This document shows, in pieces, positions 1 through 59,922 of a stretch of 59,922 nt of DNA. The notes below the pieces were generated by a model. That model saw only the letters and a program-made list of their open reading frames with translations, was not told the origin of the DNA and ran no database searches. The stretch's first letter is position 1. The number at the start of each line of letters is the position of its first letter. Source of the stretch: Candidatus Calditenuaceae archaeon (GTDB lineage: Archaea > Thermoproteota > Nitrososphaeria_A > Caldarchaeales > Calditenuaceae); the NCBI GenBank assembly GCA_025058225.1, contig JANXEE010000016.1:1-59922 (forward strand), read 5' to 3'. The translations under genes were made by a program, and so were the position numbers.

Positions 1-143
1 CCGAACTCGACCGTCGCATCGACGTAGGCGACGTCCGTGTTCACAGAGATGCTGTCGTGATACGGTATCCTGAGATCCCAATCCCTCATACCGTGATACT
101 TGACGAGCGCCTGCATCGTGAAGGCCCTTGCCCTGCACCTCAT
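1..143 (-). CDS. N-terminal fragment of a mevalonate (di)phosphate decarboxylase-like GHMP protein, runs off the window
   Basis: My reverse-strand translation from ATG at 143: MRCRARAFTMQALVKYHGMRDWDLRIPYHDSISVNTDVAYVDATVEFG; resembles the archaeal decarboxylase N-terminus (GLVKYHG..D.ELR.PYHDSIS). Not in the ORF track. Confidence 0.5.
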   Translation of the reverse strand, partial: MRCRARAFTMQALVKYHGMRDWDLRIPYHDSISVNTDVAYVDATVEF

Positions 144-217
144 TCAGGTCATGGACCACGAAATCGATATATAAAATGCGGGCACGCAGACCGGAAGAAC
201 CCAGGGTCGGTTGGGTG

Positions 218-718
218 ATGGTCACGCAGAGGGAGAGGATCGAGCTGCTGAGACAGGGTATACTGAGGGGTGCGGTGATACCGAAGCTGGAGGAGGTGGG
301 GTTCATCGTGTCCGGCTGGAAGAGGCCAATATCACTGGAGGACATGGAGCTCCGGGACGACGGGTGGGCGGCCCTCTACTCTAAGTTCACGTCTTGGGAG
401 ACCTATTACAAATCAGACCCCCTTTATCTTTACTTCAACACCTTTTACGGAGACGTCCACGAGAAGGCGCACAGGTTCTGCTTCGTCGAATACCTGCTCC
501 CCTTCAAGTCCAGGAGAATACCCCTCAAAATCGTCGGAACGTTCAACAGGCTCAACCTCAAGGCTGGAGGGTACATCTGGAAGCGGAGGGAGGTGCTGGA
601 CCTCTCTGATCCGGAGGGTGCCGTGATGGAGATCGAAATTAAGTACGCTGAGCTCCTCGATCTGGTGACGGCAGAGGGACTGGTACTTGTGGGTGACGAC
701 AAGGGCGGTGAGGCCTGA
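218..718 (+). CDS. hypothetical protein (~166 aa)
   Basis: Open frame 128..718; ATG at 218 preferred because of the TATA-like ATATATAAAA at 167-176. Confidence 0.6.
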   Translation: MVTQRERIELLRQGILRGAVIPKLEEVGFIVSGWKRPISLEDMELRDDGWAALYSKFTSWETYYKSDPLYLYFNTFYGDVHEKAHRFCFVEYLLPFKSRRIPLKIVGTFNRLNLKAGGYIWKRREVLDLSDPEGAVMEIEIKYAELLDLVTAEGLVLVGDDKGGEA

Positions 719-1510
719 TCACCTGGCGACGATCTGCCTGAACTCCTCTGCCGCTTCCTTCGGCGACCAGCCCTCGTGGACCACGCGCCTGAGCGCCTTT
801 ATCATCCCGACCGGGTTAGGGGACTGGAAGACGTTCCTACCGAAGTCCACACCGGCAGCTCCCGCCTGAACAGCCTCATGGGCTAGGGTGAGCGCGTCGA
901 GCTCCGTCTCCAGCTTCGGACCGCCTGCGATCACCAGAGGAACCGGTGCCGCGTCAACAACTCTCTCGAACTCGGAAGTGTAGTAGGTCTTGATGAAGTG
1001 AGCCCCGAGCTCGGCCGCGACCCTGCAGGCCAGGGCGATGTACTTGGTCTCGCGTTTCTCGAGCTCCCTCCCGACTGCGGTTACGGCCAGCACGGGAATG
1101 CCGTAGGTCTCACCGAGATCGACGAGCTGCGCGAGGGCCTTCAGGGTCTGATGCTCGTGCTCGGTCCCGACGTATATCGAGAAGGCGAGCGCCGAGGCGT
1201 TGAGCCTTATCGCGTCCTCGACCGATGTTACGATCTCCTCGTCGCCGAGAACAGGGCCCGCTATCGTGTTGCCGCCGGAAACCCTCAAGACTATCGGGAC
1301 ATCGGCCGTCGGATCGACACTGGTCCTGAGGACTCCCCGAGTGAGCATGAGTGCGTCTGCATACGGCAACAGCGGCGTGATGGTCCTTCTGGGGTTTTCC
1401 AGTCCCTTGATCGGTCCGAGGAAGTAGCCGTGATCAACCGCGAGCATGACCGTCCTCTTGGTCGAGGGCTTGATTATTCTGGAGAGCCTGTTCTGGAGGC
1501 CCCAGCTCAT
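719..1510 (-). CDS. class I aldolase of the DeoC/LacD (LsrF/DhnA-like) family
   Basis: MLAVDHGYFLGPIKGLENP, GGNTIAG, IKTYYTSEF, IAGGPK, GAAGVDFGRNVFQ; likely start MSWGLQNR at 1510. Confidence 0.8.
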   Translation of the reverse strand: MSWGLQNRLSRIIKPSTKRTVMLAVDHGYFLGPIKGLENPRRTITPLLPYADALMLTRGVLRTSVDPTADVPIVLRVSGGNTIAGPVLGDEEIVTSVEDAIRLNASALAFSIYVGTEHEHQTLKALAQLVDLGETYGIPVLAVTAVGRELEKRETKYIALACRVAAELGAHFIKTYYTSEFERVVDAAPVPLVIAGGPKLETELDALTLAHEAVQAGAAGVDFGRNVFQSPNPVGMIKALRRVVHEGWSPKEAAEEFRQIVAR

Positions 1511-1640
1511 CACATCCCGATGCCGAAAGCCTGTTATAAGTTTGACCGCCAGCGGTGCACCGGCCCCCGACCACGCGGCCCCCATGAACAGCAGGACGCA
1601 CCTTAACTTTTTGCCTGACAAGTGAGCTAGTTTCCGGTGT

Positions 1641-2846
1641 ATGAAGGCGGAGCTGAAGAGGGGCCAGACGGTCCTGCTGAAGGGCCCTGCATCGGCGTCA
1701 CTGGAATCCGGTGGAGTCGAGGTCTTCGGTCACCGTTTGAAGAAGGGAGAGAGTTTGGTGGTGAAGCCTTGGAAGGTCCTTCCCCTGACGTCTATTGAGG
1801 ACTCCGCAATAGAACTCAATTTGGGAACGGGTAGCGCCTATGAGCTCCTCGATTTCGACCCCATCCCGGACTCTTGGAGGCAATTGGCCGACTCACTGGG
1901 AGGGAAGTTCAGGGTGATGGTCATGGGGAGGGTCGACGCGGGGAAGACCTCGATCCTCCTTACGCTCCTCAACCGGACCGTATCGAGCGGTGAGGTGCAC
2001 TTCGTCGACCTCGACGTCGGTCAAGGCGAGATCTGTCCACCTACGACGATGGGTTACTCTAGGGCCCTGTCGAGCACCTATGCCCTTTACGCGCTCAAGG
2101 CAGAGGCCGTGTACGCGTTCGGGTTCACGTCTCCTTCGTGGTCCATCGAGAGGTCACTAAACGTCGCAGAGAAAATCGTGATGAACCTGCAGGGTGCGGA
2201 GAGGGTGCTTATCGATGTGGACGGCTGGATCGAAGGCGATGAAGCCCTCAGACACAAGACGGACCTGATCCGCTTAGTTAAACCGACCCACGTTCTGCTC
2301 CTAGGCGTCGAGCCATCCGAGGAGCTGGAAAGAACGCTTGTTCAGGCTGGCTCTAAGTCGATCGTTCTTGACAGACCCGAGACGATCGCCGTCAGGAGCA
2401 GGGAGGACAGGAGGAGGGCGAGGGAGATGAGGATCTCTCAGGCCTTCAGAGGCAGCTCCGTCAGACAGCTCGTCAGGAACTGGTTGCGCTTCTCAACGGT
2501 TTACTCCGATTTCTACGTCGATGACCCTGAGTCGTACTTCGAGGAGGCCCTGCTCGATGCAGAGAGGCACGGAGTGGACGTCGCCATCGCTGCGCACAAC
2601 GAGATCGATTTCGGACCAGATCTCCGGGGGTCAGACGTCGGGCTACTCTCCTACGCCCTCGACGAGGGACTGAGGGTGAAGGGACTGGTGCTTCTGAAAG
2701 GGTTCGTCAAGTCCAAGAACGCAGTGAGGGTTGTGACGAGTTACAAGGAGAACGTCAGGCACCTGAAGCTGGGGGCCGTCTTCCTGTCGAACGACTTTCA
2801 AGAGCTTCACGTCTTCAGAGCTTCGGAGAAGTGGTACGGGCGTTGA
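1641..2846 (+). CDS. Clp1/Grc3-type polynucleotide 5'-hydroxyl kinase
   Basis: P-loop GRVDAGKTS, DLDVGQGEICPPTTMG, DVDGWI. Confidence 0.8.
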   Translation: MKAELKRGQTVLLKGPASASLESGGVEVFGHRLKKGESLVVKPWKVLPLTSIEDSAIELNLGTGSAYELLDFDPIPDSWRQLADSLGGKFRVMVMGRVDAGKTSILLTLLNRTVSSGEVHFVDLDVGQGEICPPTTMGYSRALSSTYALYALKAEAVYAFGFTSPSWSIERSLNVAEKIVMNLQGAERVLIDVDGWIEGDEALRHKTDLIRLVKPTHVLLLGVEPSEELERTLVQAGSKSIVLDRPETIAVRSREDRRRAREMRISQAFRGSSVRQLVRNWLRFSTVYSDFYVDDPESYFEEALLDAERHGVDVAIAAHNEIDFGPDLRGSDVGLLSYALDEGLRVKGLVLLKGFVKSKNAVRVVTSYKENVRHLKLGAVFLSNDFQELHVFRASEKWYGR

Positions 2847-2855
2847 GCGCGGACG

Positions 2856-3275
2856 CTACTCGATGGACATGTCCTCGACTTCGAATTGTCTCAGCACGTC
2901 GTTGAGCCTCCATGCCGAGATGCCCCTGACCTCCTTTCCCGATATCGAGACTATGACGTACGTGAACTCGGGGACCGCGTGCTCCAGATCGTAGTTGCTG
3001 GGAACCGCAGGGTAGTCGGGGTGACTGTGGTAAACGCCGAGCACGACCTCGTTACGCCCGGAGGCTTCGTTCTCGACCTTAACGTACTCCAGCGGGTCGA
3101 TCGAGTACCTGTTCCTCCGGGAGCCGTTGTAGACGTTTTTCATCGGGACTATCCTCCCAACCTCTCTCACACCGTTCACAACCCTGCCCACCAGGAGACC
3201 GCACCCCTCCTCAGGGTAGACCGAGGAGACGTGGGACCTGATCTCATCCAGGTGCTCCCTCCTCAGCCTCAGCAT
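2856..3275 (-). CDS. JAMM/M67 (Mov34/MPN+) family metallopeptidase
   Basis: EEGCGLLVG ... VLGVYHSHPDYPAVPSNYDLEHA (HxH...S...D JAMM motif). Confidence 0.85.
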   Translation of the reverse strand: MLRLRREHLDEIRSHVSSVYPEEGCGLLVGRVVNGVREVGRIVPMKNVYNGSRRNRYSIDPLEYVKVENEASGRNEVVLGVYHSHPDYPAVPSNYDLEHAVPEFTYVIVSISGKEVRGISAWRLNDVLRQFEVEDMSIE

Positions 3276-3392
3276 CCCTGGAGTGAATCAATCGTCCATC
3301 TATCAAATTTAACGGACACGCCTCCCCTTCGGGCCGCGGATGGGTCGCGCACGGTTTATTTTAAGAACCTGCTGGGGAGAGGGCAGGCGGAA

Positions 3393-3839
3393 ATGGCACG
3401 GATGCACTCGAGAAGGCGGAGCAGGTCGGGGTCGAAGCGCCCGATCTCCAGATCTCCACCGAGCTGGGTTACGACGACGCCCGAAGAGGTCGAAGAGCTC
3501 GTCGTGAGCTACGCGAAGCAAGGCATGTCGCCGAGCGCGATCGGAATGGTGTTGAGGGACCAGCACGGAATACCGCTGGTCAGGACGGTGACCGGAAAGA
3601 CCGTGACGCAGATCCTCAGAGAGCGGGGCGTTTCGCAGGAGATCCCGGAGGACCTCATGAACCTGATCGAGAGGGCCCGGAGGATGCACGTCCACCTCCA
3701 GAACCACAGGTCCGACCGGTACAACAGGCACCGACTGCAGCTCGTCGAGGCCAAGATACACAGACTTGTGAAGTATTACAAGAGAACCGGGAGGATCCCG
3801 AAGGACTTCCAGTTCAGGACTCTGTACACTTACGCGTAG
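3393..3839 (+). CDS. rpsO: 30S ribosomal protein S15 (uS15, archaeal/eukaryotic S13e type)
   Basis: MARMHSRRRSRSGSKRP...SPPSWVTTTPEEVEELV...HLQNHRSDRYNRHRLQLVEAKIHRLVKYYKRTGRIP; ATG at 3393; TATA-like tttattttaa about 30 nt upstream. Confidence 0.93.
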   Translation: MARMHSRRRSRSGSKRPISRSPPSWVTTTPEEVEELVVSYAKQGMSPSAIGMVLRDQHGIPLVRTVTGKTVTQILRERGVSQEIPEDLMNLIERARRMHVHLQNHRSDRYNRHRLQLVEAKIHRLVKYYKRTGRIPKDFQFRTLYTYA

Positions 3840-4025
3840 GTGAGTCCGTTGAGCGGCAAGGACGAGTCGGCCGGTGTGATCTACGTGGTCATCGGAATCG
3901 TCCTGCTGGTCGTGGGGCTGGCGGTGAGCTGGAGGCTCATCATCGAGCTGATAGGTGTGCTGGTCGCTGCGCTCGGTGTGATGCTCTTAATCAGCGGCCT
4001 CCGACGACTCAACTTGATCCGGTGA
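3840..4025 (+). CDS. small two-helix membrane protein
   Basis: 61 aa, two hydrophobic segments, directly follows rpsO. Confidence 0.5.
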   Translation: MSPLSGKDESAGVIYVVIGIVLLVVGLAVSWRLIIELIGVLVAALGVMLLISGLRRLNLIR

Positions 4026-4034
4026 GTCGGGGCC

Positions 4035-4538
4035 TTGGATATAACTCAGATCCCCGTCGGGGCGCTAAACCTGACCCTCATCTCTCTCGGACTCCTGCTG
4101 GTGCTCCTGGGCAAGAGGGTGCTGAAGTTGGCTGCGTTCGTGGCAACTGGGTCCCTTGGGGCCCTGCTGATCCGGCAGCTGCTGATCGGCAGGCTTTCAC
4201 CTTTCCTCTTGGACGTGGCAACTCTACTGTCGTTCTTCGGCATAGGATTGGTCGGACTTCTGATCCTGAAGGTGGGAGCTGGTCTGGCGACCGCCCTCAT
4301 AGGCTACCTCATAGCGACCTCCCTAGGCGCGGGCATCGCGATAGCGCTGCTCGTGGCCCTGATAGCGTTCATAGTCGGCCTGACCTTCCATGAGCTCCTC
4401 CTTGTGATCGCCTCAGCCTCGGTCGGTGGATATTTGGTCTACGTGGGACTTCTGGGGTTCGGAGCGGGCCACCAGATCTCGGTCCTCATAGCAGGAGCGC
4501 TCATCGCCGGTGGCGTACTCCTCCAATCACGCAGGTGA
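4035..4538 (+). CDS. multi-pass membrane protein, unknown function
   Basis: 167 aa, strongly hydrophobic. Confidence 0.6.
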   Translation: MDITQIPVGALNLTLISLGLLLVLLGKRVLKLAAFVATGSLGALLIRQLLIGRLSPFLLDVATLLSFFGIGLVGLLILKVGAGLATALIGYLIATSLGAGIAIALLVALIAFIVGLTFHELLLVIASASVGGYLVYVGLLGFGAGHQISVLIAGALIAGGVLLQSRR

Positions 4539-4546
4539 GGCCCGAA

Positions 4547-4570
4547 CCCACGACCCGCGGTCGTGCTTGG
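4547..4570. other. short intergenic hairpin CACGACC-CGC-GGTCGTG
   Basis: Perfect 7-bp stem at 4549-4565 with 3-nt loop, in the gap between two + strand genes. Confidence 0.35.
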
Positions 4571-4610
4571 GAGTATGACCGAATTCTGCCCGTGACCAGG
4601 AGTCAACTTC

Positions 4611-5411
4611 ATGGTTAAATTCTTGACGGAACGCGGAGCTACGCGGCTCTTGAGGACCCTGTTCGTTATAGGGACGGCCTCCTCGGGGAAATCGACCCTC
4701 ACGTCAGCGCTCGTCGAGTGGCTGAAGGAGAACGAACAGACCGTGGCGACCGTCAATTTGGACCCTGCGGCCATCACGCTTCCCTACGAGCCCGACATCG
4801 ACGTCAGGGATATGGTCGATTACGAGCGGATAATGGCGGTTCGGGGCGTCGGCCCCAACTCTGCCCTGATCTATTCGGTGAGGGAGGTGGCTCGGAACGT
4901 GGAGGTCCTGACAGAGGAGGTGGAGGACCTGAAGGTGGATTACCTGATCGTCGATACACCGGGTCAGATGGAGATCTTCGCGTTCAGGAAGGAGGGCATG
5001 GTCATAACCAAAGCCCTCACGACAGAAAAGGGGATCATCCTCTACCTGCTGGACCCCATACTCTCGTATACGCCGAGGACGTTCGCGTCATCCATGTTCT
5101 TGGCTGCATCTGTATACTTGAGGTTCGTCATGCCCATGATCATCACCGTCACCAAGGCAGACGTGGTCCCCCGGAGGTACCTCCTGAGGATCTCGAAGTG
5201 GCTCAGCTCCCAGGAGGCTTATGAGGTCGACCTCGACCGGAGGGGAGGTGGCGTGACGCTGCTCATGGCGAAGGAGGTGGCTAAGGCTGTCAGCGAGATC
5301 AGAGCGTTCATTCCCCACGTGCTGGTGTCCTCGAAGACCATGGAGGGGCTTCCGGCCCTACATATGGCTATAACTAGGACCTTCGGTGAAGGGGAGGACG
5401 AGCTGAGATGA
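4611..5411 (+). CDS. GPN-loop GTPase
   Basis: GTASSGKST P-loop, NLDPAA, GPN motif GVGPNSALIYS, DTPGQMEIF. Confidence 0.9.
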   Translation: MVKFLTERGATRLLRTLFVIGTASSGKSTLTSALVEWLKENEQTVATVNLDPAAITLPYEPDIDVRDMVDYERIMAVRGVGPNSALIYSVREVARNVEVLTEEVEDLKVDYLIVDTPGQMEIFAFRKEGMVITKALTTEKGIILYLLDPILSYTPRTFASSMFLAASVYLRFVMPMIITVTKADVVPRRYLLRISKWLSSQEAYEVDLDRRGGGVTLLMAKEVAKAVSEIRAFIPHVLVSSKTMEGLPALHMAITRTFGEGEDELR

Positions 5412-6301
5412 GCTACACAGAATACAACGCGGAGGAAGAGCTCTACGAGGTGAGGGAGAGGATAAAGGAGCTCCAGGAGAAGGTCAGCGAGGTGAAGGAG
5501 GAGGCCCTCAAGCACCACAGGGCCAAGAACGCCATTTGGGAGGAGATGAGCAAGATAAGGGACCAGGTGGCGAACCTGAAGGCAGAGAAGGTCTCGATCA
5601 TCGAGGCGACCAGGAAACTCCGGGTCGAGGTCAGGAGGCTCAGGGAGGAGCTGCTGAACCAGGTCTTCGAGATCAGGAGCAAGCGCGGCGAGATCAAAGG
5701 ACTGATGAAGAGGGTTGACGTCGAGAAGATACGGAAGAGGCTCGATGAGATCGATCTCTACCTCACGGCTCACAGGGTGAAGAGGGAGGAGGAGAGGAGG
5801 CTCTTCGAGGAGGCGTCGAGGCTGGAGGCGATGCTCAACGAGTACGAGAAGGCCCTCAGGATCAACGAGGAGCTGCTCAAGCTGTATCCGGAGGTCGAGC
5901 AGAAGAAGAGGGAGCTGGACTCGAAGAGGGGTGAGCTGGACAACCTCAACGGACGGCTTTCTGCCATCAACAACGAGCTGAAGGTCCTGAACGCGAAGTA
6001 CGACGAGCTCAAGGCCAAGTACGAGGACGTCAAGCAGAAATACCTCCAACTCAAGAACACCTGGGACAGATACGAGGCCGAGACGATACTGTTGGCCTCG
6101 AAGGTCTACGACCTCAGGAAGCTCCTCAGGGCCGAGAAGGAGGAACTATGGAAGCGCAGGGTCTCATCGGTCAAGGAGAGGAAGAAGAAGGAGGCCCTCG
6201 AGAAGCTTGAGAGGGGCGAGAAGGTGGACTTCGACGAGCTCAAGCTCTTAGTCGAGGACGAGGACTTCTACGTCTACTTCGGGAGTTCCGAGTCTTCCTG
6301 A
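5408..6301 (+). CDS. archaeal coiled-coil protein (COG1340-like)
   Basis: Near-continuous heptad-like K/E/L-rich helices; overlaps the GPN stop by 4 nt. Confidence 0.75.
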   Translation: MSYTEYNAEEELYEVRERIKELQEKVSEVKEEALKHHRAKNAIWEEMSKIRDQVANLKAEKVSIIEATRKLRVEVRRLREELLNQVFEIRSKRGEIKGLMKRVDVEKIRKRLDEIDLYLTAHRVKREEERRLFEEASRLEAMLNEYEKALRINEELLKLYPEVEQKKRELDSKRGELDNLNGRLSAINNELKVLNAKYDELKAKYEDVKQKYLQLKNTWDRYEAETILLASKVYDLRKLLRAEKEELWKRRVSSVKERKKKEALEKLERGEKVDFDELKLLVEDEDFYVYFGSSESS

Positions 6302-6305
6302 GTGT

Positions 6306-7151
6306 TCAGGCGATCCCGAGCAGCTCGGCGCCGTTGACGTAAAATAACCTCTCCAGCGTCTCCGGCCTGAGACCGCTGGCCTTTAACTGCTCCAGACACT
6401 TCGCGGGGCTTATCATCGGGTAATCGCTGCCGAAGAGAGCCTTGTTACGGAGCAGGGTGTCGACATACCTCATCACGGTCTGAGGGATGTACTTCGGAAG
6501 CCATCCCGAGAGCTCGATGTACACGTTCTTCTTGTGCAGGGCTATCGCGAGGGCCTCCTCGTGCCAGGGCCATCCGAAGTGGGCCATGATTATGTTCAGC
6601 TTCGGGAAGGTAGCGGCGACCTCGTCGACGTAGATCGGTCTTCCGTAGTCGAGGCGCATCGAACCACCGCCCGGCATTCCCGCACCGATCCCCGAAGTGC
6701 CAGTGTGGAAGAGAACCGGAACCCTGTGCCTCGATGCGACAGCGTAAACCGGATAGAGCCGAGGGTCGTTGGGTCTGAAGTCTTGAACCTGCGGATGAAG
6801 CTTGAGCCCCTTGAGGCCGAGCCTCGTCAGCGCGTCCTCCAGCACCTCATTCGCTCTGACGTCGTAGGGGTCGACGGTCGCGAAGCAGACGAAGAAGTCG
6901 CCGTGTTCGTCCTGGACTCTGGACATCAAGTCGTTGGTGTCACCACGGATCCCCGTCAGTCTGTACGCGTCGAGCGGAAGGAGAACGGCCCGAGTCACTC
7001 CCTGCTGCTTCAGGTCCTCGATGACCTCTCCGACGTCCCGCTCGACCACGGTTGTCCTGAAGTAGGCGCTGACCGACTCAACGAATGGTCTGAGCGTGGA
7101 GATGAACGACGCCGACGGCATGTGGACGTGGAAATCGAGCACTCGCTCCAT
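6306..7151 (-). CDS. TIM-barrel amidohydrolase (amidohydrolase_2 family)
   Basis: DFHVHMP, GLKLHPQVQDF, VLFHTGTSG, IIMAHFGWPWHEEAL, LFGSDYP. Confidence 0.85.
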   Translation of the reverse strand: MERVLDFHVHMPSASFISTLRPFVESVSAYFRTTVVERDVGEVIEDLKQQGVTRAVLLPLDAYRLTGIRGDTNDLMSRVQDEHGDFFVCFATVDPYDVRANEVLEDALTRLGLKGLKLHPQVQDFRPNDPRLYPVYAVASRHRVPVLFHTGTSGIGAGMPGGGSMRLDYGRPIYVDEVAATFPKLNIIMAHFGWPWHEEALAIALHKKNVYIELSGWLPKYIPQTVMRYVDTLLRNKALFGSDYPMISPAKCLEQLKASGLRPETLERLFYVNGAELLGIA

Positions 7152-7193
7152 CAGTTCGAATATTTACAGCACACGAATAAACTTGTCTGTTCC

Positions 7194-8336
7194 TCAGCCT
7201 CTATGACTTACGCCCTCCTCCAGCTTCCTGAACCTCGGCCTGAGACGCTCTAGGATCTGGGGTAAAGTCGTGTACTCCATCTCCTCGTGGCCCAGCCTCG
7301 CCGGCTCGAACTCCCCCATCATCCGCAGGTAGACGGAGATCTCGGAAGCCATTCTCCTGCTGTAGTCGAAGAACGGGTCGTCGAAGAGGTCGGCTGGTTC
7401 CTTACGGTCCACCCCTACGAGACGCCCATTCGAGACCTGCCAGCCCATCGCGATCACCCGCGGAGGTCCGTCGAAGAACGTCACGACGTTGTGGCCCTTC
7501 CTGAAGGAGACAGGCATCAAAGGACCCCTGTGAGAGCCCCTCATCCAGCCGCTCACCACGGGCGGGATCGCGAAGGCACTCAGGATCTCTCCCACCGCAG
7601 GAAATCCGGCCTGGGCCCTCACCACCAAGACAGGATCGTCCTTCCCGACGTACCTCCCGGCGATCAGGCTCAATCTGGTGGTGCTTGCGGAGGCCGCCGG
7701 CTCGTCGTCGATCGCCCTATAGACTGTGGAGACGGCGTACCTGCCCGGTGTCCCTAGCAACCCAACGAGGTCGTAGAGCTCCTCGGGTGCCTTGAGTATC
7801 ACGGACTCGGACTCGATGAGATCGAGTACCTCGAACTTGAACCCCGCGTGAAGCTTAGGGTCTATCACCAGACCCGCAGTGTTGTCGGGTGACGCGAAGA
7901 TCCTGTACAGCGGAACGTTCCATGCGCCAGGCTCGGTCTTGTCGGCCGCGAAGACCACTATCGGCTCTGAAGGTCGCTCCTCGAACTCCAGCTCCGCCAC
8001 ACCAGGCCCAAGGCCCCTGACGTTGCCGCTGAACGCGTCGCTGAGGAGGTCCTGACCAGCGCCGTAGAGCTTCAAGGGCTTCGCGACCTTATCGGTTATC
8101 TCCTTGAAGGTGTTCCAAGCAAGACCGTGGACCTCCGGATCGTTCGTTCCCCGAGTGTGGGTCATTACGAGAACTATGTCGTCACCGGCATGCTGAACGT
8201 ATCCGCTGAGTATCAGGCCGGACTTCTCTGCCTCCTCGACCTTCTTGGACGCGTACGCGAGCATCTCCGCGTGAGGTCTGTGGTGACCGGCTACGCTACC
8301 CACATCAGCCTTTATGACCGAGACCGTTACCCTCAT
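7194..8336 (-). CDS. fbp: fructose-1,6-bisphosphate aldolase/phosphatase
   Basis: VTVSVIKADVGSVAGHHRPH, YVQHAGDDIVLVMTHTRG, GLGPGVAELEFEERPSEPIVVFAADKTEPGAWN. Confidence 0.92.
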   Translation of the reverse strand: MRVTVSVIKADVGSVAGHHRPHAEMLAYASKKVEEAEKSGLILSGYVQHAGDDIVLVMTHTRGTNDPEVHGLAWNTFKEITDKVAKPLKLYGAGQDLLSDAFSGNVRGLGPGVAELEFEERPSEPIVVFAADKTEPGAWNVPLYRIFASPDNTAGLVIDPKLHAGFKFEVLDLIESESVILKAPEELYDLVGLLGTPGRYAVSTVYRAIDDEPAASASTTRLSLIAGRYVGKDDPVLVVRAQAGFPAVGEILSAFAIPPVVSGWMRGSHRGPLMPVSFRKGHNVVTFFDGPPRVIAMGWQVSNGRLVGVDRKEPADLFDDPFFDYSRRMASEISVYLRMMGEFEPARLGHEEMEYTTLPQILERLRPRFRKLEEGVSHRG

Positions 8337-8357
8337 CGATAGTCTCGTTCATCAGCC

Positions 8358-8417
8358 AGATTTAAGCATCTCCTGTGAATCGGGTATCAAGCAGTCTAGT
8401 TAGATTAATAAAATCTA
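8358..8417. promoter_or_regulatory. divergent fbp/wHTH promoter region with inverted repeats over the TATA boxes
   Basis: TAGATT-AATAA-AATCTA (8401-8417) overlaps a TATA-like element about 26 nt before the + strand start; AGAT-TTAAGC-ATCT (8358-8371) overlaps a TATA-like element about 26 nt before the fbp start. Confidence 0.55.
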
Positions 8418-8430
8418 GCGGGGACCGACT

Positions 8431-8898
8431 TTGATGACGTCGTCTGAGGATTGGCGTGCAAAGCGGAACCTGGTCTTGGTGGCGCTGCTGGAGGGCCAAA
8501 AGTCGGCGTCCGACATCGCCAGCAGGACGGGCCTACAACGGTTCGAGGTCGAGGCTACGCTCCTGTCCTTAGCCGCTTCGGGGTTGGTCAGGGAGCAGGA
8601 GGTGAAAGGGCTCTTCACGAGGAAGACCGTGTATTCCCTCACGGAGCTTGGGACGCGGGAGGCTGAGGCCGCGAAGAGGGAGCTGGAGAAGGTAGCAGAG
8701 GAGATCAGGAGTGTGGCCGAGAGAGGCGACGTGGAGGGGCTTCAGAGCCTGCTGGCGTCGTACCAGCTGCTGCTCCCCATGCTCCTGAACCTCCACCTGA
8801 TCGACCTCTTCCTCCTTCAGGGCCTCGGGTACGCCCCCGCAGACGATCTGACCGGCGAACTCGACGTCGGCGAAGACGCTGGAGCGGCCGAGTTCTGA
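8431..8898 (+). CDS. winged-helix (MarR-like) DNA-binding protein
   Basis: LEGQKSASDIASRTGLQRFEVEATLLSLAASGLVREQEVKGLFTRKTVYSLTELG is a wHTH pattern. Confidence 0.75.
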   Translation: MMTSSEDWRAKRNLVLVALLEGQKSASDIASRTGLQRFEVEATLLSLAASGLVREQEVKGLFTRKTVYSLTELGTREAEAAKRELEKVAEEIRSVAERGDVEGLQSLLASYQLLLPMLLNLHLIDLFLLQGLGYAPADDLTGELDVGEDAGAAEF

Positions 8899-8967
8899 GA
8901 CCCTGCGCCTCCATGGGACCTCTTCAGCCAAAGAACCCATTAGTAGGTCAGGCGATCTGGTGGGCGA

Positions 8968-9501
8968 ATGGAAGAGGGCCTCGTCTGGCGCTTCGTCATG
9001 GCGCTCGTTTACGTCTTCCCGGCGTACGTGGCCAACGGTGCGCCGGTCGTAGCTGTGAGACTGATCGGAACCACCCATCCGCTCGACTTCGGGAGGAAGT
9101 TCTTCGACGGCAGGAGACTTCTCGGTGACGGCAAGACGGTCGAGGGCCTCGTCAGCGCCCTCTCGGCGGGCATCCTGACTGGAGTCTTGTTGTGGCTGGC
9201 ATCACCGAACAGCTTCAGCTCCGTGATGGAACCTGTAGTGCTCTCTGTCGGTGCGGTGCTGGGAGACGTCGCGGGTTCCTTCTTGAAGCGTCGTGCCGGC
9301 ATAGAAAGAGGTGCACCGGTCCCGGTCCTCGACCAACTCGGTTTCCTCGTCACGGCTCTGCTGCTCTGCTGGGCAGTCTTCGGGATTCCGAGGTGGGTCG
9401 ACCCCGTAACGCTCCTGCTCGTCATCGCATTCACCGGAGTTCTCCACCTCGCCACCAACGCGGGGGCCTACCTGCTTAACCTCAAGGACAGGTGGTACTG
9501 A
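8968..9501 (+). CDS. carS: CDP-archaeol synthase
   Basis: YVFPAYVANGAPVV, PLDFGRKFFDGRRLLGDGKTVEG, GDVAGSFLKRRAGIERGAPVPVLDQLGF. Confidence 0.9.
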   Translation: MEEGLVWRFVMALVYVFPAYVANGAPVVAVRLIGTTHPLDFGRKFFDGRRLLGDGKTVEGLVSALSAGILTGVLLWLASPNSFSSVMEPVVLSVGAVLGDVAGSFLKRRAGIERGAPVPVLDQLGFLVTALLLCWAVFGIPRWVDPVTLLLVIAFTGVLHLATNAGAYLLNLKDRWY

Positions 9502-9872
9502 TGGTGAGGACGATCTCCGTCAGGGTGAGGGCCATCTGCTCCGCGACCGAGTCGGAGGAGAAGGTCGTGAAGGCCGTATCGAACGTGTTGGGCATGGACC
9601 TGAAGGACGCCGTCCGGTGGACCAGAACTACCGGCATATTCGGCGACCCCCTATCGGTTATGGAGGTGGAGCTGAGGGGGGAGGAGGCCGAGCTCGCTGC
9701 GGAGAGGCTGACCTCAAAGCTGCCAGAGGGTTACGCTGAAGAGAGGTCCGTGATCACCGGAAGTCATGAAGTTGTTCACGTCAGGCTGGACAAGCAGGCC
9801 GCCTTCACCGGTCAGTTCGTTCTTGGCGAGAGAGACGCGATCAAAGTGGAGATACGGAGGGAGAGGGTTTGA
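9501..9872 (+). CDS. RNA-binding protein, COG1325-like (exosome-associated family)
   Basis: MVRTISVRVRAICSATESEEKVVKAVSNVLG..., HVRLDKQAAFTGQF; sits upstream of RNase P genes as in other archaea. Confidence 0.75.
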   Translation: MVRTISVRVRAICSATESEEKVVKAVSNVLGMDLKDAVRWTRTTGIFGDPLSVMEVELRGEEAELAAERLTSKLPEGYAEERSVITGSHEVVHVRLDKQAAFTGQFVLGERDAIKVEIRRERV

Positions 9873-10558
9873 GGAGGTACTACGACCTAGGCCTCGCACC
9901 GCGTTCCCACCCTGAGGCGAACGCTCTCCTCGCGATTGCGAGGGAGTCGGGTTTTCACGGCGTTGCAGTTGAGGGCCCTGATGCGACCCAGGTCGAACGT
10001 GACGCTTCTCCGGCGGGCTTCGAGGTGTTCAGCAGGATCACCTTACGACCGGCCTCAACCAACGAGCTGTATCGAGAGCTCCGGAGGATGAGGTGGAGGT
10101 ATCACGTGGTGGCCGTCGAGGCGCACAGCAGGGAACTGTTCATGGCCGCCCTCAGGGACTCAAGGGTGGACCTCGTGGTGGCTCCGGTGAACGAGATGAT
10201 CGTCGTTGACCGACACGTGTCCGAGGTCGCGAGGAACGCAGTAGAGCTGCGATTCTCGGACTTCCTCACGGCTCCAGAGAGGTTCTTGACCTGGCTCATC
10301 AGATCAGGCAGGTGGATCGAGCGGGAGCGGGTTCCGGTGGTCGTGACCTCCGGTGCAGTTGGGGAGCTCGGCGTCAGGAGACCGCTGCAGCTCGCGTCAG
10401 TCCTCGCAGGAACCGGGTTCGGGGTGGGTCTGGCCCTCAAGTCGGTCTCGGAGACTCCGGGGAGGATGGTCGTCGAGAACGCCAGAAGGTTGTCGGGCCT
10501 CTCCGACCCGAGGGGTGTGTGGTCCGTTGAGGACGAAGAGGAGATATCTCGCGATTAG
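9869..10558 (+). CDS. rnp3: RNase P protein component 3 (Rpp30)
   Basis: YYDLGL, GFHGVAVEG, VDLVVAPV, RFSDFL, TSGA; PHP-like RNase P p30 pattern. Confidence 0.85.
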   Translation: MRRYYDLGLAPRSHPEANALLAIARESGFHGVAVEGPDATQVERDASPAGFEVFSRITLRPASTNELYRELRRMRWRYHVVAVEAHSRELFMAALRDSRVDLVVAPVNEMIVVDRHVSEVARNAVELRFSDFLTAPERFLTWLIRSGRWIERERVPVVVTSGAVGELGVRRPLQLASVLAGTGFGVGLALKSVSETPGRMVVENARRLSGLSDPRGVWSVEDEEEISRD

Positions 10559-10859
10559 GGTGAGGCCCGAGTCGGAGGCCCCACCGGCTAAGGAGGTCTA
10601 CGAAGGGATCCTGAAGGCGTTCTCTGAGCTTTACGGGTCGATCGAACTGATCCGTGCGAACGTGAAGCTTGCATGGTCCGATGAGACCGGCGGCGCGCTT
10701 GTAGTCAGGTGCTCGATCGGCTCGAGCTGGAAGGTGCTCCTCGCGATATCAAGGGTGACGAACGTCGCAGGTCGTCAGGTAGCGCTTGACGTGGTCAGGG
10801 CCTCCGGTGTCATAAGGAGGGCAAAGGAGGAGCTAGGGAGAGGACTCGATCACTCCTGA
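10527..10859 (+). CDS. rnp2: RNase P protein component 2 (Pop5)
   Basis: RRYLAIRVRPES...SELYGSIELIRANVKLAWSDETGGALVVRCSI; TTG at 10527 (or GTG 10515), overlapping the rnp3 3' end. Confidence 0.8.
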   Translation: MRTKRRYLAIRVRPESEAPPAKEVYEGILKAFSELYGSIELIRANVKLAWSDETGGALVVRCSIGSSWKVLLAISRVTNVAGRQVALDVVRASGVIRRAKEELGRGLDHS

Positions 10860-11734
10860 GCCCTTCCACAAGCGGGGCAGAAGACATCACCCCTAGCCAT
10901 GCTGGAGCCGCAGAACCTGCAGTTCGTCACCGGCGGGCCCTCCATCGCCTTCTCCCTTCTCCTCTCGAACCTCTTTGCGATCAGCACGGCCGTCTCCGTC
11001 AGCGCAACCATGGGAAGGAAGAGCACGGTGTTCGCTATCAGCCAACCGTCCGGCGTTATGAGGGCGATCGCGATGTAGAGGAGACCGTAGACGTAGAGCC
11101 TGTTGCGGGTGACGACCGAGGTGCTGACTATGCCCAGCCTGACAAGCAGCACGAAGACCGCAGGGGCCGTGAAGAGGAATCCCATGAGCGCAACGGTCGC
11201 GAACACCATGAAGTAGTAATCGACCGCTGTGACGACGAACTCCGCACCCACGATCTCCGCGAAGACGTACATGAACCTGATGACCAGCGGCATGACGACG
11301 AAGTAGCAGAACGTCGATCCGACCGTGAAGAGGGCGACGAACGCAGCCATGAAACCCCATATCAGCCTCCTCTCGTGTGGATAGAGCGCGGGGTCGACGT
11401 ACATGTAAAGCTCGTACGCCACGACCGGAGAGACAGTGATGAACGCCATCAGCGCGGACGCGATGAAGTAAACCTCCAGCGGTGAGGTTATTGTTCCTGC
11501 GATGATCCTGACGCGGCCCTCGGCGAGCTGAAGCGTCCTCTCCAGTACCAAGTTTATGACGGGCACGTAGGTGCCGCTGAAGAGGCTCTCGGGGTTCAAC
11601 TGCAGCGTCAGCAGGTCCCTCGGGAAAACGAGCCAGAAGACGAGCGCTATGAGGAACGAGACGATCACGACCTTGACCCTGTTCCTCAGTTCTATCAGGT
11701 GCTCTAGGAACGTCATCTCGCGTTGGCCTTTCAT
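10850..11734 (-). CDS. tatC: Sec-independent translocase TatC with C-terminal zinc ribbon
   Basis: MTFLEHLIELRNRVKVVIVSF, multiple TM helices, ITPDGWL; C-terminus CRFCGSSMARGDVFCPACG. Confidence 0.88.
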   Translation of the reverse strand: MKGQREMTFLEHLIELRNRVKVVIVSFLIALVFWLVFPRDLLTLQLNPESLFSGTYVPVINLVLERTLQLAEGRVRIIAGTITSPLEVYFIASALMAFITVSPVVAYELYMYVDPALYPHERRLIWGFMAAFVALFTVGSTFCYFVVMPLVIRFMYVFAEIVGAEFVVTAVDYYFMVFATVALMGFLFTAPAVFVLLVRLGIVSTSVVTRNRLYVYGLLYIAIALITPDGWLIANTVLFLPMVALTETAVLIAKRFERRREKAMEGPPVTNCRFCGSSMARGDVFCPACGRAQE

Positions 11735-11764
11735 CTACCTCCGCTGGTGAAGTTGTGTTAAAAG

Positions 11765-12577
11765 ATGTACCGCCCTCTTGAACGGAGGCTTTTTCTCATA
11801 AAGGTCCGGGTTAGATGGTTTGAGTTGGGCCTGAGAGGTGGCTGGACCGGGTCGACCGAGCTACTCTACTCCATGCTCTTCGAGGTTGTGCGTTCGATGC
11901 CGAACTATCAACAGCTGAAAACGAGGGCCGCTGAGATCGTGGCGGCCCATCCCAGAACCGACGCGTCGAGGCTCCACGAGATTTTAAGGATCCCTAGGGG
12001 CGTGGCGCTTATCTTGCTGAGGGCCGTGAAGCTATGGTATTATGAAGTCCCTGATGAGGTGAGGTTGTGCAGACACGTGCTGCCCAAGTACAGGAAGGCT
12101 GGCGTTGGCGGTACGTTCGACAGGCTCCACGTCGGACACCTGGCGCTGCTCAACACAGCCTTCAGGGAGGCCGAGAAGGTGTACATAGGGCTCGTCTCGG
12201 ACGAGTTCGCGCGCAGCTCAGGGAAAAGTGATACACTCAGCTACGACGAGAGGAGGAGCACACTGGAGGAGGAGCTGAGGAGATGGGGTTGGATCGATCG
12301 GGCCGAGATCGGCGAGCTCAACGACCCATACGGCCCTCCCCTGACCGATGAGAGCTTCGACGTCGTGATCGGCAGCCCCTTCACCCTCACCAACTGCATG
12401 AAGATCGCGGTCGGTCGGATCGCCGCCAGCAGACAGCCGATCGCCGTGGAGGTGGGGCCGGTCGTCTTGGCCGAGGACGGCTCACCGATCTCAAGCACGA
12501 GGATTAGGGCCGGAGAGGTTGACAGATCCGGCAGGCTCACAAGACCCCGAGGAGGACCATCACAGCAACCACGGTGA
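11765..12577 (+). CDS. coaD: archaeal phosphopantetheine adenylyltransferase with N-terminal extension
   Basis: GVGGTFDRLHVGHLALL, DVVIGSPFT, SSTRIRAGEV; the frame is open about 100 codons upstream of the catalytic domain (alternative GTG at 12077). Confidence 0.8.
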   Translation: MYRPLERRLFLIKVRVRWFELGLRGGWTGSTELLYSMLFEVVRSMPNYQQLKTRAAEIVAAHPRTDASRLHEILRIPRGVALILLRAVKLWYYEVPDEVRLCRHVLPKYRKAGVGGTFDRLHVGHLALLNTAFREAEKVYIGLVSDEFARSSGKSDTLSYDERRSTLEEELRRWGWIDRAEIGELNDPYGPPLTDESFDVVIGSPFTLTNCMKIAVGRIAASRQPIAVEVGPVVLAEDGSPISSTRIRAGEVDRSGRLTRPRGGPSQQPR

Positions 12578-13415
12578 TAATCGCTCCTATGGCCCAGGTT
12601 CTCCCCGCCCTCATCCTGATCTTGAGGGACCAACACGAGTGGACGATCATCGATAACCATCCTGCCACCGAGAGGGTCGCCGAGACCGGCTCCCTTGAGA
12701 CCTTCGGTACGACCTCGACGGACTCGAGCGACTCATAGGACATCAGGTCGTATCTGATGGAGGCCAAGTCGACATCTCCCAGTTCGATGAGGGTGCGGTT
12801 GACGCGGACCGTTAAACCCTTCAGCAGCACCCGTTCGAGGTATCCGCCGTTCCTGAGCGAATCCACGTCTGAGGGCTCGACCCTCATCTGCATCCTCTCC
12901 GCCCTCGCGATCAGCGCGCTTCCGCTGATGGGGTTGCCGCTCGGCAACAGGGTGCCTGAGTACGTGACGTTCTCGGCCTTCAATCCCTCGACCTCAACCC
13001 CGACGACGTAGAAGGTCCTCTGCTCCGTGACGAGCCCGTAAGCGAGGAGGAGGGCAGAGGCGACGGCCATGAAGGCGGTTGCGTGGAGCACCGTAGACAC
13101 CAGCTCAGCCGAGAAACCCCGTCTGCCCGTAGCGTAAGCAATCGCTGCGAGCGTGAACATCAGGACGACCGTCCCTATCACAAGGTACCCCACCGATGCG
13201 AACGCGACGTCCCTCACGGAGTTGAACGGAAGGCTGATCTCCCTGAAGTTCGAGAACGGATAAACCCAGCTCGTGAGGAGGACAGTGTTGACTACTCCCG
13301 CTGTCGCGACAGACGCTGTCGAGACCAGGAAGATCGCGAAGGCCCTCTTGAACCGCGGTCCGGAGGAGAGAGAGTTCGCGAGCGCGACTGGATCGAAGAT
13401 CTCCCTGAGCCTCAT
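12537..13415 (-). CDS. multi-pass membrane protein, unknown function
   Basis: 292 aa with several TM helices; 3' end overlaps coaD by 41 nt. Confidence 0.65.
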   Translation of the reverse strand: MRLREIFDPVALANSLSSGPRFKRAFAIFLVSTASVATAGVVNTVLLTSWVYPFSNFREISLPFNSVRDVAFASVGYLVIGTVVLMFTLAAIAYATGRRGFSAELVSTVLHATAFMAVASALLLAYGLVTEQRTFYVVGVEVEGLKAENVTYSGTLLPSGNPISGSALIARAERMQMRVEPSDVDSLRNGGYLERVLLKGLTVRVNRTLIELGDVDLASIRYDLMSYESLESVEVVPKVSREPVSATLSVAGWLSMIVHSCWSLKIRMRAGRTWAIGAIITVVAVMVLLGVL

Positions 13416-13417
13416 CT

Positions 13418-14218
13418 CTACAGCTGCACCCTCCTGATGCCGGTGGGGCCGAGCTCAAGGGCCGCGGGGGATATCCCGTAGTGCCTGCACGAGAAGACGG
13501 TGATCACAGACCCGTTGAAGTGATACCCAAGCCCGAGGGGTTCAGGTTCGTGGGCCCTCACGATCCTCCTGAGACCCGAGGCTTCCAAGAAACGCGAGAC
13601 CGACCTCCTGCCGAAGGTGTAGATGCCGGGCCCTCTCCAGCTGGGCGCGAAGTCCTCCACGGACTCGTCGGGGTCGTTCCAGAGGAGCTGCAGAACGACT
13701 CCGTCCTCGATGTCCTCACCTTGTTTACGCACGCCTTTCAGTTCGCTCACCGAATTCACACCTCTGGGTATACCTCCGTGGACCAGCATGGTCTCGTCGT
13801 TAAGGAGCGCGAATATGGGCAGCTCCGAGAAGATAGACGCCACCAGGCCGTACGCACCAGCCCCGAACCTCCTAGTCACGACCTCATAGAACCCGTAGGC
13901 GTAGTTCATCTGAGCCGTCTCGTGGTTACCCCTTATCACCCGGACCTTATCGGGGTGCTCCAGCTTCGCCCTCATCAGCTCTACAAGGACCTCCAGCTGG
14001 TGCGACCCTCTGTCGACTAAGTCCCCCAAGAAGATCAGCGCGTCGTAGTTGTCCACCGACTCGAGAGGCAACTTAAGTGATTCGAGGTCGCCGTGGAGGT
14101 CTCCGATGAGTAGGGCCCGGTCCGCGTGAAGGCTCAAGACAGCAGGCTCCCTCGAGAGGGCCGCTCTGGCGTCCTCCATAAGGCCCTTGAAGTCCCTCAG
14201 AGTTAGGCCCGCGGTCAA
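13418..14218 (-). CDS. PPP-like metallophosphoesterase
   Basis: LIGDLHGDLESL, FLGDLVDRGSHQLEVL, VIRGNHE, VHGGIPRG. Confidence 0.88.
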   Translation of the reverse strand: MTAGLTLRDFKGLMEDARAALSREPAVLSLHADRALLIGDLHGDLESLKLPLESVDNYDALIFLGDLVDRGSHQLEVLVELMRAKLEHPDKVRVIRGNHETAQMNYAYGFYEVVTRRFGAGAYGLVASIFSELPIFALLNDETMLVHGGIPRGVNSVSELKGVRKQGEDIEDGVVLQLLWNDPDESVEDFAPSWRGPGIYTFGRRSVSRFLEASGLRRIVRAHEPEPLGLGYHFNGSVITVFSCRHYGISPAALELGPTGIRRVQL

Positions 14219-14763
14219 CTCCCGGCCGGGACCAGCACGTAAGTCAGGTAATTGTCGTGTTGCCTCCTTTCGACTTCAAGCTTCACCGGCATGCCGACCT
14301 TCAGCTCGGAGACGTCACCGGCCCTCACCCAGGCGAGGACGTTGAACCCCTCCTTCATTCTAGCTATTCCGACGATGTAGTCGTCGTGGTGCATGAAGCT
14401 TGTCGGCTTGACGGATATCTTCGTGTAAGTGAGGAGCGTCCCCTCACCCTCGACCTTCTTCCACTCGATGCTACCCGAGCCGCACCTCGAGCAGTCCGAC
14501 TGAGGGGGGAAGTACTTCACGTTACACGTCCTGCACTCGGTGTATAGGACCTCGGACCTCTTCAGGCCCTCGAAGAACTGGGAGATCCTTTTGACCGGAA
14601 TGAGGTACCTGAGCCTGAGCTCCCTCTGGTCAACGAAGAGTGGATCGCCGCTCTTCTCGTCGCTGATAATCGGTAGGCCGGTCCTCTCCTTCTCCGACTC
14701 AACGTAAGAGAGCCAGCTCTTAACGAATGCCTCTATCTGCTCCTTTGTAACCCTAGTGCTCAC
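14215..14763 (-). CDS. Zn-ribbon/OB-fold (DUF35-type) protein
   Basis: YTECRTCNVKYFPPQSDCSRCGSGSIEWKKVEGEGTLLTYT. Confidence 0.85.
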   Translation of the reverse strand: MSTRVTKEQIEAFVKSWLSYVESEKERTGLPIISDEKSGDPLFVDQRELRLRYLIPVKRISQFFEGLKRSEVLYTECRTCNVKYFPPQSDCSRCGSGSIEWKKVEGEGTLLTYTKISVKPTSFMHHDDYIVGIARMKEGFNVLAWVRAGDVSELKVGMPVKLEVERRQHDNYLTYVLVPAGS

Positions 14764-14776
14764 AACAATACCTCTT

Positions 14777-15991
14777 TCAGGCTCTATTTTCGGGTTTCCT
14801 GTTACTTCCGCGGAAGGCCCAGAACGATGCAGCGAGCGCGGCGGATGCCACGGAGGGGAGCCCGATCACCACGAAGGCCCCCGATGGCAGATGTAGACCG
14901 ATGAGCAACGCGGTGACCAACGACCCCAAAACCACCCCAAGCAACCCCATGGCCTGTGAGACCCCCGATGCTGTTCCCCGGATGGGTGAGGGAAGTGATA
15001 CCGCTATGTAGGACGACGTGAGGAAGACGAAGCCCAGCGCAACCCCAAACGCAAGCGCGCTGCCGTACCAGTAGGGCCTGAAGCTGAAGCCCGCCTCGAG
15101 GAGTAGGGTGGAGACCGACGCGGCCACAAGACCGATCGCAGCGCCGAGATACGGCGAGACTTTGGAGGCGACGCGCTCGGCAACGAAAAAAATCGGCAAG
15201 GACGCACCTGTCGAGAGCGCCATGAACTGGGCAACCAGTGCAGCGGCTCCCCTTTCGTCGAGACCGGCCCTCTCGACGAGCAGTGACGGCGCAGCCCCCA
15301 CCACCCCTCCAATGACCAGATACATCGAGAGCATCGCGGAGGAGGAGACCGCGATGGGGACTGCGTGTGCCGCGAGCAGGGCTGCATAGGAGTTCTTTTC
15401 GTGTGTTGCGCCCTCGCGAAACGAGTATCCACCGAACTTCAAGAGGCCTATCGTACAGGCTATTGCCCCGGCGACCGTCAGGTAGACCCCGGGGTGTCCG
15501 AACCGGAGAACCAATACGCTGGCGCTGCCAGAACCTACGATGATCGCGACTGCAACGAAGGTCCAGTAGATCGCGAGGGACCGGCCCAGCCTCTTCTGAA
15601 AGAGGTCTCCTATCGACGCGAGGGCCGAGGGGACGACGAAAGAGTCCGCGACCGCGTGGGCGACCCTCACACCGAGCAGCTGCAACGGACTGGTCGAGAA
15701 GACGTATCCCAACATCAGGAGTAGGTCTGCGAGGAGCCCCGAGGCCAGAAGCCTCCGCCTTCCCAACCGGTCGACCAAGTAACCCGCCAGCGCGGTCGTG
15801 AAGATCGCCACGAGGGAGTAGGAGCCCGCTATCGTTGCGGCCAGAACCCTGTCCGCTCCCAGCAGCAGCGCCTGCGACGCGATCACCGGCGATATCATCG
15901 AGGTGTCGATCAGCGCGACGAAGCCCAGCGTGCCCAGCTGCCACATCCTTGGAGCCCCGGCCCTGAGGACCTGAGCCGTTCCCGCCTGCAA
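14777..15991 (-). CDS. MFS transporter
   Basis: About 12 hydrophobic segments; AGYLVDRLGRRRLLASG MFS loop motif; TTG start. Confidence 0.85.
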   Translation of the reverse strand: MQAGTAQVLRAGAPRMWQLGTLGFVALIDTSMISPVIASQALLLGADRVLAATIAGSYSLVAIFTTALAGYLVDRLGRRRLLASGLLADLLLMLGYVFSTSPLQLLGVRVAHAVADSFVVPSALASIGDLFQKRLGRSLAIYWTFVAVAIIVGSGSASVLVLRFGHPGVYLTVAGAIACTIGLLKFGGYSFREGATHEKNSYAALLAAHAVPIAVSSSAMLSMYLVIGGVVGAAPSLLVERAGLDERGAAALVAQFMALSTGASLPIFFVAERVASKVSPYLGAAIGLVAASVSTLLLEAGFSFRPYWYGSALAFGVALGFVFLTSSYIAVSLPSPIRGTASGVSQAMGLLGVVLGSLVTALLIGLHLPSGAFVVIGLPSVASAALAASFWAFRGSNRKPENRA

Positions 15992-15994
15992 GTC

Positions 15995-16006
15995 TGCAAT
16001 ATTGCA
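15995..16006. promoter_or_regulatory. 12-bp perfect palindrome TGCAATATTGCA adjacent to the MFS start
   Basis: Direct reading; 4 nt upstream of the MFS start codon. Confidence 0.4.
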
Positions 16007-16102
16007 AACAGGTGCCTAATAATGCTGTGGTCATAACAAAACATCCCCATTCCAGTTGTAGAAACCACAAGCCATCAAGGTCAGGACCTTCAATTCGGAG
16101 AC

Positions 16103-16154
16103 GCCGATCCGAGGTTCAGAGCCCCCGAGGCTCCAGCATCTGAGCCGGATCGGC
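16103..16154. other. long intergenic hairpin, possible structured RNA or regulatory element
   Basis: GCCGATCC/GGATCGGC (8 bp), GA bulge, GGTTCAGA/TCTGAGCC (8 bp, one G-U), 18-nt loop. Confidence 0.5.
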
Positions 16155-16211
16155 CCCTGCAGCATTAGGTCGACCGGAACACGTTATCTACGGGAGAGGG
16201 ATGGAAGGGAC

Positions 16212-18266
16212 GTGGAGAAGGAGATGACTAACAGGCTGGCGCGGGCGAAGAGCCAGTACCTCAGGAGGCACGCCCACAACCCGGTCGACTGGTACCCATG
16301 GGGCGAGGAGGCCTTCGAGAGAGCGAGGACGGAGGACAAGCCGATCTTCCTCAGCATCGGGTACCTGGCCTGTCACTGGTGCTCGGTGATGGAGAGGGAG
16401 TCCTTCGAGGACGAGGAGACCGCGAAGCTCCTGAACAGACACTTCGTGGCCGTTAAGGTCGACCGCGAAGAGCACCCGCACGTCGACGAGTACTACATGC
16501 GAGCTGTCCAGCTGATGACCGGTGCTGGAGGGTGGCCGCTGACGGTATTCCTGACACCGGAGTTGAAACCGTTCTACGGCGGCACCTACTACCCGAGGGA
16601 ACCGAGATACGGTCTCCCGAGTTTCAAGCAGGTGCTTCAGGCCGTAATCAACGCATGGAAGAACAGGAGGGACGAAGTGATCGCTGAGGCAGAACGGATA
16701 GACAACGCGGTCAGGGAGAGTTTCACCCTCCCCATGCCGAGAGAGGTCTTCGGCTCGGTGAACGAGGCGCTGACCGCAGCCTTCGACCAGTTAGTGATGC
16801 TCTTCGACGAGGACTACGGCGGGTTCGGAAACGCGCCCAAGTTCCCCCAGGTCGGTCTTCTGTTGATCGCCGCGAGACATCACCTTCTGACCGGCGACCC
16901 CATGTCATTGAAGGTCCTATCGAGGACGCTGGACGCGATCATGAGGGGAGGAATCACGGATCACGTGGGCGGAGGGTTCCACAGGTACGCCGTCGACAGG
17001 GCTTGGAGGGTGCCTCACTTCGAGAAGATGCTCTACGACAATGCCTTACTGGTCGCTGCATACTGCGAAGGCTACTCGTTGACGGGCAAGAAGGAGTACG
17101 CTAGGGTCGCGCAGGAGGCGATCGGGTTCGTTCTGAGGGAGTTGCGTTCCGATTCCGGATGCCTCTGCTCCTCCCTGGATGCCGAGTCCGAAGGCGAGGA
17201 GGGCCGTTACTACACCTGGAGTTACTCGGAGCTCATGGAGGCCTTCGGGGAAGAGCACGGAAAGAGGGTCGCGAGGTTCCTAGGCGCGACCGAGTCTGGG
17301 AATTTCGAGGCCAGGAAGAACGTCCTCTTTGCGGCCGGGGACGTCGCGGAGCTGGCAAGTGGGCTCGGCATGGGAGTCGAGGAGGCTTTGAACTTCGTTA
17401 AAGAGAAGCTCTGGGAGGCCCGTTCTAGAAGGGTCAGGCCCGAGAGGGACGAGAAGATCATCGCCTGCTGGAACGGCTTAGCCGTTTCGGGACTTGCGCT
17501 CGCCTCAGCGACCCTTAGGGAGCCGCGCTTCCTCGACGAGGCTCAGAGCGTCTTGGACTCCCTGGTTGAACTTCTGGTAGACGGTGATCGACTGTGGAGG
17601 TACTGGATGGGGGGAAGGGGCGACGTTGAGGGCAGGTCTGAGGACTACGCTGCGGTCGGGAGAGCGGCGTTCGACCTCTGGTCGCTCACGGGTGATGAGA
17701 AGTACCTCGATCTGGCAGTTTCCATGGCCGACGCCCTCCTACAGAAGTTCGTGTCGGAGGACGGGACCGTTCTGTACTCCCCGAGGGAGGAGCAGGGTCT
17801 TCAGTCAAACATCGTCGAGAACTACGAGGGCGTTCTCCCGACGGGCACGACCTTGACCTTCTCGCTCACTGCAAAGCTCTTTCACTGCACAGCGTCGAGG
17901 AGGTACGGGGACGCCGCGGAGAAGATAATGAAGAGGTTGAGCGGCCGAATAGCCGACGACCCCCTCAGCTTCCCATACCTGGTTGCCGAGCTTCCGCTGA
18001 TGAGCAGACGAGCGAGGGAGCTCTTCGTGGTCAGTAGCGGCCCTCTCGACAGGGACCTGCTCCTCAAGCTCTACGAGAGCTGTCACCCGTACTCGGTTCT
18101 GGCACCAATCAGGGAAGGTAGCGTCCCTGCGTTGTTGAGGGACGTATCCTCAGACAAGGGGGTCATCGGAGAGGGCCCGACTTTCTACCTCTGCGAGGGG
18201 TTCGCATGCAGGCTCCCCACCAACGACTTCCAGAACGTCCTCAGAAGCTTGCGTCCAACGGAGTAG
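16212..18266 (+). CDS. thioredoxin-domain protein of the YyaL/SPATA20 (DUF255) family
   Basis: [67 protein letters not shown]. Confidence 0.93.
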
Positions 18267-19127
18267 TCAATCAACTGTCGTCTCGAACTTCATCAACGCT
18301 TTGGGGATAAGGGGGAGCAGGTCGCTGGGGAGCAGATGGTGACCGAGCTCGCGTTCAGCCATCTCACCGCAGAGCCCGTTGACGTAGGCTGCCGCAGCGG
18401 CGGCCTCCAACGCGCCAACCCCTTTCGCCAGAAGGCCCGCGACGATTCCGGTGAGGACGTCGCCGGTACCTCCCACCGTCATGTTGGGCGAACCGCGTCT
18501 GTTGAGTAGCAGCTCATCGCCGTCGGTGATGACGTCAACAGGGCCCTTGAGCAGAACCGTCACGTCGTACCTAGAGGCCTCCTCGAGTGCTGCCTTGGCC
18601 CTCTCCTCGACCGATGAACCGGGCCCCCTCCCGAAGAGCCTCTTGAACTCCCCCGCGTGAGGGGTGAGGACGACCTTCTTGCCCGAGACCGTCTCTAGGA
18701 CCTCGGGGATGAGTGCACCTGCGTCTAGCACCACCGACGCGCCCGTGGTAATCAACTGTCCGACGAGGTACTGGAGCGCTGTCGTCTTGGCTATCGAGAG
18801 ACCTGGCCCTATGGCCGTTGAACCCGGGAGACCCGGTAGCCACTTGAGGACCTGATCGGCGACCCTTTTCGTCAGCTTGGAGTCCGCCATCGGGATGACG
18901 ATCAGCGACGGACTCGCGGACCTCGCGGCCACCTCATGGACCCTAGGTATGGCCAGATAAACTAGGTCTACGCCGGCCCTGTAGGCTGCAAGGGCCATCA
19001 AGATCGGTGCACCGTGGTACAACCTGCTGCCGCCGACGCACAGGACGACGCCGTTCTCGCCTTTCCTGGAGCCCCTCCTCCGGGGTGGAATGACCGACGC
19101 CAAGTAGGACTCGTCGACCTCCCTCAA
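18267..19127 (-). CDS. nnrD: ADP-dependent NAD(P)H-hydrate dehydratase (C-terminal domain only)
   Basis: VVLCVGGSRLYHGAPILMALAAYRAGVDLVYLA, VLDAGAL, LTPHAGEFKRLFG, NMTVGGTGDVLTGIVAGLLAKG; TTG start at 19127 supported by ctataagc about 26 nt upstream; the ORF-track start at 19271 looks over-extended. Confidence 0.88.
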   Translation of the reverse strand: MREVDESYLASVIPPRRRGSRKGENGVVLCVGGSRLYHGAPILMALAAYRAGVDLVYLAIPRVHEVAARSASPSLIVIPMADSKLTKRVADQVLKWLPGLPGSTAIGPGLSIAKTTALQYLVGQLITTGASVVLDAGALIPEVLETVSGKKVVLTPHAGEFKRLFGRGPGSSVEERAKAALEEASRYDVTVLLKGPVDVITDGDELLLNRRGSPNMTVGGTGDVLTGIVAGLLAKGVGALEAAAAAAYVNGLCGEMAERELGHHLLPSDLLPLIPKALMKFETTVD

Positions 19128-19203
19128 CCCGTGACGGGTGGTCAGCAGTTGCTTATAGGGACGTCCGTCATCGTTATTTCCGACCGCCCGAACTAGATTC
19201 TGG

Positions 19204-19623
19204 ATGTACAGGAGGCGCAGGTCACTCTTCGACTTAATCAGGGAGATCGAGGAGGAGATTGACAGGGACATCGAGCGTTTCCTAACTGAGCTCCGGTACG
19301 ACGAATGGGCAGGTCAGTGCCTCCAACCGCTTCACGACCTGAGGGAAACCGAGGACGAGTTCGTTCTGAGCATCGACATGCCCGGTGTCAAGAAGGAGGA
19401 GATAGACCTGAAGGTCTCTGAGAACAGCGTCAGCGTCTACGCCCCCATAAGGTACGGCGTGAGGGTGAGCAGGGGTTACGAGAGGACGGCTCAGTGTTAC
19501 AGGTTGGTCCTGGAACTCCCGGGGCCTGTGGACACCAACTCGGTCACAGGCGTCTACAGGAACGGCATATTAGAGGTGAAGATGAGGAAGAGGGGTGTAG
19601 GGACGCGCATACCGATCGAGTAA
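19204..19623 (+). CDS. Hsp20/alpha-crystallin small heat shock protein
   Basis: DLRETEDEFVLSIDMPGVKKEEIDLKVSENSVSVYA...YRNGILEVKMRKR. Confidence 0.92.
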   Translation: MYRRRRSLFDLIREIEEEIDRDIERFLTELRYDEWAGQCLQPLHDLRETEDEFVLSIDMPGVKKEEIDLKVSENSVSVYAPIRYGVRVSRGYERTAQCYRLVLELPGPVDTNSVTGVYRNGILEVKMRKRGVGTRIPIE

Positions 19624-19658
19624 CGGCCTCTTAGTTCCATCGGGCTCTTCAAAAAAGG

Positions 19659-20075
19659 TCAGAGTTGGTAGGGGAGAGACTGCAGCGTCAGGAGAACGTT
19701 AAGGAGCGACTCCATGGACTTAGTTTGCGTGATCCTCCCGATCACTTTACCTCCCTCCACGACATAGAGCCGTCTCACGTTCTTCTCGGCCATCAACTGG
19801 AGCGCCTTTCCTATCGGCTCGTCGGGATCTATGGTGATTATGGGTGACGACATGATATCTTCTATTTTCATGTTGAGACTGTAGCCCTTCGATATGCACC
19901 TTCTAAGGATGTCCCTCTCGGTAACGACGCCCACGGGGAGGTTTTTCTTTGTCACGAGGAACGACCAGACGTTCTCCGCGACCATCCTCTTAATCGCGTC
20001 ACCGACGGTAGCACCGGCATCGATCATCGGAACTTGGGTCTCCATTACGTCCCTAACGCGTACAGTGATGGGCAT
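19659..20075 (-). CDS. tandem CBS-domain protein
   Basis: VRDVMETQVPMIDAGATVGDAIKRM..., GVVTERDILRR, IEDIMSSPIITIDPDEPIGKALQLM... Confidence 0.92.
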   Translation of the reverse strand: MPITVRVRDVMETQVPMIDAGATVGDAIKRMVAENVWSFLVTKKNLPVGVVTERDILRRCISKGYSLNMKIEDIMSSPIITIDPDEPIGKALQLMAEKNVRRLYVVEGGKVIGRITQTKSMESLLNVLLTLQSLPYQL

Positions 20076-20141
20076 ATCCCCTCAACTTTAGATGTTTTCA
20101 GAAGTTTATTAAGGCATAGGTCGATTGAATAGAGTTGACGG

Positions 20142-21476
20142 ATGAGCGTATCTGGTTACAGGGGTAGGCTTAGAGACCTCCTAGAGACCGCTGGTGTTGA
20201 TGTCGGAGACGAAGTTGAGGTACTCACCGGTGACGGGCGGAGGTACCTAGGATACCTGATGTCGCGCACCGAGTACGCCGAGGAGGGCCTTATCACGTTG
20301 AAGCTGCCCAACGGCTACAACGTCGGCATAGCACTCGACGACCGAGCCACCGTGAGGAAGATCTCCGAGGGGAGGGCCCCCGCCTTCACGAGGGGGGAGC
20401 TGCCACCTGTTAATCCCAACCTACCGAGGGTCGCGCTCCTCGGGACCGGCGGGACCATAGCGTCCAGAGTGGACTACAGGACGGGGGCCGTCAGACCTGC
20501 CATGACCACCGAGGACCTCCTTTCAACGGTGAGGGAGGTGGCGGAGGTCGCGAACGTCGAGAGCGAAGTCCTCCTTTCCGTCTACAGCGAAAACATGACC
20601 AGCCGTGAATGGGACGCAATAGCGCGGGCTGTTCACGACCGCATCTCGAAGGGATGTGAAGGCGTTGTGATAGCGCACGGCACCGACACGATGGCCTATA
20701 CCGCTGCGGCCCTGAGCTTTGTCCTGCAGAGACCCCCGGTCCCGGTAGTTCTGGTTGGTGCCCAGAGGAGCAGCGACAGGCCCTCCAGCGACGCCGCAAC
20801 CAACCTCCTGGGCGCACTGTTGGTGGCGGGGAGGGCTCCGTTCGCGGAGGTGGTGGTTACAATGCACGCATGGCATTCTGACGACGTCATCGCCGTTCAC
20901 AGGGGGACAAGGGTCGTGAAGCTCCACACCAGCAGCCGCGACGCTTTTCAGAGCGTCAACTCCAGACCGATAGCTTACGTCAAAGAAGAGAGAGTCGTGG
21001 TGAGAGCGACCGACCTGAACCCGCGTGGGGTAACCACGTACTCTTTCGAGCCTGGGTTCGACGACAGGGTCGCGCTGTTGAAGTTCGTTCCGGGCATGAG
21101 GGGTGATATCCTCCAGCTGCTTGCAGAGCAAGGGTACAGAGGCTTCGTTTTAGAGGGGACAGGTCTCGGACACGTCGCCTCGAGCTGGATACCGGTGATC
21201 AAGAGGTTGACCGGTGACGGAGCCTTCATCGGTATGTGCTCGCAGTGCAGGTTCGGACGTGTGAACATGAGCGTCTACTACAACGGGCGCGACCTCATGG
21301 CCGCAGGCGTGACTCCTTTAGACGACATGCTTCCGGAGGTCGCCTACGTCAAGCTGTCGTGGGCCCTTCACCGCGCGAACGAGCCGGAAAGACTGAAGCA
21401 GGTCATGCTCACGCCGATCGCAGGCGAGGTCGGTGAGAGGAGCATGCCCGTGAGGCCGAACTGGGGTGGCGAGTGA
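20142..21476 (+). CDS. gatD: Glu-tRNA(Gln) amidotransferase subunit D
   Basis: LLGTGGTIASRVDYRTGAV, GVVIAHGTDTMAYTAAALSF, VGAQRSSDRPSSDAATNL. Confidence 0.95.
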   Translation: MSVSGYRGRLRDLLETAGVDVGDEVEVLTGDGRRYLGYLMSRTEYAEEGLITLKLPNGYNVGIALDDRATVRKISEGRAPAFTRGELPPVNPNLPRVALLGTGGTIASRVDYRTGAVRPAMTTEDLLSTVREVAEVANVESEVLLSVYSENMTSREWDAIARAVHDRISKGCEGVVIAHGTDTMAYTAAALSFVLQRPPVPVVLVGAQRSSDRPSSDAATNLLGALLVAGRAPFAEVVVTMHAWHSDDVIAVHRGTRVVKLHTSSRDAFQSVNSRPIAYVKEERVVVRATDLNPRGVTTYSFEPGFDDRVALLKFVPGMRGDILQLLAEQGYRGFVLEGTGLGHVASSWIPVIKRLTGDGAFIGMCSQCRFGRVNMSVYYNGRDLMAAGVTPLDDMLPEVAYVKLSWALHRANEPERLKQVMLTPIAGEVGERSMPVRPNWGGE

Positions 21477-23368
21477 TGGCCCTAAATTACCGCGACATCG
21501 GGCTGAAGGTCGGACTCGAGGTCCACAGACAGCTAAACACGGCCCGGAAACTCTTTTGCGACTGCCCCACGGAACCGGTCGAGAGCGGGCAGAAGATCGA
21601 GTTCATGAGGAGGTTGAGGGAAGCCCAGAGCGAGCTCGGCGAGGTCGACCCGGCTGCGAGGTTCGAGGCCCGTCGTTCGAGGACAATCGTCTACAGGGCA
21701 GACATGGGGAACGTCTGTCTGGTCGAGATGGACGAGGAACCTCCACACCAGCTGAACTCCGAGGCGCTGAGAATCGCATTGACGTTCGCGAAGATGGTTG
21801 GCGCTCAACCGGTAGACGAGGTACACGTCATGAGGAAGATCGTGATCGACGGCTCCAATACGACTGGCTTTCAGAGGACGTGCATCGTTGCCACCGGAGG
21901 ATCTGTCAGAATAAAGGGGAAAGAGGTTCCGATACAGACGATCACGCTTGAGGAGGACGCCGCCAGGATCATCGAGACCGGAGAGGACACCGTCGTCTAT
22001 GACCTCTCAAGGTTGGGGGTGCCGCTCATCGAGGTCTCAACAGCTCCAGTTATCGGGTCACCGGAGGAGGCGTATGACGCTGCCGCGAGCATCGGGAAGC
22101 TGCTCAGGGCGACCCAAGGAGTTAAGAGGGGATTGGGCACCGTGAGACAGGACCTCAACATCTCCGTCTCGGGAGGAGGTCTGGTCGAGGTTAAGGGCGT
22201 TCAGGAACTCGAGGAGGTGCCGAAGGTCGTCGACTATGAGGTCAGGAGGTTGCTGCACCTCGATAAGGTCAGGTCGATGCTCAGAGCTAGGGGCGTGAAG
22301 GCCGCTGATGTGCTGGGCCAGCCTTTACACGACCTCACGGGTCTATTGGCCTCGAGCAAGAGCCGCCTGATCTCATCCTGGGTCCTCAAGGGAGGTAAGG
22401 TCATGGGCGTGAGGCTTCCAGGGTTCAGCGGGCTGTTGGGAGGAGGCGACGTGCGGCTGGGGAAGGAGCTTTCCGATTACGCGAAGGCGTGGACCGGTAT
22501 AGAGGGGATCATCCACTCCGACGAGCTACCGGGCTACGGTCTGACGAAAGAGGAGGTCGACGCCGTCAGGTCGGTTCTAGGGGCGGGGGGAGGTGACGGT
22601 TTCGCGATCGCCGTGGGTCCCGAGAGCAAAGCGAGGGAGGCGCTGTACTTCGTTCTAGAAAGGGCAGCGGTGGCGGTGGAGGAGGTTCCGGGGGAGACCA
22701 GAGGTGCGAAGCCCGGCGGGATGACCGTTTACCTGAGGCCGAGGCCCGGTGCCGCGAGGATGTACCCGGAGACCGATGTCCCGCCCTCCAGAGTCACTAG
22801 GGGGCTGCTGGAGGAGATCGAGCGCAACCTTCCCCCTACGCTGGAGGAGCTTGCATCCCGTCTGACGTCGAAGTTCGGACTTTCGACTCAGCTGGTTTGG
22901 GAGCTGATCAACGCTGAGGCCGTGGAGGACTTTGAATCTCTCGTGAACACCGGCGTACAACCGAGCTTCATCGCGTCCCTGCTTACGGAGACGATGAAGG
23001 ACCTGAAGAGGTCCGGCGTGAGGGTCGAGAACATCGATCTGCGGAGGTTGCACGGCTACTTGAAGCTGGTGGCCGAGGGCAGGACCGCGAAGGAGTCCGC
23101 GAGGGAGGTGCTGGCATACCTCGCGAACAACCCCGACTCATCGTCTCTGGACGCCGTCAGGGCCCTAGGTCTTCTGGCCCCAACCGTCGAGGAGGTCGAC
23201 AGGGAGGTAGAGGCCTTGGTAGAAGAGCTCGCTCCGAAGTTCTCAGGTAAGGACCCGTTCGGGCCGTTGATGGGTGAACTCATGAAGCGCTACAGGGGCA
23301 GGGTTGACGGCGCGATGTTGAGCAGGCTCCTCAGGGAGAAGCTGAGGGAGAGGGGCATCGCGAAATAA
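21473..23368 (+). CDS. gatE: Glu-tRNA(Gln) amidotransferase subunit E
   Basis: GLKVGLEVHRQLNTARKLFCDCPTEP, IDGSNTTGFQRT, VPLIEVSTAPVIGSPEEAYD; overlaps gatD by 4 nt. Confidence 0.95.
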   Translation: MMALNYRDIGLKVGLEVHRQLNTARKLFCDCPTEPVESGQKIEFMRRLREAQSELGEVDPAARFEARRSRTIVYRADMGNVCLVEMDEEPPHQLNSEALRIALTFAKMVGAQPVDEVHVMRKIVIDGSNTTGFQRTCIVATGGSVRIKGKEVPIQTITLEEDAARIIETGEDTVVYDLSRLGVPLIEVSTAPVIGSPEEAYDAAASIGKLLRATQGVKRGLGTVRQDLNISVSGGGLVEVKGVQELEEVPKVVDYEVRRLLHLDKVRSMLRARGVKAADVLGQPLHDLTGLLASSKSRLISSWVLKGGKVMGVRLPGFSGLLGGGDVRLGKELSDYAKAWTGIEGIIHSDELPGYGLTKEEVDAVRSVLGAGGGDGFAIAVGPESKAREALYFVLERAAVAVEEVPGETRGAKPGGMTVYLRPRPGAARMYPETDVPPSRVTRGLLEEIERNLPPTLEELASRLTSKFGLSTQLVWELINAEAVEDFESLVNTGVQPSFIASLLTETMKDLKRSGVRVENIDLRRLHGYLKLVAEGRTAKESAREVLAYLANNPDSSSLDAVRALGLLAPTVEEVDREVEALVEELAPKFSGKDPFGPLMGELMKRYRGRVDGAMLSRLLREKLRERGIAK

Positions 23369-23423
23369 ACGCGCCTCAACTGGGATCGAATAGGTTAATC
23401 CCGAGCCGGTATGGTGGGGGACC

Positions 23424-24050
23424 GTGCCGGAACCGGTAACAGAGGTGTCAGGGAAGGCCGCGCCGCTCGAAGCCGACGACGTAGATACTGATCAGATTAT
23501 CCCCGCAGAGTTCCTGAAGGTCCTCCAGAGGAGGGGTCTCGGGAAGTACCTCTTCTACAGGTGGAGGTATGAAGGAGGGCAGCTCACGGGCAAATTCGTC
23601 CTCGATAGGCCCGAGTTCAGGGAGGCGAGGGTGTTGGTGGCGGGGAGGAACTTCGGTATCGGTTCGAGCAGGGAGAACGCAGTCTGGGCGCTCGTCGACT
23701 TCGGGATAAGGTGCGTGATAGCGACGTCCTTCGGCGACATCTTCTACGGCAACGCCTCGAAAAACGGTCTGGTCTGCGTCAAGCTCTCTGAGGAGGAAGT
23801 CGCTGAGCTCAGAGAGGCGGCCAAGTCCGGGACACTGTCCCTCCGCGTCGACGTGGTTAACGGGCTGATCGAGGCCTCATCGGGTAGGAGTTACAGGTTC
23901 GAGATGGAGCCTCACGTGAAGGAGCGACTGGTTAAGGGACTGGACGACGTTCAGCTGACGCTCGAGAGGTACGGCGATGCTATCAGGCGTTATGAGGAGC
24001 GGATTCCGAAGTTCTCGATACCCAAACGGGAAAGGGTTTACCCTTACTGA
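23424..24050 (+). CDS. leuD: aconitase-family small subunit (3-isopropylmalate dehydratase small-subunit-like)
   Basis: DDVDTDQIIPAEFLK, LVAGRNFGIGSSRENAVWAL, SFGDIFYGNASKNGL. Confidence 0.85.
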   Translation: MPEPVTEVSGKAAPLEADDVDTDQIIPAEFLKVLQRRGLGKYLFYRWRYEGGQLTGKFVLDRPEFREARVLVAGRNFGIGSSRENAVWALVDFGIRCVIATSFGDIFYGNASKNGLVCVKLSEEEVAELREAAKSGTLSLRVDVVNGLIEASSGRSYRFEMEPHVKERLVKGLDDVQLTLERYGDAIRRYEERIPKFSIPKRERVYPY

Positions 24051-24148
24051 AGGGGTTTTCGAGTTTCAGACCATTAAAGCTCCTCACAGACCAAGGGCCT
24101 GCGTCCTGGGATTAATTCAAATTCACGCCGTATGAATGGCTGCGTGCT

Positions 24149-24517
24149 TTGGGTGCCCAGACGACTCGCGTTAGGGTGGAGATCGAGGGGTTGGGGTCGC
24201 TCAGGGCGGAGCTCAAGAGATTCATGGCACCGATGACTTACGACGAGATCGTCAGGAAGCTCCCGCTGAGCGGTGCCGCAGCTAAGTGGGACTACGCGGT
24301 CTACGTACAGGTCGATATCAAAAGAGGTGCGGAGAAGCCGATTTACTCGATATCGCCGGGCGATGTCCTCTACTGGGCGACCAACGGTTCGATAATATTC
24401 GTCTTCAGGAGGTCTCAGCCACCGACGCACTCCGTGAGGATCGGAGTTTTGTTGGACGATCCGTCCCCCCTCGAATCGGTCAGGCCCGGCTCTAGGATTC
24501 AAATAGCTCCTGAATGA
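24149..24517 (+). CDS. cyclophilin-like fold protein (TM1367-like)
   Basis: LGSLRAELKRFMAPMTYDEIVRKLPLSG...ISPGDVLYWATNGSIIFVF. Confidence 0.65.
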   Translation: MGAQTTRVRVEIEGLGSLRAELKRFMAPMTYDEIVRKLPLSGAAAKWDYAVYVQVDIKRGAEKPIYSISPGDVLYWATNGSIIFVFRRSQPPTHSVRIGVLLDDPSPLESVRPGSRIQIAPE

Positions 24518-24623
24518 CATTGGTCCTCTATTCTCCACGGAATTACACAAGAGTAAAGGGGCTGATTGGGTCCTTCATCTAATCTAAACGCGTCTATGAA
24601 ATTGAATTGCGATTTGAGACCTT

Positions 24624-24659
24624 AAATCATCACTCTGGGCAGCCCCGGAGTAATGATTT
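24624..24659. other. intergenic 16-position inverted repeat (AAATCATCACTCTGGG-CAGC-CCCGGAGTAATGATTT)
   Basis: 14 Watson-Crick pairs, 1 G-U and 1 mismatch, followed by a T run, just upstream of the TATA-like tttatat at 24689-24695. Confidence 0.6.
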
Positions 24660-24718
24660 TTCATGGTGAACGCTATCGCGTCAAAATGTTTATATGAGAA
24701 TACAGCAAATAAGTTTCA

Positions 24719-25699
24719 ATGGCAAGAGCCGTGATCGCTTTTCTGGTGGTCTTGATTGCTGTAGGAGGTGCATTCATCGCCCTGAATTACACACCCCTAG
24801 GCCAATTAGTTAACATCAGGACGCCGGTCACGACCAGGGCCGATACTACCACCCCAACAGAGACTGTCACGACGGTAGTCGGCCCCTCTCCGACACCGAG
24901 GGCGACAACGACCACTCCTACGGTCACCCAGACAGGGCCAGCTACGACTCAGACTACGACCCAGACACCGAGGGTTGAGCCAATAGTTCCTGCGGAGCTC
25001 CTCAACCCAAACCTGCTAACTGTCTCAGCCTACTGGGATCCCGGGGGAATATATGTATACGATAGTCAGCAAAGAAGGCTCGAGAGGCGAATAGCCTACA
25101 GAGTCAGTTGTTTTGCCTTCGACCCGAACGACACGCGGAGAGTCTATTATACTGATGCTAACAGAATGGAGCTATTTCTGTTAAACACTGCAACCGGTGA
25201 GCGGACGGTTGTCTTTCGACACAGCACCTACGTGAGGTGCGTCAGGTTTGGACCCGGAGGTTTCGTGTACTTCAGTGAGGCGAGCGGAGCTGGTGCTGAC
25301 GGGAAGATCTTCAGGTTTCGTGATGGAAACGCTGAGCTCTTCTATGTTGTGAGGTTACAAGACGTCGGCTTCTGGGCAGGAGACTTCGACTTCGACCACC
25401 GCGGAAACCTCTACCTTTCTAGTGGTAATAGCATCCCATCCAGTCTTTATATCGTTGAAAATCAGGTACCGAGGGTGATTACGACGCTAGACTCATCGAC
25501 TGTTGGTTTGAGGTACGTCACACAGATCAGTCTACGAGTTGAGGGCGGAACTCTAAGTATAGCCAGAGGGCTTCTCTTCACGGACTATTTGTCCTCCGTG
25601 TATCTACACGACCTTGATACCAGGAGAACATACAGGATCTACCAGAACTCGTCATTCACCATCGATAACCGGCTCACAGACGTAGCTCTAGCATCATGA
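24719..25699 (+). CDS. membrane-anchored extracellular protein: signal anchor, Thr/Pro-rich linker, beta-propeller-like domain
   Basis: N-terminal hydrophobic segment; TTTPTETVTTVVGPSPTPRATTTTPTVTQTGPATTQTTTQTP; repeated blade-like strands. Confidence 0.7.
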   Translation: MARAVIAFLVVLIAVGGAFIALNYTPLGQLVNIRTPVTTRADTTTPTETVTTVVGPSPTPRATTTTPTVTQTGPATTQTTTQTPRVEPIVPAELLNPNLLTVSAYWDPGGIYVYDSQQRRLERRIAYRVSCFAFDPNDTRRVYYTDANRMELFLLNTATGERTVVFRHSTYVRCVRFGPGGFVYFSEASGAGADGKIFRFRDGNAELFYVVRLQDVGFWAGDFDFDHRGNLYLSSGNSIPSSLYIVENQVPRVITTLDSSTVGLRYVTQISLRVEGGTLSIARGLLFTDYLSSVYLHDLDTRRTYRIYQNSSFTIDNRLTDVALAS

Positions 25700-25790
25700 C
25701 GGGCCTTGAAATCGGCAATGCTGTTTCTCAAGGACGTAGATCTACCCATCTACACCCGGGACGCGGAAAGACCTGATCAGGACCATCTGA

Positions 25791-27239
25791 TCAAATCAAA
25801 ACTCCAGGGTTGAGGATTCCTTGCGGGTCGAAGAGCTCCTTGATTTTCCTCATCAGGTCAAGGGATTCGCCGTGTTGAGTGGACATGAAGTCCTTCTTCT
25901 CGATTCCTATTCCGTGCTCGGCGGAGGCAGCACCGCCAACTGATATCGCGTAATCGACGAGCTCTGCGTTAGCCTTTGCCGCCCTCATCCAAGAGTCGGT
26001 GTCGCGCCCATCGGTGAGCCAGTTGGTGTGAATGTTGCCGTCGCCTAAATGTCCGGCGACCCCCACGGTCACGCCGTACCTTTCCCCCAGCTCGTAAGAC
26101 TTCATCACGGTGTCAAGGAGCTTGGACAGAGGCACGATTATGTCCCCTGTGATTGGTGCTTTAGACGCCCTCATCACCGAGGGGTATAACGCCTTCCTCG
26201 CCTCCCAGATCCTCTGTTCCTCGTCGGCGCTGTGGGGGAGCTCGATCTGTACCACACCGCTCCCTTTCAAGATGTCAGTCGCTGCCCTCACTTCCTCTTC
26301 GACTCCTCGTCTGGAGTAACCGTGAAACTCCAAGATCAGCATGCACTCGTGCGTTGGGAGGAGAACGCTTGAGTGCTTAGAGATCAACTCGACGTGAAGT
26401 CTGTCAAGGAACTCGATCGCCGCAGGATCGAGGCCCTCCTGCCTGACGGCGTTTATTGCAGAGACGCCTCCCTCGATCGAGTCGAAGTAGGCCGCGACGG
26501 TCGATCGGTGCTTAGGTAGCTTCCTCAACTTGAGCGTTGCATCGGTGATAACACCCAGTGTCCCTTCCGATCCCACGAGGAGCCTCACGAGGTCGTAACC
26601 CACGGAGGACTTGAAGACGTTGGCTCCGACCCGCAGCACCTTCCCAGTGGGTGTGACGAGCCTGAGCGACAAGACGTAGTCCCTCGTGACGCCATAACGT
26701 ACCGCCCTGAGTCCTGAGGCGTTGTTGGCGATCATTCCACCGATAGTACACGACCTGCTGCTGCCAGGGTCAGGTGGAAAGAACAGACCGTGCGGTGCTA
26801 AATGGGCGTTAAGCTGATCGTATATGACGCCGGGCTGGACGTCAACCTGAAGGTCCAATGGCCTGACCTCGATGACTCTGTTCATCTTCATGGTATTGAT
26901 CACGATGCCCCCATAGACCGGGACACACGCGCCCGCGAGTCCTGTGCCACCCCCTCTGACGTAAACCGGAATTCTTCTGTCGTTTGCGAGCCTTAGCACC
27001 TCTGATACCTCTTCAGCTGTCTCGGGCCATACAACCACGTCTGGTAGGTGCAGCTCACCAGGGTATGCATCGAGCGCGTTGGTCAAGAGGTCATACCTGT
27101 CGGTCGAGACGTCTTCAGGGCCGAGCACACGCCTCAACCTCTCCAGGTCAGAACTTGATGGAGTACCGTAACCCTCCAATTCCGTTCCGTCATCGACACG
27201 GTGGCATATGGGACTTTCGAGGCGGCGGGGGTGAGTCAC
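25791..27239 (-). CDS. FAD-linked oxidase (GlcD / D-lactate dehydrogenase family)
   Basis: PVYVRGGGTGLAGACVPVYGGIVINTMKMNRV, GGMIANNASGLRAVRYG, GVAGHLGDGNIH, AEHGIGIEKK. Confidence 0.92.
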   Translation of the reverse strand: MTHPRRLESPICHRVDDGTELEGYGTPSSSDLERLRRVLGPEDVSTDRYDLLTNALDAYPGELHLPDVVVWPETAEEVSEVLRLANDRRIPVYVRGGGTGLAGACVPVYGGIVINTMKMNRVIEVRPLDLQVDVQPGVIYDQLNAHLAPHGLFFPPDPGSSRSCTIGGMIANNASGLRAVRYGVTRDYVLSLRLVTPTGKVLRVGANVFKSSVGYDLVRLLVGSEGTLGVITDATLKLRKLPKHRSTVAAYFDSIEGGVSAINAVRQEGLDPAAIEFLDRLHVELISKHSSVLLPTHECMLILEFHGYSRRGVEEEVRAATDILKGSGVVQIELPHSADEEQRIWEARKALYPSVMRASKAPITGDIIVPLSKLLDTVMKSYELGERYGVTVGVAGHLGDGNIHTNWLTDGRDTDSWMRAAKANAELVDYAISVGGAASAEHGIGIEKKDFMSTQHGESLDLMRKIKELFDPQGILNPGVLI

Positions 27240-27616
27240 TCTTCAGTCAAGTACTTCCTGAGGTCTTTGACCTCTCCGTCCTTGAGGACCTTAACGCTGG
27301 TGGAAACTCTCACCGGTATCCCGAACGACCTGAACAACCTCAGCAGGTCACCGGCATCGATGGGCGGTTGGAGCTTACCCTCACGGACCGCTCTCACCAG
27401 CGCATTAGCGACCTTCTCCACGACAGCGGCGTTGAGCTGGTAGGCCTCATTCAGGACCTCCACGCCCCTTTCGTCCAGGTGGTCTTTCAGCTCTTCGACC
27501 GATGACCTCTTCTCGTCCCTCTTAGGCTCCGTTTGGGGTGACCTAGCGGCCATCAGAGTTCTCAGCCTCTTCAGCCTCAGACGCTTGAGCTCGATGTCGT
27601 CATCACTGGGCATCAA
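27236..27616 (-). CDS. PDCD5/TFAR19-like DNA-binding protein
   Basis: Basic N-terminal helix, then RGVEVLNEAYQLNAAVVEKVANALVRAVREGKLQPPIDAGDLLRLFRSF, as in the PDCD5 helical core. Confidence 0.6.
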   Translation of the reverse strand: MMPSDDDIELKRLRLKRLRTLMAARSPQTEPKRDEKRSSVEELKDHLDERGVEVLNEAYQLNAAVVEKVANALVRAVREGKLQPPIDAGDLLRLFRSFGIPVRVSTSVKVLKDGEVKDLRKYLTEE

Positions 27617-27845
27617 CTGGAATGTGATGGGGAACGGTATAAAGGGTGGGCAGGCTCGCCCTGTCCCGTGCGCCTCACCATTCAGCCCTGGTCAAGGAGT
27701 TCCTCGCCTGCCCCTTTGAATCACCGTTCATGTGATAGTTAAGCTAGACGTAACTGTAATTAATTCTCTGCCCCGTTCTCCTCATTACCTGACCCACGCG
27801 AAGCTACAGGTTTTACTTTTAGTCAGCGTTCATCTGTGGGACAGT

Positions 27846-28232
27846 TTGAGGATCAGGGTCGTAGCCGAAGTGAAGCCCACCGAGGATCACCAGAAAGTCC
27901 TGGCCGCGGTCATGAGGGTCTTCCCGGAGCTGAAGCTCAACCTGAGGGAGCGGGGAGGTGTGCTCGAGGTATACGGCGAGAGCGACCAGATCGCTTCCTT
28001 GAAGTATCTGAAGGAAAATTTGCGGAGGAGGAAGGTGAGGGCCGCCGCCGAGCGCATCATGAGGTCCGGTGCGGGGGACAATTACGTACGGTTCGCGTTG
28101 AGCAAGCAGGCAGCTTACGTGGGGACCGTGTCGTTTCTTGAGGAGGATGAGGTTCCTGAGATAGGCGGCATCGACGTTTACGTCGAGACCGCGGACCCCG
28201 AGGAACTCATCAGATGGCTCACTGCGAGATGA
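27846..28232 (+). CDS. UPF0201/COG1931-like RNA-binding-type protein
   Basis: TTG start giving MRIRVVAEVKPTEDHQKVLAAVMRVFPEL...AAYVGTVSFLEEDEVPEIGGIDVYVE. Confidence 0.75.
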   Translation: MRIRVVAEVKPTEDHQKVLAAVMRVFPELKLNLRERGGVLEVYGESDQIASLKYLKENLRRRKVRAAAERIMRSGAGDNYVRFALSKQAAYVGTVSFLEEDEVPEIGGIDVYVETADPEELIRWLTAR

Positions 28233-28242
28233 CGTCGGCGAC

Positions 28243-28650
28243 CTAGCTCAGCGGCGTCAGGTGTTCGTGAAGGATCTTCCATCCTCTTCCATCGTTCACC
28301 AACACGGCGGTGCAGATGGCCTCCACTTGGATGAACCTCCCCTCGAACCTGTACTGGTAAACCAGCATCCCGCGATAGCGCAACCTGTAAACGACCAGGG
28401 CGACGCCCTCTCCGATCAGCCTGGACGAAATTTCCTCGAGTGAGTAGTCGAGATCGGTTATCTGTCCTACCATAGACCTCCTCGTCAACAGGGCCCCCTC
28501 GGGCTCGAGCAGGTGGCCGGGGTTGAGCTCGCTGATTAACGTGTAACCCTCAGCGTAGAACTCGCTCAACACCTCAACCTCGCCGTTTTTGATGGACTCG
28601 TAGGCTGAGATTATGACCTCGATGGGGGTATTGGGTGGTGTCCTGCTCAA
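28243..28650 (-). CDS. SnoaL/NTF2-like protein
   Basis: YESIKNGEVEVLSEFYAEGYTLIS...VLVNDGRGWKILHEHLTPL. Confidence 0.7.
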   Translation of the reverse strand: MSRTPPNTPIEVIISAYESIKNGEVEVLSEFYAEGYTLISELNPGHLLEPEGALLTRRSMVGQITDLDYSLEEISSRLIGEGVALVVYRLRYRGMLVYQYRFEGRFIQVEAICTAVLVNDGRGWKILHEHLTPLS

Positions 28651-28943
28651 AGGGGCTGACCTCTTACTCTCTTCTCACCCGAGACGAGTAGCTCGCCCTC
28701 AACGATTAGCCTCTGAAGCTCCCCTATAATTTCGTCGAGCTCTTTTCCAGACACTCCCTGCGCAGCCAACTTGACCTTCGACCCCTCATCGAGCTCTATT
28801 CCAACAGTCGGACCCCCTATCGTGTACACGGCTATACCACCGAACTCCACCTCCACGCCCGAGACCGCCGCCTTACCCCTGAAGAGGCTGACCTTGCCCT
28901 CGGTCTGGATGGAGTCGATTCGGACGTTCTCGATACCCTGCAT
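28647..28943 (-). CDS. hypothetical protein
   Basis: 98 aa; 4-nt overlap with the downstream gene suggests an operon. Confidence 0.5.
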   Translation of the reverse strand: MQGIENVRIDSIQTEGKVSLFRGKAAVSGVEVEFGGIAVYTIGGPTVGIELDEGSKVKLAAQGVSGKELDEIIGELQRLIVEGELLVSGEKRVRGQPL

Positions 28944-29048
28944 GTCGGTTCACTCTAAACCCTAGTGAAAAATTTTGACCACCTGATCCTTGCCGACGTT
29001 GTCCCTTTCCGTTTAAGTAAAGGGAGACCGCGTGGATCTTGGAAAGGG

Positions 29049-30791
29049 ATGAGGGCGCTCCAACTTCACGTCGACTCCATCGAGTACGAGCCCGTAGCGG
29101 TGGAGGGGCCTGTTCACGAAGAGGCTGAGAGGGCGGTCAAGCGTCACGAGAACTTGCTGGTGCTGTTCACGACCGTTGAGCGCGAGGACGGCGAAGAAGT
29201 CGCTAGGGAGATGGTGAGGCAAGCAAGAGAATCGATGGAGCGTCTGGGAGTCAAAAGGCTGCTCATCTATCCCTACGCTCACCTGAGCTCCGATCTGGCA
29301 CCGCCGAGAAAGGCGCTGGAGCTGATAAAGCTAATGGCCGAATACGCTCGAGAGCTGGGGATCGAGGCATCGAGGGCCCCGTTCGGGTGGAATAAGCGCT
29401 TCTCGGTGGCCGTGAAAGGTCATCCGCTCGCCGAGCAGTTGAGGGTGGTCACCAAGGAGTCCGTCGTCAGAAGGGAAGGGACACTACCGGAGCAGAAGCG
29501 TGAGACTACGAAGCAGGTCGCACCCCTCGAGGAGGTCAGGAAAGCGGAGCCGGTTCACATTTCGCTTGGCAGAGAACTGGACGTCTTCAGCGTCAGCGAG
29601 AACGTCGGGCCCGGGCTCATACTCTTCCACCCCAAAGGAGCGGTGATCAGGGAGGAGCTGATGAGTCTGATCAGGGAGGTGAACACCCGCCTCGGCTTCC
29701 AAGAGGTATGGACGCCGCACCTCTTCAAGGCCAACCTCTGGTACAGGACCGGCCACTACGAGACGTTCAGGGAGAGGATGTTCCATTTCAAGCTCGACGA
29801 CGAGGAGTACGTGCTCAAGCCGATGAACTGTCCGGGTCACGCGATGATTTACGCCAGCAGGCAGAGGAGTTACAGAGAACTCCCGGTGAAGCTCTCTGAG
29901 TTCGGGACCGTCTACAGGAACGAACAGGCCGGTGAGCTGACAGGACTCCTCAGGGTCCGGAGCATCACTCAGGACGACGGCCACGTCTTCGCAAGGCCGG
30001 ACCAGGTCGAGCAGGTGGTGAGAGAAATACTGGAGGCAGCGTTCGATGTCCTGGATCGGACTTTAGGCGCGAGGCTTCACGTCAACCTTTCAACACGACC
30101 TGAGAAATTCATCGGCACACCGGAAGTCTGGGAGGTCGCGGAGTCAGACCTCAAGGCGGCGCTGGAATCGGTGAACATCGAATACAGTGTCAAGCACGGC
30201 GAGGGAGCGTTCTACGGGCCGAAAATAGACGTCGACGTAGAGGACTCGCTGGGCAGGAGGTGGCAGTGCACGACCGTTCAGCTGGACTTCTTCATGCCCG
30301 AGAGGCTGGGGCTCGAGTACGTCGACCAGGACAACACGAGGAAGAGGCCTGTCATGATTCACAGGGCGATCCTTGGGAGCCTGGAGAGGTTCATAGGAAT
30401 CCTCATCGAACACTACAACGGTCGTCTGCCGGTCTGGATATCGCCGTTGCAGGTCGTGGTGCTCCCTGTGACGGTCGATGACGTCGAGTACGCTGAGAGG
30501 GTCTCGAAGGTCTTCTCCGGAAACGGCATTAGGACCGAGCTCTGGTACGAGGGCACGCTGGAGAGGAGGATCAGGGATGCCCACAGGCTGAGGGCGTCGT
30601 TCGTCGCCATCGTGGGAAAGCGCGAATCGGTGGAAGGAACGGTCTCCATCAGGGACCACAGGGGCAAGGTTTTGAAGGGCATCGGGGTCGAAAAGGCGGC
30701 CAGGCTGATCGGTTCAATAGTCGAGAAAAGGGAGAGGAACGTTGGCGTCCTCGAGACGGGATCGGAGGAGGCGCTGCCGACCGGCATCTAA
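29049..30791 (+). CDS. thrS: threonyl-tRNA synthetase, archaeal type with N-terminal editing domain
   Basis: MRALQLHVDSIEYEPV editing domain; TGHYETFRERMF, KPMNCPGHAMIY, FGTVYRNEQAGELTGLLRVRSITQDDGHVF. Confidence 0.95.
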   Translation: MRALQLHVDSIEYEPVAVEGPVHEEAERAVKRHENLLVLFTTVEREDGEEVAREMVRQARESMERLGVKRLLIYPYAHLSSDLAPPRKALELIKLMAEYARELGIEASRAPFGWNKRFSVAVKGHPLAEQLRVVTKESVVRREGTLPEQKRETTKQVAPLEEVRKAEPVHISLGRELDVFSVSENVGPGLILFHPKGAVIREELMSLIREVNTRLGFQEVWTPHLFKANLWYRTGHYETFRERMFHFKLDDEEYVLKPMNCPGHAMIYASRQRSYRELPVKLSEFGTVYRNEQAGELTGLLRVRSITQDDGHVFARPDQVEQVVREILEAAFDVLDRTLGARLHVNLSTRPEKFIGTPEVWEVAESDLKAALESVNIEYSVKHGEGAFYGPKIDVDVEDSLGRRWQCTTVQLDFFMPERLGLEYVDQDNTRKRPVMIHRAILGSLERFIGILIEHYNGRLPVWISPLQVVVLPVTVDDVEYAERVSKVFSGNGIRTELWYEGTLERRIRDAHRLRASFVAIVGKRESVEGTVSIRDHRGKVLKGIGVEKAARLIGSIVEKRERNVGVLETGSEEALPTGI

Positions 30792-30825
30792 CCATTTTTT
30801 AGCGAGCTCTGCGGAGGGCCGGAGG

Positions 30826-31848
30826 TTGGACATCGATTGGGTTGAACTTCTCCCCGATTTGTGGCGGCTGAGAATCAGGTCGAGCTCCGAGTACGTGGAC
30901 CACGTCAACGCTTACCTCCTGAAGTCCAACAATGGATGGACGCTCGTCGACACGGGTTTTCCCGGGAGCTCGGAGGCCCTAGTCAGGTCGTTGGCCGAGG
31001 TCACCGCAGGCGAAGGCCTCCTTGAGGTGATACTTACGCACATCCACTACGATCACGCGGGTGGTTCCAGGCACGTCTCACAGACCTTCGGTTGCACGGT
31101 CAGCATGCACCCGGACGACATAGGGCTGGTGGAGATGACGAAGAGGGTCCTCACGGGGGACCATCTGTTCTTTAGGGCCATAGGGATAGAGGGCCAGCTC
31201 AAAGAGACCGTGCGGTCCTTCTTCGCTCGCAACGTTAAGCTGTTCCCTGACACGCTGAAACCCATCAGAGAGGGTGACGTGATCGGGGGCCCAGGTGGTT
31301 CTTGGAGGGTGATACACACACCAGGTCATACACCCGGACACGTCTGCCTCTACAACGACTCCCTCGGGGCCCTAATCTCGGGTGATCACCTGTTGCCCAG
31401 AGAGACCTCAAACGTCCCCTACTACCCCATACCCGGATACGGCCCCCTGAGATCCTACTTGAAGTCGCTCCTGAGGATCGAGTCCATTAAGCCGACCGTC
31501 GTCCTCCCAGCCCACGGAGAGCCGTTCAGCGACGTGGAGTCGAGGGTGGACTACCTCTTCAACCACCACGAGTCCAGACTGCGCGAGACGCTTGAGTCCA
31601 TGAGCGGTTCAGTCGATGCGATAGGTCTCGCCAGAAGGCTCAAGTGGTCCAGAGGGAAGTTCGATGATCTGGGTCCGGTGGATCACTGGCTGGCGATACT
31701 CGAGGCGCTTTCTCACGCCGAGTTCCTCGTCGAACTGGGACTGGCCGAACGTGTTGGATCAGACAGGATGATGTACAGAGCGCTTTCGAAGGACTTCGAC
31801 AGGATCGGAGAGGAGCTGAAGAGGTTAAGGAACCCGGCCCCCTCTTGA
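30826..31848 (+). CDS. metallo-beta-lactamase fold hydrolase
   Basis: LTHIHYDHAGGSRHV, HTPGHTPGHVCLY, SGDHLLP, VLPAHGEPF; TTG start. Confidence 0.92.
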   Translation: MDIDWVELLPDLWRLRIRSSSEYVDHVNAYLLKSNNGWTLVDTGFPGSSEALVRSLAEVTAGEGLLEVILTHIHYDHAGGSRHVSQTFGCTVSMHPDDIGLVEMTKRVLTGDHLFFRAIGIEGQLKETVRSFFARNVKLFPDTLKPIREGDVIGGPGGSWRVIHTPGHTPGHVCLYNDSLGALISGDHLLPRETSNVPYYPIPGYGPLRSYLKSLLRIESIKPTVVLPAHGEPFSDVESRVDYLFNHHESRLRETLESMSGSVDAIGLARRLKWSRGKFDDLGPVDHWLAILEALSHAEFLVELGLAERVGSDRMMYRALSKDFDRIGEELKRLRNPAPS

Positions 31849-33000
31849 GCCGACGTAGTCCTCGAGGAACCGTCTTATTCTCTTCGCTCCCTCCTCGATG
31901 AGCTGCACGGGACTGGTTATGCTCATCCTGAGATGCCCCTCGCCGCCAGGTCCGAAGGTGCTCCCCGGAACCACGATGACGTTCTCCTTCTCTAGGAGCG
32001 AGAAGCAGAACTCGTTGTCGTCGACACCTGCCGGTAACCTCGGAAAGACGTAGAGGGAACCTCTCGGTCGGGGGGTCTCGATCCCAGAACCGTTCAGTGC
32101 TCTGACGGCGGCGTCCCTCCTCCTGCGGTACTCGTCCCTGCACCGCCTGACGAACTCCCTGACCTCATCCGAGTCCATTACATCGAGGACCGCATACTGC
32201 GCGAACGTCGGCGGACAGGTGTGGCCGTACAATAAGACCTTGCCGATCCTCTCGGAGAGCTCATCGGGCGCGACGAGGTATCCCAACCTCCATCCGGTGA
32301 TGGCGAGGGTCTTCGAGAAGCTGTTGACTAAGAGTATTCGGTGGTAAAGGTCCATGAACTCAGCTGCACTCACGAACTCCCCGTCGTAAACGAACTCCTC
32401 GTAGACCTCGTCGGAAAGTACGTAGGCGTCTACATTAGATGCCGCATCGATCACCTCCCGCATAAGCCTCCTCCCGTAGACCGCGCCGGTAGGGTTGGAG
32501 GGTGAATTGATGACGATGACTCTGGTTGATCTGGTGATGGCCGATCTCAAGGTTTCAGGATCGGGTGCGAAATCGTTGTTCGGTGAGGTCCTGACGAACC
32601 GGACCCTCGCCCCCAAGATGGTTGCCACAGCGGCATAGGTGGGGAAGGCCGGTGAGAAGACGATAACCTCGTCCCCCCTTCTAAGTATCGACGCGAGGCC
32701 CGCGAATATCGCGTTTTGAGCGCCCATGGTTATGGAGACGTTCTCTGCCCTGACGTCGAGGCCCCTCTCGGCGTACCTGGCTGCGACCCTCTCCCTGAGC
32801 TGTGGTATGCCCCTCAGCGGGCCGTATTTGTTCCTGCCGTTCCTGATGTGTCTGGCCGCGGCCTCCTTCAACACCTCCGGCACCTCGGCGTCGGGCTCCC
32901 CTATGCTGAGGTTTATGGTGTCGTTCATCCGCGATCCCAGCTCGAAGAGAGCCTCTATCTTCGATGTCTGCACCGAGTCGAGCCCCTCGATTAAAGTCAC
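31825..33000 (-). CDS. class I/II PLP-dependent aminotransferase
   Basis: NLSIGEPDAEVPE, VINSPSNPTGAVYGR, YVLSDEVYEEF, LVNSFSKTLAITGWRLGY. Confidence 0.93.
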   Translation of the reverse strand: MTLIEGLDSVQTSKIEALFELGSRMNDTINLSIGEPDAEVPEVLKEAAARHIRNGRNKYGPLRGIPQLRERVAARYAERGLDVRAENVSITMGAQNAIFAGLASILRRGDEVIVFSPAFPTYAAVATILGARVRFVRTSPNNDFAPDPETLRSAITRSTRVIVINSPSNPTGAVYGRRLMREVIDAASNVDAYVLSDEVYEEFVYDGEFVSAAEFMDLYHRILLVNSFSKTLAITGWRLGYLVAPDELSERIGKVLLYGHTCPPTFAQYAVLDVMDSDEVREFVRRCRDEYRRRRDAAVRALNGSGIETPRPRGSLYVFPRLPAGVDDNEFCFSLLEKENVIVVPGSTFGPGGEGHLRMSITSPVQLIEEGAKRIRRFLEDYVGSRGGRVP

Positions 33001-33049
33001 GGTCGGAGAGACCAGATCGTGGTAAAATGGGTATCGGGCATTAAGCGAT

Positions 33050-33400
33050 ATGAAGAGGTCATGGCCCTTGAAGTCGATGAGCCGGTATAGGGTTTACCTC
33101 TTCGTGCAAGGGAGGGGATGGGTCCCCTCATATGAGGTGACAGACCTTCCTCGGTGCTTTCCCGATCGCGAGTCGGCTTTGGATCACGCAGCGTCCTTCA
33201 TTGCGTCAGCGGCCAGTTCTGCCAGCTGGCCCTACGGCTCTAGAGCCGGAGACGCCGTGGCTTTCAAGGTCACAGAAGAGGACGGCGCTTGTGAAGGGCG
33301 CGTGCCGAGGGCACCCCGTACGTTCTCGGAGCTGAGGTACCGCTTTTTCAGACGTGGCGAGGTCTACGCTCTGTACAAGTCATGGAGCTGGCCGGATTAG
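33050..33400 (+). CDS. hypothetical protein
   Basis: Open frame, 116 aa; possible start at MSRYRV. Confidence 0.5.
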   Translation: MKRSWPLKSMSRYRVYLFVQGRGWVPSYEVTDLPRCFPDRESALDHAASFIASAASSASWPYGSRAGDAVAFKVTEEDGACEGRVPRAPRTFSELRYRFFRRGEVYALYKSWSWPD

Positions 33401-33410
33401 GTGATGAGAT

Positions 33411-34394
33411 TTGGAAGCGATTCTGGCAATCGACGTCGGCGCAACCTGGTTAAGGGTCGCGCTGGTCAATCGGGAACCCCTTAAGATCGTCAAACTTACC
33501 AAAACACCGACCCCGCAGTCGCATCTCAGCAGCGCCATTCCGGATGCCCTCAGGGTTGCACTGAAGGAGACGATCTCCGGCGAGAAGTTGTGCGGTGCTG
33601 CGGGGATAGCGTCGATCGGTCCTCTGGACGCAGCTAAAGGCACGATACTCAGGGCACCGAACGTGGCGGGGAGGCCGACGAGCGTGGACGTTGTGAGCCC
33701 GGTGATGGAGTTGGGCCTCATCGATGAGGTCTACATGATCAACGACTGCAACGCCGCAGCCCTAGCCGAGTGGTGGGTCAGGAGTGATAAGGGTGTAAAG
33801 GACTTGCTCTACGTGACGATAAGCACCGGCATCGGCGGGGGTTGCGTCCTCTCATCGAGACCTCTTCTGGGAAGGAGAGGGAACGCGATGGAGCTGGGAC
33901 ACGTAGTCGTCGACCCCAGCGGCTACATGGGCTGCGGCTGTGGAGGGAGAGGGCACTGGGAGGCTTATGGTTCAGGTGGTAACGTCATCGCATTCGCTCG
34001 AAGACTGCTGGAAGACGGCCTGATCCCGAGGTCCTCGTCTCTCGGGGAATATGTCGGTTCGGGTGGGAGCGACCCGTCGGAAGTCTTCGGGCTTTACAGG
34101 TCAGCAGACCGGGGTGCGGTTGCTTTCTGCGAGAGGTTGGCGGACTTCGAGGCAGCCGGCCTCACCTCGGCGGTTAACGCGCTCGACCCCGAGGTTCTCG
34201 TGCTGGGGGGATCAGTCTACCTCGGCAACAGGGACTTCTTCGCGGAGAACGTGATTCCGAGGATGAAGAGGTATTTGATGCTCGAAGCACCAGCTGTAGA
34301 GGATCCGGTGTTCGGGGAGCACTCGCCGCTCATGGGCGCTGCGCTGACCTGCGTAATCGAGCTTAAGGAAGCGCTTGTCACGGGGCGCAGGTAG
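33411..34394 (+). CDS. ROK family sugar kinase (glucokinase-like)
   Basis: ILAIDVGATWLRVALV, VTISTGIGGGCVL, GNAMELGHVVVDPSGYMGCGCGGRGHWEAYGSG. Confidence 0.9.
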   Translation: MEAILAIDVGATWLRVALVNREPLKIVKLTKTPTPQSHLSSAIPDALRVALKETISGEKLCGAAGIASIGPLDAAKGTILRAPNVAGRPTSVDVVSPVMELGLIDEVYMINDCNAAALAEWWVRSDKGVKDLLYVTISTGIGGGCVLSSRPLLGRRGNAMELGHVVVDPSGYMGCGCGGRGHWEAYGSGGNVIAFARRLLEDGLIPRSSSLGEYVGSGGSDPSEVFGLYRSADRGAVAFCERLADFEAAGLTSAVNALDPEVLVLGGSVYLGNRDFFAENVIPRMKRYLMLEAPAVEDPVFGEHSPLMGAALTCVIELKEALVTGRR

Positions 34395-34457
34395 CAGGCC
34401 TGAAAGGCCCCACCGTTTTATTATATCGACTGAGATGGATTCTGTGGATGAGGGGTT

Positions 34458-36263
34458 ATGGGAAGTCAGTTGAAGAAGATGGTCCCCGATACGAGCCTCT
34501 TGATCAACAGGGTACTCTCGCGAATGATAGAGGGCGGTGAGCTTCGGGACGCTGAAATCATCATACCGGTGCCGGCGCTAGACGAGTTGCAGGCCCAGGC
34601 CTCGAGGGGGAGGGGAGAGGGTTTCGTGGGCTTAGAGGAGATCAAGAGGATCAGGGAGCTCGGACAGACAGCCTCGGTTACCGTCAGGTTCGCCGGGGAC
34701 AGGCCAACGCTCGAGGAGATAAAGCTGGCCAGGGGAGGAAGGATAGACGCTCTGATCAGGGACGTTGCGCGGAGGGAGAAGGCGACCCTCTACACCTCTG
34801 ACTACGTCCAAGCCTTGGTGGCTGAGGCAGAGGGGGTCGAGGCCGTATACGTCCCGAAGAAGCAGGAGACCGGAGAGCTGTCGGTGATGAAGTTCCTGAC
34901 GCCCGACACCCTGAGTCTCCACCTCAAGGTCGGAGCGCCCCCAATTGCGAAGAGAGGGAGGCCGGGCAGCGTACAGCTCGTCAGGCTCGGTGACACGCCC
35001 CTTACCCAGGACGAAGTGCAGAACTACGTCGACGAGCTCATGCTGGCGTTAAGGAACTCAAAGGACGGATACTTGGAGATCGTGAGGCAGGGCGCGGTCG
35101 TGGCACAGCTGGGAGACCTAAGGCTCGCGGTAGCTAGGCCACCCTTCAGCGACGAGCTGGAACTGACTATCGTGAGGCCCCTAGTCAAGCTGAAGCTGGA
35201 GGACTACAACCTTAGCGAACGGCTGATCTCTCGGCTCTCAAAGCGTGCTGAGGGTGTTCTCATCGCAGGACCTCCGGGATCCGGCAAGACCACCTTCGCG
35301 TCGTCCTTAGCGGAGTTCTACTCTAACTTAGGCAAGGTCGTCAAGACGTTGGAGTCGCCGAGGGACCTGCTGGTGGGACCAGAGATCACCCAGTACGGGC
35401 CTTTGGAGGGTGACTTCGAGAAGACCGCTGAGGTGTTGTTGCTGGTGAGGCCTGACTACACCATATTCGACGAGATGCGTCGCCCTAGGGACTTTCAGGT
35501 CTTCATAGACATGAGGCTCGCGGGTGTGGGAATGGTCGGAGTCATCCACGCCAGCGACCCGATCGACGCCATACAGCGTTTCTTGGAGAGGACCGAGCTG
35601 GGAATGCTGCCACACGTTGTTGACACCGTGATCTTCCTGAGAGAGGGAAGGGTCCAGAAGGTCTATGAGCTCTCTCTAGCCGTCAGGCTGCCCAAGGGCA
35701 TGAAGAACGAAGACCTGGTCAGACCTGTTGTGGAGGTGAGGGACTTCGAGAGCGGCGAGCTGGAGTACGAGATCTACACGTTCGGAGACGAGAGGGTCGT
35801 CGTCGCGATTCGGCCGCGGTCTCTCGACGAGCTGATCCCCAAGCTCAACGACCTCCTGAAGAGCACGGGGGTCGGTGAATTCAGACTTGAACCCTCCTCC
35901 GACGGGACGCTGACAGTCATGGTCGACAGGTCCGAGGTCCGTCAGGTCGCAAAGTCCCTTGGTAAGTCGTTGAAGGAGCTTGAGAGGGCTCACGGAGTCA
36001 GAGTGAGGGTCATGCCCATCCCGATCGCGGTCGGTGAAGAGGCCGAGTTCTCCCTCAGCGACGTCGGCGCGTCACTCGTCTTGACAGTTAAGGGCGTAGA
36101 GACTGGAAAGTCTGTGGGGGTGTACGCTGGAGAGGAGTACTTGCTCACCGCTACGGTCGGGAAGAAGGGCAGGATTAGAATCTCGAAGGACTCGGAGGCG
36201 GGGAGAGCAGTCCTTACGGCCCTCAGCGATGGCAAGAGGTTGAGGGTCTTCATCACAAGATAG
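34458..36263 (+). CDS. PIN-domain/ATPase fusion (COG1855 family)
   Basis: MVPDTSLLINRVLS PIN start; GVLIAGPPGSGKTTFASSLAEFY P-loop; DYTIFDEMRRPRDFQVFIDMRLAGVGMVGVIHA. Confidence 0.92.
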   Translation: MGSQLKKMVPDTSLLINRVLSRMIEGGELRDAEIIIPVPALDELQAQASRGRGEGFVGLEEIKRIRELGQTASVTVRFAGDRPTLEEIKLARGGRIDALIRDVARREKATLYTSDYVQALVAEAEGVEAVYVPKKQETGELSVMKFLTPDTLSLHLKVGAPPIAKRGRPGSVQLVRLGDTPLTQDEVQNYVDELMLALRNSKDGYLEIVRQGAVVAQLGDLRLAVARPPFSDELELTIVRPLVKLKLEDYNLSERLISRLSKRAEGVLIAGPPGSGKTTFASSLAEFYSNLGKVVKTLESPRDLLVGPEITQYGPLEGDFEKTAEVLLLVRPDYTIFDEMRRPRDFQVFIDMRLAGVGMVGVIHASDPIDAIQRFLERTELGMLPHVVDTVIFLREGRVQKVYELSLAVRLPKGMKNEDLVRPVVEVRDFESGELEYEIYTFGDERVVVAIRPRSLDELIPKLNDLLKSTGVGEFRLEPSSDGTLTVMVDRSEVRQVAKSLGKSLKELERAHGVRVRVMPIPIAVGEEAEFSLSDVGASLVLTVKGVETGKSVGVYAGEEYLLTATVGKKGRIRISKDSEAGRAVLTALSDGKRLRVFITR

Positions 36264-36266
36264 TGT

Positions 36267-36710
36267 CTATTCGCTCCTGACCTGCAAAGACCTCCTCTTA
36301 GCTTCTGAGACCTCGAGCTCATCGTATACGGAGAGCGCTGAAGAGGCCAGTCCCGCTATGAGAATTGGGAAGTTGGTCGCGATCAGAGCCCCGAACACCG
36401 TTCCGAGCGCGACGCCGGTCGCCGCACCCACGGCGTGACCGCCCAACGACCTCGTCAAGACGGCGATCGAGGCCAATATCGAAAAGGCTAGACCCAGACC
36501 CCAGTAAGGCAGAGAGGACGCTGCCGTGATGAGGCCGGCTAAAGTCAGGAGTGCTGCAGAGGCGTAAGCGAACTTGGGTGACGGGGCCGATAGAGACTCC
36601 TGAACCGGTACCAGTGTGTACTGCTTACCGCACCTCGGGCAGACCGCCTTCCACGCCTGCAGTCTGACCTCAAGGTCGCAGTTCGTGCACCTGAAGAGCC
36701 TCGTCCTCAA
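36267..36710 (-). CDS. zinc-ribbon plus transmembrane protein
   Basis: FRCTNCDLEVRLQAWKAVCPRCGKQY then hydrophobic helices. Confidence 0.7.
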   Translation of the reverse strand: MRTRLFRCTNCDLEVRLQAWKAVCPRCGKQYTLVPVQESLSAPSPKFAYASAALLTLAGLITAASSLPYWGLGLAFSILASIAVLTRSLGGHAVGAATGVALGTVFGALIATNFPILIAGLASSALSVYDELEVSEAKRRSLQVRSE

Positions 36711-36840
36711 CCCGCCGATGTTCTCCGAAGAGGCTCTTAAAGGTGGGTCTGGCGCTATGACCGTCCATCTCGGGGACTCGAGCCGTCCATCGGCGGAGTC
36801 GGGGTATCAGCTTAAATGGACGCTGGATCTTGAGGGCACG

Positions 36841-37452
36841 ATGTCGGCGCCGGTAACGCTGGAGTCGCTTATCGATGAGATCGTCTCCGAGGCTCTGATA
36901 GAGTACGAGGGCAAGATCGACGAGGCCACTAAGAGGATACTTGGGAGGCTCGAGCTGGAGGGGGCACGGGCCATTGAAGAGCTGAAGTCAGAGCTGGATC
37001 GCACGATCAGAGAGATTGAGTCGGAGAGGATGAGGAGAACGGGTCAATTGGAGCTCGAGGCGCGGCGGTCCTACCTCGAGGAGATGGAGAGGATGGTGGA
37101 CCTCGCCATATCGAACGCGATCGAAAGGGTGAAGTCGATGAGGAAATCTCAGGAGTACAGGACCTTTCTGAAGAGGAGCCTGAACGATGCCGTAGACGCC
37201 CTCGGTACGGAGGAGGTTGTCGCGGAGACGTGCGCTGACGATTTCGACGCGGTGAAGTCGATAGCTAGGGAACTGTCCAAAGAACGGGGTGTCAAGATAA
37301 CACTCTCCGGGAGACACATAGCCGTCATCGGGGGCATAAGGGCCTCCAGGCCCGACGGTAGCATGGTCATTGATGCGACAATAGATTACAGGTTGAAGAG
37401 GATGGACGAACAGCTCAGGTCGCTGGTGGTGAGGGCCCTCACTGGGCAGTAG
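36841..37452 (+). CDS. atpE: A/V-type ATP synthase subunit E
   Basis: LIDEIVSEALIEYEGKIDEATKRILGRLELEGARAIEELKSELDRTI...C-terminal GGIRASRPDGSMVIDATIDYRLKRMDEQLRSLV. Confidence 0.8.
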   Translation: MSAPVTLESLIDEIVSEALIEYEGKIDEATKRILGRLELEGARAIEELKSELDRTIREIESERMRRTGQLELEARRSYLEEMERMVDLAISNAIERVKSMRKSQEYRTFLKRSLNDAVDALGTEEVVAETCADDFDAVKSIARELSKERGVKITLSGRHIAVIGGIRASRPDGSMVIDATIDYRLKRMDEQLRSLVVRALTGQ

Positions 37453-37456
37453 CCGC

Positions 37457-37954
37457 TCAGATCTCAGGGCGCGAGTCGTGCAGCACCCATTTCGGCACCG
37501 AGTACTGATTGGCTCTGTAATCTGACCGGTAGGGCTTTATGTCGAGCACCGGTGTTCCATCGAAGAGGTCCAACCCCTCAACGTGCAGAACCCTTCCCTC
37601 CCTCCTCACCAACCTCACTAATGTCAGCGCTATCGGGTTTGGCCTGACAGGCGAGTCGGTCGCGAACACTCCGAGCTCCGGCAGCTCCTCCTCCCTGAAG
37701 CCCTTCCTCAGCAGCCTCCTAGGCTTGACTCTGAGCAACCTCTGCTGTACTCTGTCAAGGTAGGCGATGAGGAAGAGGTGCGTGTATTCCTCGATGCCTT
37801 GAAGGCCGTCCTCGAACTCGTGAAATACCTCAACTACCCCCTTCAGGGTGCCAGACCTCTCCCTCACCTCCTCCTCGGTCGCGTTAACCCTGACCACACC
37901 GATTGGCGTTAACGGGTACTCCACGTCACAGCCGTCGTACTGCCCGTTAATCAC
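37457..37954 (-). CDS. trmO: TrmO (TsaA/YaeB-like) tRNA methyltransferase family
   Basis: LTPIGVVRVNA, GIEEYTHLFLIAYLDR, GVFATDSPVRPNPIALTLVRLV, LFDGTPVLDIKPY. Confidence 0.9.
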   Translation of the reverse strand: MINGQYDGCDVEYPLTPIGVVRVNATEEEVRERSGTLKGVVEVFHEFEDGLQGIEEYTHLFLIAYLDRVQQRLLRVKPRRLLRKGFREEELPELGVFATDSPVRPNPIALTLVRLVRREGRVLHVEGLDLFDGTPVLDIKPYRSDYRANQYSVPKWVLHDSRPEI

Positions 37955-37976
37955 CCTGAGGGAAGGGTCGGTGGTC

Positions 37977-38753
37977 CTAAAGCGGTCTCCTCAGCCTCAG
38001 GTGCAGGAGCAGGAAGATCACGAACGCGTGTATCAGTGGCGTGAGCCAGAGGAGTACGGTCTCGGGCCAGCTCAGGCCGACGAGTCCAGCTGCACCCTGC
38101 ATCAGCCGGGCGGTAGGGGTCGTTGGCGATAGGAACGCCAGATATCTGAGCTCAGGCCAGGGTATCCTCTCGAGCGGATAGAAAACCGGAGGCAGGTAGG
38201 AGAGGGCACCCGTGAAGATCGGCGAGTAAACCCACAGGTCCCTGATGTCCCTAGCCAATGTGCTGATGTAGTAACCTATCATCGAGACGATCGCCCAGGT
38301 GGTTGTCAGCGCCCCGAGGAAGACCATCCAACTCCATATCTGATTGACCCCGACGAGCGTCCAGAGGAGCACGCCGAAGACCGCCAGTCCAGGCAGCGCG
38401 TTGATCAGGTTCCCCAGAGCGAGGCCCACGGCGTACGGGATAAGGCCTCCCCGGGTCAGCACGAACATCGAATCGATCTTCAGAATGAGCCTGTTGAATG
38501 CTGCGTCTGACTCCATAGTGATGGAGTTCGCGACCACGATGGACATCATACCACCGATCAGCGCGTACGGAACGATCTCGCTTATGCCGTAGACTGAGAG
38601 GAAGAGCAGGAAGGCCATAGGCGCCAGCATCGGCGACAGCGACCAGAAAGGGTTCTGCTTGAAGGGAATGACCCCGAACAGCATCGTCGACGCGTAGATC
38701 GACTTCGCCAGCGTTATCAGACGATCAGCGAGCTCCCTCCTCAATCTGACCAC
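37977..38753 (-). CDS. ABC-2 type transporter permease
   Basis: Six hydrophobic segments; overlaps the adjacent ATP-binding gene. Confidence 0.82.
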   Translation of the reverse strand: MVRLRRELADRLITLAKSIYASTMLFGVIPFKQNPFWSLSPMLAPMAFLLFLSVYGISEIVPYALIGGMMSIVVANSITMESDAAFNRLILKIDSMFVLTRGGLIPYAVGLALGNLINALPGLAVFGVLLWTLVGVNQIWSWMVFLGALTTTWAIVSMIGYYISTLARDIRDLWVYSPIFTGALSYLPPVFYPLERIPWPELRYLAFLSPTTPTARLMQGAAGLVGLSWPETVLLWLTPLIHAFVIFLLLHLRLRRPL

Positions 38754-39639
38754 CCGCGAGAATTACGAACGCGTCCTCGAGTGAGGGTTTGGAGACGTTC
38801 ACCCTCCAGCTCTTTCTGATCGCGAGGTCCGCGAGCTCCCTAGCCCCCGACTCCATGGTCAGCACCCTGAACCGGTCACCTATCCGCCTGACCATTCCGT
38901 ACACACTCAGCTCGGCGGGATCAGCCGCGCCCTCGATGTCGACCCTGTACTCGTATTCGACCGCCCTCATCACGTCTTCCACTTTCCCGGTGGCCACAAT
39001 CCTGCCGGAGTTTATGATTGAGACTTTGTCAGAGATGGTCTCGGCCTCCTCCATGTTATGGGTCGTCACCAGCACAGCCCGTCCTCCCTCAGAAGCCCTC
39101 CTGATCTGCGACCACATCGTTGTCCTAGAGATTGGGTCCAGGCCGATCGTGGGTTCGTCGAGGAAGACGACGTCGGCCTCGGTAGCCATGGCCATCGCGA
39201 CGTAGACTCTCTGCCTCATCCCGGCGGAAAGGTTGCCGCAGACGACGTTCCTCACGTCCCAGAGCTCCATCGCCTCGAGATACTCCCTCGAACGCCTAGC
39301 AGCCTCCTGTCTCGACATCCCCCTAGCGATGAGGTAGTAGTAGACGTGAGCCCACGGCGTAGAGAGGTTGGAGGGCCTGCCCTCCTGGGGTACCACTGCG
39401 ATCCTCCTCCTTATAGAACCTGCCTCGGTGACCACGTCACGCCCCAACACTTTGACCGTACCCCTGCTCGGCTTGAGGAGGGTGCAGGCTATCCTGACGA
39501 ACGTCGTCTTACCGGCACCGTTCCTTCCCAACAACGCGAAGACCTCACCCTCCTCCACCCTCAGGGTCGCACCCTTCAGGACCCAGTTGACGCCGTCGTA
39601 GGTCTTCCAGACCCCTTCCGACTCGACAGCCACACCCAT
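38725..39639 (-). CDS. ABC transporter ATP-binding protein
   Basis: LLGRNGAGKTTFVRI, NLSAGMRQRVYVAMAMA, VVFLDEPTIGLDP. Confidence 0.95.
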   Translation of the reverse strand: MGVAVESEGVWKTYDGVNWVLKGATLRVEEGEVFALLGRNGAGKTTFVRIACTLLKPSRGTVKVLGRDVVTEAGSIRRRIAVVPQEGRPSNLSTPWAHVYYYLIARGMSRQEAARRSREYLEAMELWDVRNVVCGNLSAGMRQRVYVAMAMATEADVVFLDEPTIGLDPISRTTMWSQIRRASEGGRAVLVTTHNMEEAETISDKVSIINSGRIVATGKVEDVMRAVEYEYRVDIEGAADPAELSVYGMVRRIGDRFRVLTMESGARELADLAIRKSWRVNVSKPSLEDAFVILAGGQIEEGAR

Positions 39640-39680
39640 CCGGCTTCAAAAGGTTCGCGGTCCTTAATGAAAGAGATCCG

Positions 39681-40367
39681 TCAGCGTCTCCTGATCAGAG
39701 CGTGTGCAAGCCTTCCCTCCATAATGAACTCAAGGATCTGGTTTCCGGTGATCCTCGACCAGGAACGGACCTCGCGCTCCGAGCCCTCATCAGCTTCCGC
39801 GACCAGGTGAATGACCTGACCGGAGGGAACCTGTTTGATCGCGTCAGAGAGCACGATCAAGGCCTGGCTGCACTCCACGCCGATGGCCGCCATAACGATG
39901 TCCGGGACCTCCTTGAAGCAGACGATGCCCCTACCCTTGATCTCGCCCAGAAGCGCCTCTGCGACCTCGTTGAATGGCTTGAGCCTCTCCAGGTAATTTC
40001 CACCGAGGGGTTTCAACCTCGCTATCCAGCCGCGACCGTAAGGATCTGACTGCGGGAGATGGGGGGTGTTGCTGAGCTCCGCGTTGACCTCGACGATCTC
40101 GACCTTGAAATTCGCCGTGACGTGTCCGACGAATTTCTTCGCCTCAATGAACGCCAGCGACCTGCCCTCCTCGACGACCGTGCCGACCGGTTTCGGTATG
40201 ATGGTCGTTATCTTCCCCCACTTAAACTGGGTCGTGGGGAGGAGTCCCAACTTGAGGACCCCGTCCTCGTCGACGTACCAGCTCTCGTTGCCCGGGTCGT
40301 AAAGCGCCTTCTTGATGAGCGTGCAACCGTTTACGACCAGCGCCTCCTCCCCCTCAACGACGCTCAT
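39681..40367 (-). CDS. GcvH-like lipoyl-carrier domain fused to TusA/SirA-like sulfur-carrier domain
   Basis: N-terminal half: KLGLLPTTQFKWGKITTIIPKPVGTVVEEGRSLAFIEAKKFVGHVTANFKVEIVEVNAELSNTPHLPQSDPYGRGWIARLKP (H-protein with lipoyl-Lys position). C-terminal half: AAIGVECSQALIVLSDAIKQVPSGQVIHLVAEADEGSEREVRSWSRITGNQILEFIMEGRLAHALIRR (TusA-like with its Cys). Confidence 0.8.
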   Translation of the reverse strand: MSVVEGEEALVVNGCTLIKKALYDPGNESWYVDEDGVLKLGLLPTTQFKWGKITTIIPKPVGTVVEEGRSLAFIEAKKFVGHVTANFKVEIVEVNAELSNTPHLPQSDPYGRGWIARLKPLGGNYLERLKPFNEVAEALLGEIKGRGIVCFKEVPDIVMAAIGVECSQALIVLSDAIKQVPSGQVIHLVAEADEGSEREVRSWSRITGNQILEFIMEGRLAHALIRRR

Positions 40368-40485
40368 CCCGACCTACTCACCTCTAGACGGCCGAGTTTT
40401 AAGCCCTGCCGGTCCGTGAAGCGCGCGACCTCGCTTCTCCGCGCCGTGAAAACCGAAAATACCACCAACGGCTGCTAGGCTTGGA

Positions 40486-41775
40486 GTGAGGGTTTACATC
40501 GGAATCGACGACACCGACTCAAAGCGCTCCATGTGCACGACCTATGTCGCTGCCGTCGCGCTCAGGAGGGCCGAGTCTTTAGGCGCCAAAAGGGCCGATC
40601 TCCCCTGGCTTGTGAGACTCAACCCCAACTGTCCATACAAGACCAGGGGGAACGCAGCTACCTGTCTTCCTCTGGAGGTTGAACCTTCGGTCTTCGGGGC
40701 CGTCTGGAACTCGGTGGTGGAGACGGTCAGAGAACTTGCAGACCTTGAAAACGGTGCAGACCCGGGTGTTGCGGCGTTCTCTGAAGAGTCCAGGCCTCTG
40801 CTTGCCGGGCTCTACCTCCGGGCGGTGAGGGAGCTGGTGGAGTTGGAGAGCGTATTAAAGGTCTGCGAGTCCCACGCGATCAGGTACTGGGCATTCGGCG
40901 AGTCCAGAGGGCTTATCGGGGCTGCGGCTGCGGCCGGCGCGAAGGAAGAAACCCTGACCACCTACGAACTCCTAGCCTATCGGACGAGGGCCATGTGGGG
41001 CAAGGAGAGACTCATCGACCCCGAATCCGTCAGGAGGATGGACGAGCTCTTCGGTGGTCAGACCTTCGACAACTACGACTACGACCGTGACGAGGTGAGA
41101 ATTACCCCTCACACCCCCTGCCCCGTTCTTCTGGGTATTAGGTCGACGTGTGTCGAGGTCCTGTCCGAGTCGCTCTCAGTGTTGAGGATCAACGAGCCCC
41201 TTGAGTTCTATGAGGTGTTTAAGACCAATCAAGCCACCGACCTGCACTACGTGGTACGGGATCTGCGCTCAATCAGGCCATTGGAGTCCGTCGTCGTGAG
41301 AGGGCGCGTCGCGAGTGAGCCCAGAGTGACTCCAGGAGGCCACGTCTTCCTCAAGGTCTCTGACGACTCTGGGTCCGTTACTGTAGCGGCCTATGAACCG
41401 ACAGGAGCGTTCAGATGGGTCGTTGCCAGGCTTACGGTAGGCGACGAGGTCGCTGTCTACGGCTCTGTGAAGATAAAGCCAGAGGGCCTCACGCTGAACC
41501 TCGAGAAGCTCCATGTCTTGAAGCTGAAGGAGGTATACGTGGAGCGCGCACCACCATGTCCACTCTGCAAGAAGTCCATGAAGTCGGTCGGGTCACGCAA
41601 GGGATACAGATGTGAGCGATGCGGCTACATTGACCCAAAAGCGACAAAGGTCAGGAAGAGGGTCGATCGGGGTCTGGTCGAGGGCTTCTATGAAGTTACA
41701 GTCACTGCGAGGAGGCACCTCGTAAGGCCACTTTCGCTGAAGGAGTCCGGCCCGAATGATCACCGATCAGCCTGA
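40486..41775 (+). CDS. tiaS: tRNA(Ile2) 2-agmatinylcytidine synthetase
   Basis: IGIDDTDSKRSMCTTYVA, LVRLNPNCPYKTRGNAA, OB-fold, C-terminal zinc ribbon CPLCKKSM...CERCGY. Confidence 0.92.
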   Translation: MRVYIGIDDTDSKRSMCTTYVAAVALRRAESLGAKRADLPWLVRLNPNCPYKTRGNAATCLPLEVEPSVFGAVWNSVVETVRELADLENGADPGVAAFSEESRPLLAGLYLRAVRELVELESVLKVCESHAIRYWAFGESRGLIGAAAAAGAKEETLTTYELLAYRTRAMWGKERLIDPESVRRMDELFGGQTFDNYDYDRDEVRITPHTPCPVLLGIRSTCVEVLSESLSVLRINEPLEFYEVFKTNQATDLHYVVRDLRSIRPLESVVVRGRVASEPRVTPGGHVFLKVSDDSGSVTVAAYEPTGAFRWVVARLTVGDEVAVYGSVKIKPEGLTLNLEKLHVLKLKEVYVERAPPCPLCKKSMKSVGSRKGYRCERCGYIDPKATKVRKRVDRGLVEGFYEVTVTARRHLVRPLSLKESGPNDHRSA

Positions 41776-41966
41776 TCATCCCCAACGCCCTTGGAACCAG
41801 AAAGGAGGGCGAGAAACAACGCGACCACTATCGCGATCGCTATCAGAGGTATCAGCAACCTCAGAGCAACCCGGATTCCGGCGATCAACCCATAGAGGAA
41901 AGTACCAAGCAGCGAGAGCACGGTAACTGATACCGCGATCAGCACGATCAACGCCCTCGGACTCAA
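41760..41966 (-). CDS. small membrane protein
   Basis: 68 aa, two hydrophobic helices. Confidence 0.4.
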   Translation of the reverse strand: MSPRALIVLIAVSVTVLSLLGTFLYGLIAGIRVALRLLIPLIAIAIVVALFLALLSGSKGVGDDQADR

Positions 41967-42198
41967 TCGACCTTACGGTCTCAAAGCGACTGATAAATGG
42001 GATCCCTGAGTGATTAGTAACAGTCGCAGCGACACGAGACATTCAGATAAAGCTCTTGAGTGGGTCCGTTCGAACGATCGAGTGGCGTTCGTTTCACCGA
42101 GATGATCTTAATCTGAGGACGATTGTAGGGCTCGGCAAATGAGTTATGTGCCGCTGAAAGCTTTCTTTAGAGACTCTATCCAAATTACGTGTAGCGGT

Positions 42199-42690
42199 TC
42201 AGGTGACCTTCCTGAAACAGTACCACGTTCTGGATAAGTTTCGTGGGCCGGTGACCTTCATGACATCCCAGACGACTTCATCACCTGGACTCAGTTCTTT
42301 ATAGGAAGCGTTGACTATCACCCCCGAAAGCTGTACGCACCTGCTCGAACAATCTCCGAACCTTGCTACCCCTACGACCAGTGGTAAATACGAATTGTAG
42401 ACGTATGGGGCCCCGACGCGGATCTCGGTGAAGGAGTATAAGGTTCCGCGCTTATCGATATCAACCCATCTCAAGTCGGTTGACCGACAACTCGGACAAA
42501 AAATTCTGGGTGGGTACACGAATGCGTTGCACTTGTCACAAAATGTAGTCGTAAGTCGCCCCCTCTCTAAATTTCTATAAAATTCCAAAATTTTTGTGGA
42601 ATTCGGTCCCTTGCTTTCATTTCTGGACCACAAATCTAGTATCGGTGGGAACTCTATATTATCCGGGACCCGAATTTCAAAGGCGTGCAC
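42199..42690 (-). CDS. Zn-ribbon/OB-fold (DUF35-type) protein, thiolase partner
   Basis: TTFCDKCNAFVYPPRIFCPSCRSTDLRWVDIDKRGTLYSFTEI; next to the thiolase gene. Confidence 0.88.
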   Translation of the reverse strand: MHAFEIRVPDNIEFPPILDLWSRNESKGPNSTKILEFYRNLERGRLTTTFCDKCNAFVYPPRIFCPSCRSTDLRWVDIDKRGTLYSFTEIRVGAPYVYNSYLPLVVGVARFGDCSSRCVQLSGVIVNASYKELSPGDEVVWDVMKVTGPRNLSRTWYCFRKVT

Positions 42691-42696
42691 GTAATG

Positions 42697-43872
42697 TCAC
42701 CTCTTGTTTAAACTGTAAAGCATCAAGTGGTGAGCTACAGCCATGCCACTTAGATTGTGAGCGAGCGCGAGTTCAGCGCCGTTCACCAAGCGACCTCTGG
42801 GAACCTCCCCCCTCATCTGCACTACGGCCTCATAGAGCTGCCTGAGCCCTGTAGCGCCAAGAGGATGACCATTGGACAACAGGCCGCCACTTGGATTTAC
42901 GGGCAGTGTGCCACCTATATGGCTTTGCCCTTCCTCGATGAACTTCCCCCCCTCACCCTTTTTACACAATCCTAATTCTTCATATATCATTATTTCACTG
43001 ATTGTAAAACAGTCATGTACCTCGGCAAAGTCTAAGTCATTGGGAGTTATGCTATAAGTTCTGTACAAATCATTAGCCGCCTCCCTTAGAGAGTGCCACT
43101 GAGTGAAATCGCTCAATGAATTGATGCTGTTGGTGGAGTTGCATCTTTGGACTCCCCCTACGATCCAAACGGGGGCGTCGGTATATTTCCTAACGATGTC
43201 CTCTGAGACTAACAGTGCAACCACCGCACCATCGGTTATTGCAGAGCAATCATATAGTTTCAATGGCGGGGAGACCATCTTTGAGTTCAGAACGTCATCC
43301 ACTGACAACTCCTTTTGAAACTGCGCATATGGGTTGTGCGTTGAGTAGTGAGAGCTTTTCACCCTCACAAGGGCCAGCTGCTCCTCTGTAGTCCCGTACT
43401 CGACCATGTGACGTTGAGCAACCATAGCGAAAAACGGCGGAGCGGTCAGACCGTTCACCCCATCAAACTCCCTGTCGGCTACGTCGATCATAGAGGATTG
43501 AACGTGAAGCATGTCTGTGTTGTTCATCTTCTCTACTCCAACTACTAAGGCGACGTCACTCAAACCCGCAGCGATTGTTGACCACGCAAACCTAATAGCG
43601 GCCTGGCCGCTCGCACAGGCGGCCTCGGTTCTAGCCATCATCTTAGATACCCTGATGCCGAGTAGCTCCGCAACCAAGGGGGCGACATGCGACTGATAGA
43701 CGAACCTCTCGGGTTGTGCAGAACCCACGAACAAGGAATCGATGTCCCTGGGGTCGAGATTTGGAGACCTCTGCAGAAGCGAAACCCAGGCCTCCTGAAC
43801 TAAATCTTTCCATGACGCTTCCCTGACGCCGAATTTAGTTATACCCACATCGGCAACGGCTACTCTGCGCAT
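42697..43872 (-). CDS. thiolase family protein
   Basis: EAACASGQAAIRFAWSTIAAG, VNPSGGLLSNGHPLGATGLRQLYEAV; TATA-like tttaaatat about 30 nt upstream. Confidence 0.92.
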   Translation of the reverse strand: MRRVAVADVGITKFGVREASWKDLVQEAWVSLLQRSPNLDPRDIDSLFVGSAQPERFVYQSHVAPLVAELLGIRVSKMMARTEAACASGQAAIRFAWSTIAAGLSDVALVVGVEKMNNTDMLHVQSSMIDVADREFDGVNGLTAPPFFAMVAQRHMVEYGTTEEQLALVRVKSSHYSTHNPYAQFQKELSVDDVLNSKMVSPPLKLYDCSAITDGAVVALLVSEDIVRKYTDAPVWIVGGVQRCNSTNSINSLSDFTQWHSLREAANDLYRTYSITPNDLDFAEVHDCFTISEIMIYEELGLCKKGEGGKFIEEGQSHIGGTLPVNPSGGLLSNGHPLGATGLRQLYEAVVQMRGEVPRGRLVNGAELALAHNLSGMAVAHHLMLYSLNKR

Positions 43873-43986
43873 GGGATGCTCCTCAACCGGTGTTTTGGTA
43901 ATGATATTTAAACTTGTTTGCCTGCCACGGCTGAGGCTGGAAACTAAGAAAAATATCCAATAAAATGTAGTTACAATAATATAATA

Positions 43987-45297
43987 TTATTTCTCCGGTA
44001 TGAATGGGGTCAGCGGTTTAGTGATGTATATTTGCTTGAGTACCCACGTGGCCCTAGGATTGACCGGCCCAGGATCTCCTCTTTCGAACTGCAACACGGC
44101 CAACCGGGGCTCGCTCCATTCGCCGTTTTCAGTGTAACTCATCGGGAAGACCAACATTGGATTCCTGTACTTCCGAGACCTGATGTCATCGGCGATAACT
44201 GAAGGGTCTACGCTCCTAGTGTGCTTCACCGCATCGACAATCCTGTAAACGGTGATGTAACCCCACACACCGGAGTCCTCCATGTACTTGTTCGTCCTCT
44301 GGTAAAACTTGGTCGCGACCGAGACGTACTCTCTGGAGTTCCTGTCAACGCAGGAGAGGTCCACCACGTTGTTGTATATTTGCTCACCTAGGGTCGAGAC
44401 GTATTGTTCGATGGGATAGAAACCCCCTATGTAGAGTGCCCTGATGCCTTGTTCAAGCCCCTGCTTCGTCAATGCGATTCCGGCCGGAGGGTTACCGTAC
44501 GTTATGATAACCTCCGGATTATTCGCCTGTATTCTCCTGAGATGAGGTGTGAGTTCGGTCGCACCCAGCTGGGACTCCTCGACGGTTAACGTCACTCCCG
44601 GAAGTGAGCCGATGTATTTCACAGCTGCGTCCCTAACGGAAAAGCCCCATTCGTAACTCGCTATGAACACGCTGACGCGCTTGTAACCTCGTTCCCGTAT
44701 GAAGTCGGCCGTTGCCTTCACGAGGATGTCCGCGTTAGGGTTACAACCCCTGAACAGGTACCGCATGTTCAGGTCGGAAAACGCCACCGAACCACCCAAG
44801 TTTATTATTAATGGAATCTTATACTGCTCCGCATAGGGCTTGACTGCTGAAATCAATGCTGAATTGATCAATCCAGCTACGGCTACTACTTTATCGACAT
44901 CGACCAATTTCTGGAAGGCAGCCACGGCCTCCCTCGCGTCATTACGATCGTCCGCCACAACTAACTCAACTCTAGCTCCGTGTACTCCTCCAGCAGCGTT
45001 AATCTCTTCAACCGCCAACCTGGCTGCTTCAAGGTATTGAGTCCCCCATGCGGCGAAGGGACCTGTGAGAGGGGCGAGTATACCGATTTTCACAGTCGTC
45101 GCACCGAGACCGGGTGGTGCCGTAGCCGTAACCTGCATCGTAACAGTCCTGGTCACCTCTCGCTGCACCGTGGTAACGATCGTCTGCTGTGTTCCTGTAC
45201 CCATCGGGTTCGTCGCTAGTATCGCGACGAATATCAGCAGGACAACGATAACGCCGGAGAGCAGGGCGGTTGTCCTACTAACACCTGATTTTTTCAT
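43987..45297 (-). CDS. ABC transporter substrate-binding protein (LivJ / Peripla_BP_6 type)
   Basis: VKIGILAPLTGPFAAWGTQYLEAARLAVEEINAAGGVHGARVELVVADDR; N-terminal TM segment; start MKKSG at 45297 with cataaatatg 26 nt upstream. Confidence 0.9.
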   Translation of the reverse strand: MKKSGVSRTTALLSGVIVVLLIFVAILATNPMGTGTQQTIVTTVQREVTRTVTMQVTATAPPGLGATTVKIGILAPLTGPFAAWGTQYLEAARLAVEEINAAGGVHGARVELVVADDRNDAREAVAAFQKLVDVDKVVAVAGLINSALISAVKPYAEQYKIPLIINLGGSVAFSDLNMRYLFRGCNPNADILVKATADFIRERGYKRVSVFIASYEWGFSVRDAAVKYIGSLPGVTLTVEESQLGATELTPHLRRIQANNPEVIITYGNPPAGIALTKQGLEQGIRALYIGGFYPIEQYVSTLGEQIYNNVVDLSCVDRNSREYVSVATKFYQRTNKYMEDSGVWGYITVYRIVDAVKHTRSVDPSVIADDIRSRKYRNPMLVFPMSYTENGEWSEPRLAVLQFERGDPGPVNPRATWVLKQIYITKPLTPFIPEK

Positions 45298-45531
45298 GGC
45301 GCGTTGATTGGACAGAGACTCATATTTATGTGTATTCCTATCAAATTTAATCGGGGGCCTCAATGTCCCTAACCTAACCTCTGCACCTGACTACTGATGT
45401 AATCTTGTACGGAGTTGAGATTTTCTATCTTACCGAATTTAACGCAAAAAGTGTTTGATTTTCTCGCAGTCAGTCTTCAATGATTCCTAGCTGTAAAAGT
45501 AAACTTAAATATTAGTTTTTTTGCTTCACAA

Positions 45532-47508
45532 ATGATGAATCAATCTAATTCTAAGAAGATTCTGATTATAGGAGTAGGAACTATGGGTAAACAGATCGCC
45601 GTGCAATCGCTCATTGCTGGACATAAGTTGATCCTGGTAGATAATGATGAAAGAGCGTTAAATTCTGCTCAGCAATACATCTCATCGTCGATCAGCAAAC
45701 AACAGCTTCCTGAGAAGAGTCGGGATTTAATGTCGAACATACTAGAATTAGAGAAGTCGATCGATGGGATTCGACATCGTGATCTCGACCTGGTGATTGA
45801 ATGTGTTCCTGAACGGCTGGAACTGAAGCAACGGATCTTCAAAGAATTAGACCAAGTAGTTTCTCAGAGGACCATTTTAGCTTCGAATACATCTTCATAT
45901 AGAATAGCTCATGTCGCGGCTGAATGTTCCGAAGAGAGAAAGAAAAGAGTAGTAGGGCTTCACTTCTTCAATCCATTATCTGTTTTGAGGCTAGTTGAAA
46001 TAATTCCAACCGAAGATACCAGTCAAGATACAGTGGATGAGGCGATTCATTTCGCTAAATCTATTGACAGGATCCCTCTCCTAGTGAGAAAAGACGTTCC
46101 AGCCTTCGTTGTTAACAGGATCTTTCTTAGATTAGCGAACGAGGCGGCGTGGACATTAGAGTCCGGAGAGTGGGGTACACTCGAAATAGATTCGATGTTG
46201 AAGTACAGCTTTGGAATGCCCATGGGGATTTTCGAGTTGCACGACGTCTTGGGCGGAGGATCTATAGATATAACGTTTCACGCGTTATCGTATCTATGGC
46301 AAGAACATGGCGGGATATGGGAAATAGCACCCGTCATAAAGAGGCTCTTTGAAGAGGGGAGGCTCGGGAAGAGGGTCGGGAGAGGGTTTTATGATTGGAA
46401 AGACGGAGAAGTTGAAGTTCCTGCGAGGAGATGGCGCATCAGAGAGCTGTTAAGGGTACTTGCACCGGTGATAAACGAGGCCGCGTGGATACTCGATAAT
46501 GATGTTATTTCAAATCCGGACGATCTGGAAATAGGTGTAATAAACGGATTGAACTTTCCTCGGGGGATATTTCATTTTGCAGACGACGCGGGACTTGACA
46601 AAGTCGTGTCGACACTAACTGAATTATACAATGAAACAGGGAAGCTATGGTACAAACCAAATAACTCTCTGGTTGATTTAGTAAGCGGGAATAAATTAGG
46701 AAGGTCTACCGGCAGCGGATTTTACGATTATCGTATACATTACGAATTTGTGAACGTTGAGACTAAAGAAGGAATCGGTATCTTGACTCTGAACAGACCA
46801 CACAGAGCTAACTCAATAAATTTCACGTTCTTGCGTGAAATATACGACGCTATCAAAAAATTGAACGAATCTAAAGATGTGAAGTGTATAGTCATAACAG
46901 GTGCCGGTAGACATTTTTGCGCGGGAGCGGATGTGTCGAGTTTCCTTTCAGATGAAAGGGATTTGTTGAGCTTCACGAAATTAGGTAATGAAACCTTCGA
47001 TTTCTTAGAAAAGTGCTCTAAAGTTACTATTGCGGCCTTAAACGGGAACGCTATAGGGGGAGGATTAGAGCTCGCGTTAGCCTGTGACCTGAGGATCGCA
47101 AGCTCAACGGTTCAACTTTCACTGCCGGAGACGAAATTAGGAATAGTGCCAGGGTGGGGTGGTATTCAGAGGATGATAAAGCTTCTCGGTTACTCGAGGG
47201 CAAAGTACTACCTCCTCACCGGTAAACCGATCTCCGCCCTTGAGGCAAAACAGTATGGGATTGTAAATGAGGTATTTGAAGAGGGCTCCTTCTGGAACGA
47301 GACTCTGAACGTAGCAGCCGCGATTGCAAAGGGTTCGGCGTCAGCATATGCACTCCTGAAACGAAGTGTGTACCAGTATTTCGATGATAATCTCAAATTG
47401 AATTTAATCAACGAACAGATAGCTCACAACATACTTATGAATGAAGACCCGCTTGAGGGTATAACCGCGTTTAGGTACAAGCGTGATCCTAAATTTAGAG
47501 ACGTTTGA
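45532..47508 (+). CDS. 3-hydroxyacyl-CoA dehydrogenase/enoyl-CoA hydratase fusion
   Basis: IIGVGTMGKQIAVQSLIAGHKLILVDND, GLHFFNPLSVLRLVEII; C-terminal GAGRHFCAGADVSSF, GGGLELALACDLRIASS; TATA-like cttaaatatt at 45504-45513. Confidence 0.94.
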   Translation: MMNQSNSKKILIIGVGTMGKQIAVQSLIAGHKLILVDNDERALNSAQQYISSSISKQQLPEKSRDLMSNILELEKSIDGIRHRDLDLVIECVPERLELKQRIFKELDQVVSQRTILASNTSSYRIAHVAAECSEERKKRVVGLHFFNPLSVLRLVEIIPTEDTSQDTVDEAIHFAKSIDRIPLLVRKDVPAFVVNRIFLRLANEAAWTLESGEWGTLEIDSMLKYSFGMPMGIFELHDVLGGGSIDITFHALSYLWQEHGGIWEIAPVIKRLFEEGRLGKRVGRGFYDWKDGEVEVPARRWRIRELLRVLAPVINEAAWILDNDVISNPDDLEIGVINGLNFPRGIFHFADDAGLDKVVSTLTELYNETGKLWYKPNNSLVDLVSGNKLGRSTGSGFYDYRIHYEFVNVETKEGIGILTLNRPHRANSINFTFLREIYDAIKKLNESKDVKCIVITGAGRHFCAGADVSSFLSDERDLLSFTKLGNETFDFLEKCSKVTIAALNGNAIGGGLELALACDLRIASSTVQLSLPETKLGIVPGWGGIQRMIKLLGYSRAKYYLLTGKPISALEAKQYGIVNEVFEEGSFWNETLNVAAAIAKGSASAYALLKRSVYQYFDDNLKLNLINEQIAHNILMNEDPLEGITAFRYKRDPKFRDV

Positions 47509-47738
47509 TACGATAAAAAAGTACTATTTATTTGCCCTACTAGAGCTGTGAAGCAACGGGCATAATACCATCGAGCGAACAATGGTACCACATCAAATTG
47601 ATCTGAGACACCTAGGCATCTGCTGTATGTAAGCGGTTATGGTTTCAATTACGTTTATTTTTTGATTTGAGTAATGGCTTCGCACACTGATCTATGCGGA
47701 AAAATTAAAATAAAACAATCAGCCTTAAATCCCGTGAA

Positions 47739-49550
47739 TTGGTCACCGATCACAAGGAATCGAGGACTGATGAGCCGATAACGGATCACGGCTACGTCAA
47801 GAAATATACATTCTACCTTACAGAAGGGGAAGCTAAAGATAATTATTATGTTATGTTGTATTCGAGATTTTCGCCTTTGCATGAGACGTATATTACAACC
47901 ATCTTAAAAGAACCTAACAGACCATGCATAATGTACTTCTACGATGCGATGCCTGCCTGGCGTATTGCGCTCGACGCAGTGAGGTTTGCGAGTTATCTCT
48001 CAGAGCTGGGCGTGGGAAAGGGGACGAAGGTCGCTATTCAACTGCAAAATCTCCCTGAGTTTGTGATCACACAATTAGGAAGCTTGATTCTGGGGTGCAC
48101 GATCGTCCCTATCAACGTGATGTTAAAGAGGGACGAATTGCTCTATGTGTTAAAACAGTCCGATGTTAAGGTCTTTGTCGGTCACCATGCTGAGGTGGCA
48201 GAAAACCTTCAACCTATTTTACCAGAAACCCGCACTGAGGCAATAATATTATGCGATCCACTGCATTATCTAACGAATATACCTGATAGATTAGAAAATT
48301 TTAGAAATGTTCGAAACAAGATGGAGAAAACGGGACTAGCGGGTTTAATTGTGAAAAGTTATGACGAAATTATGAAAAATTCATCTATAAACACCTCTCC
48401 AGAAACAACTTCGGCTGAATCCGTAGCTAATAGAATTTTGAGCGCTTACGATGAGCTCAAAGTTGACATAGTACCCTTTGACACGGCGGAAGTTCTTTTC
48501 ACCTCAGGAACAACCGGACAGCCTAAAGGGGCCATTTACAATCATTATAATCTGGTCTTCGTAGCTAACACATTCAAAGAGGTCTGGGGGATAAACAGTG
48601 ACGACGTTGTAATTGCCTTATCTCCCTTGTTCCATAACATCGGTCAGGTATTTTATATATATTCAATGTTTTACATCAATTTCAGGCTGGTTTTGATGTT
48701 CAGATTCGATCCCACTGATGCTTTAAGATTGATTGATAAGTGGAGGGTGACAACGACTCTGGCACCCACGACAGCTTTCGTTGCCCTCATGAATCATCCA
48801 GAATTCAATAAGTACAATCTGTCATCGCTGAAGAAAACGTTCAGTGGAGGATCACCTACGCCCGCAGAAGTCTCGCGACGTTGGAGGGAGCTCGTCGGCT
48901 CAAACTTAATAAACGCGCTGGGTGCTACGGAGACTTGTGGTCCGATCAGTTTCAATCCATATTTTATTGCAGAGCCCTTCGACCCCCAAACCGAAAGTCT
49001 ATCCGTAGGGAAACCGATCCCTGGATTAAACTTGAGGTTGACAGACCCCAGTAGCGGAAAGGTGCTGGGAGTAGACGAGGTTGGGGAGATACAGGTTCGT
49101 GGACCTAACGTCATCTCGGGTTATTACGACATGGACGATCAGACACGGTTCAAGTATTTCACCAGTGACGGCTGGTTCAGAACCGGCGACCTCGGCAAAC
49201 TAGATGAAAGGGGATACCTTTACTACGTCGATAGACTTAAGGACATCATCAACTTCTCTGGGTTTAAGATATGGCCCCGGGAGGTAGAGGACGTGCTCTA
49301 CAAACACCCGGCTGTGAAGGAGGTGGCGGTCGTAGGGGTCAAGGACTCCTATCACGGGGAGATCCCTAAGGCCTTCGTTGTACTTCGTGAAGGTTTCAAA
49401 GGTAAGGTGACGGAGAATGAGTTGGTGCAGTTCGTGCGGGAGAGGTTAGCAAACTACAAAGTTCCTCGTGCCGTCGAGTTCGTCGATGAACTGCCTAAGA
49501 GTAGCACCGGGAAAATACTGCGCAGAGTTCTACGAGGGGATAACGTATAA
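47739..49550 (+). CDS. AMP-dependent acyl-CoA synthetase
   Basis: LFTSGTTGQPKGAIYNHYN, NALGATETCG, GWFRTGDLGKLDERGYLYYVDRLKDIINFSGFKIWPREVE, PKSSTGKILRR. Confidence 0.94.
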   Translation: MVTDHKESRTDEPITDHGYVKKYTFYLTEGEAKDNYYVMLYSRFSPLHETYITTILKEPNRPCIMYFYDAMPAWRIALDAVRFASYLSELGVGKGTKVAIQLQNLPEFVITQLGSLILGCTIVPINVMLKRDELLYVLKQSDVKVFVGHHAEVAENLQPILPETRTEAIILCDPLHYLTNIPDRLENFRNVRNKMEKTGLAGLIVKSYDEIMKNSSINTSPETTSAESVANRILSAYDELKVDIVPFDTAEVLFTSGTTGQPKGAIYNHYNLVFVANTFKEVWGINSDDVVIALSPLFHNIGQVFYIYSMFYINFRLVLMFRFDPTDALRLIDKWRVTTTLAPTTAFVALMNHPEFNKYNLSSLKKTFSGGSPTPAEVSRRWRELVGSNLINALGATETCGPISFNPYFIAEPFDPQTESLSVGKPIPGLNLRLTDPSSGKVLGVDEVGEIQVRGPNVISGYYDMDDQTRFKYFTSDGWFRTGDLGKLDERGYLYYVDRLKDIINFSGFKIWPREVEDVLYKHPAVKEVAVVGVKDSYHGEIPKAFVVLREGFKGKVTENELVQFVRERLANYKVPRAVEFVDELPKSSTGKILRRVLRGDNV

Positions 49551-49782
49551 CCCATGAGATAACGTCGTCGTTCAGGGGTCATGGGTTTGGGATCTTCGTG
49601 AGTTCCTGAAGCAGAGATGTAGTCGACGACTGGCCTCGCAAGAACTGACCACCTCGATTGAGTGATGAGGGATGTACTGGACGTTCGGATAGTCAACATC
49701 TACTCCTCCTGACGAGCTTATTCCGACAGGACGACAGGTAAAACTGGATCCACTAATAGTGGTAAGTGGACCGTGAGATGAG

Positions 49783-50985
49783 GTGGAGCTCGCCGGCATC
49801 GTGGGCAAGGCAAACGTGGGGAAGAGCACGCTCTTCACCGCACTTACCATGATCGATGTCCCTGCGGCCAACTTCCCATTCACCACAACAAAGCCCAACA
49901 GAGGGGTGACCTATCTCAGGGTGAGCTGCGTCTGTAAAGAACTGGGGGTGAAGGACGATCCCAACAACTCGCTGTGCGTAGACGGGACGAGGTTCGTTCC
50001 GATCTCGATAATAGACTGCCCTGGAATCGTCAGAGGTGCGCATGCCGGACGAGGTATGGGTCTCCAGTTCCTCGACGAGATCAGACAGGCAGACGCACTC
50101 ATCGTTGTGGTTGATGCTTCCGGTGGTACCGACGATGACGGTAACCCTGTCCAGCCGGGCACTCACGATCCAGTTGAAGACGTGAGGATGGTCGAGGACG
50201 AGATGGACCTCTGGATGGCAGAACTTCTCCAGAGGGATTGGAACAGAATGGTTAGGTTGGTTGAGACGAAGCAGTCAACCCTTCAGGCGGAAGTGGCAAG
50301 GAAGATGTCAGGTCTCAGGGTGAGCGAGCAGGACGCTGAGGTAGCCCTCGAGTCAACGGGGCTGGACGGCTCAAGGCCCTCCAAGTGGGCTCAACAAGAC
50401 GTACTTCATTACGTCAGAGCCCTGAGGAGGTCGACGAAGCCGATGATAGTCGCCGCGAACAAGGCAGACGTTCCTACTTCGAAGGACGGAATACGGCGCT
50501 TAACCGAGGCGGGTTATGAGGTCGTACCTTGCAGCGCTGAGGCTGAGAAGCTCCTTCGACTGGCTTCGAAAAGGGGCGTCGTGAGATACTCTCCCGGTGA
50601 CAGGACGTTCGAGGTGCTTGAAACTGCGAAGCTGACTCCTGATCAGAGGAGGGCCCTTGAGAGGGTGGCCGAGTTCATGGCGTCGAATGGGGGCACCGGC
50701 GTCCAACGGCTAATTGATAGGATCTATCTCGACGTCCTCGAGTACGTGCCGGTGTTCCCAGTCGAAGACCCGAGTACTTTGACGGACTCGAAGGGGAGGG
50801 TTCTGCCGGACGTGTACCTTGTCAAGAAGGGGTCGACGCCGAGGGACTTAGCCTACAAGGTTCACTCAGAACTGGGCGACTCGTTCCTCTACGCTGTGGA
50901 CGCAAGGACGAAGATGAGGCTTCCCTCGGAATACAAGCTGAAGTCGGGTGATGTCGTCTCCATCGTCAGCGCGTCGAGGAGGTGA
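49783..50985 (+). CDS. archaeal YchF/OBG-type GTPase
   Basis: AGIVGKANVGKSTLFTALT, NFPFTTTKPNRGV, DCPGIVRGAHAGRGMGLQFLDEIRQADALI, C-terminal TGS domain. Confidence 0.92.
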   Translation: MELAGIVGKANVGKSTLFTALTMIDVPAANFPFTTTKPNRGVTYLRVSCVCKELGVKDDPNNSLCVDGTRFVPISIIDCPGIVRGAHAGRGMGLQFLDEIRQADALIVVVDASGGTDDDGNPVQPGTHDPVEDVRMVEDEMDLWMAELLQRDWNRMVRLVETKQSTLQAEVARKMSGLRVSEQDAEVALESTGLDGSRPSKWAQQDVLHYVRALRRSTKPMIVAANKADVPTSKDGIRRLTEAGYEVVPCSAEAEKLLRLASKRGVVRYSPGDRTFEVLETAKLTPDQRRALERVAEFMASNGGTGVQRLIDRIYLDVLEYVPVFPVEDPSTLTDSKGRVLPDVYLVKKGSTPRDLAYKVHSELGDSFLYAVDARTKMRLPSEYKLKSGDVVSIVSASRR

Positions 50986-50989
50986 GGAG

Positions 50990-52060
50990 TTGGTAGAGCC
51001 TCTAGTGGTAGACGGTTCGATCGGTGAGGGAGGAGGTCAGATCCTCAGGATGGCGGTATCGGCTGCCGCGCTCCTCTCGAGGCCCGTTCGCGTGGTGAAC
51101 ATCAGAGCGAAGAGAGACCCACCGGGACTGAGGCCTCAGCACATGGTTGCTGTGAAGGGGGTCGCGGACCTCACCCGAGGTAGGGTTGAGGGGCTGAGCG
51201 TCGGATCTACAGAGATAGTCTTCTATCCCTCCACACCGAAATCGGGGAGGTTCGTGATAGACGCCGGTACCGCAGGGAGCACAACTCTCATGCTGCAGTC
51301 GTTGCTGCCGGTGGCATCTTTCGCCACAGGGCCAGTAGAGATGGAACTGAGGGGAGGAACTAACAATCCGATGGCTCCACCAGTGGAGTACCTGAACTGG
51401 GTGCTGATGCCGGTGCTCAGGGAGATGGGCGTCAAAGCCGAGATCGAGTTGGTCAGGAGGGGCTTCTACCCGAGGGGAGGAGGTCTCGTCAGGGCGAGGG
51501 TGGAGCCCGTGAGGATGCTCAGGCCGATCGATGTCGGGACGGGGAGGGTCGTCAGGGCGAAGGTCTTCGCGTACAGCTGCAACCTCCCCGAGCACATCGT
51601 CGAGAGGATGGCGAGGAGGGCGTCGGAGGGCCTGAAGAGGCTGAACGTCCCCGAGGTCGCCGTTGAGACCGAGGCGCTCCATAGCCCTCACGCCAAGTGC
51701 TCCTCCGACCCCGGCACGGGAGTGATCATCGTCCTCGAACTCGACAACGGCCTCGCGATGGGATTCGACTCTCTAGGGGAGAGGGGAGTTCCGGCGGAGA
51801 GGGTCGCGGACAGGGCGATCGAGCAGTGCGCGAGGCAGCTGAGGGCAGGCGCGCCGGTCGACAGCCACCTCGGGGACCAGCTCGTGATCTGGGTCGCCCT
51901 CGCGAACGGCAGGTCGACCTACAGGGTGACCGAGCTGACGGGCCACACGGAGACAGCGGTCTTCATCGCTGAGAGGATCATAGGCGCGAGGTTCGACGTT
52001 GAGTCCCTCGGCGACCGGGGCGCGAGGATAACCTGCGACGGCATCGGGTTCTCGAGGTGA
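50990..52060 (+). CDS. rtcA: RNA 3'-terminal phosphate cyclase
   Basis: VDGSIGEGGGQILRMAVSAAALLSRPVRVVNIRAKRDPPGLRPQH, HLGDQLVIW; TTG start at 50990. Confidence 0.93.
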   Translation: MVEPLVVDGSIGEGGGQILRMAVSAAALLSRPVRVVNIRAKRDPPGLRPQHMVAVKGVADLTRGRVEGLSVGSTEIVFYPSTPKSGRFVIDAGTAGSTTLMLQSLLPVASFATGPVEMELRGGTNNPMAPPVEYLNWVLMPVLREMGVKAEIELVRRGFYPRGGGLVRARVEPVRMLRPIDVGTGRVVRAKVFAYSCNLPEHIVERMARRASEGLKRLNVPEVAVETEALHSPHAKCSSDPGTGVIIVLELDNGLAMGFDSLGERGVPAERVADRAIEQCARQLRAGAPVDSHLGDQLVIWVALANGRSTYRVTELTGHTETAVFIAERIIGARFDVESLGDRGARITCDGIGFSR

Positions 52061-52200
52061 CCGCAGGACGCGTGACGGCCACGCCGTTGTCTATCGGTCG
52101 TGTCTGTGCGACCGGATGAGATCCGACCCAACGCGGGTGAGGCCGCTCAATGGAATGGCACGGCTGAACTATTTAATAGTCACTATCCACGAGTTAAAAC

Positions 52201-52539
52201 GTGAGCGCGCCCCTCGACTCCCTCCGTGACCTCGTCTCTAGGGTCTCTGCCAACCCGAGTTTGTTGGCGAGCCTCGCGAAGGCGGAGAAGGTCTTCCAGT
52301 TCAGGCCCACGGACGGAGGCCCGTTCTACCTCCGCGTCAAGCCTGGATCACTCGAGGCCGCAGCTGGTGAGGGCTCGAACCCGGTCGCGACCATAATGGC
52401 GACCTCGCAGGACCTCGTCGACGTCTTCACGGGGAAGGCGGACCCGTTCAAGCTCTTCTTCGCTGGCAAGCTCAGGGTCCAAGGTAACGTCCTCGAGGCT
52501 CAGGAGCTCGCGAGGCTACTGGGCAGCGCCCGCGGTTGA
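52201..52539 (+). CDS. SCP2 sterol-carrier domain protein
   Basis: PVATIMATSQDLVDVFTGKADPFKLFFAGKLRVQGNVLEAQEL. Confidence 0.85.
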   Translation: MSAPLDSLRDLVSRVSANPSLLASLAKAEKVFQFRPTDGGPFYLRVKPGSLEAAAGEGSNPVATIMATSQDLVDVFTGKADPFKLFFAGKLRVQGNVLEAQELARLLGSARG

Positions 52540-52609
52540 CGGCGTTAACCCGAATCGCAGGGCGTATTTTTTGCTAAACAGTTAATAATCAACGGATTCG
52601 AGGCCGGCC

Positions 52610-53197
52610 GTGCAAAGTCTCTCAGAGGCCAAGACACTTGGAGGAATCGGAGCGATACTAGTCGTCCTAGGTCTCGCGCCCTCGGTCGGTTTCGTGCTGG
52701 CTATCGCAGGGTGGGTCCTGATACTGGTCGCGGTCGACAGGATCTCCAAGGCCGTGAACGATAGGACCATCTTCAACAACGTCTTGATGGCGGTGATATT
52801 AGCGATCGTTGGGTCGATAGTTGCTGGGCTGCTCCTCGGCTTCGGCGTGTTCTTCGCGATCTTGGGGGGAGAAATGGGTCCGGGAGCGCCGGCCGATCCT
52901 TTTGCGTTCTTCTCGCAGCTGCTCGGAGTAGTCGTCGTCGGCCTCGTCGCGTTCTGGCTCGTCATGATCTTCTCAGCTAGGTATCTTCGGCGCGGTTACG
53001 ACGCGATCAGCTCTAGTCTTAACGTACCTATGTTCAGGACCGCGGGGAAGCTGTACTTCTACGGCGCGCTCCTCAGCATAATTCTAGTGGGGCTAATTCT
53101 GATCCTGATCGCAGAGATATTGCAAATAGTCGCGTTCTTCTCGATACCTGAGTCGCCTCCGCAGCCATTCCAACCGACCGCGACCACGTCCTTCTGA
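52610..53197 (+). CDS. DUF996-like membrane protein
   Basis: EAKTLGGIGAILVVLG...GWVLILVAVDRISKAVNDRTIFNNVLMA. Confidence 0.75.
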   Translation: MQSLSEAKTLGGIGAILVVLGLAPSVGFVLAIAGWVLILVAVDRISKAVNDRTIFNNVLMAVILAIVGSIVAGLLLGFGVFFAILGGEMGPGAPADPFAFFSQLLGVVVVGLVAFWLVMIFSARYLRRGYDAISSSLNVPMFRTAGKLYFYGALLSIILVGLILILIAEILQIVAFFSIPESPPQPFQPTATTSF

Positions 53198-53245
53198 GGC
53201 ACCAACCAATCCCCTTTATTTCCAAGAACGCTCCTTGCCTATTCG

Positions 53246-55786
53246 ATGGTCCGGCGCGTCCTCGGAGACTTATCGATAGCCGTCTTGACCGCGACGATCT
53301 CCGTCCTGCTGGTCCTGGTGTCTGGGCCCTTCGCGGTCCTCCATCCCATCAAGGGCGTCTGGACCGAGCTCGAGAGGGTTGAGGTCTCAGACGCGAGCGT
53401 GAGGCTCCCAGGCCTGAGGTCGCAGGTGAAGGTCGTCTACGACGGCAGGCTCGTCCCACACGTCTTCGCCGCCGACGAGCTCGACGCTTTCAGGGCCCTC
53501 GGTTACGTCCACGCGAGGGACAGGCTCTGGCAGATGGACGTGCAGAGGAGGCTTGCCTCGGGGAGGCTCTCCGAGATTGTCGGGGAGGCCGGCCTGAGGA
53601 CCGACACGTTGATGAGGGTCATCGGCCTTCAAAGGTCCGCGAGGGCCACCGCGGAGTGGCTCAGGACGAACCACCCTGATGTCCACTCTGTCCTGATCGC
53701 CTACTCAGAGGGCGTGAACGCAGCGATCGAGGAGATGAAGACCTCGGGGAGGCTGCCCCTGATGTTCAAGCTGCTCAACTACGAGCCTGAACTGTGGAAG
53801 CCGGAGGACTCCCTCGTCTGGGCGAGGTTCATGGCGTGGACGCTCACTGGCTTTTGGTACCCCTTGCTCTCAACGGCCCTCGCGGTCAAGCTGGGACCCT
53901 CCGAGGCGATGAAGCTCTATCCGGTCAGGCACTACTACATCGAGAACGTCACCGTCGTCCCCGGGGACGGATCGATCGGGGGGCTTAGGCTCGGCGCGGA
54001 CCCGGACCTCCTCGATAAACTCAACTGGTTCGAGGAGTGGGCGACCGGCGTAGACTTCACCGATAAGGAGCTCGCGCGGAGGCTCTTCGAGTTCGTCAAC
54101 GCGGTCTCGGGCGTCGCGGGTTTCGGGAGGCTCGACGTCGGTAGCAACAACTGGGTCGTCTCGCCGAGGCTCTCCGCGACTGGCGGGCCGATGCTCGCAG
54201 ACGACCCCCACCTCTCCCTGAACCTTCCCTCAGTCTGGTACGAGGTTCACCTCGTGACCGGCGAGCTGAACGCGAGGGGAGTCACTCTGCCCGGGGTGCC
54301 CTTCGTGATCATAGGGTTCAACGAGCACGTCGCGTGGGGCCTCACCAACTCGCAGATCGGGGTCACAGACTTCTACCTCGAGAGGGTCAGGGGAAACCAG
54401 TACTTCTTCAAGGGAGAGTGGAGGGAGATGAGGAGGCTCGAGGAGACGATCAGGGTCAGAGGAGGAGGCGAGAGGGTCATAACCGTCAACCTGACTGTCC
54501 ACGGGCCGGTCTTCCACCACAACGGTGTGTACGTCTCGATGAAGTGGACCGCGATCTCCGGGTTCAACGACGACGGCTCCGGCGTGACGCGTGAGTCGGT
54601 CGCGGCCTACAGGGTGATGAGGGCGAAATCGCTCGCCGAGGTCGTCGAAGCGCTGAGGTACTGGGATGTGCCGTCGCAGAACTGGGCGGTGATCGATAAG
54701 CAGGGGAACTACGGCATCGTCGTCCCCGGGCTCTTCCCTTACAGGACCGTGAGGCTCCCGACCGGCGAGTCGATCAATGTGATAGGCTCGAGGTCGATTC
54801 TGAACGGAACCGGTGCGTACGAGTGGGAGGGCTTCGTGCCCTACGAGCACGTCCCGATGACGATCAACCCGGCGAGGGGCTTCGCGGCCGCGCCGAACCA
54901 GCAGACCGCGGGGAGTCTCTATCCTTACTACATCTTAGCGGGATGGTACGACCCTGGCGCCAGGGCCCAGCGGATACACGCCCTCCTCGCGTCGAAGGAG
55001 CTCCACTCTGTCGAGGACTTCATGAGGTATCAGAACGACGTTTACCTCTGGTTCGCGGCCTCTACCGTGCCCAGGTTACTCGAGTTAGCGGTGGGCTTCG
55101 ACGGGCTCACCAGCCTCGAGAGGAGCGCGCTGGAGGAGCTCCGCAGGTGGGACCACCGCATGAGCAGAGGATCAGTTGCCCCCACGTTGTGGTGGGCATG
55201 GTTCTCGGCGTTATACGACGAGGCCTTCACGAAGAGGTTCCGGGAAAGGGGCCTATCGAGGAGCTACCTCCCCCCTGAGTCGACGCTGGTCTGGTTGATC
55301 CACGAGGAGCCGAACAGCAGCTGGTTCGGTGGCGACCTGAGGAGGACAGCGCGTGCCGCATTCACGAGGGCTCTGGAGTGGCTGACCTCGACGTTCGGGC
55401 CTGACCTTACCGGGTGGACTTGGGGAAAGGTACACAGGCTCCGGGTGGGACATCTGAGCTCATCGGAGACGCTCTCGATCGGGCCCCTGCCCCATGACGG
55501 AGCGTCAGGCACCCTGATGAACGCTGGTTTCCCCTACGACTTAGACGCGGTCGGGAGGAGGGTCTACGTGACTACGGGGCCTAGCTGGAAGATGATCGTC
55601 AGCTTCGTGGACGGAAGACCCTTGGCTTACGGAGTCTTGCCCGGCGGCCAGAGCGATAGTCCGCTCTCGGACTTTTACTCCGACTCCTTCGACGAGTGGT
55701 ATGAGTACCGCTATCATGTCCTAGGCTTTCCTCGCTTCCCGGAGGAGGTCTCCGACAGATTGATGGTCCTGACCCTCAGCGGGTGA
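53246..55786 (+). CDS. penicillin acylase family (S45 Ntn) hydrolase, membrane-anchored or exported
   Basis: GYVHARDRLWQMDVQRRLASGRLSEI, DVGSNNWVVSPRLSATGGPMLADDPHL (expected G|S processing site), AAPNQQTAG; N-terminal hydrophobic segment. Confidence 0.92.
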   Translation: MVRRVLGDLSIAVLTATISVLLVLVSGPFAVLHPIKGVWTELERVEVSDASVRLPGLRSQVKVVYDGRLVPHVFAADELDAFRALGYVHARDRLWQMDVQRRLASGRLSEIVGEAGLRTDTLMRVIGLQRSARATAEWLRTNHPDVHSVLIAYSEGVNAAIEEMKTSGRLPLMFKLLNYEPELWKPEDSLVWARFMAWTLTGFWYPLLSTALAVKLGPSEAMKLYPVRHYYIENVTVVPGDGSIGGLRLGADPDLLDKLNWFEEWATGVDFTDKELARRLFEFVNAVSGVAGFGRLDVGSNNWVVSPRLSATGGPMLADDPHLSLNLPSVWYEVHLVTGELNARGVTLPGVPFVIIGFNEHVAWGLTNSQIGVTDFYLERVRGNQYFFKGEWREMRRLEETIRVRGGGERVITVNLTVHGPVFHHNGVYVSMKWTAISGFNDDGSGVTRESVAAYRVMRAKSLAEVVEALRYWDVPSQNWAVIDKQGNYGIVVPGLFPYRTVRLPTGESINVIGSRSILNGTGAYEWEGFVPYEHVPMTINPARGFAAAPNQQTAGSLYPYYILAGWYDPGARAQRIHALLASKELHSVEDFMRYQNDVYLWFAASTVPRLLELAVGFDGLTSLERSALEELRRWDHRMSRGSVAPTLWWAWFSALYDEAFTKRFRERGLSRSYLPPESTLVWLIHEEPNSSWFGGDLRRTARAAFTRALEWLTSTFGPDLTGWTWGKVHRLRVGHLSSSETLSIGPLPHDGASGTLMNAGFPYDLDAVGRRVYVTTGPSWKMIVSFVDGRPLAYGVLPGGQSDSPLSDFYSDSFDEWYEYRYHVLGFPRFPEEVSDRLMVLTLSG

Positions 55787-55790
55787 AAAC

Positions 55791-56180
55791 GTGAACGTGA
55801 AGAGCCTGCTTACTCTGATCGGGGTGCCGATAGGTGCAGCGGCCCTGATCGTCTTGCCCCAGAACCTCTGGTCGGTGGCTGCGCTCATCACCGGCATAGT
55901 CGGAGGCTCCCTGCTCAGGAGGAGGCTCATAGCCCTTCCGTACGCAGCGATCGGCACCACGCCCTATCTCATTGCGCTCTCCGTCGCGCTCTCGGAGCCC
56001 AAGGCCCTCAAACTCGCCGAGCTGCTCTCGAACCTCGTGGGGATGCCGGCCACGGCTCTCATACTGCTACCGGTCGTTGTCTACTTCCTCGTGACAACGT
56101 CTAGCGCCGTCTCCGCAAGTTCAATAATGAGGGTGATCGCCGGCAGACGGAGGGCGCATGAGGTATACGACGCTCGGTAA
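55791..56180 (+). CDS. small multi-pass membrane protein
   Basis: 129 aa, several hydrophobic segments; overlaps the next gene. Confidence 0.6.
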   Translation: MNVKSLLTLIGVPIGAAALIVLPQNLWSVAALITGIVGGSLLRRRLIALPYAAIGTTPYLIALSVALSEPKALKLAELLSNLVGMPATALILLPVVVYFLVTTSSAVSASSIMRVIAGRRRAHEVYDAR

Positions 56181-57138
56181 AACATCTGAGAGGGTGTCTG
56201 TTATAGCGGTGGGCACGTGGCAGATCGGCAGTAGGGAGTGGGGATGGGGAAGGGGTTACGGCGAGGAGCAAGTCGTTCAGGCCATCAAAAGGTCTGTGGA
56301 GCTCGGTGTGAACTTGATAGACACAGCTGAGATCTACGGAGGTGGCCGGTCAGAGGAGATAGTCGGGAGAGCGATCAAGGGTATCAGGGACTCTGTTTTG
56401 ATAGCTACGAAGGTCTGGCCCACCCACGCGACCTATGACGGTACCATCAAGGCATGTGAGCGGAGCCTCAGGAGGTTGAACGTGGACGTCATTGACTTGT
56501 ATCAGGTCCACTGGCCGAACCCGCTCATCCCGATATCGTCGACGATGAGGGCGATGGAACGGCTCGTGAACGAGGGGAAGGTCAGGTACATCGGCGTCAG
56601 CAACTTCTCACCCTCCCAACTCAGAAGAGCTCAGGAGTCCCTTAAGTCCCAAGAGATTGTCTCCAACCAGGTGAAGTACAACCTGTTGGAGAGGAAGGCC
56701 GCTGAAGGCGTCTTCTCGACGTTCGGGGACAGCATAACGGTCCTCGCCTACAGCCCCCTCGCTCAGGGCCTCTTGACGGGGAAGTACTCCGTCCGGAGGA
56801 GGCCCAAGGACATCGTAAGGGGCCTGAACCAGCTCTTCGACACGACCAACTTGAGAAGGGTTGAGCCTTTGATTCAAAAGATGCGCGAGCTCGCTGAGAA
56901 GAAAGGGTGCGATGTCTCACAAATCGCTCTGAGGGCCCTCATCGAGAGGGGCAAGGTGGTGGCGATAGCGGGTGTGAAGGACGAGAATCAGGCCGAGCTC
57001 AACGCCCTGGCTGCCGAAGTCCCGTTGAGCCCTGCAGAGGTTGATGAGCTGTTCCGAACGGTGAGAGACATAAAGCTGGCGACCCTTTTACCGATGGTCA
57101 GGACACCTCTAAGGATGGTGGCTGCCCTCACAGCGTGA
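56158..57138 (+). CDS. aldo/keto reductase
   Basis: MRYTTLGKTSERVSVIAVGTWQIG, NLIDTAEIYGGGRSEEIVG, GVSNFSPSQL, YSPLAQGLLTGKY. Confidence 0.95.
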   Translation: MRYTTLGKTSERVSVIAVGTWQIGSREWGWGRGYGEEQVVQAIKRSVELGVNLIDTAEIYGGGRSEEIVGRAIKGIRDSVLIATKVWPTHATYDGTIKACERSLRRLNVDVIDLYQVHWPNPLIPISSTMRAMERLVNEGKVRYIGVSNFSPSQLRRAQESLKSQEIVSNQVKYNLLERKAAEGVFSTFGDSITVLAYSPLAQGLLTGKYSVRRRPKDIVRGLNQLFDTTNLRRVEPLIQKMRELAEKKGCDVSQIALRALIERGKVVAIAGVKDENQAELNALAAEVPLSPAEVDELFRTVRDIKLATLLPMVRTPLRMVAALTA

Positions 57139-57152
57139 CGGAAAATTTACGT

Positions 57153-57590
57153 TCACTCGGTTTCGCCAGCCTCCAGCTCCAGCTCCTCCAGGTACCTCGT
57201 GTACTCGTCGGGTTGCATGAGGTCCTCTAACTCGGTCGGGTCAGAGATCTCGATCCTGCAGAGCCAGCCGTCCTCGTAGGGGAACTCGTTGATCAGCTCC
57301 GGGCTGTCAATCAACTTAGCGTTCACCTCGACCACCTTGCCGGTGATGGGGGCCCTGACCTCGTGGCTTCCGCCGATCGACTCTATCGTGGCGAGGTGCT
57401 GGCCCCTGGTCAGCTTCGTGTTGATGTTGGGAAGCTCGACGTAGAGTATCTCCCTCAGTTTCCTCTGGACGTAATCGGTGACCCCCGTTACCGCGTGTTT
57501 ACCCTTCACCCTCACCCACTCGTGGTTCCTTGAGTACTGCAAGCCTCCCGGTACCTCGTAGGAGCCTGACATGTATCTATCAGCCTGCAA
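57153..57590 (-). CDS. GcvH-family protein lacking the lipoyl lysine
   Basis: YSRNHEWVRVKGKHAVTGVTDYVQRKLREILYVELPNI...ATIESIGGSHEVRAPITGKVVEVNAKLIDSPELINEFPYEDGWLCRI; ESI-G-G replaces the usual ESV-K-A. Confidence 0.9.
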   Translation of the reverse strand: MQADRYMSGSYEVPGGLQYSRNHEWVRVKGKHAVTGVTDYVQRKLREILYVELPNINTKLTRGQHLATIESIGGSHEVRAPITGKVVEVNAKLIDSPELINEFPYEDGWLCRIEISDPTELEDLMQPDEYTRYLEELELEAGETE

Positions 57591-57693
57591 TGTGCGGCAT
57601 TAATAATTTTATGGTAAAGTTCGTGGAAGGGGGTTCATGTGTCGCTGATCGGAGGTTCCGTTAATTAAAGAGCGGCCGGTTGGTGAGCACGGC

Positions 57694-58248
57694 TTGGTGA
57701 TACCCAAGAGAGGGCTGCTGATAGGCCGATTCCAGCCGTTCCACATCGGTCACCTCAAGGCGGTCGAACAGGTGCTGTCTGAGAACGAAGAGGCTGTGAT
57801 CGCGATAGGTAGCTCCCAGTACAGCTTTACTCCGGAAAACCCCTTCACCGCCGGCGAGAGGATCGAGATGATCCGGATAGCTCTGCGGGGCGCGGGTCAC
57901 GACCTCTCGAGGGCTATCGCGGTGCCTGTTCCTGACATAGGAGAGCACCATCTCTGGATGAGCAGGGTGATCGCAACGGTTCCGAAGTTCGATACGCTCT
58001 ACACGAACAACCCGTTCGTGAGGACGTTGGCAGAGGCGGTCGGAGTGAGGGTCAAGGAGCCAGAGCTCTACGAGAGAGACAGGTTCAACGGAACCGAGAT
58101 CAGGAGGTTGATGCTCGAGGGCGGGGCCTGGGAGAACTTCGTTCAGCGGGAGGTCGCGGCGTACATAAAGAAGATCGGTGGTGTGGAGCGATTGAGGGTC
58201 ATCCACTCCCAGGTCAGGACCTCCGCAACCCGGGAGGGGAATCCTTGA
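57694..58248 (+). CDS. nadM: nicotinamide-nucleotide adenylyltransferase, archaeal type
   Basis: RGLLIGRFQPFHIGHLKAVEQVL, AIGSSQYSFTPENPFTAGERIEMI, NGTEIRRLM. Confidence 0.93.
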   Translation: MVIPKRGLLIGRFQPFHIGHLKAVEQVLSENEEAVIAIGSSQYSFTPENPFTAGERIEMIRIALRGAGHDLSRAIAVPVPDIGEHHLWMSRVIATVPKFDTLYTNNPFVRTLAEAVGVRVKEPELYERDRFNGTEIRRLMLEGGAWENFVQREVAAYIKKIGGVERLRVIHSQVRTSATREGNP

Positions 58249-58649
58249 AGGACGTCGTTTACATCACGATCGATGGGATCAGGGGCCTCGAGGTTCCACT
58301 CGCAGCGAGACTCACGGAGCACCTGGTCGATCTGGGAGCGATAGCGGTGGCTAAAGAGGGGGCGGTGGCCGTGGACCTCTCGGTCTCCTGGTCCAGACCA
58401 AGTCCGACAGTTCTATTAGGGCTGCTACACAACGCGCTCAGGGAGCTGGGGGTCTCAGAGTACTGTCGCGTCGAAGTCGACGGTGAGACATTGCGGGTCT
58501 TCGTCACAGACCCGGACTCTGTGAGAATCGCGATCGGTGGTGACCGAAGTCAACCCTCAGGCCTTCACGTGTGCCCACACTGCAGTTACACCACGCCCTA
58601 TGAGGAGCTGCTCAGAGAGCACGTCAAGCTCCACTACATTGGACTGTGA
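58245..58649 (+). CDS. hypothetical protein with C-terminal C2H2 zinc finger
   Basis: CPHCSYTTPYEELLREHVKLH (C-x2-C-x12-H-x3-H); start overlaps the nadM stop by 4 nt. Confidence 0.75.
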   Translation: MKDVVYITIDGIRGLEVPLAARLTEHLVDLGAIAVAKEGAVAVDLSVSWSRPSPTVLLGLLHNALRELGVSEYCRVEVDGETLRVFVTDPDSVRIAIGGDRSQPSGLHVCPHCSYTTPYEELLREHVKLHYIGL

Positions 58650-58651
58650 AC

Positions 58652-59029
58652 CTACCTCTTGGTCCTCAAGGAGAGTATTGCTTTCGCGAGGTCGCCACCG
58701 GCCTCGATCAGGGCCCTTCTAGCCTCTTCCTCGGAGACGCCGGCCTGAGCGGCGACCAGCGCCACGTCATCATCGCTGACCTCCGGTGCGGACACCTCTG
58801 GTCGAGATGCTGACGCGGCGACTTCCTCGATTACGTTCCCCCCCAGCAGCTGGTAGACCTTGCCAACGGGGCTCTCTAGCTCGACGACGCTCGCCCCCTC
58901 TATCCTGATCCTCCTGTCACCGAGGTCGATTACTACGTTGGCCTCCCCGAGCTCGTTCATCGAGATGCCCGATGACGACAACAGCCTCTCCTGCATCCTC
59001 CTCACTGCCCTAGGGGGTAAGCGTTTCAT
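58652..59029 (-). CDS. nac: nascent polypeptide-associated complex protein
   Basis: NAC-like beta domain VVIDLGDRRIRIEGASVVELESPVGKVYQLLG plus C-terminal UBA-like DVALVAAQAGVSEEEARRALIEAGGDLAKAILSL. Confidence 0.9.
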   Translation of the reverse strand: MKRLPPRAVRRMQERLLSSSGISMNELGEANVVIDLGDRRIRIEGASVVELESPVGKVYQLLGGNVIEEVAASASRPEVSAPEVSDDDVALVAAQAGVSEEEARRALIEAGGDLAKAILSLRTKR

Positions 59030-59152
59030 CCTTGTAAAGGTCTGAGGGGCCGGTAAAAAGGTGTGCCGCGATGCCCGAAGACGGCTTGTGTCCGTCCTCG
59101 AAGGGCCCTAAAGGCCGAAACCAATTAGTCGGAGAGCCTCTGACTCGGTTGG

Positions 59153-59922
59153 ATGGGAGAGGGCTTCGTTGAGCACCAGCTGGTCAGGGAGAGAACGATC
59201 ATCAGACGCGAGTATCAGCTGCGAATTGTTGAGGCGGCCCTCAGGGGGAACACGCTGGTGGTCTTGCCGACGGCCCTCGGGAAGACCGTGATAGCGGAGC
59301 TGGTGCTAGCGGAGGTCCTTCACAGATACCCGAGGTCCAGAGCGCTGTTCATGGCACCCACGAAGCCGCTAGTCCTCCAGCACGCTTCGAGCCTGCGCTC
59401 CCATCTTCGTCTGAAGGACAACGAAGTCGCTGCACTCACCGGGGAAACGCGTCAACGGGAACGGTACTGGTCCGATGTTGAGGTGAGAGTTGTCATAGCG
59501 ACGCCTCAAACTGTGTGGAACGATCACGTTAAGGGACTGGTGAGGCTTGAAGAGTTCGCGCTGGTTGTGATGGACGAGTGTCACCGATCGAGGGAGAGAT
59601 ATGCTTACACTCGGATAGCGAACGAGTACGTCAAGGCGTGTCCGTGGCCCCTGATACTGGCGCTGACCGCCTCCCCGGGCTCCGACCCAGAGAGGGTGAG
59701 AGAGCTGGTCAGGAACCTTTGGATCGAGAAGATCGAGTGGAGGACCGAGGAGGATGAGGACGTGAGGGCCTACATCCCCGGCGTCGACGTCAGCTGGGTC
59801 ACCGTCTCCCTCCCCGAGAAGTACGAGAGGGTCAGGTCGAAGATCAGGGGGATGATCGAGTCGAGGCTCGAGAGGCTCCGGTCGACGGGCCACGTCACCC
59901 TCGAGGGTGTCGAGTTCAACCG
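59153..59922 (+). CDS. Hef-like superfamily 2 helicase, N-terminal part, truncated by window end
   Basis: My translation from ATG 59153 (absent from the ORF track): REYQLRIVEAALRGNTLVVLPTALGKTVIAELV, FMAPTKPLVLQH, VIATPQTVWND, VVMDECHRS, LALTASPGSD. Confidence 0.88.
   Translation, partial: MGEGFVEHQLVRERTIIRREYQLRIVEAALRGNTLVVLPTALGKTVIAELVLAEVLHRYPRSRALFMAPTKPLVLQHASSLRSHLRLKDNEVAALTGETRQRERYWSDVEVRVVIATPQTVWNDHVKGLVRLEEFALVVMDECHRSRERYAYTRIANEYVKACPWPLILALTASPGSDPERVRELVRNLWIEKIEWRTEEDEDVRAYIPGVDVSWVTVSLPEKYERVRSKIRGMIESRLERLRSTGHVTLEGVEFN

Follow-up and report, generated by a model that had tools for sequence, protein, structure and literature searches.

The gene described here raises the question of why an archaeon would carry a lipoyl-carrier fold and a TusA-type sulfur-carrier fold in one polypeptide, and of whether lipoate has any part in what that polypeptide does. 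It lies on the reverse strand of a contig from a Candidatus Calditenuaceae archaeon; this whole stretch of 59,922 nucleotides is called the window, and the genome to which it belongs is 73% complete. Table 1 gives the positions of the gene, its parts and its neighbors.

Table 1. Features at the fusion locus, in window coordinates
Feature	Position	Strand	Basis
LbpA-TusA fusion gene, 228 aa	39681..40367	(-)	Intact ORF; 33 conserved copies
GcvH/LbpA-like domain, residues 26-134	39966..40292	(-)	Pfam GCV_H 3.6e-20; Foldseek 1onl TMt 0.88
TusA-like domain, residues 162-226	39690..39884	(-)	Pfam TusA 2.3e-5; Foldseek 3lvj TMt 0.82
Cys15, LbpA-type N-terminal cysteine	40323..40325	(-)	33/33 copies (G354 start extended upstream)
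Lys78, lipoyl-lysine position	40134..40136	(-)	K in 12/33 fusions
Cys150, LbpA-type C-terminal cysteine (GIVC)	39918..39920	(-)	33/33 copies
Cys166, TusA acceptor cysteine (ECS)	39870..39872	(-)	33/33 copies
ABC-transporter ATPase, directly downstream of fusion	38725..39639	(-)	Pfam ABC_tran 1.1e-28; syntenic neighbor
ABC-2-like permease, after the ATPase	37977..38753	(-)	ABC2_membrane 7.3e-5, under cut-off; syntenic neighbor only

Two carrier folds in a single chain

The initial annotation had claimed a covalent two-domain fusion, and Pfam, AlphaFold and Foldseek all agree with it. The frame begins with ATG and contains no internal stop. Across the 33 orthologs, GCV_H (PF01597) is matched in all 33 and TusA (PF01206) in 32 (E≤0.001); in the window protein itself the TusA match scores 24.6 bits, slightly under the curated Pfam threshold of 28.6. 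An AlphaFold model, for which the input alignment consisted of ten natural relatives, is confident along the whole chain (mean pLDDT 93.4, pTM 0.87), and Foldseek matched its two halves to the crystal structures of the T. thermophilus H-protein (1onl) and E. coli TusA (3lvj), which answers the fold check that had been proposed. The one artifact that had been named as a possible refutation, an assembly or frameshift error joining two genes, is ruled out by 33 copies across 32 genomes, several of them single-contig. It is thus confirmed that a lipoyl-carrier fold and a TusA fold are covalently joined in a single chain. Both halves are of known kinds, and it is their combination in one chain that appears to be new; in the consulted parts of the literature that treats TusA along with lipoate-binding protein, GcvH or sHdr, no description of an LbpA-TusA fusion was seen.

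Distribution and descent of the fusion

The 33 copies, the most distant of which is 22% identical to the window protein, belong to six family-level groups of one phylum. This census covered archaeal genomes (the order Caldarchaeales and a 398-genome sample of the phylum). Within the order, families f1 and f4 carry a full-length fusion in 19/20 genomes, and families f2 and f3 in 0/24. The phylum sample adds families f41 (4), f46 (4), f47 (2 genomes, 3 copies) and f57 (3). A collection search with a narrow alignment yielded nine close relatives, the named ones being Candidatus Calditenuaceae and Calditenuis MAGs. In a tree of the fusions, the copies from f1, f4, f41 and f57 each form a well supported group, as would be expected for an old, vertically inherited fusion.

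Archaeal amoA is present in all four f41 genomes and in all four fusion-bearing f46 genomes, and on the basis of amoA alone we call these carriers putative ammonia oxidizers. In seven of these eight genomes (L154, L155, L158, L160, L163-L165) amoA shares a contig with the fusion, at a distance of ~15-23 kb.

Cysteines of LbpA in the N-terminal half

The TusA acceptor cysteine, which the initial annotation had reported as kept, is indeed invariant: C166 is found in 33/33 fusions, and in the model it sits at a helix start, the same place as in TusA. The Cys-Ser reported in place of Cys-Pro is correct for the window protein, and the following residue varies among relatives (S, A, E, N or P). C150 is likewise invariant (33/33), and C15 is present in 32 of the 33 proteins as called; in the last, from G354, it is found in the upstream in-frame sequence.

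These two additional cysteines bear directly on the nature of the N-terminal half. LbpA proteins, some archaeal ones excepted, have two conserved cysteines, one near each terminus, that are lacking in GcvH (Cao et al. 2018, PMC6067878), and C15 and C150 correspond to this pair. The motifs read GCKIPE...WGIQC in the LbpA encoded by the window's genome and GCTLIK...RGIVC in the fusion, and the C15 column holds Tyr or Phe in canonical GcvH. A profile of the fusions scores two-cysteine LbpA at 92-114 bits, whereas canonical GcvH from the window's order reaches ~80 bits at most. The phylogeny that had been suggested against LbpA and GcvH gave a partial answer: in a tree of 75 N-terminal domains, the fusions form a separate group of their own (97/79) outside canonical GcvH (100/100). 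Judged by its sequence, the N-terminal half is LbpA-like rather than GcvH-like, because it has both LbpA cysteines, and the earlier label "GcvH-like" is corrected accordingly. An ordinary GcvH was considered and rejected on the cysteines, the tree and the profile scores. The glycine decarboxylase P-protein (PF02347) had no match in the window's 73% complete genome, nor in the window's genus.

The window encodes a second GcvH-like protein (57153-57590, reverse strand; Pfam GCV_H 3.3e-36), and this one is without the lipoyl lysine (ESIGGSH). Across the four genomes of the genus, none of which shows a P-protein, the corresponding residue is G, G, G and R, as against K in 20/20 other canonical GcvH.

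Repeated loss of the lipoyl lysine

The lipoyl lysine had been described as in register, which is true for K78 of the window protein; its conservation extends to just 12 of the 33 copies. The remaining residues at this position are R (17), N (2), V (1) and I (1), a congeneric species reads EAKR, and the fusion tree, from which this column was excluded, requires at least nine switches between K and non-K. In the same alignment, K is kept in 7/7 two-cysteine LbpA, in 20/20 canonical GcvH from other genera than the window's, and in 10/11 other GcvH-like paralogs. Arginine is not lipoylatable; nonetheless, the residue at position 78 is positively charged (K or R) in 29/33 copies, which means that some constraint still acts on it. 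The LplA/LipB catalytic domain (PF21948) was not found in six genomes of genus g4 that retain the fusion, and all six fusions have Arg at position 78. The alignment and tree show the lipoyl lysine to have been lost repeatedly across the fusion family, unlike the cysteines. No LbpA-type domain with its cysteines kept and its lysine dropped is described in the consulted portions of the same literature.

The six g4 genomes (90-95% complete) also each encode a GcvH (L124-L129), which retains its lipoyl lysine despite the lack of a detectable LplA/LipB catalytic domain or P-protein.

A probable rhodanese partner

A two-domain rhodanese (PF00581, E=8.8e-34 in G005) adjoins the fusion in 24/33 loci and lies within ~5 kb of it in 28/33. 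It is immediately upstream and co-directional in 15 loci (7 of f1, 8 of f4), convergent and adjacent in nine loci of f46, f47 and f57, and ~5 kb from the fusion in all four loci of f41. That the pair is retained although the gene arrangement differs suggests that rhodanese and fusion are functionally linked, and this neighbor, with the LbpA-type cysteines, upholds the earlier suggestion of a role in sulfur trafficking. The genus of the window is an exception, with no rhodanese beside the fusion; the gene lies elsewhere in the genome in G001, in G003 and, on another contig, in the window's own genome, and was not found in G002 (57% complete).

Within the phylum sample, the rhodanese is present in 31/31 fusion genomes and in 101/367 fusion-less genomes (Fisher p=1e-16, uncorrected for kinship). 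Its presence in so many genomes of the latter kind means that the rhodanese is the wider of the two, with the fusion as its lineage-specific partner, and a rhodanese exclusive to the fusion is rejected. Matches to the fusion profile beside the rhodanese in fusion-less genomes were sought, and none was found. Two short ORFs (83-84 aa) do occur directly 3′ of the rhodanese in such genomes: one in f21, an LbpA-bearing family (L183:5496-5747), has no TusA match, and one in f15 (L181:5875-6129) matches TusA weakly (E=0.009).

A separate sHdr locus

The initial annotation had pointed out that lipoate-binding proteins and TusA are separate partners in the sHdr pathway, and had called for a search of the genome for sHdr, lipoate ligase, DsrE and rhodanese genes. 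All were found, off the fusion's contig. The sHdr-type locus lies on contig C13 (L038, 3040-9843) and encodes TusA, DsrE, an ArsR-like regulator, a lipoate-protein ligase, LbpA, a second DsrE, an HdrC-like protein, a CCG-domain (HdrB-like) protein, an HdrA-like protein and a second HdrC-like protein, followed by genes for a Mo-oxidoreductase, an FCSD-like protein and sulfur transport. An sHdrB-like protein is clear in only 2/19 fusion-bearing genomes of the order, the window's and G025, and the other 17 have no sHdrB match; the fusion is thus not a part of sHdr. Membership in the sHdr operon is rejected, as the fusion is present where sHdr is absent and separate carriers are encoded within the sHdr locus itself.

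Proposed function and alternatives

Considered together, these comparisons make it most likely that the fusion passes sulfur between cysteines and not via lipoate. We favor, at a probability of roughly 60%, a self-contained cytoplasmic sulfane-sulfur carrier that works as a rhodanese-fed, lipoate-independent persulfide relay. The rhodanese, whose gene adjoins the fusion in most relatives but sits on a different contig in the window's genome, would load sulfane sulfur onto C166; C15 and C150 would then hold this sulfur or pass it on, in persulfide or thiosulfonate form; and the LbpA-like domain would serve as a docking and carrier domain toward the final acceptor, with lipoylation of K78 optional at most. 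We infer the direction of transfer, the presence of sulfur on each cysteine and the acceptor. The persulfide relay is favored because the three cysteines are invariant in 33 sequences while K78 is kept in 12, because the rhodanese adjoins the fusion in two gene arrangements and accompanies it in every fusion genome of the phylum sample, because C15 and C150 match the LbpA pair and the profile favors two-cysteine LbpA, and because the six g4 genomes keep their Arg78 fusions without PF21948. Counting against it, the rhodanese is not adjacent to the fusion in the window's genus and is present in many genomes that have no fusion, and most copies retain a positively charged residue at position 78.

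The alternative that survives best is that the fusion is a biosynthetic donor, handing rhodanese-derived sulfur to tRNA thiolation or to the formation of Fe-S, molybdopterin or thiamine, and has no part in sulfur catabolism. TusA acts in tRNA thiolation in E. coli, and the fusion occurs in amoA-bearing archaea and in genomes without sHdr, as this idea would have it; however, the genes next to the fusion do not regularly include a biosynthetic partner, and the window's genome carries three TusA genes besides the fusion. We consider this somewhat unlikely; it is not exclusive of the persulfide relay, to which it would supply an acceptor.

It is also worth considering the hand-off proposed initially, in which K78 of the window protein is lipoylated and the TusA-domain cysteine gives up its sulfur to the dihydrolipoyl arm. 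K78 is placed for this, in register and in a beta-turn between strands 70-76 and 80-84 of the model; a lipoate-protein ligase gene exists on contig C13; and dihydrolipoate is accepted as a sulfur acceptor by bovine and one microbial rhodanese, according to work cited in PMC6067878. As a general mechanism the hand-off is not supported, since the lysine is absent from 21/33 orthologs, mostly in favor of Arg and with the congeneric species among them. Even for the window protein it seems improbable, as the only ligase found in this genome belongs to the sHdr locus, where its neighbor is a separate LbpA.

Equally doubtful is a redox module in which sulfur or thiols would be oxidized on the fusion and the electrons passed to quinone-linked complexes. 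Several f4 genomes have the gene order etfB-etfA-fixC-rhodanese-fusion, and in G228 (L162:7825-8918) the fusion lies within a complex I operon, its start overlapping a NuoI-like ferredoxin gene. These contexts hint at redox coupling, but each is confined to a single lineage and is not general; the neighbors in the remaining families are unrelated (GlmS, EF-2, UppS). The order fusion-ATPase-permease is repeated in G001, G002, G003 and G005, and a direct functional tie to the adjacent ABC transporter was rejected, this neighborhood being limited to the window's genus and G005. Finally, the three invariant cysteines, with the mostly conserved H222 (28/33) and H187 (26/33), could bind a metal or Fe-S cluster in place of sulfur cargo, a very unlikely reading given that C166 is at a helix start as in TusA and that C15 and C150 are the LbpA cysteines.

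To return to the persulfide relay, a broader and more tentative view of its origin is that an ancestral fusion of a lipoyl-carrier domain with TusA became a lipoate-free persulfide carrier that uses the cysteine pair of LbpA. The result would be a rhodanese-TusA-LbpA relay in which one chain holds two carriers, in use among ammonia-oxidizing archaea as well. The findings point to a sulfur-trafficking protein, so far undescribed, that is shared by hot-spring Caldarchaeales and the putative ammonia oxidizers. Furthermore, the family separates the extra cysteines of LbpA from the lipoyl lysine, a natural experiment in which the function of the cysteines is directly testable.

Comparison with known carriers

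It is informative to set the fusion beside the three carriers that it resembles. With GcvH (PF01597; 1onl) it shares the overall fold (TMt 0.88), and it differs in its two extra cysteines, in its non-conserved lysine and in forming a clade separate from the GcvH of the same genomes. With TusA/SirA-like carriers (PF01206; 3lvj) it shares the fold and the acceptor cysteine at the helix start, but it has no Cys-Pro motif here, a weak sequence score and a covalently attached LbpA-like domain. With the LbpA of the sHdr pathway, which gives the top scores against the fusion profile, it has in common the H-protein fold and the N- and C-terminal cysteines; yet LbpA has a strictly conserved lipoyl lysine and genes that accompany sHdr, whereas in the fusion the lysine is mostly gone, the link to sHdr is missing and a TusA domain is attached.

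Follow-up and report, generated by a model that had tools for sequence, protein, structure and literature searches.

The 59,922-nucleotide stretch of a Candidatus Calditenuaceae archaeon analysed here (the window) contains a gene for a homologue of the H-protein GcvH in which glycine takes the place of the lipoyl lysine. The known roles of H-proteins, namely glycine cleavage, lipoyl relay and, for the LbpA cousins, sHdr, all depend on this lysine. The locus therefore raises the question of whether the gene is a remnant or encodes a protein with some other function. In the literature searched, we found no report of a conserved GcvH that lacks the lysine.

The lipoyl site in genus g1

The open reading frame at 57153-57590 on the reverse strand encodes 145 amino acids from a TTG codon and 139 from the ATG at 57572. 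The latter is likely the start, because the alignment of relatives begins there and because a related genome, G011, has an in-frame TAG immediately upstream of the matching position (Table 1). The product scores 124 bits against Pfam GCV_H (PF01597; cut-off 22) and 122 bits against NCBIfam gcvH (TIGR00527), which is above the cut-off of 115.85. The first-pass annotation had described a GcvH whose lipoyl lysine is replaced by glycine with no gap, and the alignment bears this out: in a gap-free alignment, Gly67 of ESI-G-GSHE (codon GGC, 57374-57372) occupies the position at which the H-proteins of pea and Thermotoga have their lipoyl lysine (ESVKAT and ESVKAA). No alternative lysine that could occupy the hairpin position occurs in residues 59-73.

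Table 1. Features of the window discussed in the text
Feature	Coordinates	Strand	Remarks
Lysine-less GcvH, 139 aa	57153..57572	-	ATG at 57572, stop codon 57155-57153; Pfam GCV_H 124 bits
Lipoyl-lysine position, codon GGC = Gly67	57372..57374	-	AlphaFold: turn between strands 59-65 and 68-73
Beta hairpin for lipoyl-lysine presentation, residues 59-73, HLATIESIGGSHEVR	57354..57398	-	0 Lys
Six extra codons of TTG ORF, probably untranslated	57573..57590	-	G011 in-frame TAG; homologues begin at ATG
GcvH-TusA fusion, 228 aa, paralogue	39681..40367	-	Lys here; K/R/N/I in relatives
Aldo/keto reductase, convergent	56158..57138	+	Beside lysine-less gcvH in 4/4 genus members
NMN adenylyltransferase, divergent	57694..58248	+	Neighbour in 3/4 genus members
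Penicillin amidase family protein	53246..55786	+	657 bits
PDCD5-like dsDNA_bind protein	27236..27616	-	Orthologues often upstream of gcvH elsewhere in order

The lipoyl lysine is missing from all four examined genomes of the genus, designated g1, which comprises hot-spring archaea of Ca. Calditenuaceae in the order Caldarchaeales (formerly Aigarchaeota). The site is glycine in three members (GGC in the window genome, GGA in G011 and GGG in G012) and arginine in the fourth (CGT in G010), and the four proteins form one clade with support of 99/99. Lysine is kept in all 33 other orthologues read outside g1 and a second genus, g9. Given that the window genome is an incomplete draft and that its nearest named relatives are metagenome-assembled, the substitution might be suspected of being an artefact of sequencing or assembly. 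However, three separate genomes have glycine in three different codons, one has arginine, and the group is monophyletic; these differing codons exclude an error, and we give this explanation practically no weight.

A DNA pattern scan for lysine-less sites in 400 genomes of the phylum recovered the four g1 members and one GcvH-TusA fusion with isoleucine (L107, family f45). The five remaining matches were judged to be chance from their matched letters, and an out-of-frame version of the pattern, used as a background check, gave two chance matches in the same number of genomes. Codons whose second base is A escape the pattern, which also requires Glu three residues upstream, and for both reasons it overlooked the aspartate variant of g9 described below.

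Glycine cleavage, lipoylation and selection

GcvP (PF02347) and GcvT (PF01571) were found in none of the four g1 genomes, which are 73% (the window genome), 91%, 77% and 57% complete. Three of the four are thus less than 80% complete, but the chance of missing a single GCS locus in all of them through incompleteness is approximately 0.27 x 0.09 x 0.23 x 0.43 = 0.002, an estimate that presumes that the GCS genes lie in one locus. The earlier remark that the window lacks gcvT and gcvP therefore extends to the whole assembly, and the glycine cleavage system has been lost from the genus.

Enzymes of lipoylation are still present in g1, so the lysine was lost in their presence. The window genome has an LplA-like ligase on contig C13, and the other genus members jointly have LipA (three genomes), LipB and E3, each above the curated cut-off of at least one model. 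A Biotin_lipoyl domain exceeds its cut-off in the window genome, G010 and G011; that of the window genome is part of a 2-oxoacid dehydrogenase E2 (contig C8) and has its lysine. On contig C13, an LbpA with the sequence ESAK adjoins the LplA-like ligase and Hdr-like genes. Judging from these sequences, LbpA and the E2 protein are the clear candidates for lipoylation in the window genome. The sHdr-like locus on C13 (L146) comprises DsrE proteins, LbpA, the LplA-like ligase, Hdr-like genes and a large molybdopterin oxidoreductase-like protein, and its content suggests sulfur oxidation.

AlphaFold modelling (window protein and eight relatives) gave a mean pLDDT of 92.5 and placed Gly67 in the turn that joins strands 59-65 and 68-73. 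A Foldseek search matched the model to the Thermus H-protein 1onl with a target TM of 0.96 and an rmsd of 0.7 A. The H-protein fold and its presenting hairpin are therefore predicted to be intact, with the acceptor alone missing. With the lipoyl lysine replaced, the protein would take up no lipoate and carry no aminomethyl group, and as far as its sequence can tell it cannot serve as a lipoyl carrier.

Some change is also seen around the site. Residues H70, E71, V72 and R73, beside the lost lysine, are common to all four genus members, and the derived H70 and R73 are absent from every GCS-positive row of the alignment. A simulation study reports that Ser67 and Tyr70 of the E. coli protein hold the aminomethyl-lipoate arm (PMC7733448). 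The H70/R73 change removes the counterparts of these two residues, which are variable in some GCS-positive rows as well.

The altered cavity residues, the lost lysine and the absence of the GCS from the genus are what would be expected of a decaying remnant, that is, a gene on its way out after GCS loss with the lysine as the first residue to go. The rest of the gene argues otherwise. Among the three species with glycine, dN/dS is only 0.043 to 0.104, while the glycine codon itself has turned over synonymously. GcvH identity among these species is 85 to 91%, at or above that of most neighbouring genes (65 to 95%). The alignment has 28 sites at which at least 95% of the other rows agree, and all four genus members retain 27 of them. 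The gene has no internal stop or frameshift in any of the four species. These comparisons indicate that lysine-less gcvH is under strong purifying selection and is not decaying, and we consider the remnant explanation very unlikely. The first-pass annotation had left the choice between a decommissioned and a moonlighting H-protein. Since selection is strong (dN/dS of 0.04 to 0.10) and the GCS is gone, the moonlighting half of that proposal stands and the decommissioned half does not.

Related proteins and gene neighbourhoods in Caldarchaeales

Within the same orthologue clade, the GcvH of genus g9 (family f3) reads VGSVGSIDSALDIISP, with Asp (GAT) at the lysine and Gly at the preceding Glu. 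Neither GcvP nor GcvT was found in the two g9 genomes, which are 97 to 98% complete. These genomes additionally carry a divergent lysine-bearing GcvH and an LbpA-like protein, so the lysine-less g9 copy may be a paralogue. The g9 gene (L094:7911-9873, and L093) is immediately followed by a gene for a class II tRNA synthetase-like protein, which has a tRNA_bind_4 domain and resembles the methanogen-type SerRS. The g1 and g9 losses appear to be separate: parsimony counts two changes, and the families and the replacing residues differ, although an AU test on this short protein did not reject a single origin (p = 0.11).

We collected 39 GcvH orthologue rows in Caldarchaeales, 23 of which come from genomes without detected GcvP and GcvT. 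A GcvH annotation alone is thus no proof of a glycine cleavage system. Lysine is kept in all 16 GCS-positive rows and is lacking in six of the 23 GCS-negative rows. The confinement of lysine-less GcvH to GCS-negative genomes is suggestive, with two independent events providing no statistical power. Genus g3 (G013-G018), which belongs to the same family as g9, is represented by six genomes at least 90% complete that keep a lysine-bearing GcvH. No GcvP, GcvT, PF21948 lipoate ligase/octanoyltransferase or separate lipoyl domain was found above cut-off in this genus, and for this reason its GcvH is probably unlipoylated despite the lysine.

A second H-protein-like gene in the window encodes a GcvH-TusA fusion, which the first-pass annotation suggested might be the lipoylated protein. 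This suggestion is weak. Among 18 members of the fusion family, including the window copy, the residue at the lipoyl position varies between K, R, N and I, with Arg in most of them. Because of this variation, lipoylation is not a conserved property of the family, and the fusion is neither a dependable lipoyl carrier nor a stand-in for the lysine-less GcvH. The TusA half of the window copy falls slightly below the Pfam cut-off, and the cysteine of the TusA-like half is conserved across the 18 members. These fusions (L107, L114-L130) occur across families f1 and f2 of Caldarchaeales and in a single genome of family f45, in which the gene adjoins a rhodanese-like gene. The literature searched gave no report of a GcvH-TusA fusion.

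In g1, gcvH is accompanied by the aldo/keto reductase gene and, in three of the four members, by that for NMN adenylyltransferase (Table 1), and a gene of the Penicillin amidase family is near it in all four genus members. A different arrangement is found in most of the order. Arcadin-1 (PF18653) is encoded on the gcvH strand, usually directly adjoining, in 20 of the 26 neighbourhoods examined across the order (L078-L097), and a PDCD5-like gene often lies upstream of gcvH there. The binding of arcadin-1 to crenactin, the archaeal actin, is weak, and the function of arcadin-1 is poorly understood (PMC5173319). Of 12 genomes of the family examined, 11 encode an actin-family protein. Beyond Caldarchaeales we looked for this adjacency at 21 arcadin-1 loci of other families and rejected it, as gcvH was beside none of them. 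The two lineages without the lysine, g1 and g9, are precisely those in which gcvH and arcadin-1 are not neighbours, and the lysine-less protein may therefore need an explanation other than the operon. We regard the arcadin-1 association as a lead only.

Possible function and comparison with known systems

We consider it probable that the g1 protein is a lipoate-free H-protein with a moonlighting role that is independent of both the GCS and lipoate. A role outside the GCS is likely because GcvH is kept far beyond the GCS and mostly shares an operon with arcadin-1, and the lysine-less proteins indicate that in at least two lineages this role needs no lipoate. In g1, the glycine cleavage system was lost, and the H-protein was retained, folded and under purifying selection. 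Its lysine was replaced, perhaps by Arg first and then by Gly. Most likely the protein is a binding or scaffold module that uses its intact surface in some GCS-independent process, one that the GcvH of the order may already have served before the lysine was lost. The operon of gcvH, arcadin-1 and the PDCD5-like gene in the rest of the order is the sole genomic pointer to this process. Loss of the lysine may even have been favoured, since the remaining lipoylation enzymes would otherwise modify an idle carrier. A broader version of this proposal would have an ancient second function of the H-protein throughout Caldarchaeales, requiring neither GCS nor lipoate and tied to the arcadin-1 operon of the archaeal actin cytoskeleton, which the independent losses in g1 and g9 expose. 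We put this forward only tentatively and think it rather doubtful.

Two other explanations would keep the protein close to lipoate. As a regulator or decoy, the apo H-protein might bind LipA, LipB, E3 or LplA unmodified and so tune the lipoylation of E2. The genus does have LipA, LipB, E2 and E3, and H-protein is a known substrate and partner of these enzymes elsewhere; the human LIAS-H complex is among the fold matches. However, there is no operon link, and g3 retains GcvH with no ligase or E2 above family cut-off, so these enzymes are not the shared reason for retention; we judge the regulator unlikely. Alternatively, a cofactor or other modification could be attached elsewhere on GcvH, preserving a carrier role. 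A lipoylation pathway is available, yet we see no direct point in favour of such a site: the hairpin has no lysine, G010 has Arg, and neither lysine 54 nor lysine 79, a position that is K or R, is in the tip. This explanation seems to us highly improbable. A moonlighting H-protein that works without lipoate is the reading we prefer.

Like functional GcvH proteins (TIGR00527/PF01597), the window protein scores above the curated cut-off, has the fold of 1onl and 1htp, is of equal length and aligns without gaps over the active hairpin. Unlike them, it and its g1 relatives have Gly or Arg for the lipoyl lysine, belong to a genus without GcvP and GcvT, and are encoded by a gene that stands alone. 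The chlamydial GcvH-like protein (TIGR03077, not_gcvH) is likewise a GcvH homologue in organisms without GcvP and GcvT, but the window protein scores 59.6 bits against the equivalog cut-off of 144.05 and therefore lies outside that family. GcvH-L of the SirTM/macrodomain operons (5a35), which ranks 22nd among the fold matches, is also GcvH-like and acts outside glycine cleavage. It is lipoylated and ADP-ribosylated, and its gene shares an operon with those for LplA, SirTM and a macrodomain protein, whereas none of these three is found among the ORFs flanking lysine-less gcvH. The GcvH-TusA fusions resemble the window protein in having a GcvH-like domain without a conserved lipoyl lysine, but they are a separate deep paralogue with a fused TusA-like domain and its conserved Cys.

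LbpA of sHdr sulfur oxidation is another GcvH homologue outside glycine cleavage. In a published alignment of 95 LbpA proteins, every one has the lysine and most share two conserved cysteines; their genes are located with hdr-like genes (eLife 2018, PMC6067878). Lysine-less GcvH differs in the residue itself and in being encoded beside an aldo/keto reductase and an NMN adenylyltransferase, and the true LbpA of the window genome is on contig C13. A conserved lysine-less H-protein in cells that still make lipoate but have given up glycine cleavage uncouples the protein from its cofactor, and other roles of GcvH thereby become testable.
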